A stretch of DNA of 64,000 bases. Origin: Cellulomonas fimi. Its GTDB lineage: Bacteria; Actinomycetota; Actinomycetes; Actinomycetales; Cellulomonadaceae. The stretch covers positions 2,604,001 to 2,668,000 of the forward strand of contig NZ_CP110680.1 of NCBI RefSeq assembly GCF_028583725.1, written 5' to 3'. Below, in pieces: positions 1-64,000 of this stretch (the first letter of the stretch is position 1; each line of letters opens with the position of its first letter). The notes beneath the pieces are model-generated. The model saw only the letters and a program-made list of their open reading frames with translations. It made no database searches and was not told the origin of the DNA. Both the position numbers and the translations under genes were made by a program.

Positions 1-3000
1 GCGTGAAGGTCGCCTTGCCCTGCTTCGACAGGGTCTCGGCGCCGAGGACGGTGTCACCGGCGACGAACTCGACGGTGGCCCCCTTCACGGCCGCGTCGGA
101 CGTGACCGTCGCGGTGAGCTTGGCCTTCGACTTGCCGAAGACCTGGCTCGTCGGCTTCGCGGTGAGCGTCGTGGTGGACGACGCCCGGCCCTCCTCGACC
201 GTGAGCGGCAGCGTCACGGTGGTGCCGCTGGGGCTCGCGACGAGCGTGAGGACGTGCGCCCCGGCGGGGGTGCCCTCCGGGACGGTCACGGCGACCGTGG
301 CCGCGCCGTTCGTCACGGCAGCCGTGCCGATCGACTGGCCGTCGACGCGCACGTCGAGCGACGTGTTGAGCGGCGAGCCGAGGCTCGTCAGGTCGAGCCC
401 GGTGACGTCGAACGCGAGCTGACCGCCCGCCTCGACGGTCGTCGGCACGTCGGCGAGGCCCACGGCCTGCCGCGCGAAGTCCGGCGACAGGTTCGGGTGC
501 GCCTGCAGGTAGGCGATCCACGCGTCCCGGTCGATGAGACCCGAGTCCGCCGTGTCGGCGCCGTCCTCGAACACCCGGAAGTTGTCGCCGCCCTGCGCGA
601 GGAACGAGAACGTGCCGATGCGGTACTCGGCCTCCGGGTCGAGCGGCTCGCCGTTCACCGTGACCGACGTGATGTGCGACCCGAGCGGTGCATCGGGGTC
701 GTACGTGTAGGTGACGTTCGACGACAGGCCGAGCTGCAGGTAGGGGCGGCTCGGGATGGTGCCGTCCCGGTTGGTCTGCCACTGCTGCTCGAGCATCGTC
801 TTCACCTGGTCGCCCCTGAGGGTCGTGGTCCAGAGGTTGTTGACGAACGGCAGGACCGCGTTGGCCTCGGCGTAGGTGATGACGCCGTCGGGCGCGTAGA
901 ACAGCTCGTTGCGCATGCCGCCCGGGTTGACGACGCCGATGTCGGCACCGCCACGCTCGGGTGCGGCGAGCGTGTCGAGCAGCGAGTTCGCCACCAGGCC
1001 GCCGAGCGTCGACTCCTTGGACCGGTCGTCGCGGCCGGTGCTGGGCAGCGGGCCCGAGCCGACGTAGACGCCGTTCACGTAGGAGCCGCCGGAGTACGCG
1101 GTCGTGATGTCCGCGGTCACGGAACCGACGGGCTGGTTGCCGACGACGGCCGCGTACGCGAGCGCGTCGGTGACGATCTGGTTGACCGCCGCGACGCGCG
1201 GGAACGTGCTGATGAGCGTCGCGTCGGCGTCCGTGGTGCGCGGCACGTTGGTCTGCGTGTGCGCCGTGACCTCGTCCGTCTCCGGGTCGTACGTCAGCAC
1301 GACCTTGCCGATGAACTCGCCGTAGGAACCGGTCTGGACGATCGGCCGCGTCCGGTCGGCGTCACCGGGGATCGGACCCTCCCACGCGTACTGCTTGTGG
1401 GTGTGGCCGGTGAAGATCGCGTCGACCGCGGCCGACGTGTCCTCGACGATCGCCGCGAAGGCGCCGCCGGCGGCGACCTCCTCCTCGAGCGTCGCGCCGT
1501 CGGGCGTGCCGGCGCCGGCGCCCTCGTGGTACTCGGCGACGAGCACGTCGGCCTCGCCGTTCGACGCGTCGCCGTCGGTGAGCTGCGCCGCGACGCGGTT
1601 GACGGCCTCGACGGGGTCGCCGAAGTCGAGCGTCGCGATGCCGCCCGGGGTGACGAGCGTCGGGGTCTCCTCGGTGACGGCGCCGATGACGCCGACGGTC
1701 ACGCCGCCCATGTCGAGCAGCGCGTACTCCGGCAGCGCCGGGGTCGTCGTGCCCTTCTGGTAGACGTTCGCGCCGAGGTAGGTGAAGTCCGCCGCCGGGA
1801 CCACGCGCCCGGTGAGGTCGCTGAACCCGCCGTCGAACTCGTGGTTGCCGACCGCGGACGCGCGCAGCTCGAGCGCGTTCAGCACGTCGATCGTCGGCTG
1901 GTCCTGCTGGACCGCCGACGCGAACAGCGAGGCGCCGATGTTGTCGCCCGCCGACAGGAACGCGACCGGGCCGGGGGCCGCCGCGCGCTCCTTCTCGACC
2001 GTCCCCGCGAACTTCACGGTGTTGGCGTCGATGCGCCCGTGGAAGTCGTTGATGTTGAGGAACGTGAGGTCGACCGGGCCGGTGTTGTCCCCGGCGGTGA
2101 GTCCGACGACGACCGGGTCGTGGTCGGACGACCGGTACACGTCGTCCGCGTAGAAGAGCGTGCCGTGGTAGTTGTACCGGCTGTACTCCAGCGCGATGGA
2201 CTCCTCGGCGTTGATTTCCCACACGTCGGCCCCTGTCGCGCGCTCACGCGCGGCGGCGTTGAGGAGCACGTGGTCGAGCGAGCCGGACAGCCCGGAGAAC
2301 GTGTACGACCACTGCCCCGGCGCGAGCTGGTCGACCGCGTCGACGTAGCCGGCGTCGTACAGGACCTGCAGCGGGTCCTCGTGCGTGTACGCGTTGAAGT
2401 CGCCGACGAGCGCGACGGCCTCGGTGTCGCCCTGGATCGTCGGCACCCAGTCCCGCAGCGCGGTCGCCTGGCGGACGCGCGACTCGTTCGACGCGCCCTG
2501 CCCGTCGCCCGCGTCCGCGTCACCGGGCCACGGACCGGCCGAGCCCTTCGACTTGAGGTGGTTGACGACGACGAGCACCGGCTCGCCGCCCGCGACGGGC
2601 GTGAACGCCTGTGCGATCGGCTCGCGCGCGTTCGCGAACGCCTGGCCGTCGGCGCTGGCCGTGCCGAGCGCGCGGGCGTCGCCCGTCCGCTCGACCGACG
2701 CGGTGCGGTAGATCAGCGCGTTGGTGATGGTGTCCTGCAGCTCGACCGCCGGCAGGTCCGCCGACGACGGGACGAACGCCCACGTGCCGGCCCCAGCCTC
2801 GGCGTTGAGCGCGTCGACCAGGGTGCCGAGCGCCTCGTCCGCGACGCCGTCGACGACCGCCGAGTTCTCGATCTCGAGCAGGCCCACGACGTCCGCGTCG
2901 AGCGCGTTGATCGCCGCGACGATCTTGTCCTGCTGACGCTGGAGGTCCGCTGGGTCCCACGCACCGCGCTGCGCGCAGCCCTCGTCGACCGTGACGGGGT

Positions 3001-4555
3001 CACCCGTGCGGTCACGGAACGGCACGCACGTCGCGCCCTGCGCGCCGAGGGTCGTGAAGTAGTTGAGCACGTTGAACGACGCCACCTTGACGTCGCCGCC
3101 GACGTCGGCGGGCGATGCGGTGCGGTCGTTCTCGAACGTCACCGGCGCGGTCCCGCCCGCCACGTACTGGCTGGTCGGGTTGAGCTTCCACGCGTTGTTG
3201 CGGTAGTCGACGATCACGGGCGCCTGGAACGTCGCGGCGGCACCGACGCGGACCGGGTTCGTGAGCGAGACGTACGGCGGCGTCTGCGACTGGTTCGCCG
3301 ACGACAGGAAGTTCGTCGTCGCGCCGTCGTCGAGCACGACGCCGCGCGCCGCGTCGTCCGCGACGGTCGCCGTCGCCTCCGCGGAGCCCGGACGCCCGAC
3401 CTCGGTCGGCTGGAGCAGCGGCGTCGTGCCCGCCGCGAGGCCGACCTCGCCGTACTGGTTGGTGGAGAACGTGTTCGCGACGGTGAAGTCACCGGTCGGC
3501 GCCAGCAGCATCGACTCGATCGCCTCGCGCGCCTCGGCCGTCGTCGGCCAGCCGCCGCTCAGCGGCGTGACCGCGCCGGGCGTGGCGAGCGCCTCGACGC
3601 CACCCGCCGCGACCGTGATCTCCGTGAGCCCGTTGAACTCGCTCACGACGCCCGTGACCTCGACGTGGTCGCCGATCGCCACCGAGCCGACGGTCGCCGA
3701 CGAGAACACGAAGATCGCGTCCGACGCCGTGCGCGTCGGGTCGAGCGCGCCGCCCGTGCCGGCCGTCTGGATCACGTAGCCGTTGAAGCCGCCCGTCGGG
3801 TACGCCGCCGTGACGACACCCGTCGTCGTGACCGTCGCACCCTGCAGCGGCGACGCCGCGCCGGTGCCCTGGATCTCCGCGATCGTGTACGCGCCGTCAC
3901 CCGGGTCGCCCGGGTCGCTGCCGTCGCCGGACTTCTGCGGCGTGGGCGTCCCGGCGGTGAAGTCGGCCGCGTTGTCCGCGGTGTTCGTGTGGGTCGCGTT
4001 GCGCGACACCGAGGTGGTGTTGGACGCCGCGGGGGCCGCCCCCGTGCCGCTGAAGTCGGTCGCCGTGCCGTAGCCGACGAGGTCGACGACCGCCGCCTGC
4101 GTGCTGCACGGGTTCGCGGCGGCTCCGCACGTGAGCGCGGTCGCGCTCGACGTCAGCGCGACCTTGCCGTTCGACGCGCCCATGAGCGTCGTGCCCTCGA
4201 CGTCGACCTCGAACGCGGCCCCCGTCGCGCCCGAGCCCATGCCGACGAGCAGGCTGTCCCCGGCGGCCACGGACCCCGACAGGGCCGTGACCTGCCAGGA
4301 CGTCCCCGTCGCCGACGCGTACTGCACCGCCCACCCGTCGACGCTGACGGGTGCCGTGGTCGTGTTCACCAGCTCGACGAAGTCGCGGTTGAACGGCGCG
4401 CCGGAGTTGCCGCCCCCGCCGTACACCTCGTTGATGACCAGGGGCGCCGTGGGTGACGGCGCCGCTGCCGCCTGTGTCGCCGCGGCCAGTGACCCGGCCG
4501 CCGCCAGCGCGAGGGCTGCGAGGCCCCCGGTCGCCGACTTCACTCCTGCGTGCAC
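1..4555 (-). CDS. Secreted ExeM-type endonuclease fused to 5'-nucleotidase (3' end outside window)
   Basis: Frame is open from a GTG at 4553-4555 to the window edge, 1518 codons without stop; the C-terminus is missing. An AAGGAG ribosome site lies 8 nt before the GTG. The N-terminus (VHAGVKSATGGLAALALAAAG) reads as a signal peptide ending near AAAA-P. Domains in order: lamin-tail domain (about residues 40-150); OB-like stretch; endonuclease/exonuclease/phosphatase domain (about 485-820) with DFNAYTHEDP and SDHDPV; metallophosphatase (about 835-1060) with NINDFHGR, SAGDNIG, GNHEFD and GHTHK; 5'-nucleotidase C-terminal domain (about 1085-1310); and an Ig-like repeat at the edge. The likely role is extracellular DNA breakdown followed by phosphate release from nucleotides. 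It stands alone, with its own upstream region. Confidence 0.93.
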   Translation of the reverse strand, partial: MHAGVKSATGGLAALALAAAGSLAAATQAAAAPSPTAPLVINEVYGGGGNSGAPFNRDFVELVNTTTAPVSVDGWAVQYASATGTSWQVTALSGSVAAGDSLLVGMGSGATGAAFEVDVEGTTLMGASNGKVALTSSATALTCGAAANPCSTQAAVVDLVGYGTATDFSGTGAAPAASNTTSVSRNATHTNTADNAADFTAGTPTPQKSGDGSDPGDPGDGAYTIAEIQGTGAASPLQGATVTTTGVVTAAYPTGGFNGYVIQTAGTGGALDPTRTASDAIFVFSSATVGSVAIGDHVEVTGVVSEFNGLTEITVAAGGVEALATPGAVTPLSGGWPTTAEAREAIESMLLAPTGDFTVANTFSTNQYGEVGLAAGTTPLLQPTEVGRPGSAEATATVADDAARGVVLDDGATTNFLSSANQSQTPPYVSLTNPVRVGAAATFQAPVIVDYRNNAWKLNPTSQYVAGGTAPVTFENDRTASPADVGGDVKVASFNVLNYFTTLGAQGATCVPFRDRTGDPVTVDEGCAQRGAWDPADLQRQQDKIVAAINALDADVVGLLEIENSAVVDGVADEALGTLVDALNAEAGAGTWAFVPSSADLPAVELQDTITNALIYRTASVERTGDARALGTASADGQAFANAREPIAQAFTPVAGGEPVLVVVNHLKSKGSAGPWPGDADAGDGQGASNESRVRQATALRDWVPTIQGDTEAVALVGDFNAYTHEDPLQVLYDAGYVDAVDQLAPGQWSYTFSGLSGSLDHVLLNAAARERATGADVWEINAEESIALEYSRYNYHGTLFYADDVYRSSDHDPVVVGLTAGDNTGPVDLTFLNINDFHGRIDANTVKFAGTVEKERAAAPGPVAFLSAGDNIGASLFASAVQQDQPTIDVLNALELRASAVGNHEFDGGFSDLTGRVVPAADFTYLGANVYQKGTTTPALPEYALLDMGGVTVGVIGAVTEETPTLVTPGGIATLDFGDPVEAVNRVAAQLTDGDASNGEADVLVAEYHEGAGAGTPDGATLEEEVAAGGAFAAIVEDTSAAVDAIFTGHTHKQYAWEGPIPGDADRTRPIVQTGSYGEFIGKVVLTYDPETDEVTAHTQTNVPRTTDADATLISTFPRVAAVNQIVTDALAYAAVVGNQPVGSVTADITTAYSGGSYVNGVYVGSGPLPSTGRDDRSKESTLGGLVANSLLDTLAAPERGGADIGVVNPGGMRNELFYAPDGVITYAEANAVLPFVNNLWTTTLRGDQVKTMLEQQWQTNRDGTIPSRPYLQLGLSSNVTYTYDPDAPLGSHITSVTVNGEPLDPEAEYRIGTFSFLAQGGDNFRVFEDGADTADSGLIDRDAWIAYLQAHPNLSPDFARQAVGLADVPTTVEAGGQLAFDVTGLDLTSLGSPLNTSLDVRVDGQSIGTAAVTNGAATVAVTVPEGTPAGAHVLTLVASPSGTTVTLPLTVEEGRASSTTTLTAKPTSQVFGKSKAKLTATVTSDAAVKGATVEFVAGDTVLGAETLSKQGKATFT

Positions 4556-4648
4556 GTCGAGCTCTCCTTCATCGGGGGCACAAGAGATGCCCGCTCGTGG
4601 CGGGCCACCAGCCACCTTCGCCTTTCCGTCCGATTCACGGCAACTACT

Positions 4649-4670
4649 CGTCGGTAACCGTTTGGTGAAC
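4649..4670 (-). promoter_or_regulatory. Possible PHO box (PhoP direct repeat) before the nuclease/nucleotidase gene
   Basis: On the minus strand GTTCACCAAAC is followed directly by GGTTACCGACG, two 11-nt units; the second matches the GTTCACC core at 5 of 7 positions. Actinobacterial PhoP boxes are direct repeats of GTTCACC at 11-nt spacing. The site is about 95 bp upstream of the GTG start. The rest of 4556-4734 shows no gene and no clear -10. Confidence 0.4.
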
Positions 4671-4734
4671 TCGTCCCACGTCCGACGACTTCGTCCGGGT
4701 TCAGCCGGGTGCCTGGACCGGCCCCGGAGACGAC

Positions 4735-4770
4735 GACGGCCCCGCGACCGTGGCAGGTCGCGGGGCCGTC
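4735..4770 (-). terminator. Hairpin terminator downstream of pheT
   Basis: Perfect 15-bp inverted repeat (GACGGCCCCGCGACC and its complement) with a 6-nt loop, 20 bp past the pheT stop. There is no long T-tract, as is common in high-GC actinobacteria. Confidence 0.75.
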
Positions 4771-4789
4771 GCTGCTGGTCAGCGGGTCG

Positions 4790-7350
4790 TCAGGCCCGCA
4801 GGGTCGCCCCGAACCGGCGCTGCGCCTCGGCGACGACGGCCTCGCGGACGCCCGCCGTCTCCTGAGCCGTCAGTGTCCGGTCGGCCGCGCGGAGCCGCAG
4901 CGAGAACGCGAGCGACCGCGTCCCGTCCGGCACCTGGTCACCGACGTACACGTCGAACAGCCGCACGTCCTCCACGACGTCCCCGGCAGGCCCGGCGGCC
5001 GCGCCGGTGCGGACGGCGTCGAGCACGTCGGCGGCCGGCACCGTCGCGGGGACGACGAGCGCGACGTCCTCCTTCGCGAGCGGGAACGACGACACCGGGT
5101 GCGCCTGCGTCGGCTCGGTGGGCGCGGCCGCGAGCAGCACGTCGAGGTCGAGCTCGAACGCGGACGCCCGCGAAGGCAGCCCGTGCGCCACGACGACGTT
5201 CGGGTGCAGCTCGCCGGCGTGCCCGACGAGCGTGCCGTCGGCGAGCGCGATCCGCGCACAACGACCCGGGTGCCAGGGCAGGTGCTCGGCGTCGGCCGTG
5301 AGAACGACGTCGACGCCCACGACCTCGGCGACCCGACGGGCCGCCGCGATCGCGTCGGTGTGGTCGGCCCGACGGCCGCTCCCCCACCACCCGGCGGGCT
5401 CCGCGGCGCCCGCGAGCACGCCCGCGACGCGACGCGGCTGCGCCGGGACGGCGGCCTCGATCGCGGCGAGGTCGTCGTCGCTCGGGCGCACGCCGCCCGG
5501 CAGGCGCGGAGCCGCCGGGGCGTCGGGGGCCGGTCGCGTGACGAGCCCGATCTCGAAGACCGCGAGGTCGCTCTGGCCGCGACCGACGTTGCGGCGCGCC
5601 GCGTCCAGCAGCGTCACCAGCAGGTTCGTCCGCAGGTACGGGTGCGACTCCGCGAGCGGGTTGACCAGGCGGGCGGCGCGGCGACGGTCGTCTTCCTCGG
5701 GGAGCGCGAGCGCGTCGAGCTGCTCCGTCGACACGAACGGGTACGTCAGCACCTCGACGAAGCCCGCCTCGGCGAGCGCGCGCGCGACCGAGCGGCGCGT
5801 CCGCTGACCGTCGGTCAGCCCGCGACCGGCGGGCGCGACCGGCAGCGTCGACGGGATCGCGTCGTAGCCACGCAGGCGCGCGACCTCCTCGACGAGGTCG
5901 ACCGGCACGAGCAGGTCAGGGCGCCACGACGGCACGCGCACCGCGAGCGCGTCGTCCCCCGCGTCGGACACCACGGCGCCGATCCGGGTCAGCACCGTGC
6001 GCACCTCGTCGACCGTGTACGGCACGCCGACCAGGCGACCCGGAAGGTCGACGGGCAGCGTGATCGTCGGCGGCTCGGACGTCCGGTCGACGTCGGTGAG
6101 GCCGTCGTCGGGGACGCCACCGCCGTGCTCGACGAGCAGCTCCACGACGCGCGCGACCGCGACCCGCGGCAGCTGCGGGTCGACGCCTCGCTCGAACCGC
6201 TTGGCGGCCTCGCTCGACAGCTTGTGCCGCCGCGACGTGCGCGCGACCGACACCGGGTCGAAGTGCGCCGCCTCGATCAGCAGGTCCGTGGTGTCCTCGC
6301 CGACCTCGCTGTCCCCGCCGCCCATGACGCCCGCGAGCCCGAGCACGCGTCCGGCGCGCTCCCCGGTGCTGTCGGTGATGAGCAGGTCCTCGGGGTCGAG
6401 CGCACGGTCGACGCCGTCGAGCGTGACGAGCCGCTCGCCCGCGCGTGCGCGCCGGACGACGACGGGCGCGGTGACCTTCGCGAGGTCGTATGCGTGCGTC
6501 GGCTGCCCGAGGTCGAGCATGACGTAGTTCGTCACGTCGACCGCGAGCCCGAGGGGCCGCATGCCGGCCTGCGTCAGTCGCCGCTGCATCCACTGCGGCG
6601 ACGGGTCGTTCGCCCGGACGCCGCGCACGACCTGCGCGACGAACCGGTCCGCGCCGGGCACGCCGTGGACCGGCGCGTCGTCCTCGAGCTCGACGGCGAC
6701 GCCGCCCGACGCGGGCTCGCGCTGCTCCGGCGTCGGCAGCCCGCGGTCGGTGAACGTCGCACCCGTGGCGTGCGCGTACTCGCGGGCGACCCCGCGCATC
6801 GAGAACGCGTACCCGCGGTCGGGCGTCACGTTGATCTCGAGCACCTCGTCGCCGAGCCCGAGCAGCTCGCGCGCGTCGGTACCGACGGGAGCGTCGATCC
6901 CGAGCGTGGACAGCACGATGATGCCAGCGTGGTCGTCGCCCAGGCCGAGCTCGCGCGCGGAGCAGATCATGCCGTCCGACACGTGGCCGTACGTCTTGCG
7001 CGACGCGATCGGGAACGGCCCGGGCAGCACCGCACCGGGCAGCGCGACGACGACCTTGTCGCCCACGTCGAAGTTGTGCGCGCCACACACGATCCCGCGC
7101 GGGGACCCGCCGGGCTCGTTGTGCTCCGGGCCCACGTCGACGCGGCACCAGTTGATCGTCTTGCCGTTCTTCTGCGGCTCGGGCGTGCGCTCGACGACCT
7201 CGCCCACGACCAGCGGCCCGGTGACGGCGGCCGGGTGGATCGCCTCCTCCTCGAGCCCGACGCGCACGAGGTCGGCGGCGAGCTGCTCGGCGGTGAGGCC
7301 GGCGGGCAGGTCGACGTGGTCGGCGAGCCACGTCAGGGGAACGCGGGGCA

Positions 7351-7351
<1 letters not shown>
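4790..7351 (-). CDS. pheT: Phenylalanine--tRNA ligase beta subunit
   Basis: 853 aa, normal length for the bacterial beta subunit of the (alpha-beta)2 enzyme that charges tRNA-Phe. It begins MPRVPLTWLADHVDLPAGLT. The tRNA-binding OB domain follows at about residues 40-155 (VVGEVVERTPEPQKNGKTIN, CGAHNFDVGDKVVVALPGA). The B3/B4 editing region (about 215-390) and B5 domain come next, and the C-terminal anticodon-binding FDX-ACB domain starts near 760 (SSFPLAKEDVALVV, LAFSLRLRAADRTLT). The ATG overlaps the pheS stop by one base (TGATG), so the two subunits are translationally coupled. Longer readings of this frame upstream only overlap pheS. Confidence 0.97.
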
Positions 7352-8704
<1,353 letters not shown>

Positions 8705-9352
8705 TCACACGAACGCGAACGTCTCGACGACCTCGTACAGCGGCCCGCCGCCCCGCCCGGCCCCCGGCCGCGAGGCGACCAGGCACACCTCGTCGACCGT
8801 CCACGACGGCCCCTCGTACACCGCCAGCGCCCGTGCGACGCCGCGTGCCACGTCCTGGTCCGTGACCGCGACGTCGGCGCCGGGCTCGCCCGGGCCACGA
8901 CCCCGTGCCGGCCGCGACGACCCGCGCCGCGGCGGTCGGGCGCCGGGGCGGATCCGGGCGACGGTCAGGTGGGGCCGCTCACGCGGTCGTCGGTCCGGCG
9001 CGGCTCCCGCCTCGACGCCCGCGTCGACGCACGCGGCGCTGAGCCGCCGTTGCGCCTCGACGTCACCCCCGACGCCCACCCACATCGTGCGGTGCGAGAA
9101 CACGCCGGCGCCGCGCAGGGTCAGCGTGAACGGCTCGCGGTCGTGGGCGACGCCCGCCAGGTCCGCGGTGAGCCCCGGGACGGCACCGTCCGGCAGCTCG
9201 CCGTAGAAGGCGACCGTGAGGTGCCACGTCTCGCGTGCCGACCACCGCACCGCGGCCGAGCCTCCCGCGGGGCCGCCGCGCACGGTCGCGAGCGCGAGGT
9301 CGAGGTGGTCGAGGACGTCGTCGGGGGGCCACACGGCGGCGAACAACCTCAT
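8705..9352 (-). CDS. thpR: RNA 2',3'-cyclic phosphodiesterase / 2'-5' RNA ligase family
   Basis: 215 aa. It has the two HxT motifs that define the 2H phosphoesterase fold: WHLTVAF near residue 40 and PHLTVARIRPG near 130. The N-terminus MRLFAAVWPPDDVLDHLDLAL is typical of ThpR (LigT). Family members hydrolyse 2',3'-cyclic phosphates in RNA and show tRNA ligase activity in vitro; the physiological substrate is unclear. A Pro/Arg/Gly-rich insertion follows the second motif. It sits 47 bp after the SPOUT methyltransferase gene and probably belongs to the tail of the infC operon. Confidence 0.85.
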   Translation of the reverse strand: MRLFAAVWPPDDVLDHLDLALATVRGGPAGGSAAVRWSARETWHLTVAFYGELPDGAVPGLTADLAGVAHDREPFTLTLRGAGVFSHRTMWVGVGGDVEAQRRLSAACVDAGVEAGAAPDRRPRERPHLTVARIRPGARPPRRGSSRPARGRGPGEPGADVAVTDQDVARGVARALAVYEGPSWTVDEVCLVASRPGAGRGGGPLYEVVETFAFV

Positions 9353-9399
9353 GCACCCACCCTGCCAGGCCGGACGGTCCGCGCGGCGGCGGTCAGCGC

Positions 9400-10224
9400 T
9401 CAGCGCTGCGCGCGGGCGCTCGCGTAGAGGCAGACCGTGGCGGCGGTCGCGAGGTTGAGCGACTCGGCGCGACCGCGGATGGGCACGCGCACGACGGCGT
9501 CGGCGAGCGCGCGGTCCTCGTCGCGCAAGCCCCACGCCTCGTTGCCGAACACCCACGCGGTGGGCGCGGCCAGGTCGGGCACACCGGCGGGCGCGTTCCC
9601 GGCGACGTCCAGCAGGTCGTCGATGTCGTGCTCGCCCGTGCCGTCGGCCGCGAGGACGGTCACGCCGCGCTCGCGCAGCGCCGCGACGGCCGTCACGAGG
9701 TCGGCTCCGGTCGCGACGGGCAGGTGGAACAGCGACCCGGCGGTCGAGCGCACCACCTTCGGGTTGTGCAGGTCGACGCTCTCGCGCGTGAGGACGACGG
9801 CGTCGGTGCCCGCGGCGTCGGCGGCGCGCACCACGGTCCCGGCGTTCCCCGGGTCGCGGACGTGCGCCAGGAGCGCGACGAGCCGCGGCCGGCTCGCGAG
9901 CACGTCGTCGAGGCCGACGTCGACCTGGTCGGCGACCGCCACGACGCCCTGCGCGTCGGCGCTCATCGCGTCGAGCACCTCCGGGGAGCCCGTGCGGGCC
10001 GCGATCCCCCGACCGGCCGCGGCCACGACGATCTCGCGGTACCGCTCGGCGGCCGCGTCCGTGACGTACAGGTCGTGCACGCGCACGTGGTCGGCACGCA
10101 CGGCCTCGCGGACGGCCTGCGGCCCCTCGACGAGGAACCGGCCCGACCGCGAACGCGCCGGACGCCCGGCCAGCGCCCGCACTGCCTTCACCCGCTCGGC
10201 GCGGGGATTGGTCAGCTCGGGCAT
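9400..10224 (-). CDS. TrmH/SpoU-family RNA 2'-O-methyltransferase
   Basis: 274 aa from ATG at 10224. The N-terminal substrate-binding region (RSGRFLVEGPQAVREAV) precedes the SPOUT domain. The three knot motifs are visible: AHVRDPGNAGTVVRAADAAG, WVFGNEAWGL and VRVPIRGRAESLNLATAATV. It probably methylates a ribose in rRNA; the site cannot be named from sequence. A GTG at 10272 overlaps the rplT stop by four bases (GTGA) and would add 16 residues. Neither start has a clear ribosome site, and the coupling favours the upstream one while the family-like MPELTNPRAERVKAV favours the one given. Confidence 0.9.
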   Translation of the reverse strand: MPELTNPRAERVKAVRALAGRPARSRSGRFLVEGPQAVREAVRADHVRVHDLYVTDAAAERYREIVVAAAGRGIAARTGSPEVLDAMSADAQGVVAVADQVDVGLDDVLASRPRLVALLAHVRDPGNAGTVVRAADAAGTDAVVLTRESVDLHNPKVVRSTAGSLFHLPVATGADLVTAVAALRERGVTVLAADGTGEHDIDDLLDVAGNAPAGVPDLAAPTAWVFGNEAWGLRDEDRALADAVVRVPIRGRAESLNLATAATVCLYASARAQR

Positions 10225-10268
10225 CGGCCGGGCGTCCGGGGAGGTGCTGTGCTGCTGCGAGGCAGTCG

Positions 10269-10652
10269 TCACGCAGCCGACGGCGCGTTGACGTCGGCGG
10301 GCAGTGCGTCCTTGGCGACCTGGACGAGGGCGTTGAACGCCGCCGCGTCGTTGACCGCGAGGTCCGCGAGGACACGACGGTCGACCTCGACACCCGCGAG
10401 CTTGAGGCCCTGGATGAGGCGGTTGTACGTCAGGCCCTGCTCGCGCGACGCCGCGTTGATGCGCTGGATCCACAGCTTGCGGAAGTCCGCCTTGCGGACC
10501 TTGCGGTCGCGGTAGGCGTAGACGAGGGAGTGGGTGACCTGCTCCTTCGCCTTGCGGTACAGCCGCGAGCGCTGGCCGCGGTAACCGCTGGCGCGCTCCA
10601 GGGTCGAACGACGCTTCTTCTGGGCGTTGACCGCCCGCTTCACGCGTGCCAC
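10269..10652 (-). CDS. rplT: 50S ribosomal protein L20
   Basis: 127 aa, very basic. Starts [19 protein letters not shown] and contains the conserved [18 protein letters not shown] and RRDRK-like helices; ends NAPSAA. It binds 23S rRNA early in large-subunit assembly. It is third gene of infC-rpmI-rplT, 64 bp after rpmI, and its stop overlaps an alternative start of the methyltransferase gene. Confidence 0.98.
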
Positions 10653-10716
10653 GTGATGCTCCTTGCTTGTCTAGGGCTCGAGTGCCCCGGGGTCGCTCGT
10701 CGCGTCCCCGGACGGG

Positions 10717-10911
10717 TCACTTGCCGAGCAGCTTCTTGATCTTCGGGGTGTCAGCGGCGGAGACGACGACGTCGCCGGCGATGCGGCGGGTGCGACGGCT
10801 CGACTTGTGCTCGAGGAGGTGACGGCCGTTGGCCTGCTCACGCATGACCTTGCCGCTGCCGGTGATCCGGAAGCGCTTCTTGGCACCGGAGTGCGTCTTG
10901 TTCTTCGGCAT
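10717..10911 (-). CDS. rpmI: 50S ribosomal protein L35
   Basis: 64 aa, basic. [20 protein letters not shown] and the C-terminal KIKKLLGK are characteristic of bL35. It lies between infC and rplT in the standard order, and an AAGGAGACAC ribosome site precedes the ATG. Confidence 0.98.
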
Positions 10912-11009
10912 GGCTGCCGTGTCTCCTTGTCCATCTCATCGCGCGCGGATCGTGCGCGACTCGTCGTCGTGCGGCTCGGCGGGGAACCGGGCCGGCGTGA
11001 TCAGGTCGG

Positions 11010-12002
<993 letters not shown>

Positions 12003-12046
12003 GTGTGCTCCTCAGGTTCGTCGTGGCGGACCGTCAGGAACGAGGA

Positions 12047-12077
12047 AGGCCCCCGTCCTGAGCACAGGAGGAGGCCT
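12047..12077 (-). promoter_or_regulatory. Attenuator-like hairpin in infC leader
   Basis: On the minus strand AGGCCTCCTCCTG, loop TGCT, then the pairing arm CAGGACGGGGGCCT, with one bulge and one mismatch. It ends about 45 nt before the AUC start. A -10-like TAACCT at 12295-12290 would give a leader of about 280 nt. Within that leader GTGGAGAACCTCCCAC can form a second small hairpin. Confidence 0.45.
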
Positions 12078-12351
12078 CGTACAGCTCCGCCCCGCGCACG
12101 ACCGTGCGGTCGCCGCGAGTCGCGCCGAACGGCAGAGCCGTCGACGTGCGGACTGGTGACCCGGTCCCTGTCGCCGGTCGAGCCGGTCGGTCGAGACCCA
12201 GGTGGGAGGTTCTCCACTTGTGCCCCTGGACCGCCGGTCGCCGTCCCGTGAGGGTCGAGTCGCGCGCGGTCGCAGGTCAGTCGTGGACAAGGTTACCAGA
12301 CGACGGTGCACCCCTCGTCCGAGAGGCGCCCGCCGTCGGGTCCCACGATCT

Positions 12352-12381
12352 GGAACCGTTCCGATACTTGAATGATTCCAG
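12352..12381 (+). promoter_or_regulatory. Paired Fur-type palindromes before the fur-catalase genes
   Basis: GGAACCGTTCC (12352-12362) is a perfect 5-1-5 palindrome. CTTGAATGATTCCAG (12367-12381) is a 7-1-7 palindrome with one mismatched pair. Their centres are 17 bp apart, just before the regulator's start. Peroxide-sensing Fur proteins of actinobacteria (FurA, CatR) repress their own catalase operon through such AT-richer sites. Confidence 0.5.
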
Positions 12382-12394
12382 ATTCGATGGTTGG

Positions 12395-12832
12395 GTGGAG
12401 GACGTGGACGACACCGCACTCCTGCGCGACCACGGCCTGCGCGTCACGAGCCCGCGTCTGGCCGTGCTCGACGCGCTGCGCCGCAGCCCGCACGCCGACG
12501 CGGACACCGTGCTGCGGCTCGTGCGCGCCGGCGTCCCGTCGGTGTCCGTGCAGGCCGTCTACGACGTGCTCGGTGCGCTCACGACCGCCGGGATCGTCCG
12601 GCGCATCGAGCCCGCGGGCCACCCTGCACGCTACGAGCGGCGCGTCGGCGACAACCACCACCACGTCGTGTGCCGGTCGTGCGGTGCCGTCGACGACGTC
12701 GACTGCGTCACCGGCCACGCACCCTGCCTGATCCCCTCCTCCACGTCCGGCTTCGCGGTCGAGACGGCGGAGGTCACGTTCTGGGGCCTGTGCCCCACCT
12801 GCGCGGCGGCCGCGGCCACCGCCGACGACTGA
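12395..12832 (+). CDS. Fur-family peroxide/metal-responsive repressor
   Basis: 145 aa from GTG at 12395; the frame is open further upstream but that part lies in the operator region and lacks Fur homology. A winged-helix DNA-binding domain covers about residues 1-80 ([41 protein letters not shown]). It is followed by the metal-binding/dimerisation domain, with [10 protein letters not shown] near 90 and a second Cys pair in GLCPTCAAA near 135 for structural zinc. It is 92 bp upstream of a catalase, the usual FurA/CatR-katA arrangement, so peroxide-dependent derepression is the likely role. A second GTG three codons on (12404) is an alternative start. Confidence 0.88.
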
Positions 12833-12924
12833 CCGGCCGCCCGGTGACCGCCGGGCACGCCGGCCCTGACGGGCACCCGGTACCCGGGTCGCCCGTCGCA
12901 CCACCCACCCTGGAGAGGACACCC

Positions 12925-14427
12925 ATGTCTCACGTGCCCCCGACGACGACGAACAGCGGCGCCCCCGTCGCCTCCGACGCGCACTCCCTCGCCGTCGGCG
13001 CCGACGGCCCGATCGTCCTGCACGACCACTACCTCGTCGAGAAGCTCGCGCAGTTCAACCGCGAGCGCGTCCCCGAGCGCGTGGTGCACGCCAAGGGCGG
13101 CGGTGCGTTCGGCACGTTCACGACCACGGGCGACGTCTCCGCCTACACCCGCGCGGCGCTGTTCCAGCCGGGCGTGCAGACCGAGATGCTCGCGCGCTTC
13201 TCGTCGGTCGCCGGCGAGAACGGCTCGCCCGACACGTGGCGCGACCCGCGCGGGTTCGCGCTGAAGTTCTACACGACCGAGGGCAACTACGACCTCGTCG
13301 GCAACAACACCCCGGTGTTCTTCCTGCGCGACGGCATCAAGTTCCCCGACTTCATCCGCTCGCAGAAGCGCCTGCCCGGCTCGCACCTGCGCGACAACGA
13401 CATGCAGTGGGACTTCTGGACGCTGTCGCCCGAGTCGGCGCACCAGGTCACGTGGCTCATGGGTGACCGCGGCCTGCCGTCGTCGTGGCGGCACATGGAC
13501 GGCTTCGGCTCGCACACGTACCAGTGGGTCAACGCGGCGGGCGAGCGCTTCTGGGTGAAGTACCACTTCAAGACCCAGCAGGGCATCGACAACCTCACCG
13601 CGGACGAGGCGGCACAGCTCGCCGGGTCCGACGCCGACCACCACATCCGCGACCTGTTCGGCCACATCGAGGCCGGCGACTTCCCGCGCTGGACCCTGTC
13701 GGTCCAGGTCATGCCGTACGAGGACGCGAAGACCTACCGCTTCAACCCGTTCGACCTGACGAAGGTGTGGCCGCACGCGGACTACCCGCTGATCGAGGTC
13801 GGCGTCATGGAGCTCAACCGCAACCCCGAGAACTACTTCGCGCAGATCGAGCAGGCGACGTTCGCGCCGTCGAACTTCGTCCCCGGCATCGGTGCCAGCC
13901 CCGACAAGATGCTGCTCGCGCGGATCTTCTCCTACGCGGACGCGCACCGGTACCGCGTGGGCACCAACCACGCGCAGCTGCCCGTCAACGCGCCGCACGC
14001 CGAGGTCCACTCGTACTCCAAGGACGGCCAGGGCCGGATCGCGTTCCCCGCGCCCGACGTCCCGGTCTACGCCCCGAACTCGGTGGGCGGCCCCGCGGCC
14101 GACCCGGCGCGGGCGGGCGAGTCCGGCGGCTGGGAGTCCGACGGCGCGATGGTCCGCGCGGCCGCGACGCTGCACGCCGAGGACGACGACTTCGGCCAGG
14201 CCGGCACGCTCTACCGCGAGGTGTTCGACGACGCCGCGCGCGCCCGGTTCCTCGACACCATCACCGGTCACGTCGGCGGGGTGCGCCGTGAGGACATCCG
14301 CGAGCGGGCGATCCAGTACTGGACCCAGGTCGACGCGGGCCTGGGCGCCCAGCTCCGCGCCGCTCTCACCGGCACCGCGCCGGTCGAGACCGGCGAGCCG
14401 GCGACCGCGAGCGTCCCGGTCGCCTGA
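12925..14427 (+). CDS. Monofunctional haem catalase
   Basis: 500 aa, the length of small-subunit catalases. The catalytic His lies in [12 protein letters not shown] (about residue 54) and the catalytic Asn in [16 protein letters not shown] (about 127). The proximal haem Tyr is in [14 protein letters not shown] (about 337). No C-terminal flavodoxin-like domain of large-subunit catalases is present. It converts hydrogen peroxide to water and oxygen in the cytoplasm. GAGAGGACACCC precedes the ATG. It is probably co-transcribed with the upstream Fur-type gene and ends at a strong hairpin. Confidence 0.97.
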
Positions 14428-14443
14428 CCGGCACGCCCGACAC

Positions 14444-14485
14444 GACGAGGCCCCGTCCTGCCGCCCGGCGGGACGGGGCCTCGTC
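14444..14485 (+). terminator. Hairpin terminator after catalase
   Basis: Perfect 15-bp stem (GACGAGGCCCCGTCC and complement) with a 12-nt loop, 17 bp past the catalase stop; no T-tract. Confidence 0.75.
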
Positions 14486-14535
14486 ACGTCGGCGCACGGT
14501 CGGGGGCACGCACGCCGGGTGAGAGGATCGGGACC

Positions 14536-14931
14536 ATGACCGACTCCCCCACCGCCGACGCCCCCGACGACGCCGACCGCGCGGACGGCGCCGTGACCGG
14601 CGCGACGCGCGACATCGCGGACGTCGCGGCCGTCGAGGTCATCACGACCGCCGCGGTGCACCTCATGAGCGCCGCCGCCGTGAAGTGCGGGCTCGCCGAG
14701 GACGGCCCCGACGGCGCCGGGGCCGAGTACCTCGACCTCGACGAGGCGCGCAAGCTCATCACGGCCCTCGCGGCGCTCGTGACGGCCGCGGCGCCCGACA
14801 TCGGCAACCAGCACGCGCGGTCGCTGCGCGACGGTCTGCGGACCCTGCAGCTCGCGTTCCGTGAGGCGTCCGTCATCCCCGACGCGCCCGGCGAGGGTCC
14901 CGGCGAGAAGTTCACCGGCTCGGTCGTCTGA
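14536..14931 (+). CDS. DUF1844 domain protein
   Basis: 131 aa, acidic. A disordered Asp/Ala-rich N-terminus (1-30) is followed by the DUF1844 helical region (IADVAAVEVITTAAVHLMSAAAVKCGL, YLDLDEARKLITALAALVTAA). The family is common in actinobacteria, often near infC, and has no assigned function. It is convergent with the MFS gene and separated from catalase by a terminator, so it is probably expressed alone. Confidence 0.8.
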   Translation: MTDSPTADAPDDADRADGAVTGATRDIADVAAVEVITTAAVHLMSAAAVKCGLAEDGPDGAGAEYLDLDEARKLITALAALVTAAAPDIGNQHARSLRDGLRTLQLAFREASVIPDAPGEGPGEKFTGSVV

Positions 14932-14979
14932 CGGCGGTCGTCCGACCGCGGGAGTCGGGCGGCCACCCGGGCGACACCG

Positions 14980-15023
14980 CGACACAGCCTCGCACGGGCC
15001 ACCGAGGCGACCGGGCTGTGTCG
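14980..15023. terminator. Possible bidirectional terminator between DUF1844 and MFS genes
   Basis: Perfect 10-bp arms CGACACAGCC and GGCTGTGTCG around a 24-nt loop that has an inner 4-bp pairing. It lies between two convergent genes. Confidence 0.5.
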
Positions 15024-15061
15024 ACCGCCTGCGCACGACGGTCCCGGGTCAGACCCCGACG

Positions 15062-16399
15062 TCAGACGGCCGCCGGGTCCTTGGCGGCCACGCCCTCGGT
15101 CGCGAGCGTCCCACGCGGGGCCACGAGCGCGGGCTCGGCGTCGGCCGGGTCGCCCGTCCGCGACGCCGGCATTTCGGCGCCGTCGCCCGCAGGCTGCACG
15201 AGGCCGTCCGCCGGGCCACCGCGACGGGACGCGGCGACCCGCAGGACCACGAGGCCGCCGACCGCGACCGACCCGCCGACGGCCGCGGCCGTCAGGAACC
15301 CGTGACCGGGCGTGCCGTGGTCGATCACCCAGCCGCACAGCGGTGCGCCGAGCGCGTTGCCGACGGTCGACATCGTGCCGCTCCAGCCCATGACCTCGCC
15401 GCGGCGGTGCTCCGGCACGAGCCGCACGAGCGTCGCGTTGATCGACGACAGCGCGGGCGCGCACGGGAGCCCGGCGAGCACCACCGCGAGCGCCAGCCAC
15501 ACGGGGACGGGCGCGAAGGCGGCGGGCACGGTCGCGAGCGCGAGGATCGCGACGAGCGCGAGCGGCGACGGCGAGCGGTGCCGGGCGCCGTGCACCAGGC
15601 CGCCGACGACCGAGCCGCCCGCCCAGAGGGCGATCATCCAGCCGACGTCGGCCGCCCGCCCCTCGTCGTTGAGCGCCGCGACCAGCGACACGTCGGTGCC
15701 GATGAGGACGAACGACGCCGCGAGCGCGGCGAGCAGCACGACGACGAGGTCGGGCCCGAGCACGCGGGCGCGCGCACCGCCGACCGCCGGCGCGGCGTCG
15801 AGCGGGGTCGCCGAGCGCGTCGGCGGGTTCGCCCAGAACAGCAGGACGCCGGCGAGCACCGTGGTGCTGCCGACGACGGTCAGCGCCACGGACGTCGACA
15901 CCTGGGTCGCGAGCACGACGCCCAGCACCGGCGCGAGCATGAAGGTCACCTCGACGGCGACCGAGTCGAGCGCGAACGCCGACCGCTGCTGCGCGAGCGG
16001 GACGATGACGGACAGCGACTGCCGCGTCACGGAGAAGACCGGGACGAGGAACAGTCCCGCGACTGCGGCGGCGACGACGAGCGCCTCGTAGGACAGGTGC
16101 GGCGCGACGACCCACACCGCCGACTCGACGACGATCGACGGCGCGATCGCGCGGCGCAGTCCGAGCCTGTCGACGAGCCGCCCGCGCCAGGGGGCGCCGA
16201 TCGCCATCCCCACGGTCATCGCGCCGGCGACGAGCCCCGCCTGCGCGTAGCCGCGGTCGAGCGCCGTCACGACGTGCAGCGTGAGGACGACGCCGGTCAT
16301 GGCGTGCGGGATGCGGGCGACGAACGACACGGCGAACAGCCGCCCCACCCCCGGGAGGCGCAGCAGGGCGCCGTAGGGGAAGCGGGACACGGGGTCCAT
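15062..16399 (-). CDS. MFS transporter
   Basis: 445 aa, about 12 hydrophobic segments. Start is MDPVSRFPYGALLRLPGVGRL; an MFS loop signature appears after helix 2 (APWRGRLVDRLGLRRAIAPS). A central cytoplasmic loop (PPTRSATPLDAAPAVGGARA) separates the two six-helix halves. The substrate cannot be read from sequence; drug or metabolite efflux is a family-level guess. The C-terminal tail is cytoplasmic and Pro/Ala-rich. The frame is open upstream to 16954 but that part overlaps a real (+) gene and has no homology. Confidence 0.88.
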   Translation of the reverse strand: MDPVSRFPYGALLRLPGVGRLFAVSFVARIPHAMTGVVLTLHVVTALDRGYAQAGLVAGAMTVGMAIGAPWRGRLVDRLGLRRAIAPSIVVESAVWVVAPHLSYEALVVAAAVAGLFLVPVFSVTRQSLSVIVPLAQQRSAFALDSVAVEVTFMLAPVLGVVLATQVSTSVALTVVGSTTVLAGVLLFWANPPTRSATPLDAAPAVGGARARVLGPDLVVVLLAALAASFVLIGTDVSLVAALNDEGRAADVGWMIALWAGGSVVGGLVHGARHRSPSPLALVAILALATVPAAFAPVPVWLALAVVLAGLPCAPALSSINATLVRLVPEHRRGEVMGWSGTMSTVGNALGAPLCGWVIDHGTPGHGFLTAAAVGGSVAVGGLVVLRVAASRRGGPADGLVQPAGDGAEMPASRTGDPADAEPALVAPRGTLATEGVAAKDPAAV

Positions 16400-16565
16400 T
16401 GTCGCCCGGGGCGAACGGTGCTCCGACCGAATATCAGGCGCCGGGCGAGCGGGCGGGGCACGGGGACGACCGCCTCGACCGCTCGCGTCCGGACGGACCG
16501 GACGAACCCCCGCGACCGGCGCCGGCTCACCCGGAACGGTCGATCCCCGCGTCCCGGGGCGCTCG

Positions 16566-16571
16566 TATCCT
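16566..16571 (+). promoter_or_regulatory. -10 box of a leaderless promoter
   Basis: TATCCT, then 6 nt, then the ATG at 16578. The mRNA would start at or next to the start codon, and no ribosome site is present. No clear -35. Confidence 0.5.
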
Positions 16572-16577
16572 GGGGCG

Positions 16578-17438
16578 ATGCCGACCGACAACGCCCCCGC
16601 CGGCTGGCCCGAGACCCCACGAGCGGGCGCCGGCGCGCCGGGCCCGTCCGACGCACCGGCGGTCCCGCCCGCGACGGCCGCGCCGACCGCTCCCCTGCCG
16701 CCCGCGACGGCCGCGCCGACCGCTCCCCTGCCGCCCGTGCGTGCCGACGAGGCGCCGGCCCCGCGGCCCACCCCCGGGTCGGCCGCCGCGGGCGCACCGG
16801 CCGCGCCGCCACCGCCCGCACCGCCACCGCCCGCACCGTGGAACCCGACCGCGCCGCAGGTCGTGCCGCCGGTCGTGCCGCCGCCCCCGGTCACGGGGAC
16901 CGGTGCGGTCGCACCCGGCGCACCCGCGCGCCGTCGCGGCGTCGTCGCGCTCACGATCGCGCTCGTGGCGGTCGTCGTCGTGGCCGCGGTCCTCGCCGTC
17001 TACCTGATCCGCACGACGACCGCGTGGCAGCGGACGGCGTCGCAGTGGGAGGACCTCGCGCGCACGCACGGCACCGAGCTGGCGCAGGCGCAGACCGACC
17101 TCGAGGCCGCGCAGGCGGAGCTCACCGACACCCAGACGCAGCTCGCCACCGCGCAGCAGCGCATCACCGAGCTCGCCGACGAGAAGGCCCGGCTCGGGGA
17201 CACGAGCGCGTCGCAGCAGCAGCTCGCCGACTACCAGGCCCGCGTCTCACAGGCCGCTGGCCAGGTCGCGACGGCGCTCGCGAACTGCATCGACGGCCAG
17301 CAGCGGCTCATCGGGTACCTGCGCGAGGCGGACCAGTACGACCCCGCGGACCTCCAGCGCTTCGCCGACGACGTCGACCGCGTGTGCGGTGCGGCGACCG
17401 ACGCCAACGCGGCCCTGCAGCGCGAGCTCGACCGGTGA
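16578..17438 (+). CDS. Single-pass membrane protein with Pro-rich N-terminus and coiled-coil
   Basis: 286 aa, not assigned to a named family. Residues 1-115 are Pro/Ala-rich and probably disordered in the cytoplasm. One membrane helix follows (VVALTIALVAVVVVAAVLAVYL, about 117-138). The extracytoplasmic coiled-coil (about 145-210) is rich in Gln/Ala/Glu heptads such as ELAQAQTDLEAAQAEL. The C-terminal helical region has two Cys (ALANCIDG, DRVCGAA) that could form a disulphide. The stop overlaps the start of the next gene (GTGA), so the two products are probably made together. Confidence 0.8.
   Translation: MPTDNAPAGWPETPRAGAGAPGPSDAPAVPPATAAPTAPLPPATAAPTAPLPPVRADEAPAPRPTPGSAAAGAPAAPPPPAPPPPAPWNPTAPQVVPPVVPPPPVTGTGAVAPGAPARRRGVVALTIALVAVVVVAAVLAVYLIRTTTAWQRTASQWEDLARTHGTELAQAQTDLEAAQAELTDTQTQLATAQQRITELADEKARLGDTSASQQQLADYQARVSQAAGQVATALANCIDGQQRLIGYLREADQYDPADLQRFADDVDRVCGAATDANAALQRELDR
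16668..16733 (+). repeat. Two identical 33-bp direct repeats inside the Pro-rich coding region
   Basis: The unit beginning CCCGCGACGGCCGCGCCGAC occurs twice in tandem without a mismatch and encodes PATAAPTAPLP twice. A multiple of three, it keeps the frame; this suggests recent duplication in a disordered segment. Confidence 0.9.
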
Positions 17439-18166
17439 CGCGCCCTGGTCTGCGAGCGGTCGTCGGCCTCGCGCTCGCGGCGTCGGTCGGCGGGTGCGCC
17501 GTCCTGCCGGCGATGCCCGCGCCGGTGCCGACGAGCGTCGTCCCGAGCCGCGCGCCCGCGCCCGCGCCGACCTCCTCAGGCAACCTGTCGCCCGACGGGT
17601 TCGACTCCGCGCAGCGCATGGCCGTACGCATCCGCAACATCGGGTGCGGCTCCGTGTCGACGGGCTCGGGCTTCGCGATCGACGCGAACACGCTGGTGAC
17701 GAACCGGCACGTGGTCGAGGACTCGTCCGCGCTGCAGCTGAGCACCTACGACGGGCGCGACGTCGGTGCGACGGCGGCCAGCACGGCGGGCCTCGCCGAT
17801 CTCGCGATCGTCCGGACCGCGGAACCGCTGCCGGCCGCGCCCGAGCTCGCCGACGCCGACCCCGCGACCGGCGACGCCGTGACCGTCGTCGGGTACCCGC
17901 TCGGGCAGCGGCTGACCATCACGACCGGCACGGTGCTCGGCGCCACGACCGACCCCCTCAACGTCAACCTCGGCGAGGTCCTGGTGACGGACGCCCCCGT
18001 CGAGCCGGGCAGCTCGGGCTCCGCGGTCCTCGACGAGGACGGCCGCGTCGTCGGTGTCGTCTACGCGAAGGACGCCGAGGGCCACAGCTTCGTGGTGCCC
18101 GTGAGCACCCTGCGCGCCATGCTGGACGACGAGTCGGCCTTCGCGGCCGCACCCACCTGCACCTGA
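17435..18166 (+). CDS. Trypsin-like serine protease, predicted lipoprotein
   Basis: 243 aa from a GTG that overlaps the previous stop by four bases. Residues 1-22 form a lipoprotein signal (GLALAASVGGC) with the lipidated Cys near 21. After a Pro-rich spacer, an S1/HtrA-like protease fold shows the triad: His in TNRHVV, Asp in LADLAIV, and Ser in PGSSGSAV. No PDZ domain follows, so it is shorter than DegP-type enzymes. It would act at the outer face of the membrane. Coupling to the coiled-coil membrane protein suggests that the two act together. Confidence 0.87.
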   Translation: MTRPGLRAVVGLALAASVGGCAVLPAMPAPVPTSVVPSRAPAPAPTSSGNLSPDGFDSAQRMAVRIRNIGCGSVSTGSGFAIDANTLVTNRHVVEDSSALQLSTYDGRDVGATAASTAGLADLAIVRTAEPLPAAPELADADPATGDAVTVVGYPLGQRLTITTGTVLGATTDPLNVNLGEVLVTDAPVEPGSSGSAVLDEDGRVVGVVYAKDAEGHSFVVPVSTLRAMLDDESAFAAAPTCT

Positions 18167-18211
18167 TCCGCTCGACCTGCCCTGACCGACCGAGAACGCA
18201 CGGAGGACCGG

Positions 18212-18634
18212 ATGTCCGACGCACCTCGTTTCGACCCGACGCAGCTCGCCGGTGCCGCCAACGACAACCTCACCGTCCGCCGGGTCTTCGGCGAGGCGTA
18301 CGAGCGCGACGGCACGCTCGTCATCCCCGTGGCCCGGGTCTCGGGTGCGGTCGGTCTCGGTGCCGGTGACGGCGAGGGCGACCTGCCGTCGGCGCCGGCG
18401 TTCGGGCGCCGCACGGGCGACCCGGAGCCGCACCACGGGCACGGGGGCGGGCACGGCGGGGGCGGCGGGTACGCCGCGCACGTCAAGGCCGTCGGGGTGT
18501 TCGTCGTCGACCAGTCGGGCGTGCAGTGGCGGCCGACGCTCGACCTGAACCGGGTGATCCTCGGCGGCCAGCTCGTCGCGGCCACCGCGGTGACGGTCTT
18601 CGCGTTCGCCTGGGCGCTGCGCCGCCGGCACTGA
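18212..18634 (+). CDS. GerW/YtfJ-family protein with C-terminal membrane segment
   Basis: 140 aa. VRRVFGEAYERDGTLVIPVARVSGAVG matches the start of the GerW (YtfJ) family, first known from Bacillus spores but widespread in non-sporulating actinobacteria. A Gly/His-rich loop (HHGHGGGHGGGGG) precedes VKAVGVFVVDQSGVQWRPTLDLNRV. A C-terminal hydrophobic stretch (VILGGQLVAATAVTVFAFAWAL) should span the membrane. Function is unknown. It lies 45 bp after the protease gene and may be in the same transcript. Confidence 0.78.
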   Translation: MSDAPRFDPTQLAGAANDNLTVRRVFGEAYERDGTLVIPVARVSGAVGLGAGDGEGDLPSAPAFGRRTGDPEPHHGHGGGHGGGGGYAAHVKAVGVFVVDQSGVQWRPTLDLNRVILGGQLVAATAVTVFAFAWALRRRH

Positions 18635-18691
18635 CCCCGCCGGGCTCCCCCGGCGCGCGGTGCGCCCGGTGGGCCGCGCCGTGTCGGCGGG

Positions 18692-19426
18692 TCAGCCCGC
18701 CGCGCGGGCGCGCAGCTCGAGCGAGTCGACGCGCGACGTCACGGTGTCGTCCGCGGCCAGCGCCGCGTTGACCTGCGCGAGCACGGCGTCGAGGCGTGCC
18801 CGGTCGAGCCCCGGGACGAGTCCCAGGACCACCGCGACCTCGGCCCGCCGTCCGGGCACGGGTGTGACCTCGACGACGTCGCCGACCGGGGCGAGCGCCC
18901 GGCGCACGGCGTCGGCGACCTCGCCGTCGACCGCGCCGTCCACCACGGCGGGCCGCCACGGCTGCCCCTGCGCGAGCGCCCACACCGCGGTACGAGGCAC
19001 CAGGACCGTGACCGGTCCGCCCGCGTCGACGACGAGCACCTCCCAGCCCTCGTCGACCGCCGACAGGGCCGCGCGCGCCACGTCGGTCGGCACGGGTCGC
19101 GCGTCGGCACGCCACGCCGCCATCGCCGCGACGCTCGTGAACACCGGCAGGGCCGTGCGGCCGTCCGGGGTGCGCAGCGCCACGATCCCCGCGGACGCCT
19201 CCTTGTCGACCGTGTGCGCGTGGCCGTCGTGCACCACGACGTCGGCTGCCTCGAGCTCCGCGAGCACCGGCACCAGCACGCGCGTGCCCGCGAGCGCGTC
19301 GACCACACCGGCGACCGTCCCGTCGCCCCGGCCGTACGCGGAGAGCGCCGACGCGACCCGCGGGTCGGCGGACCCGTCGTCACCCGCGAACGGCGACGAC
19401 GGCGGCAGCGCGCGGCCGGTGCTCAC
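18692..19426 (-). CDS. SseB-family protein
   Basis: 244 aa. Two regions match the SseB domain: the N-terminal half with ALAGTRVLVPVLAELE, LPVFTSVAAMAAWR and VLVVDAGGPVTVLVPRTAVW, and a C-terminal part with EVAVVLGLVPGLDRARLDAVL. The family is named from an E. coli protein tied to serine sensitivity; its function in actinobacteria is unknown. The GTG start is 6 bp after the priA stop, so it is the last gene of the hisH-priA transcript. Confidence 0.8.
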   Translation of the reverse strand: MSTGRALPPSSPFAGDDGSADPRVASALSAYGRGDGTVAGVVDALAGTRVLVPVLAELEAADVVVHDGHAHTVDKEASAGIVALRTPDGRTALPVFTSVAAMAAWRADARPVPTDVARAALSAVDEGWEVLVVDAGGPVTVLVPRTAVWALAQGQPWRPAVVDGAVDGEVADAVRRALAPVGDVVEVTPVPGRRAEVAVVLGLVPGLDRARLDAVLAQVNAALAADDTVTSRVDSLELRARAAG

Positions 19427-19432
19427 GGGGTG

Positions 19433-20173
19433 TCAGGGACGGCCGGCGACGTCGAGCGCCTCCGGCAGCGTGAACGCGCCGGCGTAGAGCGCCTTGCCGA
19501 CGATCGCGCCCTCGACGCCGACGGGGACGAGCTCGCGCAGCACGCGCAGGTCGTCGAGGCTCGACACGCCGCCGGACGCCACGACGGGCGCGTCGGTGCG
19601 CGCGCACACCTCGCGCAGCAGGTCGACGTTCGGGCCGCGCAGCGTGCCGTCCTTGGTCACGTCGGTCACGACGTAGCGGGCGCAGCCGGCGGCGTCGAGG
19701 CGCGCGAGCACCTCCCACAGGTCGCCGCCTTCCTGCGTCCACCCGCGCGCGGCGAGCGTCGTGCCGCGCACGTCGAGGCCGACGGCGATCTGGTCCCCGT
19801 GCTCGGCGATGACGCGCGCCGTCCACTCCGGGTCCTCGAGCGCGGCCGTGCCGAGGTTGACGCGCGTCGCGCCGGTCCCGAGCGCGCGCGCGAGCGACGC
19901 GTCGTCGCGGATCCCGCCCGACAGCTCGATCTTCACGCCCTTGCCGGACAGGTCCTGGGTGACCTCGGCGAGCAGGTCGGCGTTCGAGCCGCGCCCGAAC
20001 GCGGCGTCGAGGTCGACGAGGTGGATCCACTCGGCACCGCCGGTGTGCCAGTCCAGCGCCGCGGCGAGCGGGTCGCCGTAGCCGGTCTCGGAGCCGGCCT
20101 CCCCCTGGACGAGGCGGACGGCCTGGCCGTCGGCGACGTCGACGGCGGGCAGCAGCTCGAGGCGGTCGGTCAT
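19433..20173 (-). CDS. priA: Bifunctional ProFAR isomerase / phosphoribosylanthranilate isomerase
   Basis: 246 aa TIM barrel. It begins [17 protein letters not shown] with the catalytic Asp of strand 1. The second catalytic Asp is in [15 protein letters not shown]. The loop [14 protein letters not shown] carries the Arg-Gly-Trp signature of actinobacterial PriA, which serves both histidine (HisA step) and tryptophan (TrpF step) synthesis; that dual role is inferred. GGAGGACACCC precedes the ATG. It lies 44 bp after hisH. Confidence 0.95.
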
Positions 20174-20217
20174 GGGTGTCCTCCGGGAGGTGGTGCGGTG
20201 TTCGGTGCCGGTCGGGG

Positions 20218-20865
20218 TCAGCGCAGGGAGTCGACCCAGTGGGTCAGCAGCTGTGCGCCCGCGTCGCCGGACTTCTCGGGGTGGAACTGGGTCGCGGCGA
20301 GAGGGCCGTTCTCGACCGCCGCGACGAACCGGTCGCCGTGCGTGGCCCACGTGACGAGCGGTGCGCTGAACGGCGTGGCGCTCTGCTCCTCGTCGGTCAG
20401 CGGGAACGACCGCGCCGCGTACGAGTGCACGAAGTAGAAACGCTCGTCCTCGAGCCCGTGGAACAGCGTGCTGCCCGCGGGGGGCTCGACCGTCGCCCAG
20501 CCCATGTGCGGCACGACGTCGGCCTCGAGTCGGTCGACGACGCCCGGCCACTCGCCGAGCCCGTCGGTGCGGTCGCCGTGCTCGACGCCCTCCGCGAACA
20601 TGACCTGCATCCCGACGCAGATGCCCAGCACAGGGCGGCCTCCGGCGAGGCGGCGGTCGACGACCTGGTCGCCGCCCACGGCACGCAGCCCGCCCATGAC
20701 GGCGGCGAAGGCGCCGACGCCCGGCACGACGAGCCCGTCGGCCTCCGTCGCGGCGTGCTTGTCTGCCGTCAGCTCGACCTGGGCGCCGACGCGCTCGAGC
20801 GCGCGCACCGCGGAGCGGACGTTGCCGAAGCCGTAGTCGAGCACGACGACGCGGGGGGTGGACAC
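20218..20865 (-). CDS. hisH: Imidazole glycerol phosphate synthase, glutaminase subunit
   Basis: 215 aa class I glutamine amidotransferase. The nucleophile Cys is in [13 protein letters not shown] (about 83), and the His-Glu pair is in [11 protein letters not shown] near the C-terminus. It supplies ammonia to HisF for imidazole ring formation; hisF is not in the window. The start codon is GTG without a ribosome site. A TACCCT box 6 nt upstream suggests a leaderless transcript for hisH-priA-sseB. Confidence 0.95.
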
Positions 20866-20871
20866 CGCGTC

Positions 20872-20877
20872 AGGGTA
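20872..20877 (-). promoter_or_regulatory. -10 box of a leaderless promoter for hisH
   Basis: TACCCT, 6 nt, then GTG at 20865. It would give hisH-priA-sseB a transcript separate from hisCB. Confidence 0.45.
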
Positions 20878-20927
20878 CCCGGCACGCGTGCACGACGCGG
20901 GTCGCGGTCGCGCGACGAGACGGCCCC

Positions 20928-21575
20928 TCAGCGGCCCTTGCGGCCCGCCGCGAGCGCGCGCATCGCCTGCCACCGGGACATGCCGACGCTCGACACGACG
21001 CCGGGGACGTCGGCCGCGGCCGCGTCACCGAGCAGCAGGTCCTCGAGCACCGACGGGGCGTCGGACAGCACGAGCCCGGGCGGCAGGTCCGCGACCCGCT
21101 CCCCACCGGTCCACCGGCCCGCCGAGATCTGGCCCTCGCGCCGTTCGAGGAGGATGACCGGCAGCGTCCGCAGGAAGCGGGAGATCGCCTCCGCGCCGGC
21201 CGGGCCGCTCGCCGGGTCGCGCAGCACCGCGATCGCACCGACCGACGACGGGACCGCGTCGACGTCGACCTTCGCGAGCGCGCACGCGGCGGCGAGCGGC
21301 GCCGCGGCCGCGACCTGCGTCACGACGAGCGCGACCGAGGGCTGCTCGGTGCCGCCGTCCGTCAGCGACGACAGGTCGTCCGGGACGACGGGGGTGTCGG
21401 TCGAGGCAGCGGTGTCCGGCCGGGCCGGCGGCTGCTCGGCCGGACCGTCGAGCAGGGACGACGCGTCGTCGGGGACCGCCGCTTCCGTCGTGCCGTCGAG
21501 GAGCGACGACAGGTCGTCCGGCACCACGACGTCGTCCGGCTCGTCGGGCGTCCGCCCGGTCGGCTGGTCGGTCAC
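20928..21575 (-). CDS. Unknown protein with three VPDDxSSLxDG repeats, in the his operon
   Basis: 215 aa; I do not recognise a named family. The N-terminal third is acidic and carries three short repeats: [22 protein letters not shown] and [11 protein letters not shown]. The rest looks globular, with hydrophobic strands ([40 protein letters not shown]) and a basic C-terminus ([17 protein letters not shown]). The GTG start overlaps the hisB stop by four bases and hisH follows 62 bp on, so it is co-translated with hisB. The repeats could be linear docking motifs; this is inference. Confidence 0.75.
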
Positions 21576-22192
21576 AGCGCGCCCTTCGTCGACGGGATGC
21601 CGTCCACCCGGGGGTCGAGCGCCACGGCGAACCGCAACGCACGCGCGAGCGCCTTGAACTGCGCCTCCACGATGTGGTGCGGGTCGCGGCCCGCGAGCAC
21701 GCGGACGTGGATGCTGAACGCCGCGTGGTGCGCGATCGACTCCAGGACGTGCCGCGTCAGCGAGCCCGTGAAGTGACCGCCGATCAGGTGGTACTCCTGC
21801 CCCGCGGGCTCGCCCGAGTGCACGAGGTACGGGCGGCCGGACACGTCGACGACGGCCTGCGCGAGCGCCTCGTCGAGCGGGACGGTCGCGTCGCCGTACC
21901 GGGAGATGCCGCGCTTGTCGCCGAGCGCCTGCCGGAGCGCCTCGCCGAGCGTGATCGCGACGTCCTCGACCGTGTGGTGCGCGTCGATGTGCGTGTCGCC
22001 CGTCGCGCGGACGGTGAGGTCGATGAGCGAGTGCTTGCCGAGCGCGGTGAGCATGTGGTCGTAGAACGGCACCGTCGTCGAGATGTCGGTCCGGCCGGTG
22101 CCGTCGAGGTCGAGCTCGACGACGACGCTCGACTCGCTCGTCGTGCGCTCGACCCGCGCCGTGCGCGGGGCCGCGGTCGTGCCAGTGCTCAC
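21572..22192 (-). CDS. hisB: Imidazoleglycerol-phosphate dehydratase
   Basis: 206 aa, the monofunctional dehydratase without the phosphatase domain of enteric HisB. Metal-binding motifs are DAHHTVEDV (about 72) and ESIAHHAAF (about 160). [19 protein letters not shown] and the C-terminal [17 protein letters not shown] are also typical. The GTG overlaps the hisC stop by four bases, with GGAGGACC just ahead of it. Confidence 0.96.
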
Positions 22193-23331
22193 CGGTCCTC
22201 CTCGCTGCCGGTCGCGGCCAGTCCCGCGACCTGCGTCAGGGCGTCCTTGAACGCCGCCGTCTCCTGCGGTGTGCCGACCGACACCCGCAGCCACCCCGGC
22301 GGCCCGACCTCACGGATGAGGACGCCGCGGTCGAGCAGACCCTGCCAGACGGCCCGCCGGTCGTCGAACGTGCCGAACAGGACGAAGTTGGCGTCGGAGT
22401 CCGCGACGCGCAGCCCGCGCGCCCGCAGCCACCCGACCAGCGCGTCGCGCTCGTCGCGCAGCGACCCGACCTGGGCCATGAGCGCCGGCGCGTGGCGCAG
22501 CGCCGCCCGGGCGACCGCCTGCGTCACCGCCGACAGGTGGTACGGGAGCCGCACGACGCGCAGCGCGTCGACGAGCGTCGTGGACGCCGTCAGGTAGCCG
22601 ACGCGCGCGCCCGCGAGGCCGAACGCCTTGGACATGGTCCGGCTCACGGCCAGGTGCGGGTGGTCGGCGAGCAGCTCGAGCGCCGACGGCGTGCCGCGGC
22701 GACGGAACTCGCCGTACGCCTCGTCGACGACGACGACGCACCCGCCGGGCACGCGGGCGGCGGCGTCGAGCACCGCGCGCACCGTGGCGGCCGGCAGTGC
22801 GGTCCCGGTGGGGTTGTTGGGGCTGGCCAGCAGCACGACCGACGGCGCGTGCTGCTCGATCGCGGCACGCGCGGCGTCGGGGTCGAGACTGAAGTCCTCC
22901 GCGCGGCGGCCCTCGACCCACGCGGTCGACGTGTCCCGCGCGTACTCCGGGTACATCGAGTACGTGGGCGCGAACGACAGGGCCGTGCGCCCCGGACCGC
23001 CGAACGCCTGCAGGACGTGCAGCATGATCTCGTTCGACCCGTTGGCCGCCCACACCTGCTCGGGGGCCACGCGGACGCCGGACTCGACCGCGAGGTAGTC
23101 CGCGAGGTCCGCGCGCAGCGCCGCGAAGTCGCGGTCCGGGTAGCGGTTGAGGGTGCGCGTCGCCTCGGCCACCGAGCGGGCGACGTCCTCGACCACCGCG
23201 TCCGACGGCGCGTACGGGTTCTCGTTGACGTTGAGCAGCACGGGCACGTCGAGCTGGGGCGCGCCGTACGGCTCCAGCCCGGCGAGCTCGGGTCGCAGCG
23301 GCAGCGCGGGACGAGCGAGGTCGGCGGTCAC
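22189..23331 (-). CDS. hisC: Histidinol-phosphate aminotransferase
   Basis: 380 aa, PLP-dependent fold type I. The PLP lysine is in [18 protein letters not shown] (about 228). Other signatures are [11 protein letters not shown] near the N-terminus, [12 protein letters not shown] and VVDEAYGEF. The GTG start follows a TAGAAT box by 7 nt, with no ribosome site. It is first gene of the hisC-hisB-unknown transcript and divergent from adhP. Confidence 0.95.
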
Positions 23332-23338
23332 GCCACCG

Positions 23339-23344
23339 ATTCTA
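23339..23344 (-). promoter_or_regulatory. -10 box of a leaderless promoter for hisC
   Basis: TAGAAT, 7 nt, then GTG at 23331. It is one of the best -10 matches in the window. Confidence 0.6.
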
Positions 23345-23381
23345 GGGAGCGGCCGCGCGCGACCGGCTCGGGCGTCCGCAG

Positions 23382-23403
23382 GGTGGGGACCAACGTCCCC
23401 ACC
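23382..23403. promoter_or_regulatory. DosR/DevR-type palindrome between hisC and adhP
   Basis: GGTGGGGAC-CAAC-GTCCCCACC, perfect 9-bp arms around 4 nt. The core GGGAC-N4-GTCCC has the spacing of the DosR (DevR) hypoxia box. Its centre is about 118 bp upstream of the adhP start and 61 bp upstream of hisC. Confidence 0.5.
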
Positions 23404-23510
23404 GCGGCCGGTCCCCGGCGACCTACCGTCGAAGAGGTGGCACGTCACGCACGTGCGACACCCCCGGTGCTCGCACCCCCGGGCACCGCGCACCGTCGAG
23501 GAGGACGCTG

Positions 23511-24548
23511 ATGCGCACGATGCACGCGGCCGTGGTCCGCTCGTTCACCCGTGACCTGGACGTCACGGAGATCCCGGTCCCCGAACCCGGACCGTTCCAG
23601 GCGCTCGTCCGTGTCGAGTACTCCGGCGTCTGCCACACCGACCTGCACGCCGCGCGCGGCGACTGGCCCGTGAAGCCCGTCCCGCCGTTCGTGCCCGGCC
23701 ACGAGGGCGTCGGCACCGTCGTGGCCCTCGGCACGGGCGTGACGCGGGTCGCGGTCGGCGACCGCGTCGGCAACGCGTGGCTCGCGTCCGCGTGCGGCGA
23801 GTGCGCCTACTGCGTGTCCGGCCGTGAGACCCTCTGCCCGCAGCAGCGCAACAGCGGGTACAGCCTCGACGGGTCGTTCGCCGAGCACATGCTGGTCGAC
23901 TCGCGGTACTGCCCGATCATCCCGCCCGGTGTCGACCCCGCCGCCGCCGCTCCCGTGCTGTGCGCCGGCGTGACCGTCTACAAGGGCCTCAAGCAGACCG
24001 ACACCCGGCCCGGCGAGTGGGTGCTCGTGTCCGGGATCGGCGGGCTGGGACACCTGGCCGTCCAGTACGCCGTCGCGATGGGACGCCGGGTCGTCGCGGT
24101 CGACGTCGACGACGCGAAGCTCGACCTCGCGCTCAAGCACGGCGCCGAGGTCGGCGTGAACGTCCGCGACGTCGACGACCCGGTGGCGCAGGTCGAGCAG
24201 CTCACCGGCGGCGTGCACGGCGCGCTCGTGACCGCCGCCGACGAGCGGGCGTTCCCGCAGGCCGTCGGGTCGCTGCGGTCCGGTGGCACGGTCGTGCTCG
24301 TCGGGCTGCCGCCCGCCGCCTTCCCGCTCGACATCTTCTCGACGGTGCTGCGCGGCCTCACCGTGCGCGGCTCGATCGTCGGGACACGCGTCGACATGGC
24401 CGAGGCGCTCGACTTCTTCGCGCGGGGCAAGGTCGGTCCGACGTTCACCGTCCGGCCGCTCGCCGACGTGAACACCGTGCTGCACGAGCTCGAGCACGGG
24501 CGCGTCGACGGCCGGGTCGTGCTCGACATGGGCACGGGCACCGCCTGA
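23511..24548 (+). CDS. adhP: Zinc-dependent alcohol dehydrogenase
   Basis: 345 aa medium-chain dehydrogenase. Catalytic zinc ligands lie in SGVCHTDLHA and PGHEGVG; the structural zinc site is CGECAYCVSGRETLC (about 100-112). The NAD-binding Rossmann motif is SGIGGLGHLAVQYA (about 172). It oxidises short alcohols or reduces aldehydes, and in facultative actinobacteria is often an anaerobic fermentation enzyme. GAGGAGGACGCTG precedes the first of two ATGs. It interrupts the histidine genes on the opposite strand; a DosR-like box lies upstream. Confidence 0.93.
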   Translation: MRTMHAAVVRSFTRDLDVTEIPVPEPGPFQALVRVEYSGVCHTDLHAARGDWPVKPVPPFVPGHEGVGTVVALGTGVTRVAVGDRVGNAWLASACGECAYCVSGRETLCPQQRNSGYSLDGSFAEHMLVDSRYCPIIPPGVDPAAAAPVLCAGVTVYKGLKQTDTRPGEWVLVSGIGGLGHLAVQYAVAMGRRVVAVDVDDAKLDLALKHGAEVGVNVRDVDDPVAQVEQLTGGVHGALVTAADERAFPQAVGSLRSGGTVVLVGLPPAAFPLDIFSTVLRGLTVRGSIVGTRVDMAEALDFFARGKVGPTFTVRPLADVNTVLHELEHGRVDGRVVLDMGTGTA

Positions 24549-24557
24549 GACGGACTG

Positions 24558-24595
24558 CGACGGCCGGCGCCCGGCAGAGGGCACCGGCCGTCGCG
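24558..24595. terminator. Bidirectional hairpin between adhP and hisD
   Basis: GCGACGGCCGG + GCC pairs with GGC + CCGGCCGTCGC around one C/A mismatch and an 8-nt loop. It lies between the two convergent stops. Confidence 0.65.
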
Positions 24596-24614
24596 GACGT
24601 GCGCGCGGAGCACG

Positions 24615-25937
24615 TCAGAAACGCGCGCGGACCGCCTCGCCGTGCGCCGGCAGACCCTCGGCCTCCGCGAGCGCCACGATGCGGTCGGCCACCTCCGTGA
24701 GCGCGTCCGCGTCGTACTCGACGACCTGGACGGCCCGGAGGAAGGAGTGCACGCCGAGCCCGCTCGCGAAGTGCGCGCACCCGCCCGTCGGCAGGACGTG
24801 GTTCGACCCCGCCATGTAGTCGCCGAGCGAGACCGGCGAGTACGGCCCCACGAAGACCGCGCCCGCGCTCGTCACGCGGTCCGCGAGCTCGGCGGCACCG
24901 ACGGCCTGGATCTCCAGGTGCTCGGCGCCGTACGCGTTCACGACGTCGAGGCCGGCGTCGAGGTCGTCGACCAGCACGATCGCCGACTGCGTCCCGGTGA
25001 GCGCCGTCGTCACGCGCTCGCGGTGCCGCGTCGCGTCGACGCGGTCGACCAGCTTCGCCTCGACCGAGCCCGCGAGCTCGACGGACGGCGTGACGAGGAC
25101 GGCGGCGGCCAGCGGGTCGTGCTCCGCCTGCGAGACGAGGTCGGCGGCGACGTGGTTCGCGTCGGCCGTCCCGTCCGCGAGGATCGCGATCTCGGTGGGG
25201 CCCGCCTCCGCGTCGATGCCCACGACACCGCGCACGAGGCGCTTCGCGGCGGCGACGTACACGTTGCCGGGTCCGGTGATGACGTCGACGGGCTCGCACA
25301 GGGTCGCGCCGTCCTCGTCCTGGGACCCCGCGGCGCCGTACGCGAACATGGCGACCGCCTGCGCACCGCCGACGGCGTACACCTCGTCGACCCCGAGCAG
25401 CGCGCAGGTGGCGAGCACGACCGGGTCGGGCAGCCCGCCCTCGTCCTTCTGCGGCGGCGACGCGACCGCGAGCGACCCGACACCCGCTTCCTGCGCCGCG
25501 ACCACGTTCATGACGACCGACGACGGGTACACCGCGAGACCGCCCGGGACGTACAGCCCGACACGGCGCACGGGCAGCCAGCGCTGCCGGACCGTCGCAC
25601 CGGGCGCGACCTGGACCGTGAAGTCGTCGGGCCGCTGGGCGGCGTGCACCTGGCGCACGCGGCGGATGGTCTCCTCGAGCGCCGCGCGCACCTGCGGGTC
25701 CAGCCGGTCGACGGCGGCGGCGACCGACGCGGCCGGGACGCGCACGTGCTGCGGCCGGACGCCGTCGAACCGCTCGGCGAGGTCGCGCAGCTCCGCGGCT
25801 CCGCGCTCGCGCACGGCGGCGATGATCGGCGCGACCGCCTCCGCGGCGTGCTCGACGTCGACCTCCGCGCGAGGCAGCTCCGCGAGGAGCTCACGACGGG
25901 ACAGCACGCGACCGCGCAGGTCGATTCGGGTGATCAC
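24615..25937 (-). CDS. hisD: Histidinol dehydrogenase
   Basis: 440 aa from GTG at 25937, giving MITRIDLRG as in other actinobacterial HisD. A GTG two codons earlier (25943) is possible, but it would begin one base after the TAGACT box. Conserved parts include [46 protein letters not shown], the zinc-site segment VSQAEHDP and GVHSFLRAV. It catalyses the last two oxidations to histidine with NAD. It has its own promoter and is cut off from hisC by adhP. Confidence 0.95.
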
Positions 25938-25944
25938 GGCCACG

Positions 25945-25950
25945 AGTCTA
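25945..25950 (-). promoter_or_regulatory. -10 box of a leaderless promoter for hisD
   Basis: TAGACT, 7 nt, then GTG at 25937. Confidence 0.55.
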
Positions 25951-26020
25951 CGAGCGGACGCCTCCCCTTTCCGGTGCGCCCACGCACCGGTCGCGCCCGC
26001 CGGCGCGGCAGACTGCTGCC

Positions 26021-26239
26021 ATGACGCAGGTGCCCATCGCCGACGACTCGATCCGCCTCGGCCAGTTCCTCAAGCTCGCCGACCTCGCCGAGACGGGCGC
26101 GCAGGCGCGCGAGCTGCTCGACGACGGCGCGGTGACCGTCAACGGCGAGCCGGAGTCACGGCGCGGACGGCAGCTCGTGCGCGGCGACCGCGTCGACGTC
26201 GACCTGCCCTCGGGCGTGGCCAGCGCGACCGTCGGCTGA
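26021..26239 (+). CDS. Small S4-domain RNA-binding protein
   Basis: 72 aa, almost entirely one S4 domain: [42 protein letters not shown]. It resembles the YbcJ/YaaA group of stand-alone S4 proteins that bind structured RNA; the target is unknown. CAGACT with 6 nt before the ATG is a weak version of the leaderless pattern. Divergent from hisD. Its stop lies in a GGCTGAC-G-GTCAGCC palindrome shared with the convergent SRPBCC gene. Confidence 0.88.
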
Positions 26240-26242
26240 CGG

Positions 26243-26755
26243 TCAGCCGGCCGCGTCCGTGCGGTAGAGGGCCTGTCGCACACCGAACAGCTCGTCCCAC
26301 GACCGGACGTCACGGCCGGCCAGGTGGTCGTCGAGGCGGTCGAGGCACGTGTGCCACCCGCCGCCGTAGCCCCGGGCCGCCCGCTCCCCGAGGTCGTGGT
26401 GCTCGAGCACGAGCACGGTCGCACCGTCGTCGCCGGACAGCGTCGCCGAGAGGCGGGTGACCGGCTCCCCGGGGAACGACCACGTGACGTCGAGCCGGTG
26501 CGGGCGGTCGCACACGAGCACGTCGCCCGTGGCGTTCTGCGGCGAGTCGTCGACGTCGTCACCCATCCGCACCTCGAACCGGCCACCGACCCGCAGGTCG
26601 CCGAGCAGAGGCCCGAGCCATCGGGCCACGCGGTCCGGCTCGGTGAGGCACGACCAGAGGTCGTCGACGTCGGTCGCGTACCGGCGCTCGAAGCGGACGG
26701 TGGTGCCGGCCGGCGTCGACGTCAGGACGCCGCGCACGTCGGTGCTCTCGGTCAT
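26243..26755 (-). CDS. SRPBCC / AHSA1-family protein
   Basis: 170 aa, START/Bet v1-like fold related to the Aha1 C-terminal domain. Signatures: VRFERRYATDVDDLWSCLTE, PDRVARWLG, RVGGRFEVRMGDD and LDVTWSFPGEPVTRL. Such proteins bind small hydrophobic ligands; no ligand is known here. The ATG overlaps the ArsR stop by four bases (ATGA), the common ArsR-SRPBCC pairing. Confidence 0.88.
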   Translation of the reverse strand: MTESTDVRGVLTSTPAGTTVRFERRYATDVDDLWSCLTEPDRVARWLGPLLGDLRVGGRFEVRMGDDVDDSPQNATGDVLVCDRPHRLDVTWSFPGEPVTRLSATLSGDDGATVLVLEHHDLGERAARGYGGGWHTCLDRLDDHLAGRDVRSWDELFGVRQALYRTDAAG

Positions 26756-27132
26756 GGGTTCCTCCCGTGCTCCTCGTCCGGCCGGTCGGCCGGGGCGGTC
26801 GACGCGAGGCGGCGCAGCCGTGCGCCACGGGCGACCTCGGTGGCGAGGGCGTCGAGCCGGGGCTCCCAGTACCGACGCACGTCGCGGGCCCAGCGCTCCA
26901 CCTCGGCGAGCGGCTCCGGGCGCACGGAGTAGAGCCGCACCGGGCCCTGCGCGCGGGACTCGACGACACCCGTCTCGCGCAGCACGCGCAGGTGCCGCGA
27001 CGTGGCGGGCTGGCTGATGCCGAACTCCGCGCCCACGGCGTCCGCGAGGTCGCCCGCGCTCCGCCCGCCCTCGGCGAGCAGCTCGACGAGCCGCCGCCGC
27101 ACCGGGTCGCCGAGCGCGTCCATCACGTCCAT
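26752..27132 (-). CDS. ArsR-family transcriptional regulator
   Basis: 126 aa winged helix. MDVMDALGDPVRRRLVELLAEG, the recognition helix region ISQPATSRHLRVLRETGVVESR and the wing GPVRLYSVRPEPLAEVERW are typical. No Cys metal site is visible, so it belongs to the non-metal branch usually paired with SRPBCC proteins. It probably represses its own operon through the AT-rich palindrome just upstream. Confidence 0.9.
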   Translation of the reverse strand: MDVMDALGDPVRRRLVELLAEGGRSAGDLADAVGAEFGISQPATSRHLRVLRETGVVESRAQGPVRLYSVRPEPLAEVERWARDVRRYWEPRLDALATEVARGARLRRLASTAPADRPDEEHGRNP

Positions 27133-27142
27133 GCACCGATAT

Positions 27143-27167
27143 TTGCACTGTGAGTTATATAACGCAA
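27143..27167 (-). promoter_or_regulatory. AT-rich palindrome at the ArsR promoter
   Basis: GTTATATAAC (27154-27163) is a perfect 10-bp palindrome inside wider TTGC...GCAA arms. It stands out in a very GC-rich window, lies 22-31 bp before the ArsR start and can overlap the -10 region. Confidence 0.5.
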
Positions 27168-27199
27168 GGGTTACATCGGGTACCCCGGGGGGGTCCTGA

Positions 27200-30739
<3,540 letters not shown>

Positions 30740-30746
30740 GCGGGCC

Positions 30747-30752
30747 ATCCTA
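30747..30752 (-). promoter_or_regulatory. -10 box of a leaderless promoter for dnaE
   Basis: TAGGAT, 7 nt, then ATG at 30739; no ribosome site. Confidence 0.55.
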
Positions 30753-30871
30753 GGTGGCCCCGCCGACACCTCCGGACGCCCGACGGCCGTGTCGGAGGTG
30801 GCGTGCGCGACACGCCGGGCGACCCGCTGCGAGTCGGCTCGGAGCGCCTTCGCGGAGCCCGCGGCGCGCCG

Positions 30872-31810
30872 TCAGCGGTAGCCCGCGCCGAGCGTCTCGA
30901 GCGCGTGCGCGAGGTCGTCGGGGTAGGTGCTGGTGACCTCCAGCCAGTCCCCCGTCGCCGGGTGCTCGAACCCCAGCCGCACCGCGTGCAGCCACTGCCG
31001 GGACAGCCCCGTGCGCGCCGCGAGCGTCGGGTCCGCGCCGTACGTCAGGTCGCCCACGCAGGGGTGCCGCAGGGCCGCGAAGTGCACGCGGATCTGGTGC
31101 GTCCGGCCGGTCTCCAGGTGCACCTCGACGAGCGACGCCGACGGCAGCATCTCGAGCACCTCGTAGTGCGTCACCGACGGCTTGCCGTCCGCGACGACCG
31201 CGAACTTCCAGTCCGCCGACGGGTGCCGCCCGATCGGGGCGTCGATCGTGCCCGTCGTCGGCTCCGGGTGGCCTTGCACGAGCGCGTGGTACACCTTCTC
31301 GACCGTGCGCTCCTTGAACGCCCGCTTGAGCACCGTGTACGCACGCTCGCTCTTCGCGACGACCATGAGCCCCGACGTCCCGACGTCGAGCCGGTGCACG
31401 ACACCCTGCCGCTCGGCCGCCCCCGACGTCGAGATGCGGTAGCCCGCCGCGGCGAGCGCGCCGACCACCGTCGGCCCCGTCCAGCCCGGCGACGGGTGCG
31501 CGGCGACGCCGACCGGCTTGTCGACGACCACGACCTCGTCGTCGTCGTGCACGATCCGCATGCCCGGGACCGGCTCCGGCACGACCGCCGGCGTCGACGG
31601 TCCTTGCGGGTCGGGGATCTCCACCTCGAGCCAGCCACCCGCGACGAGCCGGTCCGACTTGCCGACCGAGCGGCCGTCGACGCGGACACCGCCGCCCGCG
31701 GCGATCTCCGCCGCCCGGGTCCGCGAGAGGCCGAGCATGCGGGACAGCGCGGCGTCGACGCGCTCGCCCGCGAGGCCGTCCGGCACGGGCAGGGCGCGGA
31801 CCTCAGGCAC
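30872..31810 (-). CDS. rluD: RluA/RluD-family rRNA pseudouridine synthase
   Basis: 312 aa. An N-terminal S4 domain ([21 protein letters not shown], about 12-70) is followed by the catalytic domain, with the active-site Asp in [18 protein letters not shown] (about 142) and the motif [14 protein letters not shown]. It isomerises uridines in 23S rRNA, probably in helix 69 by analogy with E. coli RluD; the exact target is inferred. The GTG overlaps the lspA stop by 8 bp and GGAG lies 7 nt upstream. It is the usual neighbour of lspA. Confidence 0.92.
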
Positions 31811-32420
31811 CGGGACGCTCCGCCGGGGTGTCCGCGCGGTCGCCGGTCGCGTCGTCCGCGGGGTCGGGGTCCGCGTCGGGCGCGGCGTCGCCGTCGCGCG
31901 TCCCGTCCAGGTGCACGCCGCGCGCCGCGAGCAGCACGATGAGGCCGGCCGCGACGACGATGGCGATGTCGGCGACGTTGCCGACGAACCAGTTCGCGTA
32001 CGCGATGAAGTCGACGACCTCGCCCCGGGCGAACGCGGGCTCCCGCGCGAAGCGGTCGACCAGGTTGCCGACCGCACCGCCGAGCAGCAGGCCGAGGGCC
32101 ACCGCCCACATGGCCGAGCCGATCCGGCGGGACGCGCGCACGACGACCACGACCACCACGGTCGCCACGAGCGTGAGCACCCAGGTCATGCCCGTCGCGA
32201 TGCCGAGCGCAGCCCCGGGGTTGAAGACGAGCTGCAGCCCGAGCAGGTCACCGACGAGCGGGTGCCGGACGCCTTCCTCGAGCGACGCGAGCGCCCACTG
32301 CTTCGTGAGCTGGTCGACGAGCAGGACGGCGACGGCGATGACGACCAGCGTCGTCACGAGCCGCCGGCGACGCGCGGGAGTGGTCTCGGCCGCGTCGGGT
32401 CCGGGAGTCGTGGAAGGCAC
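31803..32420 (-). CDS. lspA: Lipoprotein signal peptidase (signal peptidase II)
   Basis: 205 aa with four membrane helices. The catalytic aspartates are in [10 protein letters not shown] (about 119) and [11 protein letters not shown] (about 145). [14 protein letters not shown] and FNPGAALGI are also conserved. It cleaves signal peptides of lipidated prolipoproteins, such as the protease lipoprotein in this window. The C-terminal tail after 165 is unusually acidic (Asp/Ala/Pro). Confidence 0.95.
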
Positions 32421-32440
32421 CGCAGGAGTCTACGGGCGCG

Positions 32441-32902
32441 TCAGCGACGCTCCTCCCGCTGCTTGCACTCGACGCACAGCGTCGCGCGCGGGAACGCCTG
32501 CACGCGCGCCTTGCCGATCGCACGCCCGCACGACTCGCACGTGCCGAACGTGCCGGCCGAGATACGTCCGAGCGCGCGCTGCGTCTGCGCGAGCAGGTCG
32601 CGGGTGTTGTTGACGAGCGTGAGCTCCTGCTCGCGCTCCAGCGCCGACGAGCCGGAGTCGGCCTGGTCGTCCCCGGCGCCGTCGCCGGAGTTGCGCAGCA
32701 GGTCCGAGAGCTCCGCGTCCGCCGCCGCGAGCTCACCCGTCAGGCGGTCGATGTCCGAGGTCAGCTCGTCCGCGACCTCCTTGACCTCGGCCGCCGTCCA
32801 GGGCGTCTCGCCGTCGCGCACGGGGAACTGCTTCACGCGCTCGTCCAGATCCTTCGTGTCCGCCGCCACGGCGACGTCGCTCAGTGCGTCGTTGATTGCC
32901 AC
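32441..32902 (-). CDS. TraR/DksA-type zinc-finger protein
   Basis: 153 aa. A helical N-terminal region (AAEVKEVADELTSDIDRLTGEL, about 38-110) precedes a four-Cys zinc finger, CESCG and CVECK (about 123-147), as in DksA. It may bind RNA polymerase through the secondary channel, but the acidic tip typical of DksA is not obvious. It is located between wag31 and lspA as in other actinobacteria, with a terminator separating it from wag31. Confidence 0.88.
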   Translation of the reverse strand: MAINDALSDVAVAADTKDLDERVKQFPVRDGETPWTAAEVKEVADELTSDIDRLTGELAAADAELSDLLRNSGDGAGDDQADSGSSALEREQELTLVNNTRDLLAQTQRALGRISAGTFGTCESCGRAIGKARVQAFPRATLCVECKQREERR

Positions 32903-32963
32903 GTCCTGGTCCCCCCCAAGTCGTCAAGTCCCGCGACTTTATGCGTGGATACGTCCGGAGACA

Positions 32964-32999
32964 ACACACCACGCCGGGTGAATCCCCGGCGTGGTGTGT
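32964..32999 (-). terminator. Terminator after wag31
   Basis: Perfect 15-bp stem (ACACACCACGCCGGG and complement) with a 6-nt loop; minus-strand RNA then reads TTGTCT. It closes the sepF-yggT-wag31 region. Confidence 0.8.
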
Positions 33000-33050
33000 C
33001 GTGCGAGTACTGCCCTGACCTGTGACGACGCGGCCCGGCGCCGTCGAGGG

Positions 33051-33710
33051 TCAGATGTTCTGGCCGTCCCCGACGGGCTGCACCTGACCGGAGCGCGGCG
33101 GGAGCGCGTTGCCCCGGTTGTCGAGGTCACCGAGCAGGTTCTCGAGGTAGCTCTTCAGTCGCGTGCGGTAGTCGCGCTCGAACACGCGCAGCTCGTCGAT
33201 CTTGCGCTCGAGGAGCGACCGCTCCTGCTCGAGCTGGCCGAGGGTGCGCTGCGACGTCTCCTCCGCCTCGCGGACGATGCGGTTGGCCTGCGACTTGGCC
33301 TCCCCGATGAGCCGGTCGCTCTCCTCCTGGCCGCTGCGGACGTAGTCGTCGTGCAGCTTCTGCGCGAGCGCGAGCATGCCGGTCGCCGACTCGGGCTCGC
33401 TCGGCCGCTGCGGGGCGACCGGCGCGACGGGGGCCACCACGGGGGCGGGCTGCGGCTTCTGGAGCTCGGGGACCGGCTCCGGCTTGGGCGCGGGAGCGGC
33501 CTGCTGCGCGCCGGCCCGGCTCAGCTCGGCGATGCGGCGCTCGGCCGCGGCGAGCTTGGTCTTGAGGTCCTCGTTCTCGTTCTGCAGCTCGCGCAGGGTG
33601 TTGACGACCTCGTCCAGGAAGTCGTCGACCTCGTCCTGGTCGTACCCCTCGCGGAACTTCGTCGCCTGGAACTTCTTGTTCAGGACGTCGTCTGCGGTCA
33701 GCAGTGCCAT
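33051..33710 (-). CDS. wag31: Polar growth/septum scaffold protein DivIVA (Wag31)
   Basis: 219 aa. The DivIVA N-terminal membrane-binding region is MALLTADDVLNKKFQATKFREGYDQDEVDDFLDEVVNTL. A Pro/Ala-rich linker (about 80-125) separates it from the long C-terminal coiled-coil (EESDRLIGEAKSQANRIVREA, TLGQLEQERSLLERKIDEL). In actinobacteria it marks poles and septa and recruits cell-wall synthesis. Start at 33710 has AGGTGACGACG before it; earlier in-frame codons read into the promoter. It lies 154 bp after yggT, so it probably has its own promoter. Confidence 0.95.
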   Translation of the reverse strand: MALLTADDVLNKKFQATKFREGYDQDEVDDFLDEVVNTLRELQNENEDLKTKLAAAERRIAELSRAGAQQAAPAPKPEPVPELQKPQPAPVVAPVAPVAPQRPSEPESATGMLALAQKLHDDYVRSGQEESDRLIGEAKSQANRIVREAEETSQRTLGQLEQERSLLERKIDELRVFERDYRTRLKSYLENLLGDLDNRGNALPPRSGQVQPVGDGQNI

Positions 33711-33864
33711 CGTCGTCACCTCTGTCGGTCGAGCTCGGTCGGGCCGTGGCGGTCGACCGACCGCCTCGGGCCACCGTAGCGGAGATTGCAGCGGGGGCAC
33801 GTCCCCCGACACACGTGTGGAACCGGTGCGGACACGGTCCGTCCGTGCGTCGTGGAACGCGCGA

Positions 33865-34155
33865 TCATGCGGACAGGTTGCCCAGCAGCGCCATCAGCAG
33901 GGAGCACCCGAGGACCAGCACGAAGAAGGCCAGGTCGAGGCGGATCGAGCCGATCCCGACGGGCGGGAGGACCCGACGCAGCGCCTTGAGCGGCGGGTCC
34001 GTCACGGTGTACGTCGCCTCGGCGATGACGAGGGCCACACCGCGCGGACGCCAGTCACGCGCGAAGAACTGGACCCAGTCCAGCACGAGGCGCACGAGGA
34101 GCAGCAGGAAGAACGCGAGGACGACCAGGTACAGGACGCTGAAGATCAGGCGCAC
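33865..34155 (-). CDS. yggT: YggT-family membrane protein
   Basis: 96 aa with two hydrophobic segments (IFSVLYLVVLAFFLLLLVRLV and LDLAFFVLVLGCSLLMALL) flanking the YggT signature TDPPLKALRRVLPPVGIGSIRLD. Function is unknown; it is a constant neighbour of sepF and divIVA and may act in division or osmotic adaptation. The GTG start is one base after the sepF stop. Confidence 0.92.
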   Translation of the reverse strand: MRLIFSVLYLVVLAFFLLLLVRLVLDWVQFFARDWRPRGVALVIAEATYTVTDPPLKALRRVLPPVGIGSIRLDLAFFVLVLGCSLLMALLGNLSA

Positions 34156-34156
34156 G

Positions 34157-34642
34157 TCAGCTCTGGTTGTAGAAGCCGGACCGCCCGGCCGGCTGCTCCG
34201 AGGCCGCCGCGTCGCCGGCCACCTCGACGTGCGCGGGCGAGAGCAGGAAGACCTTGCTCGTCACGCGCTCGATCGCGCCGTGCAGCCCGAAGATCAGGCC
34301 CGCGGAGAAGTCGACGAGGCGCTTGGCGTCGGCGTCGTCCATGTCCGTCAGGTTCATGATCACCGGCGTGCCCTCGCGGAACGCCTCGCCGATCTTGCGC
34401 GCGTCGTTGTACGAGCGCGGGTGGATCGTGGTGATGCGACGCAGGTCGTGCGCGACCGGGGCCGGGGCCGGCGCCGGTGCGGGGGTGCGCGGCACCGGGC
34501 GGTGCAGCGGCGTGACCTGTGCCTCGTACTCGTGCTCCACGGCGACGTCCCCTCCGTCGAGGTCCTCGAGGTACTCCTCGTGCTCGGACCGGTCGTCGGC
34601 CAGACCGAGGTACAGCATCGTCTTGCGCAGCGCTCCGGCCAT
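34157..34642 (-). CDS. sepF: Cell division protein SepF
   Basis: 161 aa. The N-terminal amphipathic helix ([17 protein letters not shown]) is expected to bind membrane. An acidic/Pro linker (20-65) follows. The SepF domain is [30 protein letters not shown]...[20 protein letters not shown]. SepF polymerises and anchors FtsZ, replacing FtsA, which is absent. GGGGAGGGAGCC precedes the ATG. Confidence 0.95.
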
Positions 34643-34821
34643 CGCCTGTGGCTCCCTCCCCGGATCTCTCCGGCCTTCCCGGTACCGCCGTCCGGGACCG
34701 GGGATGCCGGTACCGGGAGCGACGGGCTCCCTCCGACGGTCACGCTAGCAACGCGTCCGCGGAGCGCCACCGCGACACGCCCGCGACGCGCCGGTCTCGC
34801 CCGATCGGGTCGCGGCGCTGG
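34643..34821 (-). promoter_or_regulatory. sepF promoter and leader with stem-loop
   Basis: TAGCGT (34747-34742, minus) is a -10 candidate. The leader holds an 11-bp inverted repeat, TCCCGGTACCG at 34677-34687 and its complement at 34708-34718, around 20 nt. No gene is present; yggS, which usually stands here, is missing. Confidence 0.45.
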
Positions 34822-35571
34822 TCAGCCCGGAGCCCGGACGACCCCGGCGAACCGTCCCGTGGTGCCGTCACGACGGAAGGAGAAGAGGTCGGGGTCGGTG
34901 TACGTGTCGCGCCCGACGCGCTGCACGTCGTCCACGCCGACGCGGCCCAGCACCGCCGCGACGCCCGCGGGCAGGTCGAGCGCGGGCGTGCCCCACGACG
35001 TCGTGGCCGCGGTCTCCGGGACGGCCGCGGCGACCTCGTCGCGCAGCTCCGCCGGCACCTCGTAGGACGGTCCGGCGATGGACGGGCCGATCGCCGCCCG
35101 CAGCCGCGAGCGGTCCGCACCGGCGTCCACGAGCGCCTCGACGGCCGCCTCGACGACGCCCGCGACGAGCCCGCGCCGACCCGCGTGGACGGCGGCGACG
35201 AGCCCGGCCTGGGCGTCGGCGAGCAGCACGGGCACGCAGTCGGCGACGAGGACCCCGACCGCGACGCCCGGGCCCGCGCCGACGAGCGCGTCGACCTCAC
35301 CGACCGACGCCAACGGGTCGGCCGCACCGACCGGGACGAGCACGACCGCGACCGCGCGCCCGTGCACCTGCGTGCCGTACGCCACCGGTCCCCCGGCCCA
35401 CCGCGCGACGAGCCCGCGGTTCGCCGCCACGGCGGCCGGGTCGTCCGCGACGCCCGCACCGAGGTTGAGCGCGTCGTACGGCGCGCGGCTCACGCCGCCG
35501 GCTCGCGTCGTGAACCCCGCCCGGACGCCCGGGCCGAGATCCACGGCGAGCACGACGAGCTCGCGCGGCAC
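34822..35571 (-). CDS. pgeF: PgeF/YfiH-family purine nucleoside phosphorylase-like protein (laccase domain)
   Basis: 249 aa. Metal-site motifs of the DUF152 fold are GTQVHGRAV, LVADCVPVLLAD and AAVHAGRRGL. FTTRAGGVSRAPYDALNLG is the family N-terminus. E. coli YfiH removes misincorporated Ser from muropeptides, and other members act on purine nucleosides; which applies here is unknown. GTG start is 3 bp after the ftsZ stop, so it is co-transcribed. Confidence 0.92.
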   Translation of the reverse strand: MPRELVVLAVDLGPGVRAGFTTRAGGVSRAPYDALNLGAGVADDPAAVAANRGLVARWAGGPVAYGTQVHGRAVAVVLVPVGAADPLASVGEVDALVGAGPGVAVGVLVADCVPVLLADAQAGLVAAVHAGRRGLVAGVVEAAVEALVDAGADRSRLRAAIGPSIAGPSYEVPAELRDEVAAAVPETAATTSWGTPALDLPAGVAAVLGRVGVDDVQRVGRDTYTDPDLFSFRRDGTTGRFAGVVRAPG

Positions 35572-35574
35572 CGC

Positions 35575-36831
35575 TTACTTGAGGAAGTCGGGGACGTCGA
35601 GCTCCTCGCGCTCGCGGCGCGGCGCGTCCTCGGTGAAGATGCGCGGCACCTCGAGCGCGCCGGTGATCGGAGTGGGCTCGGCCTCGGTGGACAGGAACGC
35701 GGGCACCTCGGGCTGCGCCGCGGGGCGCACGGTGCGCGACTGCCCGTACGCACCGACGGGCAGGACTTCGTCCTCGGGGTCGACGACGGGACGCGGCGTG
35801 GGCACCGACGGGACGGACGGGACCGACCGGACGGACGCACCGCTGACCTGGCCGAGCGCGCGCGAGTCGCGGCGCACGACGGGGCCGCCGCCGTCGAAGC
35901 CCGCGGCGATGACGGTGACGCGGACCTCGTCGCCCAGGGCGTCGTCGATGACCGCACCGAAGATGATGTTGGCCTCGGGGTGCGCGGCCTCCTGCACGAG
36001 GCGCGCGGCCTCGTTGATCTCGAACAGGCCGAGGTCGGAGCCGCCCTGGATGGAGAGCAGCACGCCGTGCGCGCCGTCGATGCTCGCCTCGAGCAGCGGC
36101 GACGAGATCGCCATCTCGGCGGCCTGCACGGCACGGTCCTCGCCGCGCGCGAAGCCGATGCCCATGAGCGCCGAGCCGGCGCCCTGCATGACGGACTTCA
36201 CGTCGGCGAAGTCGAGGTTGATGAGGCCCGGGGTGGTGATGAGGTCGGTGATGCCCTGCACGCCGGACAGCAGCACCTGGTCGGCGGAGTGGAACGCGTC
36301 GAGGACCGACACGTTGCGGTCGGAGATCGACAGCAGGCGGTCGTTCGGGATGACGATGAGCGTGTCGACCTCGGCGCGCAGCGCCTCGATACCGGTGTCG
36401 GCCTGGACCGAGCGACGGCGGCCCTCGAACGTGAACGGGCGCGTGACGACACCGATGGTCAGCGCGCCGAGCGAGCGGGCGATGCGCGCGACGACCGGCG
36501 CGCCGCCGGTGCCCGTGCCGCCGCCCTCGCCCGCCGTCACGAAGACCATGTCGGCGCCGCGCAGGACGTCCTCGATCTCCTCGGCGTGGTCCTCGGCCGC
36601 CTTCTTGCCGACCTCGGGGTCGGCGCCGGCGCCGAGACCGCGCGTGAGCTCGCGGCCGACGTCGAGCTTGACGTCGGCGTCCGACATGAGCAGGGCCTGG
36701 GCGTCGGTGTTGACGGCGATGAACTCGACACCCTTGAGGCCGACCTCGATCATGCGGTTCACGGCGTTGACGCCGCCGCCGCCGATGCCGACGACCTTGA
36801 TGACCGCCAGGTAGTTCTGCGGAGCTGCCAC
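35575..36831 (-). CDS. ftsZ: Cell division protein FtsZ
   Basis: 418 aa tubulin-like GTPase. The nucleotide loop [14 protein letters not shown] appears here as [16 protein letters not shown] (about 100-115). T7 loop: [12 protein letters not shown] (about 202). The C-terminal linker (about 315-405) is Pro/Val-rich with [10 protein letters not shown], and the conserved tail ends LDVPDFLK, the SepF-binding peptide. It forms the Z-ring. It starts after a 341-bp gap and precedes pgeF. Confidence 0.98.
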
Positions 36832-37172
36832 GGTGGGTGCCTCTCGTTCCGAGCCGGTCGCGGGGTGCTGCCCGCGAGGGTGACCGCGACACGCCGCGGT
36901 CGGGATTCAACCTTCAGGTTCAGGTTGAGGGTTAGAGTTATGTCAGGTGCCTTGTCAGTGCGTGACGCTAGGTGCCGCACGCGCCGTGTTCAACGCACCA
37001 CGCCGCGTGTCGCGGCACGTGTTGCGGACCTGTTCCTGACGCGCCGGCGCCGGCGCCTGCCCGCGGACCGGAGACCCCGTCGGGGACCACGCGCACCGCC
37101 GGCGCTGCCCTGTGCGCTCAGGCCCGGGTCGGCCCGGCGACGGTCGGGTCCGCACGGTGCCGACGGCGCAGT
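36832..37172 (-). promoter_or_regulatory. ftsZ upstream region
   Basis: No gene. An AT-richer patch at 36907-36945 holds TCAACCT and AGGTTGA arms (36907-36913 / 36922-36928) and two AACCTGA-like direct repeats. CATAACT and TAACCC are possible -10 elements with CTGACA upstream. A 16-bp GC palindrome lies at 37041-37056. This should be the main ftsZ promoter region, but the exact start is uncertain. Confidence 0.45.
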
Positions 37173-38297
37173 TCAGCGGGTGATCGGCAGCCGCGGCGCG
37201 GACACGTCGACCACCGTCGCCCCCGCCGCCGCACCTGACGACCGGAGCGTGGCGAGGACCGCGATCTTGAGCGGCGTCTCCGCCGCGGAGCCCCAGTCGA
37301 CGCGCACGCCGTCGCGCAGCTGCATCGTCACGGTGTCCTGCGTCCGCGCCGACACGCCCTGCACCTGGGCCAGCAGGTCGGCCGGGAGCTGCTCGAGCAC
37401 GGTCAGCACCGCCGAGAGCGTGCGCGCGTCGCCCACGGGGACGTCGACGACCGGCAGCCCGTCGGGTGCCGCGTCGACCCGCCCGACCTGCACGCCCTCC
37501 ATGTCGAGCAGCGCGAAGCCGCCGGCCTCGGGCTCGGGCACCGCCGCGACCGGCTCGCGCGCCACGAGCACGACCAGCAGCCCGTGCGGCCAGCCCCGCG
37601 TCACGCGAGCCTCCCGCACCCCCGGGACCTCGAGCACCTCGTCGCGCAGCCCGACCGTGTCGAGCCGCGGCAGCGGCACCCCCGCGTGGGCGTCCACGAC
37701 GTCGAGCACCTGGTCCACCGCGACCACGGTGCCCGCACCCTCGACGCGGACGTCCTGCGGGTCGAGCGCGAGCACCGGGGACAGCAGCAGCAGCCACCCC
37801 AGAGCACCTGCCGCCGCCGCTCCCCCGGCGACGGCCGCGGCCTTGCGGCGCGAGCGGGAGCGGCGCGCCCGCGCGCGCTCCTCGAAGCGGGCGACCGAGC
37901 TCGGCGAGACCACGGGTGGCGCGACCGGGCCACCCCGGCCCGAGAGGCCCCGGCCGCCCGAGGTGTACGTGGTGACCGCGCGGCCGAAGGCCGCCGGCGA
38001 GTCGCCCGTCCCCGACGCGTCGGCCGTGCGCGGCCGCGTGGCAGGTGCGGCACCGGCACCGGCACCGCGGCTCGCACCGCTCGTCGGCCGCCCCGGCGAA
38101 CCGTCCGCGGGTCGCGACGGACGGCCCGGCGCGCCGGCCCCGCGCGTCCCGGTCGACGGGCCCGCGCCGGGAGCGCGTCCGGTCGCCGGCGTCGCCGGTC
38201 CCGCCGCGCCGTCCTGACCCTCCGGCCGCGCCGTCGGCACCGCGCGCGGCCGGGGCGTCGGCGCCACGCGGGGCTTCGGCGGGCGCGACGGGCTCAC
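37173..38297 (-). CDS. ftsQ: Cell division protein FtsQ
   Basis: 374 aa. A long disordered cytoplasmic N-terminus (1-145, rich in Pro, Arg, Ala, Gly) precedes one membrane helix (AAAGALGWLLLLSPVLAL). The extracellular POTRA domain follows (LDPQDVRVEGAGTVVAVDQV, PGVREARVTRGWPHGLLVVLVARE), then the FtsQ beta domain (FALLDMEGVQVGRV). It links FtsL and partners in the divisome. GTG start overlaps the murC stop by four bases. Confidence 0.93.
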   Translation of the reverse strand: MSPSRPPKPRVAPTPRPRAVPTARPEGQDGAAGPATPATGRAPGAGPSTGTRGAGAPGRPSRPADGSPGRPTSGASRGAGAGAAPATRPRTADASGTGDSPAAFGRAVTTYTSGGRGLSGRGGPVAPPVVSPSSVARFEERARARRSRSRRKAAAVAGGAAAAGALGWLLLLSPVLALDPQDVRVEGAGTVVAVDQVLDVVDAHAGVPLPRLDTVGLRDEVLEVPGVREARVTRGWPHGLLVVLVAREPVAAVPEPEAGGFALLDMEGVQVGRVDAAPDGLPVVDVPVGDARTLSAVLTVLEQLPADLLAQVQGVSARTQDTVTMQLRDGVRVDWGSAAETPLKIAVLATLRSSGAAAGATVVDVSAPRLPITR

Positions 38298-39724
38298 GGC
38301 CGTCCCCCTCCCGGCGACGGCAGGGCACGGAGCGTCTCGAGCACGACCGGTGCGAGCGCGGTCACGTCGCCGGCACCGACCGTGAGCAGCAGGTCGCCCG
38401 GGCGGGCGGCGGACGCGATCGCGCGGGCCGCATCGAGCCGGTCGGGCACGAACGACGCCCGACCCGGGGTGGGCACGTGGTCCACGAGGAGCGCACCCGT
38501 GACGGTCGGGTCCGGGTCCTCGCGCGCCGCGTACACGTCGGTGACGACGACGACGTCGGCCAGGTCGAGCGCGGCCCCGAACTCGCGCGCGAACGTGCGC
38601 GTGCGCGAGAAGAGGTGCGGCTGGAAGAGCACGAGCACGCGGCCGCCGCCGGCGACCGACCGCGCGGCGCGCAGCAGCGCGGCGACCTCCGTCGGGTGGT
38701 GCGCGTAGTCGTCCACCACGCGCACCCCGCCGGCCGTGCCGCGGTCCTCGAACCGGCGACCCGTGCCGCGGAACTCACCGAGGCCGTCCGCCACGGCGAG
38801 CGGGTCGGCACCGAGCGCGCGCGCCGCAGCCCACGCGGCCGCCGCGTTCAGCGCGTTGTGGTCGCCCGGGACGGCGAGGCGCACGGTCACGGCGGCCGTG
38901 CCCGTCGCGAGCTCGACCGCCCAGCGGCCGCCGTCGGCGCGCAGGTCACCGACGCGCACGTCGGCGCCCGGCGACCTGCCGTAGGTCACGACCGTGACCG
39001 ACGCCGCCGCGAGCTCCGCGGCCGCCGCGGACGCGAGCCGGGCGGCGCCCTCGTCGTCGGCGCACGCGACGAGCACGCCACCCGTCCGGATCCGCCGCGC
39101 GAACGCGACGAAGGCGTCCTCGAACGCCTCGCGCGAGCCGTAGTGGTCCAGGTGGTCGGGCTCGACGTTCGTCACGACCGCCACGAGCGGCTCGTAGGCG
39201 AGGAAGGACCCGTCGGACTCGTCGGCCTCGGCGACGAACGCCGGGCCGCTCCCGCTGCGGCCGCCGCCGAGCGGACCGTCGACCGTCAGGACCGTGCCGC
39301 CGATCGCGAACGACGGGTCCGCGCCCGCGTGCAGCAGCGCCGTGGCGACCATCGCCGACGTCGTCGTCTTGCCGTGCGCCCCGGCGACCGCGACGGCGTC
39401 CCGGTCGGCCATGAGCGCGGCCAGCGCCTCGGACCGGTGCAGCACCCGCAGCCCGGCGGCCCGGGCCGCGGCGAGCTCGGGGTTCGACTCCCGCACCGCG
39501 GAGGAGACGACGACCGTGTCGACGTCCGTCACGAGCGACGCGTCGTGCCCGACGTGCACCGTCACGCCCGCCGCGCGCAGCCCGGGCAGCGCCGGACCGT
39601 CGGCCGCGTCCGAGCCGCTCACCGCCAGGCCGCGCGCGGCGAGCAGCGCAGCGATCGCGGACATGCCGGCACCGCCCACGCCGACCAGGTGCACGCGTCC
39701 CAGCTCGGCCACGGTCGTCGTCAC
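38294..39724 (-). CDS. murC: UDP-N-acetylmuramate--L-alanine ligase
   Basis: 476 aa Mur ligase. VHLVGVGGAGMSAIA is the UDP-binding start, AVAGAHGKTTTSAMV the ATP P-loop (about 115), AEADESDGSF and NVEPDHLDHYG the metal-site region, and VVDDYAHHPTEVAALL the C-terminal domain. It adds the first amino acid to UDP-MurNAc. GTG overlaps the murG stop by four bases. Confidence 0.97.
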   Translation of the reverse strand: MTTTVAELGRVHLVGVGGAGMSAIAALLAARGLAVSGSDAADGPALPGLRAAGVTVHVGHDASLVTDVDTVVVSSAVRESNPELAAARAAGLRVLHRSEALAALMADRDAVAVAGAHGKTTTSAMVATALLHAGADPSFAIGGTVLTVDGPLGGGRSGSGPAFVAEADESDGSFLAYEPLVAVVTNVEPDHLDHYGSREAFEDAFVAFARRIRTGGVLVACADDEGAARLASAAAAELAAASVTVVTYGRSPGADVRVGDLRADGGRWAVELATGTAAVTVRLAVPGDHNALNAAAAWAAARALGADPLAVADGLGEFRGTGRRFEDRGTAGGVRVVDDYAHHPTEVAALLRAARSVAGGGRVLVLFQPHLFSRTRTFAREFGAALDLADVVVVTDVYAAREDPDPTVTGALLVDHVPTPGRASFVPDRLDAARAIASAARPGDLLLTVGAGDVTALAPVVLETLRALPSPGGGRP

Positions 39725-40866
39725 GCGGCCCCTCCCGGCAGGTGGCGCTCGACGAGCGCGGCGACCCGGTCCGCGGCGTCGCGCACGCCGACGGACGCCG
39801 CGGCGGCGGCCATGCGCTCGCGCGTCGCGGCGGCGTCGCCGCCGACGAGCAGCCGTGGGACGTGCGTGCTGACCCACGCGGACGTGAGCGCGGCGTCGTC
39901 GACCAGGAGCCCGCCCCCTGCCGCGACGACGGGGGCCGCGTTGAGCCGCTGCTCGCCGTTGCCGACAGGCAGCGGGACGTACACGGCGGGGATGCCCAGC
40001 GCGGCCAGCTCGCACACGGTGCCCGCGCCCGAGCGACCGACGGCCAGGTCCGCCACCGCCAGGGCGAGGTGCATGTCGGCCAGGTACTCGCGCACCTGGT
40101 ACCGCTCGGCGCCGGGCACGTCCTCGATCGCGGTCCGCACGGCCTCGGCCTTGCCGCGGCCGGTGAGGTGCAGCACCTGCGCCCCGTCGGCCAGCAGGTC
40201 GGCCGCCGCGCCCGCGACGGCGGTGTTGACCGACACCGCGCCCAGCGAGCCGCCGGACACGAGCAGCGTCGGCAGGTCCGGGTCGAGCCCGAGCACGTCG
40301 GCCGCCGCGCGCCGCGTGCCGACCGGGTCGGCGGTGCGGTCGGCGAGGAGCCGCGCCACGGCGGCGCGCAGCGGCAGCCCCGTGACCTGCGCGTGCGGGA
40401 GCGCGGTGCCCGGGAACGTGACGGCGACGTCCGCCGCCCAGCGCGCGCCCAGCCGGTTCGCGAGGCCGGGCCGCGCGTTCTGCTCGTGCACGACGACGGG
40501 GACACCGCGGCGGCGTGCCGCGAGGTAGGCGGGCGTCGCGACGTAGCCGCCGAAGCCGACGACCACGTCGGCGCCCACGGCGTCGATCGCCGCGCCCGCC
40601 GCGTCGACGGCGGCGCGCAGCCGCGTGGGCAGGCGCAGGTAGTCCGGCGTGGGCCGGCGCGGCAGCGGGACGCGCGGGACCACGTCGAGCGTCAGCCCGT
40701 GCTGCGGGACGAGCGTCGACTCGAGGCCCTCTGCCGTGCCGAGCACGCGCAGCACGACGCCGGGCCGTCGGGCGGCGAGCGCGTCCGCGACCGCGAGCAG
40801 CGGGTTGACGTGCCCGGCGGTGCCCCCGCCCGCCAGCAGCACGGCACCGGGGTTCACGTCAGGCAC
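39721..40866 (-). CDS. murG: Lipid II synthase (UDP-GlcNAc transferase) MurG
   Basis: 381 aa GT-B glycosyltransferase. GGGTAGHVNPLLAVADAL is the N-terminal Gly loop; VVGFGGYVATPAYLAARRRGVPVVVHEQNARPGLANR and SGGSLGAVSVNTAV follow. The UDP-GlcNAc site is GRSGAGTVCELAALGIPAVYVPLP. It converts lipid I to lipid II on the inner membrane face. The GTG overlaps the ftsW stop by 8 bp; an internal GTG four codons on is possible. Confidence 0.96.
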   Translation of the reverse strand: MPDVNPGAVLLAGGGTAGHVNPLLAVADALAARRPGVVLRVLGTAEGLESTLVPQHGLTLDVVPRVPLPRRPTPDYLRLPTRLRAAVDAAGAAIDAVGADVVVGFGGYVATPAYLAARRRGVPVVVHEQNARPGLANRLGARWAADVAVTFPGTALPHAQVTGLPLRAAVARLLADRTADPVGTRRAAADVLGLDPDLPTLLVSGGSLGAVSVNTAVAGAAADLLADGAQVLHLTGRGKAEAVRTAIEDVPGAERYQVREYLADMHLALAVADLAVGRSGAGTVCELAALGIPAVYVPLPVGNGEQRLNAAPVVAAGGGLLVDDAALTSAWVSTHVPRLLVGGDAAATRERMAAAAASVGVRDAADRVAALVERHLPGGAA

Positions 40867-42085
40867 GTGACCTCCCGATGACCGCGAGCGAGCGCCGCAC
40901 GACGGAGGGCCGCGCGGCCAGTGCCTCGGCCGCGCCGGGCTCGGACCGCGCGAACGAGATGACGACGCCGAGCGCGGCCATCGTCATGATGAGCGCGGAG
41001 CCGCCCGCCGACACGAGCGGCAGCGGCAGGCCGATGACGGGCGCGAGGCCGATGACGACCGCGACGTTGACGAACGCCTGACCGATGATCCAGCAGAGCA
41101 CCGCGCCCGTCGTGATCTGGACGAACGGGTCGGGGTGGCGGCGGATGATGCGCACCATCGCCAGCGCCATGAGGCCGAACAGGCCGAGGACGAGCAGCGT
41201 GCCGATCAGTCCCAGCTCCTCACCGATGATCGCGAAGATGAAGTCGTTGTGCGCCGCGGGCAGGTAGGACCACTTCTCGCGGCTCTCCCCCAGCCCGAGA
41301 CCTCCCCAGCCGCCGCTCGCGAGGCCCCAGCCGCCGTGCAGCGTCTGGTAGCACGCGCTCGACGCGTCGCACCCCTCGGTGGACAGCCACGAGGTGATGC
41401 GGTCGGTCCGGTTCTGGCTCGTGACGGTCAGCAGGAAGGCGACGCCGGCGCCCGCGACGGCGGCCAGCCCGAACATGCGCAGCGGCACCCCGGCGACGAA
41501 GAGCGCGCCGGCGACGAGCATGAGCAGGACGAGCGCCGTCCCGAGGTCGTGGCCCGCGAGGACCACGAGGACCGCCAGGCCGGCGATCGGCACCACGGGG
41601 ATGAGCGCGTGCTTCCACTCGTGCAGGAGCGGCAGCTTGCGGGCGAGCACCGCGCCGAGCCACACCGCGAGGGCCAGCTTGATCGCCTCGGACGGCTGCG
41701 CGGACATCCCGCCGACGCACACCCAGTTGCGGTTGCCGCCCTCGCCGCAGCCCAGCCCGGGGACGAACACGAGCAGCTGGAACACGATCGCGCCGCCCAG
41801 CACGGGCCACGCGAAGGCCTTCATGACGCGCGCGGGCACGCGCGACAGCACGACGAGCGCGGGCAGGCCGATCAGCGCGTACTTGGCCTGGTCGAGGAAC
41901 ACCGCGTACGGCGAGTTGCCCTCGTCGAGCGACTCGACGCTCGAGCTCGACAGGACCATGACGAGGCCGACGACGAGCAGGAGGGTCGTCGTGCCGAGCA
42001 GCACGTAGTAGCTCGTGACGGCGGAGTTCCACTGCCCGAGCGCCGAGCCGCGCGGCTCGGCCGTCGCGGTGGCGGTGTCGGCCAT
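40859..42085 (-). CDS. ftsW: SEDS-family peptidoglycan polymerase FtsW
   Basis: 408 aa, about ten membrane helices. SEDS features: SAQPSEAIKLALAVWLGAVLARK, AGHDLGTALVLLMLV, and the C-terminal FVNVAVVIGLAPVIGLPLPLVSAGGSALI. It polymerises lipid II at the septum together with FtsI. It lies 4 bp after murD and overlaps murG. Confidence 0.96.
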   Translation of the reverse strand: MADTATATAEPRGSALGQWNSAVTSYYVLLGTTTLLLVVGLVMVLSSSSVESLDEGNSPYAVFLDQAKYALIGLPALVVLSRVPARVMKAFAWPVLGGAIVFQLLVFVPGLGCGEGGNRNWVCVGGMSAQPSEAIKLALAVWLGAVLARKLPLLHEWKHALIPVVPIAGLAVLVVLAGHDLGTALVLLMLVAGALFVAGVPLRMFGLAAVAGAGVAFLLTVTSQNRTDRITSWLSTEGCDASSACYQTLHGGWGLASGGWGGLGLGESREKWSYLPAAHNDFIFAIIGEELGLIGTLLVLGLFGLMALAMVRIIRRHPDPFVQITTGAVLCWIIGQAFVNVAVVIGLAPVIGLPLPLVSAGGSALIMTMAALGVVISFARSEPGAAEALAARPSVVRRSLAVIGRSRA

Positions 42086-42089
42086 CGGG

Positions 42090-43520
42090 TCACCCCTCCT
42101 CGCGCAGCGCGCGCACGGCGTCGGCGAACCGGTCGCCGCGCTCGGCGTACGACGCGAACTGGTCCATCGACGCGCACGCGGGCGCGAGCAGCACCGTGAC
42201 CGCGTCGGCGGGGGCGCCCGACGCGAGCCGTCGGGCCTCGTGCACGGCGAGGGTCATCACCGCCCCAGTGTCACCGGGGTCGACCTCGACGACCGGGACG
42301 TCCGGTGCGTGTCGGGCGAGCGCGTCGCGCAGCGGGGCCCGGTCGGCACCGACGAGCACGACGCCGCGCAGGCGGTCGCGGCGGCTCGCGACGAGCTCGT
42401 CGAACGTCGCACCCTTCGCGAGCCCGCCCGCGACCCACACGACGCTGCCGGGGGCGAACGACGCGAGCGAGGCGGCCGCCGCGTGCGCGTTCGTCGCCTT
42501 GGAGTCGTCGACGTAGGCCACGCCGTCCACGACGCCGACGGGCGCGATCCGGTGCGCGCCGGGCGCGTAGGCGCGCAGCCCGTCGCGCACCGCCTGGGGG
42601 TCGACGCCGTGCGCGAGCGCGAGGGCGCCCGCCGCGAGGGCGTCCGCGACGACGTGCGGCGGGACGGCGCCGTCCGGGCCCGCGAGCCGGTGCAGGTCGG
42701 CGAGCGTGCCGAGCTCGGCGGCGTGCGTGTGGCGCAGCCGGGCGAACCCGCGGTCGACGAGGACGTCCTCGACGAGTCCGACCTGTCCGACGCTCGGCGT
42801 CCCGGTCGTGAAGCCGACGGCGACGCAGCCGTCGACGACGTCGGCCTCGCGCACCAGGTGCTCCGTCACGGGGTCGGCCGCGTTGTAGACGCACGCGACC
42901 TGCGCGCGCTCGTAGATCCGCCCCTTCGCGGCGGCGTACGCGTCGAGCGACCCGTGCCAGTCGAGGTGGTCGGGCGCGACGTTGAGCACCGCGGCGGCCT
43001 GCGCGGACATCGCGTACGTGTGGTGGAGCTGGAAGCTCGAGAGCTCGACCGCGAGCACGTCGAGCGACGGGTCGGTCGCGGCGAGCACGACCGGTGTGCC
43101 GACGTTCCCGACCGCGGCCGTCGCACGGCCCGCCGCCAGCAGGACCGACTCGAGCATCCCGACGGTCGTCGTCTTGCCGTTGGTCCCGGTGACCGCGAGC
43201 CACGGCGCCGGTGCGCCGGAGGCCGTCGCGACCCGCACCTGCCACGCGAGCTCGACCTCGCTCCACACGGGCACCGACCGCTCGGTCGCCGCGCGCAGCA
43301 GCGGGTGGTGCGGGGCGAGCCCGGGAGACGCGACGACGAGATCGGTCCGGTCGAGCACGTCGCCCGCGAGCAGCTCGTCGGTCGACAGGACGTCGCCGGC
43401 CGCGTCGTCCACCGGGACGACACGCGCACCGCACGACGCGAGCACCTCGGCCGCGGCGCGGCCCGACACCCCCATGCCGGCGACGACGACGCGGGCGCCC
43501 TCCAGGTCCGGGCCCGCCAC
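42090..43520 (-). CDS. murD: UDP-N-acetylmuramoylalanine--D-glutamate ligase
   Basis: 476 aa. The N-terminal UDP-binding domain starts VVVAGMGVSGRAAAEVL; ATP loop AVTGTNGKTTTVGML (about 110); NVAPDHLDWHGSLDAYAAAKGRIY; C-terminal VDDSKATNAHAAAASLASF. It adds D-Glu to UDP-MurNAc-L-Ala. The GTG start follows the mraY stop with no gap. Confidence 0.97.
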   Translation of the reverse strand: MAGPDLEGARVVVAGMGVSGRAAAEVLASCGARVVPVDDAAGDVLSTDELLAGDVLDRTDLVVASPGLAPHHPLLRAATERSVPVWSEVELAWQVRVATASGAPAPWLAVTGTNGKTTTVGMLESVLLAAGRATAAVGNVGTPVVLAATDPSLDVLAVELSSFQLHHTYAMSAQAAAVLNVAPDHLDWHGSLDAYAAAKGRIYERAQVACVYNAADPVTEHLVREADVVDGCVAVGFTTGTPSVGQVGLVEDVLVDRGFARLRHTHAAELGTLADLHRLAGPDGAVPPHVVADALAAGALALAHGVDPQAVRDGLRAYAPGAHRIAPVGVVDGVAYVDDSKATNAHAAAASLASFAPGSVVWVAGGLAKGATFDELVASRRDRLRGVVLVGADRAPLRDALARHAPDVPVVEVDPGDTGAVMTLAVHEARRLASGAPADAVTVLLAPACASMDQFASYAERGDRFADAVRALREEG

Positions 43521-44603
43521 CTAGCCGGCCACCCACTCGGCATAGAAGATGCCGACGCCGAGTGCGACGAACAGCCCCGCGATGAGCCAGAACCGGATGA
43601 CGATGGTGACCTCGCCCCACCCGGACAGCTCGAAGTGGTGGTGCAGCGGCGCCATCTTGAAGACGCGTTTCCCGGTGAGCCGGAAGAAGCCGATCTGGAT
43701 GACGTCGGAGAGCACGATCAGCACGAACAGGCCGCCGATGATCGCGGCGAGGATCTCGGTGCGGGACAGGATCGAGAGCCCGGCGAGCGCCCCGCCGAGG
43801 GCCAGCGACCCGGTGTCGCCCATGAAGATCCTCGCGGGGCTGGCGTTCCACCAGAGGAACCCGAAGCACGCGCCCGTGATCGCGGCGGCGACGACCGCGA
43901 GCGACATCGGGTCGCGTGTCTCGTAGCAGCTCGGCCCGGCGGTCAGGAGGTTCTGGCAGCTCTGGTTGTTCTGCCACACCCCCACGACCACGTACGCACC
44001 GAAGACGATGAGCGAGACGCCGGTCGCGAGCCCGTCGAGGCCGTCGGTGAGGTTGACCGCGTTCGACCAGGCGGTGATGAGGAAGTTCGCCCAGACGACG
44101 AAGAGGATGAGCCCGACGGTCGCGCCCGCGAACGCCAGGTCGATGTTCGTGTCCCGGATGAACGAGATGTGCGTCGACGCGGGCGTGCGGAACTTCTCGT
44201 TCGGGAACTGCAGCGCGGCGACCGAGAAGGTGATCCCGACGAGGCCCTGCCCCACGATCTTCCAGCGCGCCTTGAGCCCGAGGCTGCGCTGCCGGGAGAT
44301 CTTGATGTAGTCGTCGAGGAACCCGACGACGCCGAGGCCCGTCATGAGGAAGAGCACGAGCACGGCGGACGCCGACGGCAGCGTGCCGGTCACCGTCTGC
44401 GCGCCGGCGAACCCCAGCAGCGTCGCGCCGATGATGACGACGCCACCCATGGTGGGCGTCCCGCGCTTCGTGAAGTGCGCGGTCGGACCGTCCTGCCGGA
44501 TGAACTGGCCGTACTGGCGCGCGACGAGGAACCGGATGAACAGCGGCGTGCCGAGCAGCGCGATGAGCATGGACAGCCCACCGGCGATGAGGACCGCGAT
44601 CAC
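43521..44603 (-). CDS. mraY: Phospho-N-acetylmuramoyl-pentapeptide transferase
   Basis: 360 aa, ten membrane helices. Catalytic motifs: [30 protein letters not shown] and [14 protein letters not shown], plus [12 protein letters not shown]. It makes lipid I from UDP-MurNAc-pentapeptide and undecaprenyl phosphate. GTG at 44603 overlaps the murF stop by four bases; a longer frame upstream overlaps murF and lacks homology. Confidence 0.97.
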
Positions 44604-46047
44604 CGGGCGACCTCGCCCACGAGCTGGTCGCCGAGCTGCCACAGCCCGGCGCCGTACGACGACTTGACCAGCACGACGTCACCGGGGCGCAGCTCGCCCT
44701 CGAGGAAGCGCGCGGCGGCCTCGACGTCGTCGGCGAGCAGCACCTCGTCGCCCCACGACCCCTCGTGGTTCGCGCCGTCGCGGATCGCCCGCGCACCCTC
44801 GCCGACGACGACCGTCAGGCCGACGTTGAGCCGGACGACGAGCCGCCCGATCGCGTCGTGCGCCTCCCGGTGCTCGTCCCCGAGCTCGAGCATCTCGCCG
44901 AGCACCGCGACCGAGCGGCGGTCCCGGCCCGCGAGCACGGCGAGCGCCTTGAGCGCCGCACGCATCGAGTCGGGGTTCGCGTTGTACGAGTCGTCGACGA
45001 CCGTCACGCCGTCGGGACGCTCCACGACGTGCATCCGGTGCGGGCTGAGGGCGTCCGCGGCGCTGAGGCCGGCCGCGACCTCGTCGAGGGTCAGGCCGAC
45101 CGCGAGGGCCGCCGTGGCCGCGGCGAGCGCGTTGTGCACGTGGTGCTCGCCGACGAGCCGCAGCTCGACCGGGACCGACCGGGTGCCGCCGTCGCCGTCG
45201 GGCGCCTCGAGCGTGAACCGGGCGCGCCCGGTGCGGTCGACGACCACGTCGCGGGCCCGCACGTCCGCCCCGGTCGACGCGCCGAACGTCACGACGTCGC
45301 CGGGGGCGAGGTCGGCCATCGCCGCGACGCGCAGGTCGTCGGCGTTGAGCACCGCGACGCCGTCGGGCACCAGGCCCTGGACGATCTCGCTCTTGGCGCG
45401 GGCGACCGCCTCGATGCCGCCGAACCCGCCGAGGTGCGCCTGCCCGACGACCAGCACGACCGCGACGTCCGGCGGTGCGATGTCGGTGAGGTAGGTGAGG
45501 TGGCCGATGCCGCTGGCACCCATCTCGAGGACCAGGAACCGCGTGTGCTCGTCGGCCTTGAGGACCGTGAGGGGCAGCCCGATCTCGTTGTTGAAGGAGC
45601 GCACGGGCGCGACCGTCGGGCCGGCGCTCCCGCACAGCTGCGCGAGCAGGTCCTTCGTCGTCGTCTTGCCGACCGACCCGGTGACGCCGACGACGCGCAG
45701 CCCGGGCGACCCGGGCTCGAGCGACGCCGCGCGCAGCCGCACGAGCACCTCGCGCGCGAGGTCGCCGAGCGCGCGCTCGACGTCGGGCACGACGACCGTC
45801 GGGAGCGGCTGCCCGTCGGGGCCCGCGACCTCGCGCGCGGCCAGCACGAGCGCCGCACCCGCGGCCACCGCCGTGGCCGCGTAGTCGTGCCCGTCGGCGT
45901 GCTCGCCAGGGAGGGCGACGAACAGCCCGCCCGGCTCGACCTCGCGCGAGTCGACGACGACGGGACCCGCGACGACGAGCGCCGGGTCGACGCCGGGGCG
46001 CAGCACGCCACCCGTCGCGGCCGCGATCTCGGCCGCCGTGAGGGCGA

Positions 46048-46051
<4 letters not shown>
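44600..46051 (-). CDS. murF: UDP-N-acetylmuramoyl-tripeptide--D-Ala-D-Ala ligase
   Basis: 483 aa. ATP loop [18 protein letters not shown] (about 125); [37 protein letters not shown]-terminal [18 protein letters not shown], the MurF signature. It completes the pentapeptide. GTG overlaps the murE stop by four bases. Confidence 0.97.
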
Positions 46052-47625
<1,574 letters not shown>

Positions 47626-47631
47626 GGGGAG

Positions 47632-47637
47632 AATCTA
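47632..47637 (-). promoter_or_regulatory. -10 box of an internal dcw promoter before murE
   Basis: TAGATT, 6 nt, then ATG at 47625. It lies in the 61-bp gap after ftsI, the only break in coupling between ftsL-ftsI and the mur genes. Confidence 0.55.
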
Positions 47638-47686
47638 CCCCGGCCGGACCCCCACCACGCCGCGTCAGGGGCCGCCGTGAGAACGC

Positions 47687-49675
47687 TCACCACGTCGTCG
47701 GGAAGAGCTGCGCCTGGCTGCCCGACGGCGCCACGCCGAGCTCGCCGAGGGCGAAGCCCGCGACGTCACGGAAGACGGGGGCCGCGACCGTGCCGCCGTA
47801 GATGGACGTGCGCGGGTTGTGCAGGATCACGCTCACCGCGATGCGGGGCGAGTCCACCGGTGCGACGCCGATGAACGACGCCGTGATCCCCTGGTGGCCG
47901 CTCACCCAGTTCTGCGCCGTGCCCGTCTTGCCGGCCACGCGGTAACCGGGGATCGCGGCGCTGCCACCCGTGCCGTCGTCGACGACGCTCTCCATCATCG
48001 TGAGCACCGTCGCGGCGGTCTGCGGCGAGACGACCTGCGTGGTCGGCGCCGCGGGCTCGGGCGTGTAGGTGCCGTCGGCCGCCGTCCAGCCCTTGATGAT
48101 GTGCGGCTGCACGCGGACACCGCCGTTGGCGATCGTCGCGAACACCTGCGTCGCCTGCAGCGCGGTCACCGACACCGCCTGCCCGAACAGGACGGCGAGC
48201 TTGGACCGGCGGTCCCAGCTGTCCCACGTCTCCCACGAGCGCAGGATGCCGGGCGACTCCCCGGGCAGTTCGATGCCCGTGCGCGACCCGAACCCGAACT
48301 TGGCGAGGTAGTCGTGCCGCGTCTGCTGCGGGAGGTTCTGCCCGATCATCACGGTGCCGGTGTTGGACGACTCGGCGAGCACGCCGGTCGTGGTCAGGCG
48401 CAGCAGGCCGTGCTCGTGCGAGTCCTTGAACGTCTCGCCGTTCTCCGTGGTGTACGTGTACGGCACCTCGAACTGCGTGAGCGGCGTGACGAGGCCCGCG
48501 TCGAGCGCGGCGGCCATGGTGATGACCTTGCCCGTCGACCCCGGCTCGAAGACGTCCGACACCGAGCTCGCGAGCGACCCACCCGTGCTGTCGCCCGGGT
48601 TGTTCGGGTCCACCGACCCCGAGTCGGCCAGCGCGAGCACCTCGCCGGTGCGCGTGTCGAGCACGACGACCGTCCCGCCGTCGGCCCCCGTCGAGGCGAC
48701 CGCGGCCGACAGCGCCTCCTGCGCCTTGAACTGCAGGTCCGACAGGATCGTCAGCTGCACGGAGTCGCCCTGCTGCGCCGGGGAGCCCGCCGAGTACCCG
48801 CCCGGGATCGGCTGGCCCTTGCGCCCGCGCTCGTACGTCTCCTCGCCCGGGGATCCCGCGAGCCGCTCGTCGAGCGACCGCTCGAGCCCTTCGAGTCCGA
48901 CCCCGCTGGAGTTGACGAAGCCGATGACGTTCCCCGCGAGGTCGCCGTTCGGGTACACGCGCTCCGCGACCTTGTCGATCTGGATGCCCGGGAGCTTGAG
49001 CGCGCGGATCTCCCGCGCGACCGACGGCTCCACGTTCTTCGCGATGTAGCGGAACTGGCGGTCGCCGACGAGCATGCCGCCGACCTCCGCGGGGCTCTTG
49101 CCGAGCAGCGGGGCGAGCCGCTCGGCGACGCCCGCGGCACCGTCCGGGACCTCGGGCGTGCCGGTGCTGGTGAACTCGCCGACCTGACGCTGGTTGACGG
49201 AGATGTCGTAGCGCTCCACGGACATCGCGAGCGGTCGGCCCTCGGCGTCGGTGATCTCACCGCGGGCGCCGAGCACCTCGAACGAGGTCATGCGCTTCTC
49301 GCGCGCCTCCGCCGCGATCGCGTCGCCCCGGATGCCCTGCACCCACACGAGCCGGCCGGTGAAGACCGCGAGCACGAGCAGCACGACGACCGTGAGGAAG
49401 GCCATCCTGGCCCGCGCGCCCGTCCGGACGCCGCGCGGGGGCCGTCCGCCGCCGCCACCGCGCACCGGGCTCCCGCCGCCCCGCCGGGGCGCCGCCGTCC
49501 CGGGGCGCGGCCGCGGGACGACGTCGATCGTGCGGGGCCGGGCCGTCGGCTGCGCGGTGGCCTGCCGCGCCGAGCCGGCCCGCGCGGACGCGGTCGAGCT
49601 GCGGTGCGGTGGCATGCCCCCAGTCTGCGGGTGGCGCGGCCGGACCCGCGGCGACCCGCCGACGCGGGTCGTCAT
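47687..49675 (-). CDS. ftsI: Septal transpeptidase FtsI (class B penicillin-binding protein)
   Basis: 662 aa from the ATG at 49675, which overlaps the ftsL stop (ATGA); an ATG at 49615 is a possible shorter start. A Pro/Arg/Gly-rich cytoplasmic tail (1-95) precedes the membrane helix (MAFLTVVVLLVLAVFTGRLVWV). The dimerisation domain follows, then the transpeptidase domain with SxxK in EPGSTGKVITM, SxN in AESSNTGTVM, and KTG in VAGKTGTAQNW. It cross-links septal peptidoglycan as partner of FtsW. No PASTA domain is seen. Confidence 0.95.
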   Translation of the reverse strand: MTTRVGGSPRVRPRHPQTGGMPPHRSSTASARAGSARQATAQPTARPRTIDVVPRPRPGTAAPRRGGGSPVRGGGGGRPPRGVRTGARARMAFLTVVVLLVLAVFTGRLVWVQGIRGDAIAAEAREKRMTSFEVLGARGEITDAEGRPLAMSVERYDISVNQRQVGEFTSTGTPEVPDGAAGVAERLAPLLGKSPAEVGGMLVGDRQFRYIAKNVEPSVAREIRALKLPGIQIDKVAERVYPNGDLAGNVIGFVNSSGVGLEGLERSLDERLAGSPGEETYERGRKGQPIPGGYSAGSPAQQGDSVQLTILSDLQFKAQEALSAAVASTGADGGTVVVLDTRTGEVLALADSGSVDPNNPGDSTGGSLASSVSDVFEPGSTGKVITMAAALDAGLVTPLTQFEVPYTYTTENGETFKDSHEHGLLRLTTTGVLAESSNTGTVMIGQNLPQQTRHDYLAKFGFGSRTGIELPGESPGILRSWETWDSWDRRSKLAVLFGQAVSVTALQATQVFATIANGGVRVQPHIIKGWTAADGTYTPEPAAPTTQVVSPQTAATVLTMMESVVDDGTGGSAAIPGYRVAGKTGTAQNWVSGHQGITASFIGVAPVDSPRIAVSVILHNPRTSIYGGTVAAPVFRDVAGFALGELGVAPSGSQAQLFPTTW

Positions 49676-50088
49676 CCGCCCGCGGCTGCCGGGACCGGCG
49701 ACCCCTGCACGGTGCCGTCGGCCACGCGGACCCAGCCGGTGCCGTCCGCCGGGACCATGCCGAGCGCGCGCGCCGCCGCGGCGAGCTGCGCCGGCGACGC
49801 CTTCTGGTCGAGCTGCGCCTGCAGGTCCTTCGCGTCCTGGTTCAGCCGGCCGAGCTCGTTCGTCAGGCCGTACTTCTCGTAGGCGCCCTGCGCCATCTGC
49901 GTGTTGAGCAGCAGCGCCGACACCAGCGCGAGCGTCAGGACCGCCATGCACGCGAGCACGAACGGCACGCGGGTGCGGGCGGTCTGCGGCGCGCGGACCA
50001 GCCGCAGCCGCGGTGCCGGTGCCGGCTGCGGCCGCGCCGCGGGGTGTGCCCGGGCGGCGCTGACCCGCGCCGTCGCCTCTGCGCTCAT
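49672..50088 (-). CDS. ftsL: Cell division protein FtsL-like
   Basis: 138 aa. One membrane helix ([24 protein letters not shown], about 43-66) is followed by a short coiled-coil ([26 protein letters not shown]) and [17 protein letters not shown], the usual end of actinobacterial FtsL. It is assigned by topology and position between rsmH and ftsI. The ATG overlaps the rsmH stop by four bases. Confidence 0.88.
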
Positions 50089-51095
50089 GCTGCCCTCCTG
50101 CCAGGGGTGCCACCACGGAGGTGGTCGGGGGTCGGTCGGGTCCGCTCGGCGGCGCGCAGGCGCACGGACTGCGAGCGGGGGTTCGCGGCGAGCTCGGCCT
50201 CGTCGGCCTCCTCCGCGCCGCGCGTGACGAGCCGCAGGTACGGCGCGTGGGTCTCGGGCTCGACGGGCAGGTCCGGCGGCGCGCTCGACGTCGCGCCCGC
50301 AGCGAACGTGCGCTTCACCAGCCGGTCCTCGAGCGAGTGGTACGCCTCGACGACGATGCGCCCGCCGACGGCGAGCGCCTCGACCGACGCCGGCAGCGCG
50401 CGCTCGAGCACCTCCAGCTCGCCGTTGACCTCGATCCGCAGCGCCTGGAACGTGCGCTTGGCCGGGTGGCCGCCCGTCTTGCGCGTCGCGGCCGGGATGC
50501 TCGCGCGGACGATGTCCACGAGCTCGCCGGTGCGCGCCAGCGGCGCCTTCTCCCGCGCACGCACGACGTTGCGGGCGATCCGGGCCGCGAAGCGCTCCTC
50601 GCCGTACACGCGCAGCACGCGGGCCAGGTCGCGCTCCTCGTACGTGTTGACGACGTCCGCCGCGGTCAGGCCGCGCGTCGCGTCCATCCGCATGTCGAGC
50701 GGCGCGTCGTGCGCGTAGGAGAAGCCGCGCTCGCGCTCGTCGAGCTGCAGCGAGGAGACACCGAGGTCCATGAGCACGCCCTGGACGTGCGCGAGGCCGA
50801 GGCCGTCGAGCACGTCCCCGATCTCGTCGTAGACCGCGTGCACGGCCGTGAACCGCTCGCCGAACGGGGCGAGCCGGCGACCGGCGAGGTCGAGCGCCTG
50901 CGGGTCACGGTCGATGCCCACGACCCGCACGTGCGGGAACGCGCGCAGCACGCCCTCGGTGTGCCCGCCCATGCCGAGCGTCGAGTCGACCATCACCGCG
51001 CCGTCCGCCGCGAGGGCGGGCGCGAGCAGGTCGAGGCAGCGCTGGAGCATGACCGGCGTGTGCCGGGAGGCGGCGTCGTCGCGTCGCTCCTCCAT
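50085..51095 (-). CDS. rsmH: 16S rRNA (cytosine1402-N4)-methyltransferase
   Basis: 336 aa. [15 protein letters not shown], the SAM site [42 protein letters not shown], and [20 protein letters not shown] are RsmH (MraW) signatures. It methylates C1402 in the ribosomal P site. AAGGAGGCAGCG precedes the ATG. It lies 212 bp after mraZ; that gap has a 7-bp-arm hairpin at 51167-51188 and no gene. Confidence 0.96.
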
Positions 51096-51307
51096 CGCTG
51101 CCTCCTTCCGGTGCGCCGGCTGCGGGTACGGGTGTCCCCGTGGACGGGGTGTTGGGGGTGTGTGGTCGGACGGTCCCTCCGCCGTCCGGCCAGATCCCCC
51201 ACCGACCCTCTGGCACCGGGGAAGTGCGCCAGAGCGGACGGGGGGAGGTCTCGACGGGCGGAGCGAGGTTCGTGCGACGGGGACGGGCGGGACGAGGGCC
51301 GTGGTGC

Positions 51308-51784
51308 TCAGAACGGCCCGTTGGGGAAGACCTCCTCCGCCGTGTCGGCGTAGCCGGCCTCCTGCTCGGCGAGGTACGTCTCCCACGCCTGCAGGTCCCA
51401 GATCTCGACGCGGGTGCCCGCGCCGATGACGGCGACGTCACGGTCCAGACCGGCGTACTTGCGCAGCACCGGCGGGATCGAGATGCGGCCCTGCTTGTCG
51501 GGCAGCTCGTCGCTCGCGCCCGACAGGAACACGCGCAGGTAGTCCCGCGCCTGCTTGCTCGTGACCGGCGCCTGCCGGAGCTGGTCGTGCATGCGGCGGA
51601 ACTCGTCCATCGGCAGCAGGAAGAGGCAACGCTCCTGCCCGCGCGTCATGACGAGCCCCGGTGCGAGCTGGCCGCGGAACTTGGCCGGGAGGATGAGCCG
51701 GCCCTTGTCGTCCAGGCGCGGCGTGTACGTCCCGAGGAAGGGCGCGAAGGACCCGAAGAAGCCGGTCGACGAGTCATGCGTCAC
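51308..51784 (-). CDS. mraZ: Transcriptional regulator MraZ
   Basis: 158 aa. Two SpoVT/AbrB-like MraZ repeats: [25 protein letters not shown] (about 15-40) and [25 protein letters not shown] (about 90-115), each with the DxKGR-type core. It binds direct repeats before its own operon and can repress dcw genes. The GTG at 51784 has GGGAGG upstream; an adjacent GTG one codon earlier is possible. Three clusters of candidate binding repeats lie upstream. Confidence 0.94.
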
Positions 51785-51835
51785 CACGCCTCCCTCCCGG
51801 TCCTCGTCGCGGGTTCTCCCCGCCTCACCACGTGC

Positions 51836-51861
51836 CTCCACGGTACTCCACTTCCCTCCAC
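51836..51861 (-). promoter_or_regulatory. MraZ-type box facing mraZ
   Basis: On the minus strand GTGGAG occurs three times (starting 51861, 51851, 51841) at an exact 10-bp period, ending 52 bp before the mraZ start. This spacing is that of known MraZ operators (short G-rich repeats, one per helical turn). Confidence 0.65.
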
Positions 51862-51923
51862 CCGCCACTGGAAAGGTGCGTGAATTCACCCGTCGGGAAG
51901 CGTGAAGGTGCAGGTCAGAGGCG

Positions 51924-51949
51924 GTGGAGGGAAGTGGAGCGGAAATGGG
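51924..51949 (+). promoter_or_regulatory. MraZ-type box 2, facing moxR
   Basis: GTGGAG at 51924 and 51934, then AATGGG at 51944: same 10-bp period, opposite orientation. The 17-mer GGTGGAGGGAAGTGGAG is identical to the one in the mraZ-facing box. Confidence 0.55.
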
Positions 51950-52060
51950 GGTTCACCCGTCCGGGGCGTGTCGCGACCGCGGCGAGAACAGGGCTCACCG
52001 GGCGGAAGTTCGCGATTCGCCGCAGGGGCCCGTCGCCCCGCGCCGCGGTTTCGCCCGCAG

Positions 52061-52080
52061 GTGGAGGGAAGTGGGGGGAC
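52061..52080 (+). promoter_or_regulatory. MraZ-type box 3, facing moxR
   Basis: GTGGAG at 52061 and GTGGGG at 52071, sharing GGTGGAGGGAAGTGG with the other two boxes. It ends about 30 bp before the moxR -10 candidate. Confidence 0.55.
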
Positions 52081-52110
52081 GAGTCCAGGTCAGCGCGGGC
52101 CCGATTCCTT

Positions 52111-52116
52111 TAGGCT
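52111..52116 (+). promoter_or_regulatory. moxR -10 candidate
   Basis: TAGGCT, with transcription predicted near 52123, followed by AGGGAGGCGTC and the ATG at 52144. Confidence 0.4.
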
Positions 52117-52143
52117 CGTCACAGTTCCGCCAAGGGAGGCGTC

Positions 52144-53157
52144 ATGCTGCAGGCCGTGCCGTCGTCGAGCGAGCTCGACGACGTCGTCGACACCACCGGC
52201 CGGATGCGCGCCGGCATCGAGTCCGTCGTCACCGGACGTCCAGAGCTCGTCCGCACCACGCTCGCCGTGCTGCTGGCCGAGGGGCACCTCCTGCTGGAGG
52301 ACGTCCCGGGCGTCGGCAAGACCACGCTCGCCAAGGCCGTGGCACGCACCATCGACTGCCCCGTCGGTCGCATCCAGTTCACGCCCGACCTGCTCCCCAG
52401 CGACCTCACCGGCGTCAACATCTTCCGGACGCAGACGCACGAGTTCGAGTTCCGGCCCGGTCCGGTGTTCGCGCACGTCGTCATCGGCGACGAGATCAAC
52501 CGCGCCTCGCCCAAGACGCAGTCGGCCCTGCTCGAGTGCATGCAGGAGGCGCAGGCCACCGTCGACGGCCGCACCTACCCGCTCCCCCGGCCGTTCCTCG
52601 TCGTCGCGACGCAGAACCCCGTCGAGATGGAGGGGACGTACCCGCTCCCCGAGGCGCAGCGTGACCGCTTCATGGCGCGCCTCACCGTCGGCTACCCCAG
52701 CGTCGAGTCCGAGCTCGACATGCTCGACCTGCAGGAGACGTCCGACCCGCTCGACCAGCTGCGGCCCGTCACCGACGCCGCGACCGTGGCCCGGCTGATC
52801 GGGACCACGCGCCGCCTGTTCGCGGCCCCGGCCGTCAAGCGGTACGTCGTCGACCTCGTCACCGCGACCCGCCAGGACCACGGGCTGCGCCTCGGCGCGT
52901 CCCCGCGCGCCGCGATCCAGCTCCTGCGCGCCGCGAAGTCCGTCGCCGCCATGGACGGGCGCGACCACGTGCTGCCCGACGACGTCCAGCAGCTCGCCGA
53001 GCCCGTCCTCGCGCACCGCCTCCTGCCCAGCACCGAGTCCCGGCTCTCCGGGCGCAGCACGAGCGACATCGTCGCGGACATCATCGAGCGGACCCCGCTC
53101 CCCGTGTCCGCGGCGCTGACCGCGACCGCCTCGCGCGCCCGACGCGCCATCGGCTGA
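52144..53157 (+). CDS. MoxR-family AAA+ ATPase
   Basis: 337 aa. Walker A in DVPGVGKTTLAKAVA (about 55), Walker B in HVVIGDEINRASPKTQSALLECMQE (about 115), sensor 1 in VVATQNPVEMEGTYPLPEAQRDRF, and a C-terminal lid domain. MoxR ATPases act as chaperones that activate partner complexes. It forms an operon with the DUF58 and transglutaminase genes (one-base TGATG overlap with the next). It is divergent from mraZ. Confidence 0.95.
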   Translation: MLQAVPSSSELDDVVDTTGRMRAGIESVVTGRPELVRTTLAVLLAEGHLLLEDVPGVGKTTLAKAVARTIDCPVGRIQFTPDLLPSDLTGVNIFRTQTHEFEFRPGPVFAHVVIGDEINRASPKTQSALLECMQEAQATVDGRTYPLPRPFLVVATQNPVEMEGTYPLPEAQRDRFMARLTVGYPSVESELDMLDLQETSDPLDQLRPVTDAATVARLIGTTRRLFAAPAVKRYVVDLVTATRQDHGLRLGASPRAAIQLLRAAKSVAAMDGRDHVLPDDVQQLAEPVLAHRLLPSTESRLSGRSTSDIVADIIERTPLPVSAALTATASRARRAIG

Positions 53158-54398
53158 TGGGCCTGCGGCCCACCCGTCGAGGCTGGGCGCTCGGGCTCGG
53201 CGGGGTCGCCCTCGGGCTCCTCGGCGTCGGGCTCGGGGCCGTCGACCTCGTGCGCATCGGCACGCTCGTCGTGCTGCTGGTCGTCGGCGCGTGCGTCGTC
53301 GTCGGCACGCTCGACCCCGGGCGCGGTCGGCACCGGCTCGCCGTCGCCCGGGACGTGCAGCCCAACCCCGTCCACACGGGCGAGCGCGCGCGGGTCGACG
53401 TGCGCATCAAGGCGTCCGACCCCGCCGCGCGCGTCCGGCTCGCCGGCCTGCGGTTCTCCGAGCAGGCGGCGACCGAGCTCTCGGGCGGCCGGCCGCTGCG
53501 CGCCCGCGTGCAGCGCACACCGCAGCAGGTCACCGTGTCCTACCAGGTGGACGCCGGCCGGCGCGGGCGCTGGCAGCTCGGCCCGCTCGTCGTCACGCGG
53601 GGCGACCCGTTCGGCGTCGCCCGGTCCAGCGCGACGCTCGGCGACCACGCCGAGGTCGTCGTGTGGCCGGCCGTCGTGCCGCTGCCCACCGCGTCGGACG
53701 TGCTCGTCGGCGAGCCCGACCGGGTCGCCCTCGGGGCGCGCACGCCCTCGACCGACGACGCGTCGCTGCGCGACTACCGCGAGGGCGACGACCTGCGCCG
53801 GGTGCACTGGCGCAGCAGCGCGCGCCGCGGCGCCCTCATGGTGCGCTCCGACGAGCGCGCGGGCATGCGCCCCGTGTCGGTCCTGCTGGACCTGCCCGCC
53901 AAGCTCACCGCGCTCGAGTGGACCATCTCGCTCGCCGCGTCGATGGCCCTCGCGATGCTCGAGGGCGGGCACCCCGTGCGGCTCGTCGGCGGGCGCGCAG
54001 GCGCCGCGACGGCCTTCCACCAGGCCCGCACCGGCCCGACCGCGCGCGCCGCGCTGCTCGACTCGACCGTCGACCTGGAGGCCCCGCGTTCCGCCGACGA
54101 GGCCGAGACCTACCTGCTCGGCGCCGCGCACCTGCTCGAGACCACCGACGCCGGCGGCGAGATCGTGCTCGCCGTCCTCGGGCCGCTCGGTGCGGGCGCC
54201 CGCGCCGCCCTCGCGCACGTCGCCGACAACGCGCAGGGCTGGGCCGTGGTCCGCGCCGACGGCGCCTCTCCCGCGCACGAGCGCGAGGCGCAGCACACCG
54301 TGCACGCGCTGCGACGGGCCGGCTGGCGTGCGTGCGCCGTCACCCCCGGTGAGGACATCGTCGCCTGCTGGCTCCGGCTGCTCGGGAGCGCACGGTGA
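53157..54398 (+). CDS. DUF58 domain protein (MoxR partner)
   Basis: 413 aa. Two N-terminal membrane helices (WALGLGGVALGLLGVGLGAV and GTLVVLLVVGACVVVGTL) precede a beta-rich region. The DUF58 core is LRDYREGDDLRRVHWRSSARRGALMVRSDE (about 200). A VWA-like fold usually follows in this family. It probably recruits or is remodelled by the MoxR ATPase; the role is unknown but often linked to envelope integrity. Confidence 0.9.
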   Translation: MGLRPTRRGWALGLGGVALGLLGVGLGAVDLVRIGTLVVLLVVGACVVVGTLDPGRGRHRLAVARDVQPNPVHTGERARVDVRIKASDPAARVRLAGLRFSEQAATELSGGRPLRARVQRTPQQVTVSYQVDAGRRGRWQLGPLVVTRGDPFGVARSSATLGDHAEVVVWPAVVPLPTASDVLVGEPDRVALGARTPSTDDASLRDYREGDDLRRVHWRSSARRGALMVRSDERAGMRPVSVLLDLPAKLTALEWTISLAASMALAMLEGGHPVRLVGGRAGAATAFHQARTGPTARAALLDSTVDLEAPRSADEAETYLLGAAHLLETTDAGGEIVLAVLGPLGAGARAALAHVADNAQGWAVVRADGASPAHEREAQHTVHALRRAGWRACAVTPGEDIVACWLRLLGSAR

Positions 54399-56701
54399 AC
54401 GCCGCCCCCGCCCGCATCCCCCGCGGCCCGCGCAGCCTCGTCGCCACCGCGCTGTGCGCCGTCGCGACCTGCGCCGCGGTGACCGCGCTGTCGAACCTCA
54501 TCGAGCCCGGCCGCTGGCTCACGGTCACGTGGGTCGCCGTCCTCCTCGTCGCCGCCGTCGTCGCCGGGACGCGCGCCGTCACGCGGTCCTGGTGGGCGCC
54601 GACCCTCGCCGGCCTCGTGGTCCTCGCCGCCGGCACGCTCGTCCGGTACGGCGCTCCCCCGGGCCGCATCCAGGTCCTGCCCGACCTCGGCTCGCTCGAC
54701 CGCACCCTCGCGACCGCGCGCGAGGGCATCGCCGTCGTCAACGCCTCCCTCGTCCCCATGACGGGCGTCCGGCCCGCCGAGCTGCTCGTCGTCGTGGGCG
54801 CCGTCGCCGTTCTGCTCGTCACCGACCTCGTCGCCGTCGGCCTCGGCGTCCCCGCCCTCGCCGGGATCCCGCTCGTCGCGCTCTGGACGCCGACCGTCGT
54901 GCTCGGCTTCCCCGCGAGCAGCTGGGCCGTCGCGTGGACCGGGCTCGCCTACCTGCTCCTGCTCGCCCTCAGCGCCGCGCCCCCGTCCGCGCGCAGCGAC
55001 CGCGCCCGCCGCACCGGTGGAGCCCTCGCGGGCGCCGTCGCGGTCGTCGTGCTCGCGCTGGTCGCCGGGCCCGTCGTCGCCGCCCTGCCCGGGTGGGCGT
55101 CGCTCGCGCTGCCCACCTTCGGCAACGGACCCGTCGGGCCCCTGCAGCTCTCCGACAACCTCGACCTGCGCGAGAGCCTCGGCACGCGGTCCGGGCAGGT
55201 CGTGCTGCGCTACAGCATCGTCGAGCCCGAGGCGGCCGCCGAGGGTGGGGACGACGCTGACGACGAGGCCGACGGCGGGACCACCGACGGCCTCGGCCTG
55301 CCGGTCCCCACCCCGACCGACGACGGCGTCAACGTCACCGCACGCGTCGTCGGCCCCCTGCGCGCCTTCACGCTCACCACGTTCGACGGCCGCGAGTGGC
55401 AGCGCGACGACACGCTCGACCTCGCGACCTGGGAGCCCGGCCGGCTCCTCACGTCCGACCCCACCCTGCGCGGCGACACCCCCGACCCCGGGCGCGGCAC
55501 CCTCGCGGCCGTCGACGTCGAGGTCGGTGCGCTGCGCGAGCGTCGGCTGCCCGTCAGCACGTTCCCCCGCACCGTCGCCGTCGAGGGCGCCTGGACCTAC
55601 GACGAGCTGCGCGACGAGGTCGTCGGACGCCGCAGCACCTTCGACGGCATGCGCTACTCGATGCTCGTCGAGATCCCCGAGCTCACGCCGGACGACCTCG
55701 CCGACGCACCCGTCGGCACGCCCGACGACGGCGGTGCGTCTCTCGAGGTCCCGAGCACCGAGCACCGCGAGCAGATCGCCGACCTCGCACGCGAGATCAC
55801 CGCCGACGCCGCGACCCCGTACGAGCAGGCGATGGCGCTGCAGTCCTACTTCCGCGCCGGCACCAACTTCACCTACGACACCCGCATCGCGCCCGCGCGG
55901 AGCGAGGACGCCGTGTGGGACTTCCTGCAGTCCCAGCGCGGGTACTGCGTGCAGTTCGCGACGTCGATGACCGTCATGTCGCGCATGCTCGGGATCCCGG
56001 CGCGCGTGGGCGTGGGCTTCCTGCCCGGCGACGCGAACGGGGACGGCCAGTACGTCGTCACCGGTCGCAAGTCGCACGCGTGGCCCGAGCTGTACTTCGC
56101 CGACCTCGGGTGGGTCCGGTTCGAGCCGACGCCCGCCGTCCAGTCCGGCCTCCCGCCCGTCTGGAGCGACCCGTTCAGCGGCGTGAACGCGCCCGCGAGC
56201 CAGCCCGACGAGGCGATCCCGACCGCGGCGGCGCCGACCGGTGCTGCGACGAGCGCACCCGCGCCGTCCGCCCCGACGGAGACCGAGGAGGCCGGCGAGG
56301 GCTGGACCCGGATCGGCGTCGTGGTGGGCGTCGTGCTGCTGCTCGTCGTCCTCGGGCTGTCACTCGTCCGCCGGCGGACCCGCACACGCGCCGACGAGAC
56401 GCCCGAGCGCGCCTGGCTGCGGACACGGCGACGCCTGGCCGCGAAGGGCGTGTCCTGGTCGGACGCGACGACGCCGCGCGAGGCGGTCGCTGCGGTCCAC
56501 GAGCAGGTGCGTGCGAGCGCCGGCGTCGAGCTCGACGACGCCACAGCCGGGGCCCTACGGGCGCTCGCGCGGACGGTGGAGCGCGAGCGCTACGCGCCGG
56601 TCCCGGACGAGGTCCACCCCGACCAGCTCGTGCGGTGGACCGACGAGATCGTCGACGGCGTGGGGTCCGTGCTCGCAGGCGCCTCCCGCTCGACCGACTG
56701 A
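54395..56701 (+). CDS. Membrane-anchored transglutaminase-like protein
   Basis: 768 aa from a GTG that overlaps the DUF58 stop by four bases. About six N-terminal membrane helices (DUF3488 region, 1-225) precede an extracytoplasmic region with the transglutaminase core: Cys in SQRGYCVQFATSMTVMSRMLGIPARV, His in GRKSHAWPELYF and Asp in ADLGWVRFEPTP (about 505-575). After a Thr/Ala/Pro linker comes one more helix (IGVVVGVVLLLVVLGLSLV, about 640) and a cytoplasmic DUF4129-like tail. The triad is complete, so it may hydrolyse or cross-link peptides outside the membrane. Confidence 0.9.
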   Translation: MNAAPARIPRGPRSLVATALCAVATCAAVTALSNLIEPGRWLTVTWVAVLLVAAVVAGTRAVTRSWWAPTLAGLVVLAAGTLVRYGAPPGRIQVLPDLGSLDRTLATAREGIAVVNASLVPMTGVRPAELLVVVGAVAVLLVTDLVAVGLGVPALAGIPLVALWTPTVVLGFPASSWAVAWTGLAYLLLLALSAAPPSARSDRARRTGGALAGAVAVVVLALVAGPVVAALPGWASLALPTFGNGPVGPLQLSDNLDLRESLGTRSGQVVLRYSIVEPEAAAEGGDDADDEADGGTTDGLGLPVPTPTDDGVNVTARVVGPLRAFTLTTFDGREWQRDDTLDLATWEPGRLLTSDPTLRGDTPDPGRGTLAAVDVEVGALRERRLPVSTFPRTVAVEGAWTYDELRDEVVGRRSTFDGMRYSMLVEIPELTPDDLADAPVGTPDDGGASLEVPSTEHREQIADLAREITADAATPYEQAMALQSYFRAGTNFTYDTRIAPARSEDAVWDFLQSQRGYCVQFATSMTVMSRMLGIPARVGVGFLPGDANGDGQYVVTGRKSHAWPELYFADLGWVRFEPTPAVQSGLPPVWSDPFSGVNAPASQPDEAIPTAAAPTGAATSAPAPSAPTETEEAGEGWTRIGVVVGVVLLLVVLGLSLVRRRTRTRADETPERAWLRTRRRLAAKGVSWSDATTPREAVAAVHEQVRASAGVELDDATAGALRALARTVERERYAPVPDEVHPDQLVRWTDEIVDGVGSVLAGASRSTD

Positions 56702-56745
56702 CCTCGGAATCGGCGCCGACCACTCGGCGTGGCACGTCCGCCCGC

Positions 56746-56912
56746 GATGCTCGCGGGTTCGCCTGTGCACGCGGGGAATCGCCTGCACGCGCGGGTTCGT
56801 CTGTGCACGGGCCGGTCCGCCTGTGCACGCGCGGGCTCGTCAGTGCACGCGCGGAATCATCTGTGCACCGGCGCGCCCGTCAGTGCACGCGCGGGTCGTT
56901 CGGTGCACGGGA
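56746..56912. repeat. Tandem array of degenerate 20-bp units built on GTGCAC
   Basis: GTGCAC (one copy CTGCAC) starts at 56765, 56783, 56803, 56823, 56843, 56863, 56883 and 56903: six successive steps of exactly 20 bp after an 18-bp first step, and a decayed unit before 56765. Consensus GTGCACGCGCGGGNTCGTCW. Not a multiple of three and between convergent genes, so non-coding. The remainder of the gap, to 57025, shows nothing further. Confidence 0.9.
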
Positions 56913-57025
56913 GACGGCGCTGCTGCGCGACGCGTCCCAACCCGAGGCGAAGGCGTCGACGGTGGACGCGTGCGGTGGTCCGGCGGTGACCGCGTCGTCG
57001 CGGCCGGTCCGCCCGAGCCGGTCGG

Positions 57026-57421
57026 TCAGCGCCCCTGCTCGCCCCGGCGGCGGTCCCAGCGCTCCTCGAGCCGCGACATGAACCCGCTCTTGCGCGCCTG
57101 CGGAGCACGGCGGACGGCCCCGTCCGCCTGGACGACACCCTGCGGGCCGTGCCGCCGGGAGCCGCGGTGCGGGTCGGCGAACGCGAACGCCACGCCCGCG
57201 AACATCACGACGAAACCGACGACGCCGAGCAGCGGCACGCTGCCCGCGGCGCCGAGGACGAGCAGGAGCAGACCGACGGCTGCGCCGGCGCCGGCGATGA
57301 GATACCGACTGACGGGCCGGCGGCCACGCTGCGTGAGCGTGTTGGCCAAGCGCGGGTCGTCAGAGGTGAGCTGGCGCTCCATCTGCTCAAGTACGCGCTG
57401 CTCGTACTCGGAGAGAGGCAT
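57026..57421 (-). CDS. DUF3040 membrane protein
   Basis: 131 aa. MPLSEYEQRVLEQMERQLTSDDPRLA is the DUF3040 N-terminus. Two membrane helices follow (YLIAGAGAAVGLLLLVLGAAG and PLLGVVGFVVMFAGVAFAF), then a basic C-terminal tail. Actinobacterial family of unknown function. It is 35 bp after dinB on the same strand, but has its own -10 candidate overlapping the dinB stop. Confidence 0.88.
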   Translation of the reverse strand: MPLSEYEQRVLEQMERQLTSDDPRLANTLTQRGRRPVSRYLIAGAGAAVGLLLLVLGAAGSVPLLGVVGFVVMFAGVAFAFADPHRGSRRHGPQGVVQADGAVRRAPQARKSGFMSRLEERWDRRRGEQGR

Positions 57422-57456
57422 TCCGACCCCCGTTGGGCTGTGGATCCGTGACGGGT

Positions 57457-58728
57457 TCAGGATAGATCCGCGGGAACGAAGGTGGTAGTCGAGCGCGCCC
57501 CTGGCTCGGATGAATGGACGCCCGTCCTGATCGCGGCGGCCCCGAACCGTGCGCGGACCTCGTCCATCACCCGTTCGGCCTCCCGTCGGTCGGGCGCCGG
57601 CTCGGCGACGGCCTCCTCGAGCGTGGGCTGCCGGACGGTCGCCGCCGCGGGTTCGAGCCCTTCCGCACGGACGCCGACGAGCCGGACGGGCAGCCCGCCG
57701 AGGTCGGCTCCGGCGACGAGCTCGCGGGCGACGAGGTAGAGCTCACGGCCGACGTCGCTCGGTGTCGTGAGCGTCCGGGAGCGCGTGAGCGTGCGGAAGT
57801 CCGATGTTCGCAGCTTCACCGTGACCGTGCGCGCGACGAGCTCCTTGTGCCGCAGCCGTGCGGCACACCGGTCGGCGAGCTCCAGCACCTTGGCCTGCAC
57901 GACGGCGAGGTCGGCGACGTCCGCGACGAACGTCTCCTCCGCGCCGACCGACTTCTCCTCCCGGTGGGGCTCCACCGGGCGCGGGTCCCGACCCCACGAG
58001 AGGTCGAAGAGGTGCGCGCCCGCGACCTTGCCCACGGCGCGCTGCACCGTGGCGACGTCGCTGTCGGCAAGCTCCGCCACCGTGCGGATCCCCCATCGCG
58101 CGAGGGCGGCCTCGGTCCGCTCACCGACGCCCCAGAGCGCCCCGACGGGCAGCACGCGCAGGAAGTCGAGCGTCGCCGCGCGCGGCACGAGCAGCACACC
58201 GTCGGGCTTGGCGTGCCCGGACGCGAGCTTCGCGACGAACTTGGTCGCGCCGATCCCGACGGAGCACGTGATGCCGAACTCCGCACGGACCCGGCGGCGG
58301 ATGTCGGCGGCGATCGCCGTCGGCGGGCCGAGCCGGCGTCGTGCACCGGCGACGTCGAGGAACGCCTCGTCGACGCTCACCTGCTCGACCAGCGCCGTCA
58401 CGTCGTGCAGCACGCGCATGACGCCCTGCGACACCTCGCGGTACGCGGTGTGGTCCGGCGGCACGACGACGGCCTGCGGGCACATGCGCAGGGCGGAGGC
58501 CATCGGCATCGCGGAGTGCACGCCGAACGCCCGCGCCTCGTAGGTCGCGGCGAGCACGACCCCGCGCTGCGCACCGCCCACGATCACGGGCAGACCGCGC
58601 AGCTGCGGCCGCCGGGCGAGCTCGACCGAGGCGAAGAACGCGTCCATGTCGACGTGGAGGATCGAGCAGCCGTCCTCCTCGCTGCCCCAGTCGCGCCGGG
58701 CCGCCGCCGCCCGTGGTCCCCGGCTCAC
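57457..58728 (-). CDS. dinB: Y-family DNA polymerase IV
   Basis: 423 aa. Catalytic carboxylates: LHVDMDAFFASVELARRP (about 22) and VEQVSVDEAFLDV (about 122). Helix-hairpin-helix: VLPVGALWGVGERTEAAL. The little-finger domain spans about 265-375. A clamp-binding motif is not evident at the C-terminus. It copies damaged DNA with low fidelity. The GTG overlaps the HEPN gene stop by four bases; a LexA-type box precedes the pair. Confidence 0.95.
   Translation of the reverse strand: MSRGPRAAAARRDWGSEEDGCSILHVDMDAFFASVELARRPQLRGLPVIVGGAQRGVVLAATYEARAFGVHSAMPMASALRMCPQAVVVPPDHTAYREVSQGVMRVLHDVTALVEQVSVDEAFLDVAGARRRLGPPTAIAADIRRRVRAEFGITCSVGIGATKFVAKLASGHAKPDGVLLVPRAATLDFLRVLPVGALWGVGERTEAALARWGIRTVAELADSDVATVQRAVGKVAGAHLFDLSWGRDPRPVEPHREEKSVGAEETFVADVADLAVVQAKVLELADRCAARLRHKELVARTVTVKLRTSDFRTLTRSRTLTTPSDVGRELYLVARELVAGADLGGLPVRLVGVRAEGLEPAAATVRQPTLEEAVAEPAPDRREAERVMDEVRARFGAAAIRTGVHSSEPGARSTTTFVPADLS
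57459..57464 (-). promoter_or_regulatory. -10 candidate for the DUF3040 gene
   Basis: TATCCT on the minus strand, overlapping the dinB stop codon; it would give a leader of about 30 nt with a GGGGGTCGGA ribosome site. Confidence 0.4.
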
Positions 58729-59201
58729 GACGCCGTCACCGCGAGCATGCGTGGCGTGACCGGCGCGGCCGACTCCGCCTCGACGAGTGCGCGCACCGCG
58801 TCCACGAAGTCCTCGGCCGCGCACACGGCCTGCTCGGCGCGCGCGGGGGTCACCGCGTCGAAGCGACCCGCGTCGACGGCGGAGCGCAGCGGCGCGGCAC
58901 CGGCGAAGTACCCGCTCCACGACGTCAGCTCCGGGGCCACGACGTCGAGGATCTCCCAGACCGTGCGCAGCGCGCGGCGACCCGCCGGACGACCGCGCGA
59001 CGCGATGACGGCCGCCCCGGCACGCAGCGCGGCGAGGTGCGCGTGCGAGAACTGCTCCCACGCCTCGGGCGAGAACTGGGCGGCGAGCAGCTCCGCGTCG
59101 GCACGCGCGAGCAGCTCGGCGGCGCGCGGCGACGTGCGTGCGGAGTCCAGGCGCCGCACGACAGCGCCCTGCTCGTCCGTGCCGACCGTCCTGGCGTCCA
59201 T
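58725..59201 (-). CDS. SAV_6107-type HEPN domain protein
   Basis: 158 aa, all helical: SPRAAELLARADAELLAAQFSPEAWEQFSHAHLAALRAGAAVIAS and VWEILDVVAPELTSWSGYFA resemble the SAV_6107 HEPN family, which often stands beside dinB in actinobacteria. The Arg-x4-6-His RNase motif of toxin HEPN proteins is not evident. Function unknown; translational coupling to dinB suggests a damage-response role. Start at 59201 has GGAAGGAGGCGCG upstream; an earlier in-frame start would run through the LexA box. Confidence 0.8.
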   Translation of the reverse strand: MDARTVGTDEQGAVVRRLDSARTSPRAAELLARADAELLAAQFSPEAWEQFSHAHLAALRAGAAVIASRGRPAGRRALRTVWEILDVVAPELTSWSGYFAGAAPLRSAVDAGRFDAVTPARAEQAVCAAEDFVDAVRALVEAESAAPVTPRMLAVTAS

Positions 59202-59227
59202 CGCGCCTCCTTCCGCCTCCTCCAGTA

Positions 59228-59243
59228 TCGAACACCTGTTCGA
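59228..59243 (-). promoter_or_regulatory. LexA (SOS) box before the HEPN-dinB operon
   Basis: TCGAACACCTGTTCGA: both half-sites of the actinobacterial/Gram-positive SOS box (TCGAAC-N4-GTTCGA) are perfect. It overlaps GATACT, a -10 candidate, 27 bp before the HEPN start. Confidence 0.8.
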
Positions 59244-59257
59244 TCGCGTCAACGCCG

Positions 59258-59263
59258 TAGCGT
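59258..59263 (+). promoter_or_regulatory. -10 box of a leaderless promoter
   Basis: TAGCGT, 7 nt, then ATG at 59271. The LexA box is about 15-30 bp upstream, so it could influence this promoter as well. Confidence 0.45.
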
Positions 59264-59270
59264 GGGGACC

Positions 59271-60170
59271 ATGCCCGACCGCACCACCCGCCGACCCTCA
59301 GGGTCGCACCGAGGACCCACACGGCCGGGTCGGTCCCCGGCGCGTGCCCCGTGGCCCTCCGGGCCCGTCACGATCCCGACGGGGACGGTCGAGCTGGTGC
59401 GCGACCCGGACGACCCCGACGGCGTGACGGTGCTCGTCAACGACGTGCCGAGCTCCTACCTCGACACCGTCGACCCGACGCGGCTCGTGTTCGAGTACAT
59501 GCAGCAGATGGCGGCCGTCATCGATCGCGTCGGGGTGCCGGGCGCCCCCCTGTCGGTCGTGCACCTGGGCGCTGCCGGGTGTGCGCTCGCGCGGGCCGTC
59601 GACGCCGAGCGTCCCGGGTCGCAGCAGGTAGCCGTCGAGCTCGACGCCGCACTGCCGGAGCTCGTGCGCGGCTGGTTCGACCTGCCGCGCGCACCGGCCC
59701 TGCGGATCCGCGCGGGCGACGCGCGCGAGCAGCTGGCCCGCCTGCCCGACCGGTCCGCGGACGTCGTCGTGCGGGACGTCTTCGCGGGCGACACCACGCC
59801 GCCCCACGTGCGCACGCGCGAGGTCGTCGCGGACGTCGCGCGCGTGCTGCGGCCCGGCGGCGTCTACCTGGTGAACTGCGCCGACCGTCCGCCGCTCGCG
59901 GACGCGCGGTCCGAGGCAGCGACCCTCGCGGACGTGTTCGACGACGTCGCGGTCGTCGCGGAGCCGGGCCTCCTGCGCGGTCGCGGGTACGGCAACGTCG
60001 TGCTCGCGGCGACGGACGACCCTGAGCTCCTCGGCTCTCCCGCCCTCGCGCGTGCGGTGCGGAGCCTGCCCGCGCCGGCCCGGCTCCTGCACGGCGACGA
60101 GGTGATCGCGTTCACGGGCGGCGCCGGCGTCCTGCGGGACCCGGACGACGCACAGGGCCGCACCCCGTGA
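59271..60170 (+). CDS. Spermidine-synthase-like protein (SAM-binding fold)
   Basis: 299 aa. After a basic Pro/Arg-rich N-terminus (1-40), the SpeE-like fold shows LDTVDPTRLVFEYMQQMAAVI, the nucleotide-binding loop VVHLGAAGCALARAV (about 100), VELDAALPELVRGWFDL, and VVVRDVFAGDTTPPHV (about 165). The aminopropyl-acceptor residues of true spermidine synthases are not evident, so substrate is uncertain. It has no operon partner; it ends in a shared terminator with csp. Confidence 0.85.
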   Translation: MPDRTTRRPSGSHRGPTRPGRSPARAPWPSGPVTIPTGTVELVRDPDDPDGVTVLVNDVPSSYLDTVDPTRLVFEYMQQMAAVIDRVGVPGAPLSVVHLGAAGCALARAVDAERPGSQQVAVELDAALPELVRGWFDLPRAPALRIRAGDAREQLARLPDRSADVVVRDVFAGDTTPPHVRTREVVADVARVLRPGGVYLVNCADRPPLADARSEAATLADVFDDVAVVAEPGLLRGRGYGNVVLAATDDPELLGSPALARAVRSLPAPARLLHGDEVIAFTGGAGVLRDPDDAQGRTP

Positions 60171-60184
60171 GGTGCGGCCCTGTG
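60151..60184. terminator. Bidirectional terminator between spermidine-synthase-like gene and csp
   Basis: Perfect 14-bp stem CACAGGGCCGCACC and complement with loop CCGTGA. The (+) gene's TGA is inside the loop. Confidence 0.8.
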
Positions 60185-60222
60185 GGAACCGTGCTGCGCG
60201 CCGCTGCGGCGCGCGGGCGGGA

Positions 60223-60426
60223 TCAGAGCGGGCGGACGTGCTCCGCCTGCGGACCCTTGTCACCCTGCGTGATCTCGAACTCGACGCGCTGACCCTCGTC
60301 GAGCGAGCGGTAGCCCTGCGTGTCGATCGCCGAGTAGTGGACGAAGACGTCAGCGCCGCCGCCGTCCTGCGCGATGAAGCCGTAGCCCTTCTCGGCGTTG
60401 AACCACTTGACAGCACCCTGTGCCAT
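60223..60426 (-). CDS. csp: Cold-shock domain protein
   Basis: 67 aa single cold-shock domain. [20 protein letters not shown] holds RNP1 (KGYGFI) and DVFVHYSAI is RNP2; [24 protein letters not shown] completes the OB fold. It binds single-stranded RNA/DNA as an RNA chaperone. GAGGGAAACGGTC precedes the ATG. It is monocistronic between a terminator and a long upstream region. Confidence 0.97.
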
Positions 60427-60697
60427 GACCGTTTCCCTCTGTCCAACCGGTGACGGCCCAGACCCTCTGCCCGCGCCGTGCCGCAATGCCTCACGTCGTG
60501 CACCGGGTGGACCAGCCCTGCGGCTGGAAGGTGCCGAAGCCCAGGTGAGCGGGCCGGCGCCGGTCATACGAGTACGTCACTGCAACGTGTGCATCCTCGC
60601 ACGGTGACCTACGCCACGCCACGCTTTCGGGCACGTGCACGACGCGACTCGACAACGATCCGGTAAACGTTCGGTCGCGGAACGGTCGCGGTCGCGG
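60427..60697 (-). promoter_or_regulatory. csp upstream region
   Basis: No gene in 271 bp. TATGAC at 60568-60563 (minus) is a -10 candidate and would give a leader of about 130 nt, in the range usual for cold-shock genes. The part beyond 60600 shows nothing clear. Confidence 0.4.
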
Positions 60698-61630
60698 TCA
60701 GCGCGGGTCGTCGCCGCCCTGCTCCGCGAGGAACCGCTCGAACTCCGCCCCGAGCTCCTCGGCCGTCGGCAGGTCCGTCGTCCCCGCGAGCAGGCTCGTG
60801 CGGCCGATGCTCCGGGCGAACGCGTCGTACTGCTCCTCGAGCGCGCGCACGACCGTCGCGACCTCCTCCGAGCCCGCCACCTGACGCTCGATCTCGCGCT
60901 CGGCGTCCCGGGCGGCGTCCGCGAGGGCCGCGACCCGCAGGTCCAGCCCGGTCGCGCGCTCGATGCCCTGCAGCGCGGCGACGCTCGCCTGCGGGTACGA
61001 CGACTGCGCCAGGTAGTGCGGCACGTGCACCGCGAAACCCATGGCGTCGTGACCCGACTGACCGAGCCGCAGCTCGAGCAGCGCGCTCGCGCTCGCCGGG
61101 ACCTGGACGCGGCCGAACCACGACGCGTGGTCCGCGACCAGGTCGGGGCGCGTCGCGTGCGCGGTCACCGAGATCGGGCGCGTGTGCGGGATGCCCATCG
61201 GCACGCCGTGCACGCCGATCGTCAGCGGCACGTCGAAGTGCTCGACGATCTGCCGGACCGCCGCCACGTACCGCTCCCACTGGACGTCGGGCTCCGCGCC
61301 GTGCAGCAGGAGGAACGGCACACCGGCCGCGTCCTCGAGCACGTCGACGACGAGCTCGGGCTCGGCGTAGTCGCTCCACGTCGTGGAGTCGAACGTCATC
61401 ACCGGCCGACGCGAGCGGTAGTCGAGGAGCTGGTCGACGTCGAAGGTCACGAGGCGGGTCGAGCCGAGCTCCTCGGTGAGGTGCTCCGCGACGAGCTGCC
61501 CCGCGCTGCCCGCGTCGACGAACCCGCGCACCGCGTGCACCAGGACCGGGCCGGAGCCCTCCCGTGCGCGCTCGGCGAGCGCCGCAGCCGCCTGCGGGTC
61601 GACGTCGTAGATCTCGCTGGGGTCCAACAT
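60698..61630 (-). CDS. PAC2-family (proteasome assembly chaperone-like) protein
   Basis: 310 aa. VLVHAVRGFVDAGSAGQLVAEHL is the PAC2 N-terminal motif; LLLHGAEPDVQWERYVAAVRQIVEHF and VHGVPMGIPHTRPISVTAH follow. A C-terminal helical region (AERE-type, about 265-310) closes it. Related actinobacterial proteins are common; the chaperone role is by analogy with eukaryotic PAC2 and is not established. Start ATG gives MLDPSEIYDVD. Confidence 0.88.
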   Translation of the reverse strand: MLDPSEIYDVDPQAAAALAERAREGSGPVLVHAVRGFVDAGSAGQLVAEHLTEELGSTRLVTFDVDQLLDYRSRRPVMTFDSTTWSDYAEPELVVDVLEDAAGVPFLLLHGAEPDVQWERYVAAVRQIVEHFDVPLTIGVHGVPMGIPHTRPISVTAHATRPDLVADHASWFGRVQVPASASALLELRLGQSGHDAMGFAVHVPHYLAQSSYPQASVAALQGIERATGLDLRVAALADAARDAEREIERQVAGSEEVATVVRALEEQYDAFARSIGRTSLLAGTTDLPTAEELGAEFERFLAEQGGDDPR

Positions 61631-61719
61631 GCTGGGCGTTCGCCTTCCTCCGGCCGCCCACCCGCTCCGGATGGGCCTGCCCGCCACAACGTCGCGGCGG
61701 CCCGAAGTCTTCCCGGCGC

Positions 61720-62160
61720 TCAGCGACCGGGCAGGCGCACCACCTCGACGAAGAACTCGTCGATCTGCCGCACGACGTCGATGAACCGGTCGAAGTCGAC
61801 CGGCTTCGTGACGTAGGCGTTCGCGTGCAGCGAGTAGCTGCGCACGACGTCCTCCTCGGCCTCCGACGTCGTGAGCACCACGACGGGGATCGAGCGCAGC
61901 GACTCGTCGGCCTTGAGCGCCTGCAGGACCTCGCGGCCGTCCATCCGCGGCAGGTTGAGGTCGAGCAGGATCAGGTCGGGCGTGGGCGCCTCGGCGTGCT
62001 CGCCCTCCTTGCGGAGGAACTCCATCGCGCTCACGCCGTCGGCCACGACCCACAGGCGGTTGCGCACCTTGTTGTGCTCGAACGCCTCCCGCGTCATGAG
62101 GACGTCGCCCGGGTCGTCCTCGACGAGCAGGACGTCGATGACCTTGGAGCTGGTGGGCAC
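61720..62160 (-). CDS. Stand-alone response regulator (Rcp1-like receiver)
   Basis: 146 aa, a single receiver domain. Acidic pair in [19 protein letters not shown], phospho-acceptor Asp in [14 protein letters not shown] (about 66), Thr in [12 protein letters not shown] and Lys in [13 protein letters not shown]. No output domain is present, so it probably relays phosphate or acts by protein contact, as Rcp1-type regulators paired with phytochrome-like kinases. GTG start has GGAG 5 nt upstream; it lies 11 bp after the kinase gene. Confidence 0.92.
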
Positions 62161-62171
62161 GGGATCTCCGA

Positions 62172-63755
62172 TCAGGCGGTGGGTGCGTCCGTCGCCGGTG
62201 CGGGCAACGTCCAGAGGATACGGGTGCCGACGTCGTCCGACGGCTCGATCCAGATCCGGCCACCGTGGAACTCGACGATCTTCTTGCACAGCGCGAGCCC
62301 GATGCCGGTGCCCTCGTAGACGTCCTTGGCGTGCAGCCGCTGGAAGATGACGAACACGCGCTCGGCGTACTGCGGGTCGATCCCGATGCCGTTGTCGCGG
62401 CACTCGATCTCCCACTCGTCGCCGACCTGGCGGGCCGCGACGTGCACGTGGGGCGGCCGGTCGGGCGCGCGGAACTTCACCGCGTTGCCGACGACGTTCT
62501 GGAAGAGCTGCACGAGCAGCGCCTCCTCGCCGCGCACGGTCGGCAGCGGGTCGTGCGTCACGACCGCGCCCGTCTCGTCGATGCGTTCCGCGAGGTTGTC
62601 GACGGCCTCCGCGAGCGCGGCCTCGAGGTCGACGTCGCTCACCTCGCCGCCGTGCCGGCCGACGCGCGAGAAGCCCAGCAGGTCGTTGATCAGCCGCTGC
62701 ATGCGCTTGGCGCCGTCGACCGCGAAGTCGATGTACTGGTCGGCGCGCTCGTCGAGCTGACCGCCGTAGCGCTTCTGCAGCAGCTGCGTGAAGCTCGCGA
62801 CCTTGCGCAGCGGCTCCTGCAGGTCGTGCGACGCGACGTACGCGAACTGCTCCAGGTCACGGTTCGACCGGCGCAGCTCCTCGGCCTGGGCGGTGAGCTG
62901 GTCGTGCGCCTCGGCGATCTCCGCCCGCGACTGCTCGACCGCCCGGACCTCCGTGACGAGCGCGACGCGCATGCGCTCGACGTCGTCCGCGAGGTCCGCG
63001 ATCTCGCCCGGCCCCGTGGTGTCGACGGGGTGCGCGAGTTCGCCGGTCGCGACCGCACGCGCGTCGGCGGCGAGATCGCCGAGCGGTTCCAGGACCCACC
63101 GCCGCAGCGCCACCCACAGCGCGACCCCGACACCGATCGCCGCGACCACGAGCAGGACGACGGACAGCGCGCCGACGAGCATCCACCGGGAGAGCTCGTC
63201 GACGGCCTCGGCGCGTCGGTCGCGCAGCAGGGAGATGTACGCCTCGGCCTCGACGCGGGCCTCGTCGAACAGCTGCCGGCCGGCCTCGATCTCCTCGGTG
63301 GTCACCGCCCCGGTGCCCTCCGCGGCGACGCGAGCCATCGTCGGCTGCGCGAACTCCTCGTTCCACCGAGCACCGGCGTCGGCCGCCGCCTGCGCGGCGG
63401 CGGCGAGGTCGGGCTCGGCGCCCCGCTCGCGCTCGCGCTCGGCGAGGACGCGGAACGAGAGGTCGTCGGCCTGCGCGCGCTCGTAGGGCTCGAGCGTGAC
63501 CTCGTCGCCGGTGAGCGCGTACCCGCGGACCGACGTCTCGGCGTCGATGAGCTGGATGTACGCGCCGTCGGCCTGGGTGATGGCCTCGAAGTACGTCTGG
63601 GTCACCGCCTCCTGCCGCTCGACGACGCGTGCGAGGACGACGACGGCACCCACGACGACGACGCCGAGGACGGTCGCAGCGGTGACGAGCAGCGTGAGCA
63701 GGCGGCGCCGGAGCGTCACCCGCCCCCGCACGGGGGTGGGGGCCGGTGCGTTCAT
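62172..63755 (-). CDS. CHASE3-HAMP sensor histidine kinase
   Basis: 527 aa. First membrane helix at about 22-45; CHASE3 sensor ([32 protein letters not shown], about 55-180); second helix ([23 protein letters not shown]); HAMP; coiled-coil; HisKA with the phospho-His in [14 protein letters not shown] (about 312); HATPase_c with N box [13 protein letters not shown] and G boxes [24 protein letters not shown]. The ATG overlaps the preceding phosphatase stop (ATGA). It senses an unknown extracellular signal and should phosphorylate the adjacent response regulator. Confidence 0.94.
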
Positions 63756-64000
63756 GCACCCCACCCGAGCAGGACGACCGCGGCGTCGTCGACGAGGTCG
63801 CCGCCGTGCAGCGCGCGCACCTCGTGCAGCACGCGCTCGACGAGGTCCACGTCGTCGCCGTCACCGTCGCCGTCCCGGGGGGCGGAGGACGGCCGGCGCT
63901 CGGCCGCGAGCACCCGGTCCACGGCCGCGAGCAGCCCCGCCTTGCCCACGCGCTCGGGGCCGCCGTGCACGGTCGCCTCGAGCAGCCCGTCGGTGTACAT
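63752..64000 (-). CDS. SpoIIE/RsbU-type PP2C phosphatase (5' part outside window)
   Basis: Only the C-terminal 82 residues are visible. YTDGLLEATVHGGPERVGKAGL holds the metal-binding Asp of PP2C phosphatases of the RsbU/SpoIIE type, and [17 protein letters not shown] is the usual end of the domain (DDxxxLLL). It probably dephosphorylates an anti-sigma antagonist. Its stop overlaps the kinase start, tying it to the two-component pair. The true start and any sensory or receiver domain lie beyond the edge. Confidence 0.85.
   Translation of the reverse strand: MYTDGLLEATVHGGPERVGKAGLLAAVDRVLAAERRPSSAPRDGDGDGDDVDLVERVLHEVRALHGGDLVDDAAVVLLGWGA

Follow-up and report, generated by a model that had tools for sequence, protein, structure and literature searches.

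The gap between mraZ and the divergent moxR operon of Cellulomonas fimi carries three boxes of short G-rich repeats, one facing mraZ and two oriented towards moxR. The initial annotation proposed that MraZ binds these boxes and that it also controls moxR-DUF58-transglutaminase through the two on the moxR side. A shared divergent gap leaves two genes that the boxes could serve, and the question is to which of them they belong. The window analysed here is a stretch of 64,000 nucleotides, and all positions below are given in its numbering.

The mraZ-moxR gap and its repeat boxes

The mraZ gene is the first gene of the dcw cluster (51308..51784 on the minus strand, with the GTG start at 51784 or at 51787). 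According to the Pfam analysis, its product matches PF02381 with 122 bits against a cut-off of 23, in two domain copies. On the same strand downstream, rsmH-, FtsL-, PBP-, MurE- and MurF-like genes were recognized by eye in the list of open reading frames. The two PF02381 domains and the first place in the dcw cluster assign the product to the MraZ family. MraZ of the nearest named relatives (Cellulomonas) is 99% identical, and the solved structures among the relatives of Cellulomonas MraZ bear the entry names 1n0e, 9qlg, 9sx6 and 9qlr. The divergent neighbour on the plus strand is moxR (52144..53157; AAA_3 ATPase, PF07726, 210 bits). Its operon continues with a DUF58 gene (53157..54398, plus strand, PF01882) and a TgpA-type transglutaminase gene (54395..56701, plus strand, PF11992 and PF01841), and a DUF3040-like gene in the list of open reading frames (57026-57421) lies beyond it. 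The gap between mraZ and moxR corresponds to 51779-52143 (365 bp).

Box 1 (51816..51861, minus strand), the predicted primary MraZ operator, contains the GTGGAG units 51861-51856, 51851-51846 and 51841-51836, then GTGGTG (51831-51826) and, as a weak last unit, GGGGAG (51821-51816), with an exact 10-bp period throughout. The box facing mraZ had been annotated with three units at a 10-bp period; the period is correct, and the count is raised to four good units and a weak fifth one. Box 1 thereby has the form of an MraZ box, which is defined by at least three GTG-containing repeats at a period of about 10 bp before mraZ. Box 2 (GTGGAGggaaGTGGAG, 51924..51939, plus strand), a putative auxiliary operator, is inverted relative to box 1 and located 73 bp from box 1 unit 2, with GTGGAG at 51924 and 51934. 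Box 3 (GTGGAGggaaGTGGGG, 52061..52076, plus strand), a putative distal operator, is likewise inverted, with GTGGAG at 52061 and GTGGGG at 52071; it is located 137 bp from box 2 and 210 bp from box 1 unit 2. Both boxes are oriented towards moxR. Two to three units had been assigned to them, of which two good units in each are retained; the third unit of box 2 (AATGGG at 51944) is weak and unconserved. With two good units each, boxes 2 and 3 alone are short of the three repeats of an MraZ box.

The sequence shared by the boxes in both orientations was confirmed. Boxes 2 and 3 share the 15-mer GGTGGAGGGAAGTGG as a perfect direct repeat, and a stretch of 17 nt in box 1 matches box 2 perfectly in inverted orientation. 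The 14-mer GTGGAGGGAAGTGG occurs without mismatch only three times in the whole genome of 4,486,221 bases, each time inside the gap, and the three exact genome matches of GTGGAGNNNNGTGGAG are also all in the gap. With up to one mismatch, GTGGAGNNNNGTGGAG gives 25 genome matches (five in the gap and 20 elsewhere) against 36 for the reversed control. Since the reversed control gives 36, the one-mismatch matches outside the gap look like chance. Further strong MraZ targets in this genome were considered and rejected, the 20 pairs outside the gap not exceeding the reversed-control number. In 19 genomes (this one and 18 relatives), the exact GTGGAGNNNNGTGGAG pattern is matched 48 times; by coordinate, 44 of these sites lie no more than about 1 kb from mraZ. 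The reversed control gives 21.

A protein search gave 80 named loci, and moxR is the divergent neighbour of mraZ in 76 of them. Box 2 and a distal box are both present in 59 of the 76, box 2 only in 13, a distal box only in two and neither in one; the remaining locus is without the box-1 signature. Nine of the 13 loci with box 2 but no distal box are labelled Cellulosimicrobium. As these 13 loci keep box 2 without a distal box, the full box set is not essential. In the named loci the GTGGRG units are constant and the 4-nt linkers are variable. We aligned 57 gaps, namely that of the window and 56 others of up to 420 bp. Islands of conservation are formed by box 1, TTCACCC, GCAGGTCA, box 2, box 3, TAGGCT and the stretches beside both start codons; the GTGGRG units keep their 10-bp period, and the remaining gap sequence is mostly unconserved. 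These results indicate that the three repeat boxes are real and old. The initial annotation had made its reading depend on the conservation of boxes 2 and 3 in relatives, and they are indeed conserved. This conservation, however, does not discriminate between boxes that serve mraZ and boxes that serve moxR.

Two of the islands lie between box 1 and box 2. TTCACCC (51885..51891, plus strand; GGGTGAA on the mraZ strand), upstream of box 1, is also conserved in Sanguibacter without moxR, and is possibly an activator site such as one for MtrA. The element GCAGGTCA (51910..51917, plus strand) equals the boxes in conservation among the 57 aligned gaps, and usually stands 11-12 bp ahead of box 2 (5' to 5'). 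In the order and class surveys described below, WGGTCA is found near box 2 in 39 of the 64 loci having box 2; the offset (5' to 5') is 11-12 bp in 30 of the 39 and 22-25 or 32-33 bp in seven. Among the open-licence papers searched, none was found on GCAGGTCA or TTCACCC as MtrA sites.

Distribution of the boxes with MraZ and with moxR

Two larger sets of loci were compared. The order survey consists of 100 loci from 191 genomes with an MraZ match among 198 searched; it is not a random sample, as the 30 best-scoring loci were taken and the rest were picked for added genera and families. Loci L009-L038 share species with the named set and were counted only once. The class-only survey, also non-random, consists of 73 loci. 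From the class search L266, L267, L268, L270 and L276 were dropped by name; they come from order genomes, three of which the order survey already contained. L260-L264, which come from order genomes too, were left out. Kinship was handled only by counting distinct family/spacing pairs, without a tree.

In the order survey the neighbour of mraZ is a divergent moxR in 51 loci and neither moxR nor a DUF3040 gene in four. Where the moxR operon is not beside mraZ, a DUF3040 relative is often the direct upstream neighbour in the same orientation (45 of the 100 loci). The moxR-adjacent order loci have opposite-strand pairs upstream of box 1 in 45 of 51, with 112 matches against 2.1 in dinucleotide shuffles, 11 for the reversed motif and three on the mraZ strand. 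In the case of the DUF3040-adjacent order loci with the box-1 signature, such pairs are present in 34 of 41, with 87 matches against 1.4 in shuffles, 13 for the reversed motif and none on the mraZ strand. The reversed motif (11 and 13) exceeds the shuffles, so the shuffle background is too low; the excess over the reversed motif is still 7- to 10-fold. When order and class loci are taken together and loci without the signature are counted as without pairs, upstream pairs are found in 45 of 61 DUF3040-adjacent and 57 of 87 moxR-adjacent loci (Fisher P 0.37); loci with other neighbours divide into seven with pairs and 18 without.

The class-only loci with the box-1 signature are split unevenly. 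Upstream pairs are missing in 22 of 34 moxR-adjacent loci, four of 14 DUF3040-adjacent loci and 10 of 17 others, and are present in 12, 10 and seven, respectively. The 34 moxR-adjacent loci contain 20 matches in 12 loci, against eight reversed-motif matches in five. The family with the lowest MraZ identities fetched (f21) has pairs in nine of nine loci, with 18 matches against 0.1 in shuffles and two for the reversed motif. In this family DUF3040 adjoins mraZ in eight loci, and the contig of the ninth ends close upstream.

In Sanguibacter, all four loci without moxR at mraZ keep box 1, the inverted box 2 and a distal box. The best MoxR relatives in Sanguibacter are 47-48% identical, against 65-98% for the mraZ-adjacent MoxR of the named loci. 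One Sanguibacter contig (L096) ends 0.4 kb upstream, and moxR is scored as absent there by the genome search only. Open frames were read in three of the loci, and two of them (L091 and L097) have a co-oriented DUF3040-like gene as the neighbour.

The moxR gene was also followed to other places. Among 12 genomes without adjacent moxR, seven encode a MoxR of 56-62% identity at another place, where a DUF58 gene is also present (eight loci). In ten genomes with adjacency, the adjacent MoxR is 56-65% identical (100% in the genome of the window) and the next paralogue is at most 50% identical. According to these values, the eight non-adjacent loci are likely relocated orthologues. None of the eight has a pair within 500 bp upstream, and thus the boxes do not travel with moxR as they would with a member of the MraZ regulon. 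All 46 moxR loci scanned give three weak matches against seven for the reversed motif in 23.5 kb, two of the loci having less than 80 bp of upstream sequence. The seven genomes with relocated moxR all keep opposite-strand pairs at mraZ.

The opposite case, moxR without MraZ, is given by the genus g85, in which no MraZ match was found in any of the 19 genomes searched. In all nine genomes tested, moxR is kept and divergent at 1.1-1.3 kb from rsmH, and neither strand carries a pair within 1,200 bp. Three small genomes of the family f4, which also have no MraZ match, have no box and no moxR nearby either. Box presence follows MraZ presence in that the boxes are absent from nine of nine g85 and three of three f4 genomes; some genomes that do have MraZ lack the upstream pairs as well. 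As MraZ-less g85 keeps moxR near rsmH but has no box, the boxes are best read as MraZ operators. Their designation as MraZ-type, which had been made from the repeats, is borne out by the GTGGRG units at a 10-bp period and by this absence.

The Sanguibacter, order and class, relocated-moxR and g85 comparisons indicate that the boxes go with MraZ and with the promoter of mraZ rather than with moxR. We consider it highly probable that they belong to mraZ and not to moxR. The locus contains a trap: the shared divergent gap suggested a new target gene, and the genomes lacking either partner point the other way.

Predicted promoter elements, spacing and a proposed operator

The TA after box 1 unit 2 is conserved across Cellulomonadaceae in the gap alignment, and GTGGRGTAnnGTGG, with this TA, is found in 96 of the 100 order-survey loci and 61 of the 73 class-only loci. 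In the window, the predicted mraZ -10 is TACCGT (51840..51845, minus strand) between box 1 units 2 and 3. TACCGT, TAAAGT, TAATGT and similar hexamers presumably fit the actinobacterial TANNNT -10. Box 1 (GTGGAG-TACCGT-GGAG) thus likely carries the mraZ -10, and with a TANNNT -10 between its units, MraZ on box 1 would sit on that element. For moxR the predicted -10 is TAGGCT (52111..52116, plus strand), which is strongly conserved in the aligned gaps. The predicted transcription start points lie near 51833 on the minus strand for mraZ and near 52123 on the plus strand for moxR. No conserved -35 was seen for either gene in the 57-gap alignment.

Of the 75 named loci with the signature, 70 have the nearest inverted pair 70-73 bp from box 1 unit 2. 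In the order loci this distance is 70-74 bp in 31 loci, 80-85 in eight, 92-96 in five and 103-106 in five; single loci have 62, 130 and 131, and the rest at least 176. From box 1 unit 2 to the first distal box, the distance is similar whether moxR is there or not, with a median of 197 bp with moxR (n = 43) and 210 bp without moxR (n = 39). The spacings between box 2 and the first distal box are clustered in 38 of 47 family/spacing pairs (91-94, 103-105, 115-116, 124-125, 135-139, 144-149 and 156-158 bp), and the other nine are 72, 83, 161, 165, 189, 205, 206, 277 and 328 bp. These 47 spacings give an nR2 of 20.6 at 10.75 bp, against 0.1 at 9.5 bp and 1.1 at 12 bp. In a jitter null measured from box 1 unit 2, a signal as strong was obtained in 0 of 5000 trials for the proximal box, a value that tests tight placing as much as period, and in 3 of 5000 for the distal box. 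The boxes are therefore in helical register, as is expected of a looping repressor.

The same analysis was applied on the moxR side. In the named moxR loci, boxes 2 and 3 keep helical register with each other (nR2 9.5, 26 distinct spacings). The moxR -10, as TAGGnT, was measurable in 39 of 59 named loci, and its distance from box 3 ranges from 28 to 181 bp with an nR2 of at most 2.9 (22 distinct values), i.e. no register. Here the box 2 spacing was taken to the first distal pair and the moxR -10 distance from the last, and these are different pairs in multi-pair loci. In the window, the likely moxR -10 follows 50 bp after the start of box 3; 12 of the 39 measured loci have a distance of 50 or 51 bp.

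The spacings between opposite-strand GTGGRG pairs peak at 10 bp (115 pairs), 12-13 bp (38) and 22-23 bp (55), and on the mraZ strand there are 11 pairs in all up to 30 bp. In five loci (L242, L201, L230, L180 and L198) the distal box is expanded to an array in which GTGGRG-type pairs mostly recur every 22-23 bp; in L242 the array comprises six pairs at this spacing. Unit sequences in box 1 and in the upstream boxes covary weakly (rho 0.25, P 0.008, n = 109, uncorrected for kinship).

We propose that the three boxes form one multi-part MraZ operator of the mraZ (dcw) promoter, a reading that the sequence comparisons make probable. MraZ on box 1 would cover the -10 TACCGT and block RNA polymerase. 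Boxes 2 and 3 would act as auxiliary operators in the opposite orientation, about 7 and about 20 helical turns upstream. MraZ subunits assemble into a ring, to which every subunit contributes a DNA-binding unit, so that a single ring could grip box 1 together with an inverted upstream box. One MraZ oligomer may then bridge box 1 and the upstream boxes, with looping or wrapping of about 200 bp. Bridging would raise the local concentration of MraZ and tighten the repression of dcw, as the auxiliary operators of LacI do. We infer binding, looping and repression at the boxes from their arrangement, and for the looping step itself we put the chances at about even. The architecture is found through much of the class, sometimes as arrays with a period of 22-23 bp. 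A wider reading, which we offer more tentatively than looping at this locus, is that across much of Actinomycetes MraZ rings join the promoter-embedded operator and the inverted phased upstream operators (in some lineages the arrays of GTGGRG pairs every 22-23 bp) in one closed loop of DNA and protein that would gate the whole division and cell-wall cluster.

The reading of the initial annotation, that MraZ at boxes 2 and 3 controls moxR-DUF58-transglutaminase and that division cluster and envelope operon are co-regulated, draws on the orientation of these boxes to moxR and on the position of box 3, 50 bp upstream of the conserved TAGGCT, where an activator could sit. The boxes nevertheless stay where moxR is gone, are absent at the likely relocated orthologues and in the MraZ-less genomes that keep moxR, and are in register with the mraZ boxes and not with the moxR -10; of the 34 class-only loci that have the box-1 signature and lie beside moxR, 22 also have no pairs. 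We thus rejected moxR control as the main reading and regard it as unlikely. A mixed case has a somewhat better chance, though we still think it rather improbable: boxes 2 and 3 mainly serve mraZ, and the ring bound to them has, through the shared gap, a secondary influence on the moxR promoter in Cellulomonas. The geometry of the 365-bp gap is in keeping with it, and with 50 bp from the start of box 3 to the likely moxR -10, MraZ bound there could influence the expression of moxR in this genome; against it, the register between box 3 and the moxR -10 is not conserved. The evidence speaks against selection for an effect on moxR, not against the effect itself.

Other explanations leave the boxes at mraZ and change what they do. 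The upstream boxes might only titrate MraZ as decoys, or block transcription from the moxR side, in either case with no looping. Relatives with many-pair arrays, such as the six in L242, would suit this, but titration or a roadblock requires neither helical register nor a fixed distance of 70-74 bp, and a near-fixed first distance together with helical register is what bridging predicts. We judge such a role improbable. The least probable alternative, to which we give very little weight, is that the upstream boxes bind another factor (e.g. MtrA or a reader of GCAGGTCA) and resemble box 1 incidentally. It draws on the conservation of GCAGGTCA, which is as high as that of the boxes, on the conserved TTCACCC and on the binding of MtrA to the mraZ promoter in Dietzia, as stated in the excerpt of PMC9602371. 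The GTGGRG unit and the 10-bp period are, however, the same as in box 1, and all boxes are missing in the nine tested MraZ-less g85 genomes. The idea that the boxes are remnants of a moved promoter was also considered; their conservation without moxR counts against it.

Comparison with known MraZ systems and LacI

MraZ is among the most conserved bacterial regulators, and why its rings form and what the ring does on DNA are poorly understood. The action of MraZ on its own operon via 10-bp repeats is already known. The boxes of Cellulomonas resemble the MraZ autoregulatory site of E. coli, B. cenocepacia and Mollicutes in having short G-rich repeats of about 10 bp before mraZ. According to the excerpt of PMC7761207, the B. 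cenocepacia site has four repeats, overlaps the start point and is located downstream of the -10, as in E. coli. Compared with this description, boxes 2 and 3 of Cellulomonas are shorter, with two good units each, box 1 encloses the likely -10, and inverted sites are added about 60-200 bp upstream. Among the matches listed in the open-licence literature, no paper deals with MraZ control of moxR, and none with MraZ and auxiliary operators, looping or inverted phased upstream sites.

Two cases come from closer relatives. The excerpt of PMC7761207 also names C. glutamicum as a known MraZ case. As far as this mention goes, the likeness is that MraZ acts within the class Actinomycetes. The target in C. 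glutamicum is reportedly ftsEX, and we know of no upstream auxiliary sites in that system. In Dietzia, MtrA regulates and binds the mraZ promoter (PMC9602371). It is thus another regulator at an actinobacterial mraZ promoter; the difference is that MtrA is not MraZ, and the excerpt gives no motif.

The widespread inverted and phased MraZ sites lead to a concrete prediction, phase-dependent looping at the dcw promoter. If the closed-loop reading is true, MraZ would work by looping or wrapping the DNA and would be more than a simple roadblock. The nearest parallel in arrangement is LacI with its primary and auxiliary operators, where a repressing site at the promoter is likewise combined with further sites in helical register. 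The two differ in that looping by MraZ is proposed here from the arrangement of the sites, and in the protein itself: MraZ is a ring of AbrB-like subunits, whereas LacI is a tetramer of helix-turn-helix dimers.
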